Below are positions 1 through 33,161 of a stretch of 33,161 nt of DNA, in pieces. The DNA is from Candidatus Poribacteria bacterium. Lineage in GTDB: Bacteria; Poribacteria; WGA-4E; WGA-3G. Every line of letters starts with the position of its first letter. Positions within the stretch are counted from its first letter, which is position 1. The stretch is from positions 20,247 through 53,407 of the forward strand of contig JAAXHI010000080.1 of assembly GCA_012270875.1 (NCBI GenBank). The letters run 5' to 3'. A program made the position numbers and the translations under genes. The notes beneath the pieces were generated by a model. The model worked only from the letters and a program-made list of their open reading frames with translations, was not told the DNA's origin and did no database searches.

Positions 1-987
1 CCACTTAAATTCTATCAAGATAGGAATTATTGGAATCAACGAAACTTGAGTGTCTACTATTTTGATCGATGGGCAGGTTGGAATTTCGGGCAACCGCAAT
101 TAGTCATCTGGGGAGCTCAGGTAGATTTGGAAAACGATGGACACTGGAAAAATCGGCTCAACAACTTCTGGCGGAACCAGTATTGGCTCAACGGGTTTCA
201 CTTGACAGACAAAGCGATGCTCGCAGCCTTTGAACAGATGAATCAGGTACTCCCGCAGACCATCCTCGCTTATCCTTCATCGCTTTACCAATTTGCTGGG
301 TTTCTTTCCGATAACGGCTTGATCCCACAATGGAATTTGAAGGGTATTATAACTTCTGCTGAGATGTTACATCCACATTACCGCGCCTTAGCCGAGATTA
401 TTTTCAAAGCGAAAGTCCATAATCGTTACGGTGGACGGGAAGTCGGGTTAATCGGAATGGAATGTGCAGAAGGCAGGATGCATATCAACGCTCGCGATCT
501 TTACCTCGAAATAGACAGTCCTGATCCATACAGCGAACCCGGCGAAATTCTGGTCACGCAGCTCAATAACTATGCTATGCCGTTTATTCGGTATCGGATT
601 GGAGATATTGGTATGCTCTCCGACGAAGTATGCCCCTGCGGTAGTGAATTGCCTATTTTGGCTGAACTGCTTGGACGCACCACGGCAACTTTCCGTACGA
701 GAACTGGGACATTGATACACGGAGGCTATTTCACACGACAGTTCTACGGTCTCAAGGGTGTGAACCAATTCCAGATAATCCAAGAGACCCTTAAGCATTG
801 TGTCTTAAAAGTGGTTGCTAACAGAGAGTGGACAGAGGCAACACGTCATCACCTCGTTCAATGTCTCCAGAAGGCACTCGGTGAAGATGTCGTTGTTACA
901 ATGGAATTTGTAGAAGATATTCCGGTACCTGCGTCAGGAAAACGAGAATACACGATTTCAAAAGTAGGGACACCTGATACTGATTAA
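1..987 (+). CDS. CapK/PaaK-like adenylate-forming ligase, 5' end outside window
   Basis: The reading frame is open from base 1, so this is the C-terminal ~328 residues of a longer protein. The first possible in-window start (TTG at 46) is probably not the real one. The sequence has the layout of phenylacetate-CoA ligase / CapK / coenzyme F390 synthetase-like AMP-forming enzymes: a serine-rich helix before an 'SAEML' core, then 'YGGREVG', the ATP-binding 'FIRYRIGDIG' stretch, a 'CPCG' pair, and a C-terminal lid domain ending near 'SGKREYTISK' with the usual late lysine. The family activates a carboxylic acid with ATP; the substrate cannot be told from this fragment. CapK-like members often sit in polysaccharide loci, which would fit the nucleotidyltransferase facing it, but the two genes are convergent and need not be linked in function. 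Confidence 0.8.
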   Translation, partial: PLKFYQDRNYWNQRNLSVYYFDRWAGWNFGQPQLVIWGAQVDLENDGHWKNRLNNFWRNQYWLNGFHLTDKAMLAAFEQMNQVLPQTILAYPSSLYQFAGFLSDNGLIPQWNLKGIITSAEMLHPHYRALAEIIFKAKVHNRYGGREVGLIGMECAEGRMHINARDLYLEIDSPDPYSEPGEILVTQLNNYAMPFIRYRIGDIGMLSDEVCPCGSELPILAELLGRTTATFRTRTGTLIHGGYFTRQFYGLKGVNQFQIIQETLKHCVLKVVANREWTEATRHHLVQCLQKALGEDVVVTMEFVEDIPVPASGKREYTISKVGTPDTD

Positions 988-1035
988 AACGTGAGGTTTG
1001 ATAAATATTTAGGGAAACCGACCCATTTCCTCTTC

Positions 1036-1067
1036 AAGTCCCCCTGATAAGGGGGATTTAGGGGGTT
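1036..1067. repeat. CCCCCT-GATA-AGGGGG hairpin repeat between convergent genes
   Basis: A 32-bp unit containing a 6-bp perfect stem at 1040-1055 followed by GATTTAGGGGGTT. The same unit occurs inside the two small elements at 22239-22374 and 26726-26865, but no matching terminal inverted repeats are visible here. It sits in the 86-bp gap between two convergent genes, so it could act as a bidirectional terminator. That role is inferred from position and the GC-rich stem only. Confidence 0.7.
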
Positions 1068-1073
1068 AGATCA

Positions 1074-3497
1074 CTAAAAATCGCTGCTACCACAAAGTTC
1101 TCTGAGTGTAGCAACCCGTTTCGTCTCACCCGGAAGATAAGCCAAGATCATCCCATCAATCGGCAGACTTCGATCCGCGACAACACCCGTACTCCGTTCT
1201 GCTGTTAAACCCTTTGAGAGCAGCAGATAAAAAGTGTCTTTTGCCCAACCCGGAGTAGTGTAGAAATTTCCCTGCCCCTTAGAAATAACAAGATCGGTTT
1301 CCAACACCGCGTTCACAAATTCCGGTGTCGCCTGATAGAGATTCGTGCCGATCGTCTTCGCACCTGACGACATCAACTGGACGACACCTTCCCGAACGGC
1401 TTCCTGAAGTTTTTGAAATTGCGGGTAACCTATTATTTCGTGTAGATCGGCAAGCGTTACGTCGTTGCTGGCGTTATCCACTTTTCCTACCACAATTATC
1501 TGGTGTCCACGCTGCACAAGTTCCTGAATGAAGGCAATATCAAAAATCACTTCTCCGTCGTTATCAGCAAGCCAGAGGAGCTGCTGCGGCGCACCATTAA
1601 TCACCTTGTCATGGAACTGTTCATAACAATCAATAGCGAAAGGCGTTTCAACCGCTGCCCGCAATGCTTCAGAAAAGTAGTCAGGGTTCGCATTAAGTTT
1701 ATCGACAACCCGCGCACTACTATAATCAATAATATTTCCAGCGACGACCAACTTCAAACGCGTCAGCCAGTTATCTTCCCAAAAATCCGACAGCAAGGCG
1801 AGCGCGGTCTGTCGTGCCTTCAGTTTATCGCTGTGATAAGGGTTCAGGTTGCCGGTATGGAGACCTACCATTTCAAAGATACTTCCCCATAACTCTTCAG
1901 GCGTAAGGGTTTCAATCAGATAATCAGAATTTGCGCGTCGCAGATCCAAAAGTGTTCGGACAGCATCACACACGACCTGCTGTAAGTCCGCGTCGCTTGT
2001 CGCACGCGGAATAAGTTCCGCTGCACTATGCGATTGCACATGTTCCCGAAGGTTCTCCCAATCCGGCAATTCCTTCTTCTCTCCAAAAGTGAACACGCCG
2101 GGGATGTATTCCGGTGGCACGATCTGATCAAAAAGCCGCTTCGGTACCGCGGGCGGGGATTGTGCTGCTGGAACACCGAGCGTTTGATGCGTCAAAGCAA
2201 TACCTGACGGAATCACTGTCCCACGCGCAACAACTCCTAAAAGTTGAACACCATCACCTACGCTCACCGCATCGAATGTAGAATCCTTAATCGTACTCCG
2301 TGTAGCAAGTCCCCGCACAGGCTGCGACAATGTTTCAGGAAGTGGATTTGATTCAAAAGTCGTATCGTTCGCTGAGACATCTTGCAATCCGACGGCATCG
2401 CCTACCGTTGTTGCTCCAAGCAACGTCACATTTTCGAGCCTACAATAATCCCCGATCCGCACCTGCCCACCAAGATGCACCCTACCGATGAGATAACACG
2501 CCGTGCCAATTTCAATCTCATCACCCGCCAATGTTATCTGTGCGTTAGGATCGACGCGAACGCCTTTTCGCGCGAGTGAGTCCCGCGCCTGGGCATACAG
2601 TGCCGATTCACCCGATAGGACATTTGACCACCTGTTAACCCCGGATAACACCTTACCTTGATAGATAAAAGCATTTGTTTTCAACCCGTCTTCATAACAG
2701 TGCCGGATCAGATCGACATGGTGGCGTTCGTCGTTCCGATTCGCATGCGGTTCTAACCGATGTATCCGATCTAACAACGCGCTTTTCCGAATCAGTGTGA
2801 TACCTGTGTTCGTGTATGCCTCACCGCGGGGCAAGCGATCCCACATCTCCTGCTGTTCCGCTTCCGTCATGTCATACCACTCTTTCGTTCCCATAAGTCT
2901 CCCCTCAACATCAAAGAAGAGACCCCCTTTGTCTACAACCGTTTCAGGGATTTTCCCGCATAGCGTAACATCAGCGTCAGAGAGAAAATGGGAGAGCAAG
3001 GTCTGTGCGAAAATCTCGCGTTCTAAAAAGGGTTCATCACCGAACGCTACACCGATCCATTCAGCGTCGGAGTCTTGGAGGGCAGGCAATGCTGCTTGCA
3101 ACGCTCCACCTGTACCGTTCATCTCTTCTTGGATACAGGGAATCGCATCGGGTCCGAGCAGTTGCGCTGCAGAACCGCTTTCTTCAACACGCGCTGCCAT
3201 CTGTGGATTGATCACAACGATGTCAGGACGGTTGCCGGGCAGATAGCGTCGCGAGTGTTGGAGCATATTCTGTTCGCCGAACACGATGTCCAGTGTCTTA
3301 CTCAAGCGACCGGTGGGATCAATCCGCGTACCTTTACCAGCAGCAAGCACGACCCATTGCGGTGTGAGTTGGTGTTCAAGCGTATCTTCGGGAAGTGTAG
3401 TGAGAAAAGCTTCAAGGGCAGCCGTATCAGCAGAAATCGCAGCAAGTGTATCTTCTATTTCGCAACCGAGGAGATTTTCAAGGAGATGTGTTTTCAT
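1074..3497 (-). CDS. Nucleotidyltransferase / left-handed beta-helix / DUF89 fusion protein
   Basis: 807 residues. An N-terminal lead of ~47 residues precedes a GlmU-like sugar-1-phosphate nucleotidyltransferase domain: 'LAAGKGTR' at ~51-58, then 'GTGGA', 'GDEP' and a later 'NTGI'. Residues ~320-375 read as hexapeptide turns of a left-handed beta-helix ('IEIGTACYLIGRVHLGG'). From ~480 to the end the protein resembles DUF89 (ARMT1/damage-control phosphatase): 'NPYHSDKLKAR', a metal-site-like 'ADNDGEVIFD' at ~644, and 'SKGQGNF' at ~739. DUF89 enzymes are metal-dependent phosphatases acting on damaged or phosphorylated metabolites. One reading is a sugar-nucleotide synthase with a built-in sugar-phosphate phosphatase; that is inference. 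The ATG follows directly after the stop of an hsdM-like remnant (TAAATG). Domain calls are by eye; the DUF89 assignment is somewhat less sure than the nucleotidyltransferase. Confidence 0.75.
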   Translation of the reverse strand: MKTHLLENLLGCEIEDTLAAISADTAALEAFLTTLPEDTLEHQLTPQWVVLAAGKGTRIDPTGRLSKTLDIVFGEQNMLQHSRRYLPGNRPDIVVINPQMAARVEESGSAAQLLGPDAIPCIQEEMNGTGGALQAALPALQDSDAEWIGVAFGDEPFLEREIFAQTLLSHFLSDADVTLCGKIPETVVDKGGLFFDVEGRLMGTKEWYDMTEAEQQEMWDRLPRGEAYTNTGITLIRKSALLDRIHRLEPHANRNDERHHVDLIRHCYEDGLKTNAFIYQGKVLSGVNRWSNVLSGESALYAQARDSLARKGVRVDPNAQITLAGDEIEIGTACYLIGRVHLGGQVRIGDYCRLENVTLLGATTVGDAVGLQDVSANDTTFESNPLPETLSQPVRGLATRSTIKDSTFDAVSVGDGVQLLGVVARGTVIPSGIALTHQTLGVPAAQSPPAVPKRLFDQIVPPEYIPGVFTFGEKKELPDWENLREHVQSHSAAELIPRATSDADLQQVVCDAVRTLLDLRRANSDYLIETLTPEELWGSIFEMVGLHTGNLNPYHSDKLKARQTALALLSDFWEDNWLTRLKLVVAGNIIDYSSARVVDKLNANPDYFSEALRAAVETPFAIDCYEQFHDKVINGAPQQLLWLADNDGEVIFDIAFIQELVQRGHQIIVVGKVDNASNDVTLADLHEIIGYPQFQKLQEAVREGVVQLMSSGAKTIGTNLYQATPEFVNAVLETDLVISKGQGNFYTTPGWAKDTFYLLLSKGLTAERSTGVVADRSLPIDGMILAYLPGETKRVATLRELCGSSDF

Positions 3498-3568
3498 TTA
3501 GTCGTTCTTGTCTAATTCCGATTGGATGCTCTGAAATTGGGCTGACGTTGTCTCTAAATTCTCCATGA
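3498..3568 (-). pseudogene. Remnant of an hsdM 3' end
   Basis: Read on the minus strand, this stretch encodes a tail with 'QFQSIQSELD' and a TAA stop, matching the last ~20 codons of the intact hsdM at 4553-6019 ('QFQNIQAKLD'). By hand count, 3510-3568 and 4565-4623 agree at about 47 of 59 bases, in frame and without gaps. No further hsdM similarity was seen upstream, where gene B' ends at 3598. Its stop codon abuts the start codon of the nucleotidyltransferase-DUF89 gene. It is most likely a leftover of a second hsdM copy or of an insertion into the hsdM end. Confidence 0.7.
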
Positions 3569-3597
3569 ATGGGGACCAATAAAAGTTACGAAAAAAA

Positions 3598-3990
3598 TTA
3601 GGTTTCTTCTGGCGGTATGATTACCAACTCACTTGCAAGCGCAAGTTTTCTCGCAATACGATCGCGTTCTTTCCTGTCTATTGGAAAAGGTGTAATATTG
3701 GCATGTAGTTCATGAGGTTGCGTGTCTGGGACGACCTCCAGGTTACTCTCATAAACGTCACCTATCAAAAGGTCTGCTCTCGCTTTCAACCTCCGTTTTT
3801 CTGTTTCAACATATCTCCGTCCAATTTCCCACACTTCGCTTTCAGATAGAGATGAGATACGGAACACTGATAAATCCGCGATATTGGGTGGAGGCATAAA
3901 TGCGCCATATTTGACTGTCTTGTTTTCTACGGAAAAATGTCTTTTAGAAAAAATGAAGCGAGTCAATTTCTCGCCTCCTGAATAATTCAT
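3598..3990 (-). CDS. Gene B', conserved unknown protein of the A-B pair
   Basis: 130 residues; function not recognised. It is a paralogue of the protein at 6051-6470, sharing in order 'GEKLTRFI', 'HFS', 'SVFRIS', 'EVWEIG/EIWELG', 'KARADLL', 'VYESNLEVVPD/VYDSNLELVPD', 'HANI' and a C-terminal 'KLA...LVI' helix. No signal peptide, membrane segment or familiar catalytic motif is visible. The frame stays open further upstream, but the ATG at 3990 is preferred: it aligns with the start of the paralogue, has an AAAGGA ribosome site just upstream, and lies 10 bases after the end of A'. The tight spacing means A' and B' are almost certainly co-transcribed. It is followed by the hsdM remnant. Confidence 0.75.
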   Translation of the reverse strand: MNYSGGEKLTRFIFSKRHFSVENKTVKYGAFMPPPNIADLSVFRISSLSESEVWEIGRRYVETEKRRLKARADLLIGDVYESNLEVVPDTQPHELHANITPFPIDRKERDRIARKLALASELVIIPPEET

Positions 3991-4000
3991 ACCATGTCCT

Positions 4001-4414
4001 TTATTCGAAGAGGCGAGCCAGCGTTGTAAGAAAACCCGGTAGGAAGGCAGCATCAGCCAAAGAACAAACACCCGAGATTTCCCGGTTTTTAGTAAAAAAA
4101 GCACCGTAGACGACAAGTCCATCGCCATAAAGGCTCATCGTTGCTATGCCGGCTCCAGGTCGCCATTCCAATCCAATGCCGCCATCTTCTAACCACATCA
4201 TGTCCGGCATTGGAATGTCACGAGGCATTTGTTCCAGGAAAGAAAAGGTTTCCTCGTATGCCGATTCCGGTACACGATAAACATCTTCAGCTACTGCACA
4301 GGTTTCCTCAACTTCCTGACGGATTTCGTCTAATTCGCGTTGAATATGTTTCCTAAACAGCACCTTGTCCGCTGGAGGTCTAGAAAATTCAAGCTCGTTT
4401 TGTAAAGTCGCCAT
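4001..4414 (-). CDS. Gene A', unknown protein with a TIGR04255-like leader
   Basis: 137 residues; function not recognised. From ~residue 22 on it is a paralogue of the proteins at 6485-7039 and 14106-14507: 'IRQE', 'RVPESAY', 'FLE', 'PMPDMMWLEDGGIGLEW' and the most conserved block 'YGDGLVVYGAFF', ending in a helical 'FLTTLARLF'. Its first ~20 residues ('LEFSRPPADKVL') instead resemble the start of the TIGR04255-like protein at 7039-7854 ('LDFAKPPVDEVV'), and the upstream DNA is also similar to that gene's. It therefore looks like a chimera left by an internal deletion. It is 138 bp downstream of hsdM and 10 bp upstream of B'. Confidence 0.75.
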   Translation of the reverse strand: MATLQNELEFSRPPADKVLFRKHIQRELDEIRQEVEETCAVAEDVYRVPESAYEETFSFLEQMPRDIPMPDMMWLEDGGIGLEWRPGAGIATMSLYGDGLVVYGAFFTKNREISGVCSLADAAFLPGFLTTLARLFE

Positions 4415-4500
4415 AATGTGTCACCTATCGAAATTTGGGAATAAATCCTTGTTCTGTTCAATATTTTAGCATAAATTTACGTCAAGCACAATAATGATTT
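4411..4500 (-). repeat. Upstream block shared with the TIGR04255-like gene (copy 1)
   Basis: The first ~90 bases upstream of A' resemble those upstream of the TIGR04255-like gene (7851-7947). Shared pieces are CCATAATGT..ACCTATC.AAATTT next to the start codon, an ATATTTTA segment, and a distal TCAA..CAATAAT.ATTT. On the coding strand both copies carry a TTGAYG box about 10 bases before TTAAAAT/CTAAAAT. That spacing is too short for a standard sigma-70 promoter, so no promoter is claimed. Confidence 0.55.
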
Positions 4501-4552
4501 AGACTTTCCTCCATCAAGCCATATCAAGCATAGAGATGTTATTGAGAATTGT

Positions 4553-6019
4553 TTAATCATCCCCGTCTAATTTTGCTTGGATGTTCTGAAATTGGGCTAA
4601 CGCAGCTTCCAAATTCTCAGTGATTTCTGCCACTAATACATCTGGGGTAGGAAGGTCTGCTGCATCCTCAAGCGACCCATCTTTTAGATAGAAGATGTCA
4701 AGATTGACATGCTCACGTTCAATAAGTTCATCGTAACTAAAGGCGCGGAACCTCTCTGTTTCAACCCGATCCTCGCGATTGTCTGGGTTATAGACGGTGA
4801 TAAAATCTTGCAGGTCGGTATCTGTCAATGGATTTGTTTTGAGTGTAAAGTTTTTATTTGTCCGTAGATCGTAAATCCAGAGTTTCTGGGTCCAAGGTTC
4901 TTCGCGTGCTGGTCGCTTGTCAAAAAAGAGCACATTCGCCTTGACCCCTTGGGCGTAAAAGATACCGGTCGGCAATCGCAAGAGGGTATGGGCATCAAAT
5001 TGTTTAAGGAGCTGCTGGCGAATCGTTTCCCCCGCGCCGCGTTCAAAGAGTACATTGTCGGGAAGGACGACAGCGGCGCGTCCGTCCGTTTTCAGAATAG
5101 TTTTGATGTGTTGCAGGAAGTTGAACTGTTTATTTGAGGTCGTCGCCCAGAAATCGTCGCGCTCATAAGTGAGTGCGGCATTGTTTCTTTTACTGCCATC
5201 AGCGGCGATGGTAATACTGCTTCTATTCCCAAAGGGTGGATTTGTCAGGACTATGTCGTAACGATCCCCTGTGTCTCGACTGAGGCTATCGTCGGTTGTA
5301 ATTGGACTCTCCGTTCCACCGATACCGTGCAGGTATAGATTCATCACACAGAGGCGGACAACGTTATCGACGATGTCTGTTCCAGCGAAGGTGCTAAATC
5401 TAAGGAATTCTTTCTGTTCGCGGGGCATCGTGCTGCCGTAATTTTCGGAAATGTAGTCGTGTGCCGCGAGAAAGAAACCACCGGTGCCACATGCTGGATC
5501 ACAGATAGTTTGCATCGGTTCGGGACGCATCACGGTAACCATCGCCTTGATGAGGGGGCGCGGTGTGAAGTATTGACCGGCGCCGCTTTTCGTATCTTCG
5601 GCGTTTTTCTGTAGGAGCCCTTCGTAGATCGTACCTTTGATGTCGGCAGTCATCCCGCTCCAGTTCTCGGCGTTGATGAGATGGATAAGCCGTTGCAGAT
5701 TCGCAGGGGTCTGGATGCGGTTCTGCGATTTTCGGAAGATTACACCGAGTAAACCTTGCGCATGACTCAGTTCTTGGAGGATTTTGACATATTGTGTTTC
5801 TAACTCGGCACCACTCTCTTGGAGAAGGCTTTCCCAATCCAAGCCAGTCGGAATTGCTGAAGGTTTCTTATGAGGCGGTTTGGTCTGTTCGTCAGCGAGT
5901 TTGAGGAACAGCAGATAGGTGAGTTGTTCTACATAATCCCCGTAACTGACCCCATCATCTCGGAGGACGTTACAGAAATTCCAGAGTTTTTGGACAATTG
6001 TCGCGGATTCGTTAGACAT
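4553..6019 (-). CDS. hsdM: Type I restriction-modification DNA methyltransferase subunit
   Basis: 488 residues, the usual length for HsdM. An N-terminal helical domain ('LWNFCNVLRDDGVSYGDYVEQLTYLLFLK') is followed by 'GAGQYFTPRPLI' (motif X region, ~147), SAM-binding motif I 'DPACGTGG' (~174-181), and the N6-adenine catalytic motif IV 'NPPF' (~260-263), then 'RAAVVLPDNVLFERG'. It methylates adenine at the recognition site set by HsdS, and partners HsdR for restriction. All key motifs are intact, so it should be active. It lies 31 bp after gene B and is separated from hsdS by four small genes, an unusual order. The start is the first ATG before the conserved N-terminal helix. Confidence 0.95.
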   Translation of the reverse strand: MSNESATIVQKLWNFCNVLRDDGVSYGDYVEQLTYLLFLKLADEQTKPPHKKPSAIPTGLDWESLLQESGAELETQYVKILQELSHAQGLLGVIFRKSQNRIQTPANLQRLIHLINAENWSGMTADIKGTIYEGLLQKNAEDTKSGAGQYFTPRPLIKAMVTVMRPEPMQTICDPACGTGGFFLAAHDYISENYGSTMPREQKEFLRFSTFAGTDIVDNVVRLCVMNLYLHGIGGTESPITTDDSLSRDTGDRYDIVLTNPPFGNRSSITIAADGSKRNNAALTYERDDFWATTSNKQFNFLQHIKTILKTDGRAAVVLPDNVLFERGAGETIRQQLLKQFDAHTLLRLPTGIFYAQGVKANVLFFDKRPAREEPWTQKLWIYDLRTNKNFTLKTNPLTDTDLQDFITVYNPDNREDRVETERFRAFSYDELIEREHVNLDIFYLKDGSLEDAADLPTPDVLVAEITENLEAALAQFQNIQAKLDGDD

Positions 6020-6050
6020 AAATTTATCTCAATTCAGTTAAGGATTGGAA

Positions 6051-6470
6051 TCAATTCTCTTCAGAAGGTATAACCAATTTACTAAGGTTGGCAAGTTTGG
6101 TGGCAAGGGCTCGGCGCGTTTTTCTATTTGCAGGGCTATTATCTACTGGAAGGGATCTGATATTCGCATGCCTTTCGGGTGGTTCGTCTGGAACCAATTC
6201 AAGATTGCTATCATAAACGTTGCTCGCCAAAAGATCAGCTCTTGCTTTTATAGCCCTATCTTCTGTTTGGACATGTTCCTGCCCAAGTTCCCATATCTCG
6301 TTTTCTGAGAGTTCTTCACTGTCATTGAGTGCTGAAATGCGAAACACAGATACATCAATACTTCTTTTATGTGGGAGAAAAGCATCAGGTTTAACTCTGT
6401 TAGCCTCAATGGAAAAATGACTGCCATAACGAATAAAACGGGTGAGTTTCTCACCCGGTGGAACATTCAT
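6051..6470 (-). CDS. Gene B, conserved unknown protein of the T-A-B set
   Basis: 139 residues; function not recognised. Paralogue of the protein at 3598-3990, with the same run of motifs ('GEKLTRFI', 'HFS', 'DVSVFRIS', 'EIWELG', 'KARADLL', 'VYDSNLELVPD', 'HANI'). It has a short insertion before 'EIWELG'. The C-terminal third is basic and helical. No transmembrane segment or nuclease-like motif is seen. The ATG at 6470 lies 14 bases after gene A ends, with AAGGAT upstream, so A and B are probably translated together. hsdM follows 31 bases downstream. The repeated pairing with A is the strongest clue that the two proteins act together. Confidence 0.75.
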   Translation of the reverse strand: MNVPPGEKLTRFIRYGSHFSIEANRVKPDAFLPHKRSIDVSVFRISALNDSEELSENEIWELGQEHVQTEDRAIKARADLLASNVYDSNLELVPDEPPERHANIRSLPVDNSPANRKTRRALATKLANLSKLVIPSEEN

Positions 6471-6484
6471 AACTATAATCCTTA

Positions 6485-7039
6485 TTACATGAGGATATTT
6501 GTCAACATTTTGAGAAAACCCGACAACATTGGCGTATCTGATAATGCACAGATGCCTTCAAATTGACGTTTTTCTTCAAAGAAGGCATTATAGATAACAA
6601 GATCGTCTCCATATACCCCAATTATTACGGTCCCCTCTTCTGGGTACCATCCGAGCGTAAGACTACCATCTTCAGCCCAACTCAGCTCCGGCATAGGAGT
6701 ACCAAAGTGGAAAAATACTTCTAAGAGAAAGAGAGCGTCATCGTATGCAGATTCAGGGACGCGGTCAATTTCGTTATCCACAGCAAAGGCTTCCTTGGCC
6801 TCTTGTCGAATTTTTCCTAACTGCTTGTGTGATTCATCCAGCCAAAACAAATATGGGTTGGCGACAGAGAAAGAGTTGACTACGTCCCCTTCATAGACTA
6901 TTGGAGGATTATACTCGTAAGTTTGCAGTCCGGTATTATAGGATGTTGACAGCGAAGGATTAGGGCTTGCCATGAATTCTGCCTCCATTCTGTTTTGATA
7001 TCCTTGGTAACCTATACCCAAATTCTTGTGTTTAATCAT
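6485..7039 (-). CDS. Gene A, conserved unknown protein of the T-A-B set
   Basis: 184 residues from the ATG at 7039; function not recognised. An upstream GTG-type start (7054) is possible but less likely, because the ATG overlaps the stop of the preceding TIGR04255-like gene as TAATG, a typical coupling arrangement. The first ~65 residues are unique to this copy and rich in Asn, Tyr and Ser. The rest matches the A family: 'IRQEAKEAFAV', 'RVPESAYDDALFLLE', 'PMPELSWAEDGSLTLGW', 'GVYGDDLVIYNAFF', and a hydrophobic C-terminal helix. The acidic 'WAEDG' turn and the 'YGDDLVIYNAF' strand look like a small beta-sheet domain; this is inference. Confidence 0.75.
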   Translation of the reverse strand: MIKHKNLGIGYQGYQNRMEAEFMASPNPSLSTSYNTGLQTYEYNPPIVYEGDVVNSFSVANPYLFWLDESHKQLGKIRQEAKEAFAVDNEIDRVPESAYDDALFLLEVFFHFGTPMPELSWAEDGSLTLGWYPEEGTVIIGVYGDDLVIYNAFFEEKRQFEGICALSDTPMLSGFLKMLTNILM

Positions 7040-7854
7040 TATTTGCGTCCCCATATCTGTGTTTGAATATCCTCTGTGAACATATTGACGAATTTTTCTC
7101 GAATTTGGTCGCGTGCTGCTTTAAACCACATTTCCATCGGAAGTGCCGTGTTTTCTGGAAGACCACGCATTGTAAAATCTGTCTGCAACGTATGTAATTG
7201 CTCGGGCATCTTTACACGGTTGCTGATGGCAAGATGCAAACGGCCTGGCAAATCGTGAATTGGGAATGAGGTGCGAAAAATCACCAACTCTGCTCCCTCC
7301 CAAAATAAATCGGATTTTTGAGAATCAATAAACATATTATAGATTTTTCCTACATCATTAAGAGTATTCCAACCCTCACCGTGCCTAAGCTGATCGATGT
7401 AGGTTAACTCGTATTGCGATGGAGTCACCGAACCGATTGCCAAACTTTTTATAATTTCGCCAAAGCGTTCATAAAAACCTTCAAAATTTTCAAAGATTGC
7501 TGAGAATCCCGGATATTTCTGGTTTGAATCGGTTCTACGCCAATTGAATGTAAACCGATCCCGTTGCACTTGCAAAATTTGGCTATCATCTTCATGGATA
7601 AACCAAATTCGAGCGAGCGGAGGAAGATTGCTAATTTCAAATTTAGCCTCATCACCCTCGTTAGGTAATATATCAATTGTAGGATTAACAGGAGGCTGCT
7701 CTAGGATTCGCACGAACCCATCTTGCTTAAATTCCTGCCAGATTTCACCAAGATGCGGGGCAAGGAATTTATTAAGAGGTTTGAACAAAACGCTCAACAC
7801 CACTTCATCTACTGGAGGTTTTGCGAAATCAAGTTTCTTTTTCGGGGAATCCAT
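7039..7854 (-). CDS. TIGR04255-like family protein (gene T)
   Basis: 271 residues. The opening 'LDFAKPPVDEVVLSVLFKPL', the following 'LGEIWQEFKQDGF', the central 'SNLPPLARIWFIHEDDSQILQVQRDRFTFNWRR' and the later 'YELTYIDQL' follow the pattern of the TIGR04255 family, a sporadically distributed bacterial family without an assigned function. The name is from memory of the family pattern and was not checked by search. It is probably cytoplasmic, with no signal peptide or membrane helix. Its stop overlaps the start of gene A by one base. It starts 124 bp after the UPF0175 gene, and that gap holds sequence also found upstream of A', so T-A-B(-hsdM) may have its own promoter. Confidence 0.7.
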   Translation of the reverse strand: MDSPKKKLDFAKPPVDEVVLSVLFKPLNKFLAPHLGEIWQEFKQDGFVRILEQPPVNPTIDILPNEGDEAKFEISNLPPLARIWFIHEDDSQILQVQRDRFTFNWRRTDSNQKYPGFSAIFENFEGFYERFGEIIKSLAIGSVTPSQYELTYIDQLRHGEGWNTLNDVGKIYNMFIDSQKSDLFWEGAELVIFRTSFPIHDLPGRLHLAISNRVKMPEQLHTLQTDFTMRGLPENTALPMEMWFKAARDQIREKFVNMFTEDIQTQIWGRK

Positions 7855-7947
7855 AATGTACTACCTATCAAATTTTAATATTAATTTTACTACTTTTTCG
7901 TATATTTATATTTTAACACAGATCTTCATCAAACGCAATAATCATTT
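7851..7947 (-). repeat. Upstream block shared with A' (copy 2)
   Basis: Counterpart of 4411-4500, covering the start region and ~95 bases upstream of the TIGR04255-like gene. Shared anchors are CCATAATGT, ACCTATC.AAATTT, ATATTTTA and CAATAAT.ATTT. Identity between anchors is low, so the duplication is old or only the anchors are under selection. Confidence 0.55.
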
Positions 7948-7978
7948 CAAATAACTAATCTAACAACTCATAACAGTA

Positions 7979-8269
7979 TTATAACTTCAATTCATCGAAA
8001 TCTTTTAACGCGCTTTTGACTTCAGCGTCTAAGGCTTCTGTTGTGAGACTGTCGTTAAAAGGAGAAATACCAGCTTCATACATCAGATCCGAGAGATCCC
8101 ACCACGAAATGTTGAGAAGCCGTGCCGCTCTACCAGCACTGATGTCACCTTGGCGTAGGAGTTCAAGCACAAAAGCCTCCTTCGCCTTGTGCTCAGCATC
8201 AGTTTTGTGTTTCAGTAAAACCTCATCAAGAGGTAATGTAAATCGGACTTCAAGTTCTGTTTTTGCCAT
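7979..8269 (-). CDS. UPF0175 family small protein (antitoxin-like)
   Basis: 96 residues. The core 'KAKEAFVLELLRQGDISAGRAARLLNISWWDLSDLMYEAGI' is the helix-turn-helix signature of UPF0175, a family usually found as the antitoxin-like partner of a PIN-domain (DUF3368) protein. The N-terminus ('LEVRFTLPLDEVLL') would be the short beta strand region. Here no PIN-domain gene is present on either side: hsdS ends 14 bases upstream and a TIGR04255-like gene follows. It may therefore be an orphan antitoxin or a regulator of the island. The start ATG at 8269 has a GAGGTGAG ribosome site just upstream. Confidence 0.8.
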   Translation of the reverse strand: MAKTELEVRFTLPLDEVLLKHKTDAEHKAKEAFVLELLRQGDISAGRAARLLNISWWDLSDLMYEAGISPFNDSLTTEALDAEVKSALKDFDELKL

Positions 8270-8283
8270 AAACTCACCTCGTG

Positions 8284-9723
8284 TTATTCATCTAATTTTA
8301 CGGTTTGGAAGCCCAAGTCTAAGGACAATTGCTTTGCCGAAGGTGTTGTTTTCACTTTTGTTGTCTTCTTTTTTTGTTTGTGTTGCTGAGGTTCTTTTTT
8401 CTTCCGAATTTTCTCCAATAGAACGCTTGCCTGTTCATCGTTCGGGTCTTGCGGGACAAGTTTGCCAGAAAATGCTTGTTTAAGGATAGACTGCCGCAAA
8501 CGCTCCGCGCGTTTAAGTTCGGCATCAAGGGTTGTTTCTATTTCATCAGCGACTGAAAGGTGTCGTTCAAGTTCAAAAACGATCTGTTCTTGTTCTGGAA
8601 GCGATGGGATTGGAACGGTAACTTTTAGTGGAAAATTACGAGAAATTCCACCAACAGTAGCCCCGCGAAAATCTGAGAGAATTTGTTGCTGCCCTTTGCT
8701 GCTAAAGAGATAATAAAACACGTATTTAGGAAAAGCCACTTTTGGGTCTACCCTCACAATAAACAAATGTTCATTAATTGCAGCATATTTATGCGGAAAA
8801 TGGCTGTCAACAAAACTGGTTTTTCCGGTTGTGGCACCATCTTTCACAACAATAATATCATTTGGATAAATAATTCCCTTGTTCAGTGATTCAAAATACG
8901 CTTCAGGAATGTATTTTATTTTTTTAAAGTTAAAACCACCGTCGGCGTTTAAATGCTCACCTCCAAGACTGGGTATTCCTTCAAGGATACCCCGGACTCC
9001 ACCCTTTGGGCGCGAACCACTCTCAAGCGTAATGAATTCATTCAGATTCATACTTTTCCAACTGTCTGAATACGCATCTCGCCACTCTTTTGTCAACTCC
9101 CCTTCAAAAGCAGCTTTGAGGATTGATTGACGATACCGATGCAACTGTACTTGTGCTTTTTTGAGGCTATCAACTGCTGCGTCTAATTGTGTAAACAACA
9201 CCTCTAATTTGACTACGATACGGTGCTGTTCTGCCAGCGGCGGAAGCGGAATTTCCAAATCGGCAAGTACTTCTGCACCTAATCGTAGTCTTCCTGTTGT
9301 GCCTTTCATTTTCGCAGTAAGCAAAGCTCGGACATCAGGAAGTAACAAATAAAAAAAAAGATAGAATTTATCACTGACACCTTCAACTTCACGAATTGGA
9401 ATTACTTCAGTTGTCGCAATGCCAAATGGTGTTGGCAATTCTTGAATGATACACTGTTTCCCATTTTCAAAAGAGGGTGTAATTTTTGCCAAAAGAATAT
9501 CCCCCGGTTCAAAGTACGTTCCGCTGCTGAGTGTGTTTGATGGTTTGCGTATAAATTCTTTTGAAAATAACGTGGCAATTGGAATCAAGTTCATCGGCAC
9601 AAACGGGACTTCGTTATACTCTGAATATCGTAAGCCTTTTGGTTTCTTGGTAAACGTAGCAACCTCCTCAAATCTCACAATTCGCCAATTCAGAGGCAAA
9701 TCCATTGGATTGATTTTACTCAT
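8284..9723 (-). CDS. hsdS: Type I restriction-modification specificity subunit
   Basis: 479 residues with two target-recognition domains (about 10-160 and 222-372), each followed by the conserved helical spacer: 'LPPLAEQHRIV' to 'YRQSILKAAFEGELT' (~160-211) and 'IPSLPEQEQIVFELE' to 'LRQSILKQAFSGKLVP' (~372-424). The internal repeat is the hallmark of HsdS, which reads a bipartite DNA sequence and holds two HsdM subunits. The last ~45 residues are a lysine- and glutamine-rich tail ending 'SLDLGF'. It begins 11 bases after the AlbA-type gene ends and is followed by the UPF0175 gene after 14 bases, so these form one operon. Both recognition domains look complete. Confidence 0.95.
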   Translation of the reverse strand: MSKINPMDLPLNWRIVRFEEVATFTKKPKGLRYSEYNEVPFVPMNLIPIATLFSKEFIRKPSNTLSSGTYFEPGDILLAKITPSFENGKQCIIQELPTPFGIATTEVIPIREVEGVSDKFYLFFYLLLPDVRALLTAKMKGTTGRLRLGAEVLADLEIPLPPLAEQHRIVVKLEVLFTQLDAAVDSLKKAQVQLHRYRQSILKAAFEGELTKEWRDAYSDSWKSMNLNEFITLESGSRPKGGVRGILEGIPSLGGEHLNADGGFNFKKIKYIPEAYFESLNKGIIYPNDIIVVKDGATTGKTSFVDSHFPHKYAAINEHLFIVRVDPKVAFPKYVFYYLFSSKGQQQILSDFRGATVGGISRNFPLKVTVPIPSLPEQEQIVFELERHLSVADEIETTLDAELKRAERLRQSILKQAFSGKLVPQDPNDEQASVLLEKIRKKKEPQQHKQKKKTTKVKTTPSAKQLSLDLGFQTVKLDE

Positions 9724-9734
9724 CTGTTTCCTTT

Positions 9735-11135
9735 TTATTGGATTTTAGCGAGACGTTCGCCGATGGAACGCAGTGCTTTTTTGACGCTGCCCTGTTCAGG
9801 CGGTGTTTCGGGTTTGGATGTAGTGGTGTAAGCGGCGTGTGGTGCTAATCGTTCCTCAAAGTGATTATAGAGTGTGACGCTGGTATGTTGAGAGGTTTCA
9901 TAATTGGGTGCCGGTAGACCGAGGTTTTCCATTTCTTGACGCATCTTCCTTGTACCTTCACTTAAAGCACGCACCAGAGATTCACCGCGTTCATCTTTCA
10001 TAAAGCGCATCCAATCAACAATTTTCTGATTTCGCAGCACGGAACTCAGGACTGTATCCGCAAGACTAAAGTGCCTTGGGACTTCTTGAGGGATGCCACC
10101 TGGATTTTCCACGACCAGACCATTTCGGTACGCGATACAGTGAATCGCTGTGGTAGCCCCATAGTCTCTATGAATAATAGCGTTCACCACTGCCTCATCA
10201 ACCGCCAAGAGTGGATATTCAGGGTCTTCAATGAACCCTCCGTTGGAACTTCGTCTTATCATCGTCCGAAAAAGTGCGGAATCTCTGAAAAAGGTTCGTA
10301 GTTTACGGATAATGTTTGGAAGTGGTCCGTAGAAATCTTTATCAAAGGTCGTCGCGCCACGGGCCCCTGACTCCTCAACGTCAACTTCAAAACGTAAAAC
10401 TCGAACATGCGCACTTGGAAAGTGCTTACGCGGATTTGAAGCAAAAAAGAGGTAACCGGCATTGGTAAAAACACACTTTTCACCCTCTATTTGCCTAATG
10501 GCATCTATATTTAACAGAAGTGCCTCTGTGCTATATTCATATTGGGCATCTCTTGTCTCAAGGAACACACTTTTGAATTCTTCAACTACCTCTTTATCAA
10601 GTTCATCGGGATCGTAGGGACAGCAGTAGGACGTTTCAAAATCAACGATCTTTTTATCACGTTTAAGTTGTTCACGATCTTGTTCAGTCAACGGGAGACA
10701 CTGTGCACCAAACCTTTTCCAGGTTTTTGGGAAATCTGCGAAGGTTTCACAAATCCCATTGGGTGTCCACGGAGTGTAAAGAAGATGTAGCCTTGTTTCG
10801 TTTGAAGTCGGCAGTACGACTTCTTTTAACTGTGTTGCGTGGTTACTTAAATCTCGTGCCACTTGCAGTATTCCGTTAAGTGTCTGTTCATCAACATGCT
10901 GTGTGCCTTTAATGGTTCCGTCATCCGCAATGCCAAGTATTAATAGACCACCTGCTCTGTTGCTATTCGCGAAAGCAGAAATACACTGTTTGATCTTGTC
11001 CTTCAGTGTGTTGATTTGATTGCTGGTATCGATCCGAACCTCTTTACGTTCAAAATACTGCCCTTCAAAATCAGCAGCCTGAAGGAAATCAAGGTACTGT
11101 AGAGGATTATCAAAAACCTCTTTTGGCGTTGGCAT
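9735..11135 (-). CDS. AlbA/Schlafen-type ATP-binding protein of the RM island
   Basis: 466 residues. The N-terminus is an AlbA_2 (Schlafen-like) domain: 'FEGQYFERKEV', then 'CISAFANSNRAGGLLILGIADDGTIKG' at ~51-77. Residues ~300-350 contain a GHKL-like ATPase half-site, 'DEAVVNAIIHRDYG' (~313-326) and 'NPGG' (~344-347), as in the RecG-C/HATPase_c_4 group. Proteins of this build are annotated as putative transcriptional regulators or ATP-dependent RNA/DNA-binding proteins and are frequent passengers in type I RM loci. Its role there is not settled. It is the first gene of the second transcription unit (AlbA-hsdS-...), after a 490-bp gap from hsdR. The start ATG at 11135 precedes 'MPTPKEVFDNPLQYLDFL'. 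Confidence 0.85.
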   Translation of the reverse strand: MPTPKEVFDNPLQYLDFLQAADFEGQYFERKEVRIDTSNQINTLKDKIKQCISAFANSNRAGGLLILGIADDGTIKGTQHVDEQTLNGILQVARDLSNHATQLKEVVLPTSNETRLHLLYTPWTPNGICETFADFPKTWKRFGAQCLPLTEQDREQLKRDKKIVDFETSYCCPYDPDELDKEVVEEFKSVFLETRDAQYEYSTEALLLNIDAIRQIEGEKCVFTNAGYLFFASNPRKHFPSAHVRVLRFEVDVEESGARGATTFDKDFYGPLPNIIRKLRTFFRDSALFRTMIRRSSNGGFIEDPEYPLLAVDEAVVNAIIHRDYGATTAIHCIAYRNGLVVENPGGIPQEVPRHFSLADTVLSSVLRNQKIVDWMRFMKDERGESLVRALSEGTRKMRQEMENLGLPAPNYETSQHTSVTLYNHFEERLAPHAAYTTTSKPETPPEQGSVKKALRSIGERLAKIQ

Positions 11136-11156
11136 TTATGCATTCCTCTTTGTCAT

Positions 11157-11267
11157 ATTTTATAGTAGATTCTGTAATTATTTATACACTTAGTACCGGT
11201 TCGGTTAGGAAACCGAACCTACCAGGGGGTGGAAGTGTATATTTATTTTTGGAATTTACTATAAAAT
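11157..11267. mobile_element. MITE-like element with 16-bp inverted ends
   Basis: A 111-bp palindromic element. Left end 11157-11172 (ATTTTATAGTAGATTC) and right end 11252-11267 are inverted copies with one mismatch; the arms continue imperfectly to ATACACTT / AAGTGTAT. Its centre is the perfect 9-bp hairpin at 11198-11219. It codes for nothing. It lies just upstream of the AlbA-type gene, so it may carry or disturb that operon's promoter. No clear target duplication is visible beyond AT-rich flanks. Confidence 0.65.
11198..11219. repeat. GGTTCGGTT-AGGA-AACCGAACC hairpin
   Basis: Perfect 9-bp stem with a 4-base loop at the centre of the 11157-11267 element. A second, variant copy lies at 32714-32735 in the opposite orientation (loop TCCT), with one stem pair changed on both sides. 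Confidence 0.85.
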
Positions 11268-11408
11268 TGGAGCAAATCATAAGACCTTTGACGGAAAATC
11301 ATTATAAAGTTTAACACAAAACTGACTTGAGATGCAACCCTCTTAATCGCGACGGGTGTGTAAATATTTTGTCAGAAGTTTAGGTTGAGCGAGTAGAAAG
11401 GAGGAGGG

Positions 11409-11528
11409 ATGAAAAATGGGTCGCCTGGGAGGCACGCGATTGTATACCGTAGCAGTGGCATGTTTATATGTGTCTCAAGGAAATGGCATTTTTTCAGAGT
11501 ATTCAGAGTAAATCGTGAAATTCGATAA
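11409..11528 (+). CDS. Possible 39-residue basic peptide
   Basis: A short frame in the hsdR-AlbA gap, opposite in strand to every gene of the island. An ATG follows AGGAGG with a 4-base spacing, a strong but slightly close ribosome site. The predicted peptide is basic with a few hydrophobic stretches ('GMFICVS', 'WHFFRVF'). The family is not recognised, and the frame could easily be chance. It is listed only because of the ribosome site. Confidence 0.2.
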   Translation: MKNGSPGRHAIVYRSSGMFICVSRKWHFFRVFRVNREIR

Positions 11529-11622
11529 ATTTTGAAATGGTTGTTAACCTATACGGTGAGTGGCTTCTGTGTGTTTTTCTGCAATGCTGCTGAAAAGTTT
11601 ACTCTGAAAATTGCTCTGAAAA
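11491..11622. repeat. Inverted CAGAGTA / TACTCTG arms beside hsdR
   Basis: Arms TTTTCAGAGTATTCAGAG.. (11491-11512) and its imperfect inverse (11598-11622) enclose ~85 bases and stop 2 bases before the hsdR stop codon. Each arm contains two CAGAG-type boxes. This could be a small transposed element or a regulatory palindrome. Taken with 11157-11267 and the possible short frame, it accounts for most of the 490-bp gene-free gap; nothing else was recognised there. Confidence 0.5.
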
Positions 11623-11624
11623 TT

Positions 11625-14048
11625 TCAGACTAATTTTTTTGTGAGAGATTTTAGCATGTTATCTAACGCATCACCGAAAAGTTGGTACACTTTCGCTCCG
11701 TTTCCAAGTTCTGCGAAAGGTGTGTATTCAAAATCGGACATCCGAATATCGAGTGAAGTGGCAATATGGTCACGTATCATTTCAAGCCATTTATGTTGTT
11801 CTGCGTTAAAATCTTTATCGGTTATCCATTCTTCAAAGTTTCGGTTGACAGTTGCACTGAACGGCTCCAGAAAAAGAGTATACCCCATCGCAAACCGGAC
11901 GAGCGATATGAGGTCTGTACGTTGCTCGGTCCCTCCTCGAACGCTCTCTGGTGACCGTCTTTTGTAAGCCAACCATAACGACTCGCGACTCAGACTTTTT
12001 GAATGTTGCTGTAAGGCTGCTTCTAACGCTTTCAGGTTGTCTTCAGTCAGTACACCTTGCGCTTCTGGCACTCCACAAAGGATTTGCAATGCTAACAATT
12101 CACCCGCGTTTTGATTAATAAAATCTTTAAAGGCGTGAATGACTGTCGTCACCTGCGTGAAACTTCGATCGTCAAAACCGGTTTCAATAACTTGATCTTC
12201 GCTTACATCATCAATCAACTGGTTGGGGTCTCTTGGTGGTGCTCCGTTTGGCTCAGGAGGCGTGGATGGATCACCCGGAAGTGCTTGTGAATCGGTTTTG
12301 ATGGATTCATAGACACCGACAGCATCAACAATGATGAAATGGGTTTTCGCCTCTGCATCACCAGTAACAGCACGCAGATCCTCTGGGTTGATAGTACGCA
12401 CGCCGCGCCCGATCATCTGCTCAAAGTAGCCACTGGATCGGACTGCCCGCATAAAAACTAAACACTCAAGCGGCTTTATATCAGTGCCGGTAGAAATCAT
12501 ATCAACACTTACTGCGATCCGTGGGTTTAATTGTGTGCGAAATCTTCTGATGAGTTCCTCCGGTTTATCACTCCGATACGTAATCTTCTGACAAAATTCG
12601 TCACCTTTAGCGAATACTTCTCGAACAGTCCGAACAATATCCTCGGCATGTGAATCGTCTTTCGCAAAGATAAGCGTTTTGGGAACAGTTTTCCCACTTC
12701 GACTTGGAAAAAGTTTTGTAAAGAGAATATCCTTGAAAGTTTGAACAACTGTACGAATTTGGTCTGTGGCGACAAAATCCCGATCCAACTGGTTTTCCGT
12801 GTATTCAACATCAGCGTCTAACTCGTCCCAATGGAGTCGTCGGGTTTCCCTATCTCGTCTTGCTACATAATTACCCGCGGCAACTGTGCTGCCGTTTTGC
12901 GTAATTTCGGTTTCAATCTTATAAACGTAGTAACCCACGTTTACATTGTCTTCAATAGCCTGTTCGTGGCGGTATTCATGGACAAGATTCTGATTGAAAA
13001 AATTGCGTGTTTGTCCATACGGGGTCGCGGTGAGTCCGATAATGAAAGCGTCAAAGTATTCTAATACGTGTCGCCATTTACCGTAGATAGAGCGGTGACA
13101 TTCATCAACGATGATAAGGTCAAACGTATCAATGGGGATATTTTGGTTATAGATGACTTGTTGCGGGGTTGTATCCTCTGCTTCTTTTTCAAAAGTGGAA
13201 CCTTCCTCATCATCTTCGGATTCAAAGTCCGATTCGCCTTTTAGCATTGAATAGAGACGTTGGATAGTGGTAATACAGACAACACTTGCTTCGTCAATAA
13301 TGTTACTCGAAAGATGTTGAACGTTGTAGAGATCCGTAAATTTTCTGCCATCATCGGGAGTTGTGTAAGACTGAAATTCACGAAGGGTTTGTCTACCGAG
13401 ATTATTCCGGTCTACCAGAAAGAGAACGCGTCTGACTTGGGCAAACTTAATGAGTCGGTACACACTACTTACAGCGAGATACGTTTTTCCGCTACCGGTT
13501 GCCATCTGGATTAAGGCACGTGGACGCGCTTCTTTCAAAGAATCTTCAAGGTTGTTTATTGCCTCAAACTGGCAGTCCCAGAGAATGCCTTTTTCTAACT
13601 TAGGTAAATCATCCTTAAGCCTTTGACGAAGGGTCCTAGGAGGGAGCGCACCCCTGAGCGCATCTGGTGTATGAAATGTAAACACTGGTCGAGAACGGGA
13701 GTTTGGGTCGCGCTTATCCTGAAAATAGGTCTCAATGCCGGTTGAGGCATATAAAAAGGGACACCCCTGCAGTGTTAACAAGGTGTCTGGGAAACTGGAG
13801 CGATACCGTTCTGCTTGTTGAAGGGCACCACCAAGCGTCACGCCTTCTTTTTTGGCTTCTATTACACCAACTGCAACCCCATTAATAAAAAGAAGGTAAT
13901 CCGCGCTCTGATCATCTTGCAAGGGATATTCGCGTACGGCAACGCCAAGTGCAGCATCTATATCATGTTCAGCATAATTTTGGATATGCCATCCCGCTGC
14001 TTCAAGCATTTTATCCATATTGCGTCTGGCTCTTTGTTCAGGAGTCAT
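11625..14048 (-). CDS. hsdR: Type I restriction endonuclease motor/nuclease subunit
   Basis: 807 residues, close to EcoEI-type (type IB) HsdR. The nuclease domain has a PD-(D/E)xK pattern: Asp at ~50 ('SADYLLF') and 'VIEAKKE' with E64 and K66. The helicase motor has Walker A 'ATGSGKT' (~183-189), the DECH box (~315-318), 'TATPYG' (~340) and the later 'GTDI' and 'QMIGRGVR' motifs. The C-terminal ~170 residues form the domain that joins HsdM/HsdS. An acidic insert ('SDFESEDDEEGS', ~273) precedes the DECH box. The protein cuts unmethylated DNA after translocation. It follows gene A'' by 57 bp on the same strand and is separated from the rest of the island by a repeat-filled gap. Confidence 0.95.
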   Translation of the reverse strand: MTPEQRARRNMDKMLEAAGWHIQNYAEHDIDAALGVAVREYPLQDDQSADYLLFINGVAVGVIEAKKEGVTLGGALQQAERYRSSFPDTLLTLQGCPFLYASTGIETYFQDKRDPNSRSRPVFTFHTPDALRGALPPRTLRQRLKDDLPKLEKGILWDCQFEAINNLEDSLKEARPRALIQMATGSGKTYLAVSSVYRLIKFAQVRRVLFLVDRNNLGRQTLREFQSYTTPDDGRKFTDLYNVQHLSSNIIDEASVVCITTIQRLYSMLKGESDFESEDDEEGSTFEKEAEDTTPQQVIYNQNIPIDTFDLIIVDECHRSIYGKWRHVLEYFDAFIIGLTATPYGQTRNFFNQNLVHEYRHEQAIEDNVNVGYYVYKIETEITQNGSTVAAGNYVARRDRETRRLHWDELDADVEYTENQLDRDFVATDQIRTVVQTFKDILFTKLFPSRSGKTVPKTLIFAKDDSHAEDIVRTVREVFAKGDEFCQKITYRSDKPEELIRRFRTQLNPRIAVSVDMISTGTDIKPLECLVFMRAVRSSGYFEQMIGRGVRTINPEDLRAVTGDAEAKTHFIIVDAVGVYESIKTDSQALPGDPSTPPEPNGAPPRDPNQLIDDVSEDQVIETGFDDRSFTQVTTVIHAFKDFINQNAGELLALQILCGVPEAQGVLTEDNLKALEAALQQHSKSLSRESLWLAYKRRSPESVRGGTEQRTDLISLVRFAMGYTLFLEPFSATVNRNFEEWITDKDFNAEQHKWLEMIRDHIATSLDIRMSDFEYTPFAELGNGAKVYQLFGDALDNMLKSLTKKLV

Positions 14049-14105
14049 GGTAAATGCAGATTGTTCTCCCTATTCTGTTAGTGGGTAGAGGGTCAAAGAG
14101 GAGTT

Positions 14106-14507
14106 TCACTGAAAAAGGCGGTTTAGTTTTGCGAGGCAATCCTGTAGACATGCCATATCTGTCAATGTGAAAGATGCTTCATCAGGATGTTCATCATCAC
14201 GAATTGCATTATAGACAACAAGCCCATCACCGTATATTCCTAACATCGCTATGCCGTCTTCAAGATGCCATTTGAAATTAAGGATACCCTCTTCTGACCA
14301 ACTGATGTCCGGGGTCGGAATGCCGGAAACGAAAAAGGTTTCCATCAGAAAGAGGGCATCATTGAATACCAAATCCGGGACTGGGAAAAAATCCCGACCT
14401 TCTACAGCAGGTTCGGTGATCTCTTTACGGATTTTCGAGAATTCCTGTTTTATATAGTGCCGAAACGATGTCTGATCTGTTCGGACATTTTCAAAATATG
14501 CTTGCAT
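14106..14507 (-). CDS. Gene A'', solitary member of the A family
   Basis: 133 residues from the ATG at 14507; function not recognised. A GTG start 45 bases further upstream is possible but adds residues with no counterpart in A'. It aligns along its length with the A proteins at 4001 and 6485: 'SFRHYIKQEFSKIRKE', 'PVPDLVFNDALFLMETFF', 'PTPDISWSEEGILNFKW', 'LGIYGDGLVVYNAI' and a helical 'CLAKLNRLFQ'. Unlike the other two copies it has no B gene beside it; hsdR follows after 57 bp. This shows that A can stand alone, or that a B gene was lost, and it ties the family to hsdR as well as hsdM. Confidence 0.75.
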   Translation of the reverse strand: MQAYFENVRTDQTSFRHYIKQEFSKIRKEITEPAVEGRDFFPVPDLVFNDALFLMETFFVSGIPTPDISWSEEGILNFKWHLEDGIAMLGIYGDGLVVYNAIRDDEHPDEASFTLTDMACLQDCLAKLNRLFQ

Positions 14508-14581
14508 AATGTTTTCCAATCTGTGCGTTTGGTAGGCATGTTTGGATAACACACCTACCCATATTATCTAAGAGATAGATG

Positions 14582-15403
14582 CTAATCGGTGCGTCTTTGC
14601 TTCAGGTGTGCCCAAATGGTCGCTAACTTGCCATCCGCTTCGACGGCGAGGACACCGCTGGCGAGTTCTTCAATTTCTGCTTCGGTCAGTGCTCTGTCAT
14701 AGATGCGAAGGTCGTCTATGAGTCCAGGCCACGATGTGCCATTGTTATCCTTTGCCCCTTTACCAATGAACAATTTGGTAGCACCGGAGATTGTGCCCTG
14801 TTTACCATCGTCATTGTGTGTAGGATCATCATCAAATTCGCCATCAATATAGAGTGCCAGTTTTTCACCACTTTCCCAAGTAAAAACGAGGTGTTGCCAG
14901 TCAGTCGTTTGCACATCGCTTTTCCCCTCATACGCTTGACCACCACCTGTTGTCGTAATTCCGCCCTTGATAAGATTCGTACCACCCTTCGTTGCCCAAC
15001 TTGCGGCATCATAGCGTAACCCGAAGGTGTGGTCCCCACCATCCGGATCTTTACCAAAGATAATACCTCTATCGTGTCCAACTGAGTCAGATTTTACCCA
15101 AACAGAAATGCTAAAAGCCTCAAGTCCGTTGATATAGTCTCCACCTTTTGCATCTTCAACGACAGCACCTGCACCATCAAGTGCCACAGCACCACCAATC
15201 TTACCGCCATTCGGTTTCCATTTGGCACCATCGACAAGTTTAGCTTTGTTGCCATTTCCGCTCTCGTCAGAAGCATCTTGTCCTGAACGGTCATCAAAAG
15301 GCAAATAAATGAGTAGACCGTCATTCAGGCCAGCACCTGCGACTGATGTTAGGTAAACAGTGACTACGAGTGTAATTAGTATGAACCAACTTAGGTTTCT
15401 CAT
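14582..15403 (-). CDS. Secreted LamG/concanavalin-like domain protein
   Basis: 273 residues. A signal peptide is clear ('MRNLSWFILITLVVTVYLTSVAGAG', cleavage near 24). The mature part is one LamG_3/concanavalin A-like jelly roll: 'LLIYLPFDD', 'FSISVWVKSD', 'GIIFGKD', 'WQHLVFTWESGEKLALYIDGE', 'IDDLRIYDRALTEAEIEELASG'. Such domains bind sugars or act as adhesion modules at the cell surface. The short tail 'DGKLATIWAHLKQ' looks like the C-terminal motif that I recall from poribacterial secreted proteins, possibly a sorting tag; that is recollection, not a search. It lies downstream of the isomerase gene but beyond a strong terminator, so it needs its own promoter. Confidence 0.85.
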   Translation of the reverse strand: MRNLSWFILITLVVTVYLTSVAGAGLNDGLLIYLPFDDRSGQDASDESGNGNKAKLVDGAKWKPNGGKIGGAVALDGAGAVVEDAKGGDYINGLEAFSISVWVKSDSVGHDRGIIFGKDPDGGDHTFGLRYDAASWATKGGTNLIKGGITTTGGGQAYEGKSDVQTTDWQHLVFTWESGEKLALYIDGEFDDDPTHNDDGKQGTISGATKLFIGKGAKDNNGTSWPGLIDDLRIYDRALTEAEIEELASGVLAVEADGKLATIWAHLKQRRTD

Positions 15404-15439
15404 TTCAATTTCCTCCTACAAGTGCCATTATGTTAATGC

Positions 15440-15472
15440 AAAAAAAGGGACAGGCATAGAGAAACCTGTCCC
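15440..15472 (-). terminator. Rho-independent terminator after the isomerase gene
   Basis: GGGACAGG (15447-15454) and CCTGTCCC (15465-15472) form a perfect 8-bp stem with a 10-base loop. On the minus strand it is followed by seven T residues (15446-15440). It begins 21 bases after the stop of the gene at 15494-16249. Confidence 0.85.
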
Positions 15473-15493
15473 TATAACCTTCATTGTGCGTGT

Positions 15494-16249
15494 TTAGACG
15501 TTACACACATCAAAAGCGTGTTGCATCGCATCAAACGCATCGCCTTTCGGACCGAACTCGTGTCCTACATAAAGCTCGTATCCGGTGTTAGCGATGGCGC
15601 GCATCACGGCAGGGTAGTAAATTTCCTGCTCGTCGTCAAGATCGTGCCTACCCGGATTGCCAGCAGTATGGTAGTGACCGATGTATTCACTGTAGTCCGT
15701 AATGTTACGGATGAGATCACCTTCCATAATCTGCATGTGATAGATGTCGTAGAGCAACTGCGCCCGCGGTGAACCGACACCCTTACAGACTTCAACACCC
15801 CACGCCGTTGTATCGCATTGATAGTCCGGATGGTTGACTTTGCTATTGAGGAGTTCTACACAGAGGTTGATCTCTTTCTCTTCGGCGTATTTCGTGACGC
15901 GGGACAGACCAGCAATCGTGTTATCGCGTCCTTCCTCTTCCGATCTACCTTCCCTATTCCCAGAGAAGCAGATGAGTCCAGGGATATCGTTTTCCGCTGC
16001 GATGTCAATATTCTTGAGGAGTTCATCCTCAATCCTGTCATGGTTGCTCGGATCGTTCAAGCCAGACGGAAGGGACGAGTGTCCGACGATAATTGCGATG
16101 CGCATCCCGTGATCCTCGACGACCGACCAGTGTTCTGCAGGCAGCATCTCAACAGATTTATAGCCGATTTCGGCGGCTTTCTTAATAACGTCTATGGGGT
16201 CTCTGCCACGGCTGAAACCGCCAAAGCAGATAGATTGATTAATTGGCAT
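15494..16249 (-). CDS. Hydroxypyruvate isomerase-like TIM-barrel protein
   Basis: 251 residues. It matches the hydroxypyruvate isomerase / AP-endonuclease-2 TIM-barrel family: 'AAEIGYKSVEMLP', a catalytic-type glutamate in 'LCVELLNSK' (~130), 'LLYDIYHMQIMEGDL', 'GHYHTAGNPGRHDLDDEQEI' and a second glutamate in 'YVGHEF' (~235). Family members interconvert hydroxypyruvate and tartronate semialdehyde, or isomerise sugars with a metal ion. The exact substrate is not readable. The frame extends further upstream, but only through the tandem repeats, so the ATG at 16249 with an AAGAGAG-type ribosome site is chosen. The neighbouring MocA-type dehydrogenase suggests joint sugar or inositol catabolism. 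Confidence 0.85.
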   Translation of the reverse strand: MPINQSICFGGFSRGRDPIDVIKKAAEIGYKSVEMLPAEHWSVVEDHGMRIAIIVGHSSLPSGLNDPSNHDRIEDELLKNIDIAAENDIPGLICFSGNREGRSEEEGRDNTIAGLSRVTKYAEEKEINLCVELLNSKVNHPDYQCDTTAWGVEVCKGVGSPRAQLLYDIYHMQIMEGDLIRNITDYSEYIGHYHTAGNPGRHDLDDEQEIYYPAVMRAIANTGYELYVGHEFGPKGDAFDAMQHAFDVCNV

Positions 16250-16274
16250 AATTCTCTCTTTCTTCAAAGTAGTA

Positions 16275-16389
16275 GTAGTAGGCACGCTCCGCCGTGCCGT
16301 AACAATTAAGGTAGTAAGCACGCTCCGTCCGTCGTGCCGTAACAATTAAGGTAGTAGGCACGCTCCGTCCGTCGTGCCGTAACGACTCG
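16275..16389. repeat. Three tandem copies of a ~40-bp GC-rich unit
   Basis: Units at 16275-16310, 16311-16350 and 16351-16389 (the last partial). Each begins GTAGTA(G/A)GCACGCTCCG, contains a CGTGCC that can pair with GGCACG as a 6-bp hairpin, and ends GTAACAATTAAG in the first two. The first copy lacks 4 bases (GTCC). It lies between the dehydrogenase and isomerase genes. A related GTAGTAGACACG start occurs near 26876. Confidence 0.85.
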
Positions 16390-16396
16390 TTATTTT

Positions 16397-17362
16397 CTAT
16401 AGGTCTACTGCCTTACCGGTTTGGAAGGAGGTACTGGCTGCAAGCATAATGCGGAGCGTCTCCAACGCGTCGCTATAAGGCGATAGAATCTTAGAGCCAT
16501 CACCGCTCTTAACAGCGTCTATAAAAACACGATCCCGGTCGTCTCCGCCGCTACCAGAAAGCGGTTCTGTCTCGCCACCACGGTTCACGTTGTTCGGACC
16601 GCCGACAGTAACGACGAGTCCACGCGTAAACACTTCGAGATGGACACGCCCGAACCCTTCCATTGCGCAACTTGAGACGATATTGGCGACTGCACCGTTC
16701 TTAAACTCGATGTTCACCATGCTGATGTCATCAACGTCGTAGTTTTCTATATGGGTCATACTACCGCTCGCGGCGACACCGTGTACAGTTTTACCGTCGC
16801 TACCGACGAGGAAACGGGCAAGATCAAAAATATGCGTTGTCTGTTCAACGTGCTGTCCGCCGGATTCTGCGCGAACCCGCCACCACGGTGTACCGGGCAT
16901 ACCGCCGATCCAGTAACCGAGCGCACCAAGAATTTGCGGCTGTTCTTCGAGCATCGCCTTCGCATTCTGCGCGTTGCCACCATAACGCCAGTGATAACCA
17001 ACACTTGTGATAACACCGCTCCGCGCAACGTCTTCATTGATGATGATTGCGGGTTCAAGTTCAGAATGAATCGGTTTCTCAATGAACATTGCTACGCCTT
17101 GTTCGCAAGCGATACGTTCTTGTTCACCGTGTGCGAACGGCGGCGTGCAGATATAAACCGCGTCCAAATCCTCTTTGTCATACATGACCCGATAGTCGCT
17201 ATAAGCGTTTCCACCGAATTCTTCTGCGCGCGCTTTCGCGCGGTCTTCCGAAATATCGCACATCGCACAGAATTCGACATCCTCGAAATTATCTTTGAGG
17301 TTGTTCATGTGCGCACCAGCCATACCACCGGTTCCGATAAAACCGAGTTTCACTTTATCCAT
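16397..17362 (-). CDS. Gfo/Idh/MocA family oxidoreductase
   Basis: 321 residues. The N-terminal Rossmann fold carries 'GFIGTGGMAGAHMNNL' (NAD(P)-binding, ~7-22), then 'AVYICTPPFAHG' and the catalytic-site 'EKPIHSE' (~93). The C-terminal domain has 'GYHWRYG' and 'GGQHVEQTTHIFDLARFLVG', with the His-rich active-site helix. These enzymes oxidise or reduce sugar or cyclitol derivatives; the substrate is unknown. AAGGAG lies just before the ATG at 17362. The isomerase follows downstream on the same strand across the 147-bp tandem-repeat spacer. Confidence 0.92.
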   Translation of the reverse strand: MDKVKLGFIGTGGMAGAHMNNLKDNFEDVEFCAMCDISEDRAKARAEEFGGNAYSDYRVMYDKEDLDAVYICTPPFAHGEQERIACEQGVAMFIEKPIHSELEPAIIINEDVARSGVITSVGYHWRYGGNAQNAKAMLEEQPQILGALGYWIGGMPGTPWWRVRAESGGQHVEQTTHIFDLARFLVGSDGKTVHGVAASGSMTHIENYDVDDISMVNIEFKNGAVANIVSSCAMEGFGRVHLEVFTRGLVVTVGGPNNVNRGGETEPLSGSGGDDRDRVFIDAVKSGDGSKILSPYSDALETLRIMLAASTSFQTGKAVDL

Positions 17363-17455
17363 ATTTTCTCCTTAAAAATAGGTGTTCCAAAATCCCTAAG
17401 TTTTATTGCTATAGTTTAACAAAACCCGCTGTTATATAGCAAGCAATTTATTCTG

Positions 17456-17699
17456 TTAGCCGTCAGCCATCAGCAATTAGCCATCAGCGATCAGTTTTAA
17501 GAGGTTTTTTGTTTAATAACCCCTCTTCTTGCTGAAAGCCGATAGCCTTCCTTGCTAATTGCTTCTGCAATTTATTTTTAATTGTGTTATAATATTTTAC
17601 ATGGTTGTCTGTAGTCAGCCATCAGTGAGGTGTTATACTTCTGCTAATAACTGAGACAGAACCCTCTTGCTGACTGCTGACAGCCGATAGCCGATAGCC
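17456..17699. repeat. TTAGCCATCAGCC-family inverted repeats in a divergent intergenic region
   Basis: The 354-bp gap between divergent genes (17363-17716) holds two adjacent imperfect inverted repeats built from GCCATCAGC words. The first has AGCAATTAGC at 17472-17481 mirrored at 17554-17563, and inner AAGAGG/CCTCTT at 17499/17522. The second spans about 17613-17682 (GTCAGCCATCAG...CTGACTGCTGAC). A TATAAT at 17588-17593 could serve the plus-strand gene, but no good -35 box was found. Confidence 0.65.
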
Positions 17700-17716
17700 A
17701 AAATAGGAGAAACACT

Positions 17717-18508
17717 ATGGGATTCAAATTTGGATATAGTACGTTACGTTGGCAACAACCTGATTTTGAAGAACTGCTGACCCAACTCAAAGATGCCGGT
17801 TGGGACGGTTGGGAGATGCGTCAATCCTTGGAGTGGGTCGGAACACCGCAGCGGATCCGACAGGTCTGTGACAATACCGACCTACCTGTTGCTGCTGTCA
17901 CAGCACGCGGGCTGCCGATCGACAAAAACCCCGAACAGATGGAACTCAATAAACGCCGGATTGACTTCGCTGCAGAAGTCGAAGCCGACTGCTTTATGTT
18001 CATGGGAGCAGGCAAACCACAGGACCGTCCCGTTGATAGCTCCGACCTCGCAGCACTCGCCGATGTTTCCGAAGACTGGGCGGAATACGCCTCACAATAC
18101 GGGCTGGATGTCTGTTATCACATCCATACAAATACCACTGTCGATTCAATTGACGACTGGGCAAAATATATGAGTCTGCTCCGAAAGTGCAAGTTGTGCA
18201 TAGACGTTTCGCATTCCGCACTCTGGGGCTACGATCCGATTGCGTCTATTCGGCGTTATAGCGATGTTCTCGTCTACGTCCATCTTCAGGATTATTCAGG
18301 CTACACAGGTGGAGAGGGGGACTCATACGAAGTGGATTGGGTTGATGTTGGTGCTGGAAATGTCATGGATTTCCCCGGAATCATGTCCACCTTAGAGGAA
18401 CTCAACTACGATCGTTGGATTACCGCATGTCCGGGCATGGTTGAAGACCGGACTGATCTTCAACGCATGTCCGTTAACCGAGAATACTTGCGGCAATTAG
18501 GCTATTAG
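17717..18508 (+). CDS. TIM-barrel sugar phosphate isomerase/epimerase
   Basis: 263 residues. It has the AP-endonuclease-2-like TIM-barrel pattern: 'FGYSTLRWQQPDFEELLTQLKDAGWDGWEMR', 'CYHIHTNTTVDSIDDW' mid-protein, 'KLCIDVSHSALWGYDPI' and 'VLVYVHLQDYSG' with metal-ligand His/Asp residues, then 'WVDVGAGNVMDFPGIMSTLEELNYDRWIT'. The family includes inosose dehydratase and xylose-isomerase-like enzymes; the reaction is not assigned. It has a good ribosome site (AGGAG) before the ATG. The GlmL-like gene follows 50 bp later across a short GGGGT...ACCCC hairpin. Confidence 0.88.
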   Translation: MGFKFGYSTLRWQQPDFEELLTQLKDAGWDGWEMRQSLEWVGTPQRIRQVCDNTDLPVAAVTARGLPIDKNPEQMELNKRRIDFAAEVEADCFMFMGAGKPQDRPVDSSDLAALADVSEDWAEYASQYGLDVCYHIHTNTTVDSIDDWAKYMSLLRKCKLCIDVSHSALWGYDPIASIRRYSDVLVYVHLQDYSGYTGGEGDSYEVDWVDVGAGNVMDFPGIMSTLEELNYDRWITACPGMVEDRTDLQRMSVNREYLRQLGY

Positions 18509-18558
18509 GAAGATCGGGGGTACAAACCCCGCCTACAAGAAGGGAAGAGGCAAAGCGT

Positions 18559-20379
18559 ATGAACCAATCAGCGGGTGAGATCCGCTCTATTCTTGCTACG
18601 GATTGTGGCAGCACAACGACGAAAGCAATCTTAATTGAGAAACGGGATGACGAGTATCAACTGGTCGTACGCGGTGAAGCACCGACGACTGTTGAAACAC
18701 CCGTTGAAGATGTAACCGCAGGCGTGATCAACGCTATCACCGAAGTCGAGGAACTCGCAGGTCGCAAACTCCTTGATGATGGGGTCATCATAAAACCGCA
18801 AAACGGCGACGCAGGTGTTGACATCTATATTTCGACGAGTAGTGCGGGGGGTGGACTCCAGATGATGGTCGCCGGTGTTGTCCGTAATCTCACAGGAGAA
18901 AGCGCAGAACGTGCTGCCCTCGGGGCAGGGGCAATTGTCATGGATGTCATCGCCTCTAACGACAAACGCCTCCCCCACGAGAAAATTGAACGTATCCGAC
19001 ATCTCCGTCCAGATATGTTACTCCTCTCCGGAGGCGTTGATGGCGGAACGACTTCACACGTCGTTGAATTAGCGGAGATTATCGCCGCTGCACGTCCGAG
19101 ACCACGGCTCGGTATCGCTTACGAACTCCCGATTATCTACGCTGGAAATGTAGATGCCCGCGACTCGATTCAGGAACGCTTGCAAGAGGTCATGGCACTA
19201 CAGATGGTGGACAACCTCCGCCCCGTTTTGGAACGTGAAAACCTGATGCCGACACGCCACAAAATTCAGGAGCAGTTCCTTGAGCATGTCATGGCGCATG
19301 CACCCGGCTACAAGCGACTCATCGACTGGACAGACGCGCCGATCATGCCGACCCCCGGGGCTGTCGGTGAGATTATCCAGACCGTCTCTGAACAACAGGA
19401 TATTGAAGTGGTGGGGGTGGACATCGGCGGTGCAACGACAGATGTCTTTTCTGTTTTCAAAAATAAGGAAGCAGAACCGATCTTCAACCGTACCGTCAGT
19501 GCGAATCTCGGTATGAGTTACAGTGTCTCGAATGTCCTCGCTGAAGCCGGTTTAGAAAACGTGCTACGGTGGGTACCGTTTGATATTGAAGTGGGTGACC
19601 TCCGAAATCGAGTCAAAAACAAGATGATCCGTCCGACGACGATCCCGCAAACCTTGCAAGAATTGGTACTGGAACAGGCGATTGCACGTGAGGCACTCCG
19701 ACTCGCTTTTGAACAGCATAAGCAGCTTGCCGTTGAGTTACGCGGCGTGCAACAACAGCGGACGATCTCTGAAGCATTTGATCAGACGGAGAGCGGTCAG
19801 ACGCTCGTTAATATGCTCGCTTTGGATATGCTCGTCGGGAGTGGTGGTGTTTTATCGCACGCACCCCGTCGGCAGCAAGCGATGCTCATGATGATAGATG
19901 CCTTCCAACCCGAAGGTATAACCCATCTTGCTGTTGACAGTATCTTCATGATGCCTCAACTCGGTGTGCTCGCACAGGTCAACCCTGAAGCCGCAACGCA
20001 TGTCTTTGAACGAGACTGTCTCATCCATCTTGGCACCTCTATTGTACCGGTTGGAGTCGGAAATACCGGAGACGAGTGTCTCATCATCGAGATCAGCGGT
20101 GAAGGTATATCGCCAATGAATGAAAATATCCAGTTCGGCGAACTCCGCCGCTATCCGCTGCCTCTCGGTGAAAAGGCGACACTCAAACTCCAACCCTCAC
20201 GTCGGTTCGATCTCGGTGCTGGAAACGGAAACCCCGTTGAAACGGAAGTGATCGGTGGTGTCGTCGGTTTAGTTGTTGATACCCGCGGCAGACCCCTTAA
20301 AATTTCAACGGATCCCGAATTGCGCGTCGCGCAGCTCACGAAATGGCATACTGCTTTAGAGACCTATCCATCACTCTAA
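18559..20379 (+). CDS. GlmL/MutL family actin-like ATPase
   Basis: 606 residues. It resembles the glutamate mutase accessory protein GlmL (MutL): a phosphate-1 loop 'ATDCGSTTTKAIL' near the start, 'ISTSSAGGGLQMMVAGVV' (~93), 'LLLSGGVDGGTT', 'YAGNVDARD', and a phosphate-2 loop 'VGVDIGGATTDVFSVF' (~290-305). The C-terminal part has 'LIHLGTSIVPVG'. Family members are thought to reactivate adenosylcobalamin-dependent mutases. No mutase subunit gene lies in this window, so the client is unknown and the annotation is by family only. The upstream isomerase is 50 bp away on the same strand, and groEL follows with its own promoter. AAGAGG precedes the ATG. Confidence 0.85.
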   Translation: MNQSAGEIRSILATDCGSTTTKAILIEKRDDEYQLVVRGEAPTTVETPVEDVTAGVINAITEVEELAGRKLLDDGVIIKPQNGDAGVDIYISTSSAGGGLQMMVAGVVRNLTGESAERAALGAGAIVMDVIASNDKRLPHEKIERIRHLRPDMLLLSGGVDGGTTSHVVELAEIIAAARPRPRLGIAYELPIIYAGNVDARDSIQERLQEVMALQMVDNLRPVLERENLMPTRHKIQEQFLEHVMAHAPGYKRLIDWTDAPIMPTPGAVGEIIQTVSEQQDIEVVGVDIGGATTDVFSVFKNKEAEPIFNRTVSANLGMSYSVSNVLAEAGLENVLRWVPFDIEVGDLRNRVKNKMIRPTTIPQTLQELVLEQAIAREALRLAFEQHKQLAVELRGVQQQRTISEAFDQTESGQTLVNMLALDMLVGSGGVLSHAPRRQQAMLMMIDAFQPEGITHLAVDSIFMMPQLGVLAQVNPEAATHVFERDCLIHLGTSIVPVGVGNTGDECLIIEISGEGISPMNENIQFGELRRYPLPLGEKATLKLQPSRRFDLGAGNGNPVETEVIGGVVGLVVDTRGRPLKISTDPELRVAQLTKWHTALETYPSL

Positions 20380-20492
20380 GCACCGCAAAGTTATTACTCA
20401 ATCGCGCTTCCGTATAACATCTTTAGTACACTTCGCAACTTTAGATACACTCGCAAACTTTCTAACTGCTGGCGACTGACAGCCTTAAAAAA

Positions 20493-20521
20493 TTGACTTT
20501 ATCCATCGTATATGCTATAAT
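20493..20521 (+). promoter_or_regulatory. Sigma-70-type promoter of groEL
   Basis: TTGACT (20493-20498), a 17-base spacer and a perfect TATAAT (20516-20521), 77 bases before the groEL ATG. No CIRCE-type inverted repeat was found between it and the gene. Confidence 0.8.
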
Positions 20522-20582
20522 TATTAAAGCAATTTGCAATTGCAAGACTTCTAATATTTGAATATTACAACACTAAAATTGA

Positions 20583-22235
<1,653 letters not shown>

Positions 22236-22238
22236 ACA

Positions 22239-22374
22239 TAGGACCTACACGTTCCCTCTTAAAGTCCCCCTGATAAGGGGGATTTAGGGGGTTCTAAACT
22301 AACTTAAAGTCCCCTGATAAGGGGGATTTAAACTAAAAAATCTATCAGCGATCACTAAATTTGCGTAAGTCCTG
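22239..22374. mobile_element. MITE-like element inserted at the groEL stop (copy 1)
   Basis: A 136-bp non-coding element. It starts TAGGACCTACACG and ends TTGCGTAAGTCCTG, and is flanked by a 5-bp repeat AGACA (22234-22238 and 22375-22379). The left AGACA overlaps the groEL stop codon. Inside are one full (22261-22293) and one shortened (22306-22330) copy of the CCCCCTGATAAGGGGG unit. The ends match those of the 26726-26865 element, with decay on the left. Confidence 0.75.
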
Positions 22375-22395
22375 AGACATTAGCACTATTCGTAA

Positions 22396-22422
22396 GAAGG
22401 CGTGCTTCGTAAGTGCGCCTTC
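22396..22422. terminator. Possible bidirectional hairpin between groEL and the zinc-ribbon gene
   Basis: GAAGGCG (22396-22402) pairs with CGCCTTC (22416-22422), with a further CTT/AAG pair inside. It lies between convergent genes. There is no clear T run, so it is a weak call. Confidence 0.35.
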
Positions 22423-22451
22423 CCTATCACTCCGAAGCAGAACAGCAAGCG

Positions 22452-22934
22452 TTATTCACTGTTACGCTGTATCTGATACCGAGGCTCCATCCCACTATCC
22501 CAATCACAATCCAGACAAAACATCGTGTCCGATCCCAAATACTGGATATTTTTACCCTGACACTCCGGACATACCTTAACCGGCTTTTCCAACTCGTCTT
22601 CCACATTGTGTTGGAAGATACTCAGATAGTACACCTTTAACGCACCCGGGTAACGGTGACCCATTGAACAACGAATCTGATTAGAACTATCGCTTTCAAA
22701 ACGATCAATTGTTTCTCGAAGAAACGTTAACCGACGATGGCAGATCGGACATGGGTTCGGGGTCAACTCTTTGAGGACAACCAGATCCGTATTTTCCTGT
22801 TGGATAGAAACTGCCAAGGCGAGATGGTGCGCGAGTTGCAAATGCGAAATCCCTTCGTAACCGAGCGTTTCAGCAAGCTCCGAAACAACTTTCGCATAAC
22901 TTTGCGGACTCAGCACGACCTCTGTCGGAATCAT
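22452..22934 (-). CDS. Unknown protein with two zinc-ribbon-like cysteine sets
   Basis: 160 residues; family not recognised. The N-terminal ~65 residues are helical. They are followed by 'CPICHRRL' with a later 'CSMGH' that could complete one metal site, and a C-terminal 'CPECQGKNIQYLGSDTMFCLDCDW', a classic four-cysteine zinc ribbon. No signal peptide is seen, so it is probably cytoplasmic; such ribbons commonly bind nucleic acid or proteins. The ATG at 22934 has GGGTGG upstream. It is convergent with groEL and shares a strand with the small gene at 23021. Confidence 0.7.
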   Translation of the reverse strand: MIPTEVVLSPQSYAKVVSELAETLGYEGISHLQLAHHLALAVSIQQENTDLVVLKELTPNPCPICHRRLTFLRETIDRFESDSSNQIRCSMGHRYPGALKVYYLSIFQHNVEDELEKPVKVCPECQGKNIQYLGSDTMFCLDCDWDSGMEPRYQIQRNSE

Positions 22935-23020
22935 TGTTCCACCCTTTAAACTTGAGAGAAGCCGATAAATACGTTCCAGAATGGGCAGTCACCCCCTATG
23001 CTTTTCCGAGTGAAAGAGAA

Positions 23021-23404
23021 TTAATCTTTCCCATCTTCGGACGATCCAGAAGTCTGGGTCCGATCGGTGTTCCGAGCAAGTGGTGACGCTGACACATTTC
23101 TTTGTCCCCGATACGCATCAGCAGGTTGATTCCGGATCAGAATTAAGTCGTCTCCATCACGCTCAATAATATCGTCCTGCATGAGTGTAACTTCATGCTT
23201 CCGCATACTCGTCATGAAGTTGATAGTGACGCGGGCTGATGCTTCCAACTTAATACGCCAACCGGTCTCCGTTAGCGTTCGTGTGAACCGATCGTTAATA
23301 TCAATTGATTGCATCTGTGCAGCGTTGATAATAATACCACTTGCTGCCTCGGTCTGATTTTCTTGGGTCTCAACCACGTTTTCGTTATTACCTTGTTCTG
23401 TCAT
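23021..23404 (-). CDS. Small unknown acidic protein
   Basis: 127 residues; not recognised. Both ends look disordered: an Asn/Glu/Gln-rich N-terminus to ~25 and a Ser/Thr/Arg-rich C-terminus after ~97. A central region ('NDRFTRTLTETGWRIKLEASARVTINFMTSMRKHEVTLMQDDIIERDGDDLILIR') could fold as a small beta domain. It is the first gene of the minus-strand pair with the zinc-ribbon gene, 86 bp apart. The start ATG at 23404 is the only sensible one. Confidence 0.6.
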   Translation of the reverse strand: MTEQGNNENVVETQENQTEAASGIIINAAQMQSIDINDRFTRTLTETGWRIKLEASARVTINFMTSMRKHEVTLMQDDIIERDGDDLILIRNQPADAYRGQRNVSASPLARNTDRTQTSGSSEDGKD

Positions 23405-23483
23405 GCTTTACCCCACTTCTGTCACACTTTATTTAAAACATATTCTAACACAGCGAATCGCGAGTTGTCAAACTTATTTCGAG

Positions 23484-23564
23484 TTAGCCATCAGCCATCG
23501 GCTATCAGTTGTCAGTTTTCATAAGCAAGTGGTGAAGTGCTGACGGCTAACGGCTGATGGCTAA
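23484..23564. repeat. 81-bp element with perfect 13-bp inverted ends
   Basis: TTAGCCATCAGCC (23484-23496) is perfectly inverted at 23552-23564. Further imperfect pairing of CTATCAG / CTGACGG words continues inward. It lies directly upstream of the promoter at 23581. It belongs to the same word family as the repeats at 17456-17699 and 32864-32908. Confidence 0.8.
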
Positions 23565-23580
23565 AAAACCGAAAATCCAT

Positions 23581-23610
23581 TTGACATCAATCCCATAATT
23601 AGGCTATAAT
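23581..23610 (+). promoter_or_regulatory. Sigma-70-type promoter of the vWA membrane-protein gene
   Basis: Perfect TTGACA (23581-23586) and perfect TATAAT (23605-23610) with an 18-base spacer, ending 27 bases before the ATG at 23638. The transcript leader would be only ~20 bases. Confidence 0.75.
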
Positions 23611-23637
23611 ATATCCTAAAACGGACTTAAAACATAT

Positions 23638-26013
23638 ATGCGATTCACCTATTTTTGGCCCGGATGGGCAGTTGCACTCGGTATCGGGATTGTCATTGGC
23701 ATAACGCTGATTGTCTACTTCCGAACAGCACACGCTATGCATCCGAGGTATCGGTTTTTACTCATAGCAATACGGATCTGTGCAGCGTCGATCCTGCTCT
23801 GTTGCCTCTTAGCACCCGTCATCCTTGAAAAGAAGGACATCACACCACCGACGCATCTCTCTATCTTAGTAGACACATCGCGGAGTATGGAACTCGTTGA
23901 TACCTCTATAAGCACGTCACCGACCTCTCGTCTAAACCAAGTGAATCAACTGCTGTTCAATCCACAAGCGCAATTCCTTCAGACTTTACGCGACCGGTTT
24001 GAGGTGCATCTCTATCCTTTTGATACAAGGCTTCAACAGGCTGTGGCGTTACCCCAAGACCTCGATGCCGAAAGCGTACCGCAATTTGAACCGAAAGGCG
24101 CACTCACCGACGTTGGAACTGCTATACGTGAAGTCGCAGCCGCATGGAAAGGACAACAAAACGCCGGAATCCTACTGATTACCGATGGTGGACATAACTC
24201 CGGACAGTTACCTCTATCAGATATTACTGCCCTGGAAGTGCCGGTCTATACAATTGGTGTCGGCTCTATAGATGCTCCAAAAGACATCCAAATCCAACAT
24301 GTTGATTACACACCTGTCGCATACACAAACCACGAGAATATCATTCGTGTGACGGTTGTGCAAACCGGGTATATCGGTAAAACGACGCGACTCTCTCTCC
24401 GTGAAGTGAAGCGTAAAACCCTTGTAGATACCGCAACATTAACCTTTGAACCTCCGCAAGACACATCGCCCGCGAGTGCTACCACAAAACAGGTTGTTGA
24501 GCTAAAATTGACACCGCAGGTTGAAGGAAACTTTCAATATACCGTTGAACTGCCAGTACTGGATGGCGAGTTAACTGAAGCAAACAATCAGAAAACGTTT
24601 TCAGTGAAAGTTGTAAAGGCTAAACTCAACGTTTTCTATCTCGAAGGCAGACCGAGATGGGAGTACACGTTTTTAAAACGCGCATTAGAACGAGACCCTG
24701 ATATTGAGGCGACTTGTGCTGTTTTATTACGCAACAGATCTAAACGATTTCCACCCGATAATACAGTGCTTAGCCGTTTAGATGGGTACTATCCACAAAC
24801 AACACCTACATCCGAAACGCCACGATTTCCTGAAACACCCGCGCAACTCGCCAAGTACGATGTGTTGATTTTAGGAGACTTAGGCGTTGAGCATCTTACC
24901 AGTCCGCAGCAACGCGCAATTGTCGATTTCGTTGAAGTGCAAGGAAAATCTATCATATTTCTACCGTCTCGTAGGATGCTTGGCATGAATGGGCTGCGAA
25001 ACACGGAATTAGCGCAGCTTTTGCCGATTGATATTCCAAGAGGTGGTTGTCGTAGACACGATACTGAATCCACTGTCCAACTCACCCGATCCGGTGAGTT
25101 TCATCCGATGCTACAGTTGACGGACGCGCAACGAAATCAACCCTCAGTTTCAGGCGAGCATAACGCCGCAGTCTGGCGGAACATGCCACCTCTGTTTCGA
25201 TCTTTTAGTGGATTTCGTCTGAGAGGCGGCGCAACAACCCTCATGGAGAGTGGGAGAGGCAACCCGCTTTTGATGCTTCAGAGAACCGGCTTAGGTAAAA
25301 CCCTTCTAATTGCAGCGGAGGGACTCTGGAATTGGGATTTCGGTGTTAATACTTTTAAAGATACACGCTACGACGACATCTACGCTCGCTTCTGGGCGCA
25401 AGCACTTCGATGGATGGCAACGGATACCGATGACGAAAAATTACATCTTACCGCGGACGCGAATACTTATACGATTGGAGACACCGTGAAAGTCACGGCA
25501 TATTTGTATTCCCAGTCCTATCGCGCCACGCAAACGGACGCAACCGTCCAATTTGAAGTCGTGCCTCCTGAAGGCGCGCCTTTCCAACTCCAGATTCGCG
25601 GTGTAACCGAAGGTGCGGACGCATCAGCCTCACAGCAGACCGATACGGGGAATCTCTACACCGCTCAATTTACACTGTTACAGAATGGAATCTATCATAT
25701 TCGTGCCACCGGAAGAACCGGCGACCAGACACTCGGTGAAGATCAAATTGATATACACGTTCATCCACAACTCGCTGAATTGGAAGCACCTCAACTCAAT
25801 GAAGACCTTCTGAAACAACTCGCAGCGGAAACTGGCGGTGCCTATTTTACGATGGCGGATGCAGCTTCGGTGACAGAAAATGTCGCCGATGTCCAAAACC
25901 CTGTATTTGTTGATGCGGAACGTGAACTCTGGAACCATCCTTTGATCCTGATTGCAGTCGTCGGATTATTAGGCACAGAATGGTTTTTACGCAAACGGAT
26001 CGGACTGACGTAA
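23638..26013 (+). CDS. vWA-domain membrane protein with C-terminal GATase-like region
   Basis: 791 residues. Two N-terminal membrane helices (about 8-28 and 39-60) are followed by a von Willebrand A domain with an intact MIDAS metal site: 'DTSRSM' (~83), 'TDVGTA' and 'LITDGGHNSG'. After a beta-rich stretch comes a class-I glutamine-amidotransferase-like fold ('KLNVFYLEGRPRWEYTFLKRALERD', 'YDVLILGDLGVEHLT', 'GKSIIFLPSRRMLGMNG') without a recognisable catalytic triad. A final beta domain and one C-terminal helix ('PLILIAVVGLLGTEWFL') follow. Proteins of this type accompany BatA-like and DUF4159 genes; their job is unknown, perhaps envelope sensing or assembly. The DUF4159 gene begins 14 bp later. 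The ribosome site is poor. Confidence 0.85.
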   Translation: MRFTYFWPGWAVALGIGIVIGITLIVYFRTAHAMHPRYRFLLIAIRICAASILLCCLLAPVILEKKDITPPTHLSILVDTSRSMELVDTSISTSPTSRLNQVNQLLFNPQAQFLQTLRDRFEVHLYPFDTRLQQAVALPQDLDAESVPQFEPKGALTDVGTAIREVAAAWKGQQNAGILLITDGGHNSGQLPLSDITALEVPVYTIGVGSIDAPKDIQIQHVDYTPVAYTNHENIIRVTVVQTGYIGKTTRLSLREVKRKTLVDTATLTFEPPQDTSPASATTKQVVELKLTPQVEGNFQYTVELPVLDGELTEANNQKTFSVKVVKAKLNVFYLEGRPRWEYTFLKRALERDPDIEATCAVLLRNRSKRFPPDNTVLSRLDGYYPQTTPTSETPRFPETPAQLAKYDVLILGDLGVEHLTSPQQRAIVDFVEVQGKSIIFLPSRRMLGMNGLRNTELAQLLPIDIPRGGCRRHDTESTVQLTRSGEFHPMLQLTDAQRNQPSVSGEHNAAVWRNMPPLFRSFSGFRLRGGATTLMESGRGNPLLMLQRTGLGKTLLIAAEGLWNWDFGVNTFKDTRYDDIYARFWAQALRWMATDTDDEKLHLTADANTYTIGDTVKVTAYLYSQSYRATQTDATVQFEVVPPEGAPFQLQIRGVTEGADASASQQTDTGNLYTAQFTLLQNGIYHIRATGRTGDQTLGEDQIDIHVHPQLAELEAPQLNEDLLKQLAAETGGAYFTMADAASVTENVADVQNPVFVDAERELWNHPLILIAVVGLLGTEWFLRKRIGLT

Positions 26014-26027
26014 AGGAGCAGTGTACT

Positions 26028-26720
26028 GTGAGACGATTCATAAAATGGAAACCCATTTTAATCTGTTGTTTTCTATTCGGTATATTCGGCAGTCTGCATA
26101 TTGGGCAAAATTTGATGGCTACTGGCGCACCAATGACTATCGCACAGGTCCATTATAGCGGGGGTGGTGATTGGTACGGAGACGCAACCGTTATTAAGAA
26201 TTGGCTACGCCTGCTTCGGACCCGAACGGATATTGAGACCGACGACGATAGAATCATCCTTAAACTCACGGATCATACCCTTTACCAGTATCCGATGCTC
26301 TACCTTGTCGGGCATGGAAATGTTCGGTTCACTGAAAGTGAAGTCGAGGCGTTACGGGATTACCTCATAAACGGTGGATTTCTTTTTGCCAACGATGATT
26401 ACGGACTCGACAAAAACTTCAGACGTGAAATGCAAAGGGTCTTTCCTGAGCAAGAACTACAACCGATACCGAATACACATCTAATTTACCGTTGTTTCTA
26501 CGAACTGAAAGGGCTACCGAAAATTCATGAACATGATGGCGAACCCGCACAAGGATTCGGGCTTTTCCACGATGGACGAATGGTCGTTTACTACGTTTAC
26601 AGTGCTGACATCGGTGATGGACTCGAAGATGCCGATGTACATCCAACCGATACGCCACAGGTCCGCGAACTCGCTGCAAAGATGGCGGTTAATATCGCCG
26701 TCTACGCACTAACACATTAA
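26028..26720 (+). CDS. DUF4159 domain secreted or membrane-anchored protein
   Basis: 230 residues from the GTG at 26028, chosen because AAGGAG stands ~9 bases before it; the longer frame would run back into the vWA gene. The N-terminus is a signal sequence or anchor ('RRFIKWKPILICCFLFGIFGSL'). The rest follows DUF4159: 'IAQVHYSGGGDWYGDATVIKNWLRLL', 'YPMLYLVGHGNVRFTESEVEALRDYLINGGFLFANDDYG', then 'FYELKGLPK' and 'GRMVVYY'. DUF4159 is a GATase-like fold of unknown function commonly found beside vWA and DUF4175 proteins, as here. It ends in a mobile-element-rich gap before the DUF4175-like gene. Confidence 0.85.
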   Translation: MRRFIKWKPILICCFLFGIFGSLHIGQNLMATGAPMTIAQVHYSGGGDWYGDATVIKNWLRLLRTRTDIETDDDRIILKLTDHTLYQYPMLYLVGHGNVRFTESEVEALRDYLINGGFLFANDDYGLDKNFRREMQRVFPEQELQPIPNTHLIYRCFYELKGLPKIHEHDGEPAQGFGLFHDGRMVVYYVYSADIGDGLEDADVHPTDTPQVRELAAKMAVNIAVYALTH

Positions 26721-26725
26721 TAGAA

Positions 26726-26865
26726 TAGGACTTAAGACTTACGCACTTCCTCTTAAAGTCCCCCTGATAAGGGGAATTTAGGGGGTTTAATGAACGAAAG
26801 TCCCCCTGATAAGGGGGATTTAGGGGGTTTAATGAACGGGAATTCCAACTTTTGCGTAAGTCCTA
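26726..26865. mobile_element. MITE-like element with TAGGACTTACGCA ends (copy 2)
   Basis: A 140-bp non-coding element flanked by a perfect 5-bp repeat TAGAA (26721-26725 and 26866-26870). The right end is TGCGTAAGTCCTA. The left end is its inverse with a 7-base tandem duplication (TAGGACTTA-AGACTTA-CGCA). It contains two CCCCCTGATAAGGGGG units (26755-26787 and 26797-26829), each followed by TTTAATGAACG. It lies 5 bases after the DUF4159 stop, as copy 1 lies next to the groEL stop. Confidence 0.8.
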
Positions 26866-26947
26866 TAGAATTCAAAGTAGTAGACACGCGCCTTCGGGTT
26901 CTCCGTCCACTAATACCTAATTGAGGATGGTGCATAAAAATCTCTCG

Positions 26948-27022
26948 TAGGGGTTGGGTCTCCCAACCCGTCCGATGCGCGCATAGCAGATCTGATAGAG
27001 GGCGAGGCAACCTCGCCCCTAC
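26948..27022. repeat. Double hairpin bounded by GTAGGGG / CCCCTAC
   Basis: Two perfect 8-bp stems with 3-base loops, GGGTTGGG-TCT-CCCAACCC (26951-26969) and GGGCGAGG-CAA-CCTCGCCC (27000-27018), lie inside an inverted GTAGGGG...CCCCTAC frame. The rest of the 366-bp gap (26721-27086) is the element above and a GTAGTAGACACG fragment near 26876. No gene is seen in it. Confidence 0.75.
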
Positions 27023-27086
27023 GGTGGTCGCATACCCTAACGTTTGGAATAATGAACCACCCTCACCTAATTAAAGGACAAGTAAA

Positions 27087-30000
27087 ATGGACGCACAAAA
27101 TGTAAATAAGGCTTATGAAAACCTAATCGCTCGATTACAGACAGTTCGGCGACAGTGGTGGTGGCTCACTTTTTCTGAAGGTCTCCTAAAATGCATCGGT
27201 ATTCTCGCGCTTGTCACGGTCGGCACCCTTATCATTTTAACCATTAATATTCAAGCATGGCAATCTCCTTTTTTCCTCTGGCTCCGTGTGGGGATTCTCT
27301 TATTGGCAGCAGCCATCGGCATCTATACCCTGATCCGAACCCTGATTTTACCGCTCTGTCGTCGGCTCACGGACGCCGCGATCGCATCGCGTCTCGAATT
27401 GACACAAGTAGAAAGTGAACTCGTATCCGAAAACCGGATTCTAAGTGCCGTGCAGCTTTGGCAGAACCTGACAGACAACCGGCTCGGTTATGCACCGGAA
27501 TTTATTGAACACCTCATTATTCAAACCGACGCGGATATGAAAAATATCCAACATAGACGGGTATTTCAGACCGAATTTCGGAAAATTAAGCGGAATGCGG
27601 GGATCGCTGTTGCGGGAGCAGGGATCCTACTCATCACCCACCTCCTCTTGCCCAATGCTTTCACCGGTTTAGCGACCGCCTTTCAAACTTTGCCACAGAC
27701 ACTACCGGATCGCCAAGCGGATTCAAAACCCGCTATCCAGATTACAGAAATCCAACCCGGCAGTGTTCAAATTGAACGCGGCACCGATGTTAACGTCACC
27801 GCAAAGGTAACCGGACACATCGGCGCACCCGTTACACTCTATTACCGAGTCGCAGGCGAAAATGAAGATGCCTCAACGGTAGCATGGCAACCGATGCCTA
27901 TGCAGCGCACAAACGACCTACAGCCGCCAGAAACCGATCTCTCTTACCACGTGACCCTTAAAAATGTGAACCGTCCGCTCCAATACTATATCAATGTCAA
28001 AGAGGTGGCATCGGCGCAGTATCAGGTAACAATTAGCGATGAACCCGTTGTCACCCAATTTCAGTATCGGCTTAGTTACCCTGTCTACACGCAACTGCAA
28101 CCGCAGACGCTTCCCGCGAACACTGGCGATATTCAAGCACTTTTCGGAACAGAACTCGTATTTACTGGCGAGAGTAACAAACCCCTTAAGGCAGCATCCC
28201 TCGCGTTTGAAGATTCCAATGATGTCGCATTGGAGATTACAGCGCAACACCTCACCGAACCGCAACAAAAGCATCTTGAAGCACAAACACCACCAACCCA
28301 CCTCACCGAACCGCAAGGTAAATTAGAAAAACCTCGCACAATGCGTGGATCTTTTGTCGCGCAACAGAGCGGAAACTATCATATCCATATTACCGATGTT
28401 GAAGGTTTTACAAATCGCGATCCTATTAACTATACGCTCACCGTCCGCAAAGATGCACCACCTGATGTCAATATCGTTTCACCTGAACGAGATACCGTTT
28501 TGGATAATGCCATGTTAGTGGAACTAAAGGTGGAGGCTACGGATGACTACGGCATACAAGCACTTCAACTATTGTATCACGTTGAGGCGGAGGGTGCCGA
28601 AGAGGTGAACGTCCCATTGAAGCGGTGGGGTGTAGAAAACGCACCTGTCCGTAGGTCAGTCTCCGTATCATACACATGGGATGTGGATCGGATCGGTGTC
28701 TTTCCGGGTGAAACAATCGCTTATTACGTTCAGGCACTGGATAACGATAGTGTCTCAGGACCGAATATCGGCAAATCACCGACCTATACGCTCCGTTTCC
28801 CATCGCTTTCCGAACTATACGATTCTGTCGCTACCGAGCAGGAGACCGAACAACAAAGTCTTGAAGAACTTGTTGATGAACAAGCAGATGCTACCGGTTT
28901 AGTTGATACCCTTCTCGGTAAGATTAGAAAGAGCCAAGAACTCACCCTTAACGATGAGAACTTGATGCAACAGGTGCTTGAAAACCAGAAGCAGATTGAG
29001 CAGACAGCGAAGCAGTTAGTCGATGATATGAAGCAGACTGCCGAAGAGATGGAACAGAATCAACTCTTTGACACTGAGACGATACAGAAGTATCAGGAAC
29101 TACAAAATCTCATGGAGAAAGCACTTTCTGAAGAACATAAGGAGATTTTGCGGAAATTGTCAGAGGCGTTGGCAAAGCAACAGACGAATGAACAAGAGAG
29201 ATCAATGATGGAGGCGAATCTCAGTCAAGAGCAGTTTTTACAGCAGCTCGAACGCGCGAAGTCGCTTTATGAACAGATCCTCCTCCAACAGGAACTCGAA
29301 GCAGCTGCGAAACAGGCAAAAGCACTCGCTGAACAACAGAAGCAGCTGATGGATACATTAGAAACGTTACAGCAGTCCACGCCAACAACCGATCTCGCAG
29401 AAAAAGAGGACCGCGTCGGTGAGGAATTCGGGAGGCTCAGTGAGAAATTAGATAATCTCGGCACTAAGATGGGCGAACTCGCGGAGAATAAAGAGAACGC
29501 GCCACCACAGATAGAACGGCTCGCAGACGAAATCAAACGCCTCAACCAGTTTACCAAAGACCATAACCTACCCGAGGACCTTCAAGCGACCAGTCAAAAT
29601 CTCCGAAGCGGGCAAAACACAGAGGCACTTGAATCCGGACGCGCAGCGGAGCAGACGCTAACAGAACTCGCACAAGGGTTAGATAACGCTTTGGCATTCA
29701 TGGAAGGCGCAAACGTAAACGAAACCATGACTGCTATGCAAGAAGCCGTTGAAAGTGGGCTGCACCTCTCGCATCTCCATGAGAAAGTCCTTACCAAGAC
29801 AAGCGACCTCATCATTGCCGGACAGACCGATGCTTATATTCCGAGCGAAATCTTGCAGCTACAGCAACTCGCAGCGGATGAACTTAGCACAGCAGAAGGG
29901 ATCGCTCAACTTTCCAATAAACTTTGGGAATTAGGGAACCGACAAATCGAGGTGCCAAACAAAGTCATTTGGCATCTCAACGCCACAAACGACGCACTCT

Positions 30001-30698
30001 CCCGTGCTGCACGCGCCTTAGAGGATAGACAACCCAGTCTCGCTGTTCCAATTCAGAGAACCGCACTTGCCGATCTCAATCAGGCGGTTTTTGAACTCCT
30101 TGATGCAATGGCGCAGATGAACCAGCAGACGGGTGCCAGCGGATTAGAGAACATGATGGAGCAGCTCCAACAACTCGCCGAGAGTCAGGAACAGTTAAAC
30201 CAGATGGCGCAAAACCTGAGTCAACAGATGCGAGAACAGGGACAAACCCCCGGCTTTCAACAGATGATGCGTCAACTCGCCGCACAACAGGAGTTGATTC
30301 GGGAAGCGACCGAACGCCTTGCCGAACGCGCTGAACAGATGGCACAAATGTTAGGAAGTCTTGAAGAGGTCGCTGAGGATATGACGGAAGTCGAAAAGGC
30401 ACTCCGACAGGGTGAACTCAGTGATCAAGTGCTCAATAGACAGGAGCAAATTTTAACGCGGATGCTTGATAGTTTGAAATCGTTGCAGAAACGGGATGTC
30501 GGTAAACAGCGCAAGGCTGAAGTCGCAAAGAAGCCGGAAACCTCTGCACAGGAAGTCCCGCCGCTGCATCCCGAACTCCTTGAAATTGTTCAGAAATTAG
30601 AAGCCGCGCCTCACGCGAAAGAGTTTGAGGACATTCCATTCCAGTATCGAGAGCAGCTGCGGCGATATTTCAAAGCACTTTCGGAGAAGACCCAGTAA
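27087..30698 (+). CDS. Giant coiled-coil membrane protein, DUF4175-like
   Basis: 1203 residues. Two membrane helices near the start (about 33-53 and 60-84) and a third near 170-190 are followed by beta-sandwich repeats (~215-600: 'VNVTAKVTGHIGAPVTLYYRV', 'PDVNIVSPERDTVLDNAMLVELKVEATDDYGIQALQLLY'). The last half (~605-1160) is almost unbroken Gln/Glu/Leu-rich coiled coil. This order is that of DUF4175-like proteins next to vWA/DUF4159 genes. It probably spans the membrane with a large extracytoplasmic part; the function is unknown. The start ATG has AAAGGACAAG upstream. The Tat-type gene begins 38 bp after the stop. Confidence 0.8.
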   Translation: MDAQNVNKAYENLIARLQTVRRQWWWLTFSEGLLKCIGILALVTVGTLIILTINIQAWQSPFFLWLRVGILLLAAAIGIYTLIRTLILPLCRRLTDAAIASRLELTQVESELVSENRILSAVQLWQNLTDNRLGYAPEFIEHLIIQTDADMKNIQHRRVFQTEFRKIKRNAGIAVAGAGILLITHLLLPNAFTGLATAFQTLPQTLPDRQADSKPAIQITEIQPGSVQIERGTDVNVTAKVTGHIGAPVTLYYRVAGENEDASTVAWQPMPMQRTNDLQPPETDLSYHVTLKNVNRPLQYYINVKEVASAQYQVTISDEPVVTQFQYRLSYPVYTQLQPQTLPANTGDIQALFGTELVFTGESNKPLKAASLAFEDSNDVALEITAQHLTEPQQKHLEAQTPPTHLTEPQGKLEKPRTMRGSFVAQQSGNYHIHITDVEGFTNRDPINYTLTVRKDAPPDVNIVSPERDTVLDNAMLVELKVEATDDYGIQALQLLYHVEAEGAEEVNVPLKRWGVENAPVRRSVSVSYTWDVDRIGVFPGETIAYYVQALDNDSVSGPNIGKSPTYTLRFPSLSELYDSVATEQETEQQSLEELVDEQADATGLVDTLLGKIRKSQELTLNDENLMQQVLENQKQIEQTAKQLVDDMKQTAEEMEQNQLFDTETIQKYQELQNLMEKALSEEHKEILRKLSEALAKQQTNEQERSMMEANLSQEQFLQQLERAKSLYEQILLQQELEAAAKQAKALAEQQKQLMDTLETLQQSTPTTDLAEKEDRVGEEFGRLSEKLDNLGTKMGELAENKENAPPQIERLADEIKRLNQFTKDHNLPEDLQATSQNLRSGQNTEALESGRAAEQTLTELAQGLDNALAFMEGANVNETMTAMQEAVESGLHLSHLHEKVLTKTSDLIIAGQTDAYIPSEILQLQQLAADELSTAEGIAQLSNKLWELGNRQIEVPNKVIWHLNATNDALSRAARALEDRQPSLAVPIQRTALADLNQAVFELLDAMAQMNQQTGASGLENMMEQLQQLAESQEQLNQMAQNLSQQMREQGQTPGFQQMMRQLAAQQELIREATERLAERAEQMAQMLGSLEEVAEDMTEVEKALRQGELSDQVLNRQEQILTRMLDSLKSLQKRDVGKQRKAEVAKKPETSAQEVPPLHPELLEIVQKLEAAPHAKEFEDIPFQYREQLRRYFKALSEKTQ

Positions 30699-30736
30699 CC
30701 CCAAAGTCGGTAACCATTAGCCAACATAAAGAATTC

Positions 30737-31894
30737 ATGAACCGTAGAAATTTTTTGATTAACGGAAGCACCGCATTGGCAGGAATATTTCTCTCTAACC
30801 ATCATCAGAGTCTGCATGCGTACCCCCATGAAATCCATATTGACAAACATAAAAACGAAAAGGAAAAAGGTATGAGAACAGCAGTTAGTATCGTTGACGA
30901 TACATTTTACATTAACGGAGAAGTTACCTATCCGGGACGTTCTTATCACGGACATAAGATCGAAGGACTGCTCATCAACACCCGCATGGTGCAAGGCATC
31001 TTTGATGACAGAAACCCGGAGACCGTACACCTCTGGGAATACCCTGACACCGGAGAATGGGACCCCGAACGCAATACCCGCGAATTTTTAGCAGCGATGC
31101 CGACATGGCGCGCCCACGGCGTATTGGCGTTCACCATTAACCTCCAAGGCGGGAGTCCTGAAGGCTACTCCAAAGCGCAACCGTGGCACAACTCCGGTAT
31201 AGAAGCCGATGGCAGTCTCAATCCAGATTATCTGTCACGCCTTGAACGCATCATCGACTTCGCTGACGCGCTCGGTATGGTTGTCATCCTCGGTTATTTC
31301 TATTTCGGACAGGACCAACGAGTTAAGGACGAAAACGCCGTCAAAAATGCCGTAGACAACGCAACCGGATGGCTTTTCGACAAAGGATACACCAATGTCA
31401 TCGTTGAGGTGAACAACGAATGCAACGTCAGAGCCTATACGCATGAAATTCTGAAACCGCAACGCGTACACGAATTGATTGAACGTGTAAAGGCAACGAC
31501 ACACAACGGCAATAGATTCCTCGTTGGAACGAGTTATGGTGGCGGTAAAGTCCCCCTCGAAAATGTCGTCCGTGCCTCCGATTTCCTACTTGTCCACGGA
31601 AACGGTGTGAGCGATCCGAATCGCATCATTGAGATGGTACAACAGACCCGCGAGGTACCCGGTTACCGTCCAATGCCGATCCTTTTCAACGAGGACGACC
31701 ATTTCGATTTCGATAAACCGTTGAACAACTTCGTCGCGGCTGTCAGTCAATACGCCTCATGGGGCTACTTCGATCCGGGTGAAAACGATTATCACCACGG
31801 TTACCAATCCGTCCCAGTCCAATGGCAGATCAACACACCCCGCAAACGTGATTTTTTCCAAAAGGCTCGCGATATCACGGGGTGTTCTTTATAG
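30737..31894 (+). CDS. Tat-exported glycosidase-like TIM-barrel protein
   Basis: 385 residues. The N-terminus '[20 protein letters not shown]' is a twin-arginine signal. The body reads as a clan GH-A-like (GH5-type) barrel: '[35 protein letters not shown]', '[11 protein letters not shown]', an acid/base-type Glu in '[10 protein letters not shown]', and a possible nucleophile Glu in '[10 protein letters not shown]'. The likely role is cleavage of an exported or environmental polysaccharide; the substrate is unknown. Two starts compete. The ATG at 30737 gives the Tat signal but has a weak ribosome site. The in-frame ATG at 30872 has AAGGAAAAAGG and would give a cytoplasmic 340-residue form. The intact RRxFL motif favours the longer form. 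Confidence 0.7.
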
Positions 31895-31920
31895 CATCAG
31901 GAAAAAGGAAATTTAAAAAT

Positions 31921-32694
31921 ATGTTACCACAGATTGAACCCATCTATTTTGTTATTACTGTTCTCGTTATCATTTTACTTACGACAAGCGTCCGGATCCT
32001 CAAGGAATACGAGCGCGCCGTCATCTTCCGTCTCGGACGATTGACCGGCACCCGCGGCCCCGGACTCGTGCTGCTGATACCGTTCTGGATTGAACGGATG
32101 CAAAAAATCAGCCTCCGTGTTATCGTCAACGATGTCACCCCGCAAGATGTCATTACAAAAGACAACGTCTCCGTAAGCGTTAACGCCGTACTAACCTTCA
32201 GAGTCATCGAAGCCGACAAAGCCGTGATTGAGGTTGAGGACTTCGGTTTCGCAATCTCCCAAATCGCACAGACGACACTCCGAAGTGTCCTCGGACGTGC
32301 TGAACTCGACGACCTACTCTCCGAGCGCGAGAAACTAAATCAGGACTTAGAAAATATCATCAAAAAGCATTGTGAACCGTGGGGTGTTGAGGTGCAGGCA
32401 ATGGAGATTAAGCACGTAGATCTCCCCGTCGAAATGCAGCGCGCGATGGCGAAACAGGCGGAAGCCGAACGTGAACGCCGCGCCAAAGTTACGCACGCCG
32501 AAGGTGAATTTGAATCCGCCCAAGTGTTGACAGATGCAGCAGAAATTCTCAGCGAAACCCCGACAGCCGTGCAGCTCCGATTCCTGCAAGCATTAGTAGA
32601 AGTCAGCGCAGAAAAGAACTCGACCGTCGTCTTCCCAATCCCGATAGACCTGCTCAGCCCGTTTCTTGAGAAGATAAACGGTAAAGAAGAATAG
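31921..32694 (+). CDS. Slipin / stomatin-like SPFH (band 7) protein
   Basis: 257 residues from the ATG at 31921; AAGGA lies upstream, and the longer frame would overlap the preceding gene. One N-terminal membrane helix ('[17 protein letters not shown]') is followed by the SPFH core: '[27 protein letters not shown]', '[20 protein letters not shown]', '[23 protein letters not shown]', '[16 protein letters not shown]', and the helical '[21 protein letters not shown]'. Slipins form membrane rings and are often paired with an NfeD-type protease; no nfeD gene lies in the window upstream. It is the last plus-strand gene before a repeat-rich gap. Confidence 0.93.
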
Positions 32695-32713
32695 ACTTTT
32701 CCGAACCTCAATA

Positions 32714-32735
32714 GGTGCGGTTTCCTAACCGCACC
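32714..32735 (+). terminator. GGTGCGGTT-TCCT-AACCGCACC hairpin after the slipin gene
   Basis: Perfect 9-bp stem with a 4-base loop, 20 bases after the slipin stop and followed by GGATTTTA. It could end the transcript, though the T run is short. It is a variant copy of the hairpin at 11198-11219. Confidence 0.55.
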
Positions 32736-33060
32736 GGATTTTACACAGAAAACTTGAATATTACCAAACCTTCTTGAGTAAGCTTTGTAAAAGGGAGCTC
32801 CGAATCCCGACTCCTCCAAAACCCCTGTCATCCCTGATTCAAGTTAACTGAAACCTATCCCTTTGACTGCTGACGGTTTCCGATGGCTGACTGCTGACCG
32901 CTAATCGCCATTTCTCACTTTTTGCATTTTTTTTCAAATTATGCACCCTTTTGCTGGTGAAGTGCGTCTTTAATAATTGAAACCCTCAATATTCGGATGA
33001 CCCGAATAGCAGGGATTTGGTTCAACATACGGATATTTATGAGATACTTTGAAAAAAAAC
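32736..33060. other. Gene-free region with degenerate repeats
   Basis: No convincing coding frame was seen on either strand. At 32864-32908 two copies of TGACTGCTGACSG separated by TTTCCGATGGC belong to the TTAGCCATCAGCC word family. The rest is AT-rich with no recognised site. Confidence 0.5.
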
Positions 33061-33087
33061 GAACCTTTTTTGAGCGTATCTGACTAA
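33061..33087 (+). promoter_or_regulatory. Possible ECF sigma factor promoter at the window edge
   Basis: GAACC (33061-33065), 16 bases, then GACTAA (33082-33087), within GAACCTTTTTTGAGCG. GAACC plus a 16-17-base spacer is typical of ECF (extracytoplasmic-function) sigma promoters. The controlled gene would lie beyond 33161 on the plus strand. The -10 box is only a partial match. Confidence 0.35.
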
Positions 33088-33161
33088 ACTATCAAATACC
33101 TACAGTGAACCTTCAAAGAATGTAAAGATTGACAACGCTAATATTGTAAAAAATAAAAGGG

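Follow-up and report, generated by a model that had tools for sequence, protein, structure and literature searches.

Within the 33,161-nucleotide stretch of a Candidatus Poribacteria contig analysed here (the window; JAAXHI010000080.1, positions 20,247 to 53,407), one reading frame appears to join a nucleotidyltransferase of the type that makes sugar nucleotides to a phosphatase of the DUF89 family. This raises two questions: whether the two belong to a single gene, and what a sugar-nucleotide enzyme would do with a phosphatase attached to it. An initial annotation, made from the DNA letters only, had read the frame as a nucleotidyltransferase and beta-helix joined to DUF89, and had suggested either a self-policing sugar-nucleotide enzyme or a two-step path through a sugar 1-phosphate. 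We examined the frame by profile, structure and residue comparison, by its distribution and neighbours across the phylum, and against the genes known for UDP-GlcNAc synthesis.

A single gene with two enzyme halves

The frame has an ATG start and 807 codons with no internal stop, and encodes a nucleotidyltransferase of the GlmU type, followed by a short beta-helix and then by a complete phosphatase domain of the DUF89/ARMT1-like family. Its features, all on the reverse strand, are as follows.

1074..3497 (-), complete fusion ORF of 807 aa (P0001); intact, with the single frame preserved in about 74 genomes of the phylum
3363..3497 (-), helical extension at the N-terminus, residues 1-45, of low conservation (AlphaFold2 helices; distant members 16-33% identical)
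2583..3362 (-), GlmU-type nucleotidyltransferase domain, residues 46-305, with K67, Q123, D154, E206, N230 and N288 conserved throughout (Pfam/NCBIfam, PDB sequences, Foldseek, residue counts)
3030..3041 (-), nucleotidyltransferase metal motif GDEP, residues 153-156; D154 is the equivalent of GlmU D105 (PDB sequence alignment, residue counts)
2178..2582 (-), short left-handed beta-helix-like region, residues 306-440, lacking the GlmU acetyltransferase part (GlmU model alignment; pLDDT 34-83)
1077..2072 (-), DUF89/ARMT1-like damage-control phosphatase domain, residues 476-807 (Pfam 8.2e-32; PH1575 6.7e-13 and At2g17340 2.8e-11; Foldseek PH1575 TMt 0.79)
1551..1571 (-), DUF89 metal-site motif LADNDGE, residues 643-649, with D645 and N646 (aligned with PH1575 ITDNVGE and At2g17340 FVDNSG; D645 in 67/69)
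1455..1466 (-), DUF89 motif NDVT, residues 678-681, with D679 as second catalytic Asp (aligned with PH1575 NDAT; D679 in 68/69)
1266..1280 (-), DUF89 motif KGQGN, residues 740-744 (aligned with PH1575 KGQGN; K740 in 67/69)

The fusion is a genuine single gene. Median dN/dS among close pairs was 0.07 for the transferase, 0.13 for the beta-helix and 0.09 for DUF89, and the low values in both halves indicate purifying selection on the nucleotidyltransferase and on the DUF89 domain. A missed frameshift, of which the initial annotation had been wary, or an assembly error merging two neighbouring genes can be dismissed, since the same frame recurs in the roughly 74 genomes, on one contig in several of them, and nothing was found in favour of such an artefact.

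Both halves were recognised by profile searches, as the initial annotation had proposed to check, and by predicted structure. In the first half Pfam placed NTP_transf_3 at residues 49-178 (E = 1.4e-9) and NTP_transferase at 49-253 (8.7e-6), with a weak hexapeptide signal (0.021), and the best NCBIfam match was GlmU (aligned at 49-367, 6.6e-23), at 81 bits against the 367 of the GlmU equivalog cut-off (TIGR01173). An AlphaFold2 model built on an alignment of 36 homologues had a mean pLDDT of 84, with the beta-helix region alone modelled poorly. When this model was searched with Foldseek, GlmU came first (2.5e-20, against 4.5e-12 for the next nucleotidyltransferase type) and DUF89 structures came behind the bulk of the GlmU structures, well before other nucleotidyltransferases. 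By sequence, the solved structures matched were likewise GlmU and the DUF89 proteins PH1575, At2g17340 and AF1104. Fusion residues E206, N230 and N288, aligned with the functional residues E154, N169 and N227 of GlmU, are conserved in all 69 homologues. Those corresponding to GlmU K25, Q76 and D105, which are required in that enzyme (PMC10128056), are K67, Q123 and D154, conserved in the 69 homologues with one gap at K67. The beta-helix of the initial annotation is present but short, and because the GlmU model alignment stops at position 308 of 452, the fusion lacks the C-terminal helix of GlmU that bears the acetyltransferase active site.

The second half matched Pfam ARMT1-like/DUF89 (PF01937) at residues 540-746, scoring 111 bits where 25 is required (8.2e-32), and Foldseek placed it in the DUF89 fold (PH1575, 7.7e-16, TM 0.79 by target length). 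Its best NCBIfam match was a damage-control phosphatase, at 77.5 bits against the 440 of the equivalog cut-off (NF040824). The string ADNDGE, earlier picked out as a metal site, occupies residues 644-649 and indeed aligns with the DUF89 metal-site motif of PH1575 and At2g17340. D645, N646, D679 and the KGQGN motif are present in 67-68 of the 69 homologues. D645 and D679, the two catalytic metal-site aspartates, occupy the motif positions of the two PANK4 aspartates whose mutation abolishes phosphatase activity (PMC9352595). To judge from these motifs, the DUF89 site of the fusion is likely active.

Two lineages depart from this pattern. In G051 and G052 the DUF89 half lacks D645, N646 and K740 and is shortened by about 100 aligned positions; the transferase half is intact and 58-65% identical to the window's protein. 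This decay suggests that the phosphatase half may be a helpful rather than an obligatory step. As a separate observation, these two lineages, G051 (L114) and G052 (L156:266-2653), carry a protein of ∼795 aa that combines a galactokinase-like GHMP kinase with a GlmU-type nucleotidyltransferase and is 51% identical between the two genomes; in G052 this gene comes after a NagB-like gene.

Distribution and gene neighbourhood

All named relatives belong to Candidatus Poribacteria. The contig scan used the fusion's own peptides, by which distant homologues would be missed, so any restriction to this phylum is provisional. Within the phylum 79 of 85 genomes gave a match. In G061 the matching protein is a DUF89 standing alone; the other 78 comprise about 74 with both halves in a single frame and four with fragments at contig ends. 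The fusion is missing from five class genomes, one of them 96% complete. Plasmid records held either half on its own and never both together, and we found no GlmU-DUF89 fusion in the open-access literature searched. Around the phylum's stand-alone DUF89 genes, the neighbouring genes form no coherent pathway.

Six relatives at class level, which represent two families, have yvcK/glmR directly adjoining the fusion, typically with a 4-bp overlap (G050, G052, G054, G057, G058 and G059). Next beyond it in several relatives is Arch_GlmM, a phosphoglucosamine mutase above its equivalog cut-off, with GlgC beyond in some, and on the opposite flank of the fusion there is a NagB-like gene in G050, G054, G056, G057 and G058. 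In the window's own family the fusion lies outside the amino-sugar cluster, without a conserved operon, and often has a convergent AMP-ligase-like gene beside it; Arch_GlmM and YvcK occur together at another locus of the window's own genome (L159).

Other genes of the window were noted in passing. Type I restriction-modification genes lie at 4553-14048 (-), namely HsdM at 4553-6019, HsdS at 8284-9723 and HsdR at 11625-14048; between them lie genes for small unassigned proteins and for a TIGR04255 protein (7039-7854). The small proteins at 3598-4128, 4001-4414, 6051-6470 and 6485-7054 (-) have no NCBIfam match, and several fall in neighbour clusters that recur in the genus; in congeners, relatives of the small genes and of TIGR04255 recur next to the fusion, sometimes without the restriction-modification genes. 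Further along, a GlmL-like gene of the methylaspartate mutase accessory family (18559-20379, +) adjoins a GroEL gene with a His-containing tail (20598-22235, +).

UDP-GlcNAc supply and the proposed function

UDP-GlcNAc is a cell-wall precursor, and MurA was found in all 17 genomes sampled, the window's own among them. Among the same 17, canonical GlmU was found in none, and GlmS was not found in 16; the single GlmS-bearing genome (G044, L153) is also the only one without a NagB-like protein. This suggests that GlmS is replaced by GlcNAc salvage or by NagB acting in reverse. Given the precedent of Akkermansia, which lacks GlmS, needs GlcNAc and has a NagB that does not reverse under physiological conditions (PMC5902328), either route could apply in Poribacteria. 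Searches for a eukaryotic-type UDPGP/UAP (PF01704) gave zero matches, and the controls were silent too. The outgroup genomes G060 and G061 have MurA and lack the fusion, YvcK, GlmS and canonical GlmU; another nucleotidyltransferase can evidently serve UDP-GlcNAc supply there.

We tentatively favour, at somewhat short of even chances, the reading that the fusion is a monofunctional GlcNAc-1-P uridyltransferase with a tethered DUF89 phosphatase for clean-up or overflow braking, in which the two activities, the choice of sugar and the substrate of the phosphatase are predictions. The first half would convert UTP and GlcNAc-1-P to UDP-GlcNAc, as does the N-terminal half of GlmU, without the acetyltransferase, the loss of which would make sense if the GlcNAc phosphate supplied were acetylated already. 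The second half would hydrolyse damaged or surplus sugar phosphates around the uridyl-transfer step, and so might restrain the making of cell-wall precursors in the way that PANK4's DUF89 domain restrains CoA synthesis. Known DUF89 substrates make this a natural proposal: yeast DUF89 enzymes and human ARMT1 act on fructose-1-P (PMC8669784), and the PANK4 domain acts on 4'-phosphopantetheine and its oxidised forms (PMC9352595). The gene neighbours in class relatives and the conserved residues point to UDP-GlcNAc as the candidate product. Against it, the GlmU equivalog cut-off is missed widely, and an archaeal-type GlmU-like (Arch_glmU) protein or YvcK could make UDP-GlcNAc; because of these two competing makers, and because both activities are predicted, our confidence is limited. 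The lack of the fusion in five class genomes and in G060 and G061, and its place away from the amino-sugar genes in the window's family, also weigh against this reading. Of the ideas in the initial annotation, the self-policing enzyme fits best, with its activities predicted.

The competing makers underlie a rival reading that we consider somewhat unlikely, in which the nucleotidyltransferase half takes a different sugar 1-phosphate, UDP-GlcNAc comes from the Arch_glmU-like protein or YvcK/GlmR, and DUF89 cleans up for another pathway. Of 85 genomes, 64 encode an Arch_glmU-like protein that is full-length and includes a beta-helix; it scores 209 bits, where the cut-off is 292. YvcK/GlmR of Firmicutes binds and makes UDP-GlcNAc, the synthesis having been observed for GlmR in vitro (PMC10128056), and poribacterial YvcK retains the SDDGG motif. 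That the fusion lies apart from the amino-sugar genes in the window's family also accords with another sugar. However, the operon is an amino-sugar cluster in two families, the residues of the GlmU sugar site do not vary, and the closest fold is GlmU. The Arch_glmU-like protein was not detected in genus g5 and several other lineages, and 18 class genomes have the fusion without it and, where tested, without canonical GlmU. Joint absence of the fusion and Arch_glmU, in 1 of 83 class genomes, is about what chance would give, and complementarity was not used as evidence.

The alternative of two-step synthesis, also raised by the initial annotation, has a parallel in GmhB and HddC, the phosphatase and nucleotidyltransferase pair of nucleotide-heptose synthesis, and pairs of like logic exist in known pathways. 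DUF89 would dephosphorylate a sugar bisphosphate (or the product), and the transferase would activate the resulting sugar 1-phosphate. Intact sites in both halves of most lineages agree with this, but no sugar kinase was seen beside the fusion, and an apparently dead phosphatase half next to an intact transferase half in G051 and G052 argues against an obligatory hydrolysis. The scheme has no specific support, and we judge it improbable.

The same decayed halves would fit a non-catalytic DUF89 module, for oligomerisation or for regulation by ligand sensing. We give this slightly less credence still, as the complete metal site and KGQGN in 67 of 69 homologues, and the median dN/dS of 0.09 in that half, speak for a catalytic role.

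Comparison with known systems

A conserved fusion of this kind would bring a DUF89 phosphatase into amino-sugar nucleotide metabolism, and it bears on UDP-GlcNAc synthesis in an uncultured, sponge-associated symbiont phylum that has MurA, lacks canonical GlmU and mostly lacks GlmS. GlmU is the bifunctional GlcN-1-P acetyltransferase and GlcNAc-1-P uridyltransferase. The fusion shares with it the N-terminal nucleotidyltransferase fold, the catalytic and sugar-site residues and a beta-helix behind them, but lacks the acetyltransferase region, carries an added C-terminal DUF89 domain, and is only about 20% identical, below the equivalog cut-off. Archaeal-type GlmU (TIGR03992) also combines a sugar-1-P nucleotidyltransferase with a beta-helix, whereas its helix is of the full acetyltransferase type, it has no DUF89, and it is a separate gene, present in most Poribacteria. 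With the DUF89/ARMT1-like phosphatases PH1575, AF1104 and At2g17340 the fusion has in common the fold and the motifs DN-GE, ND-T and KGQGN; unlike such stand-alone enzymes, its DUF89 domain sits behind a nucleotidyltransferase and misses the NCBIfam equivalog cut-off.

A parallel in design is PANK4, in which a DUF89 phosphatase is likewise tethered to an enzyme-family domain of a cofactor or nucleotide pathway, and where the pantothenate kinase-DUF89 fusion was an earlier clue to function, leading to a role in the CoA pathway (PMC4921024, PMC9352595). The N-terminal domains and pathways are unrelated, with no pantothenate kinase Pfam match in the fusion, and in amniote PANK4 the dead half is the kinase, whereas in some poribacterial lineages the phosphatase has decayed. 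It is conceivable, though we hold the idea loosely, that the fusion is a prokaryotic counterpart of PANK4, in which the uridyltransferase's DUF89 domain would drain or repair amino-sugar phosphates and so set cell-wall precursor flux in a phylum without canonical GlmU and mostly without GlmS.
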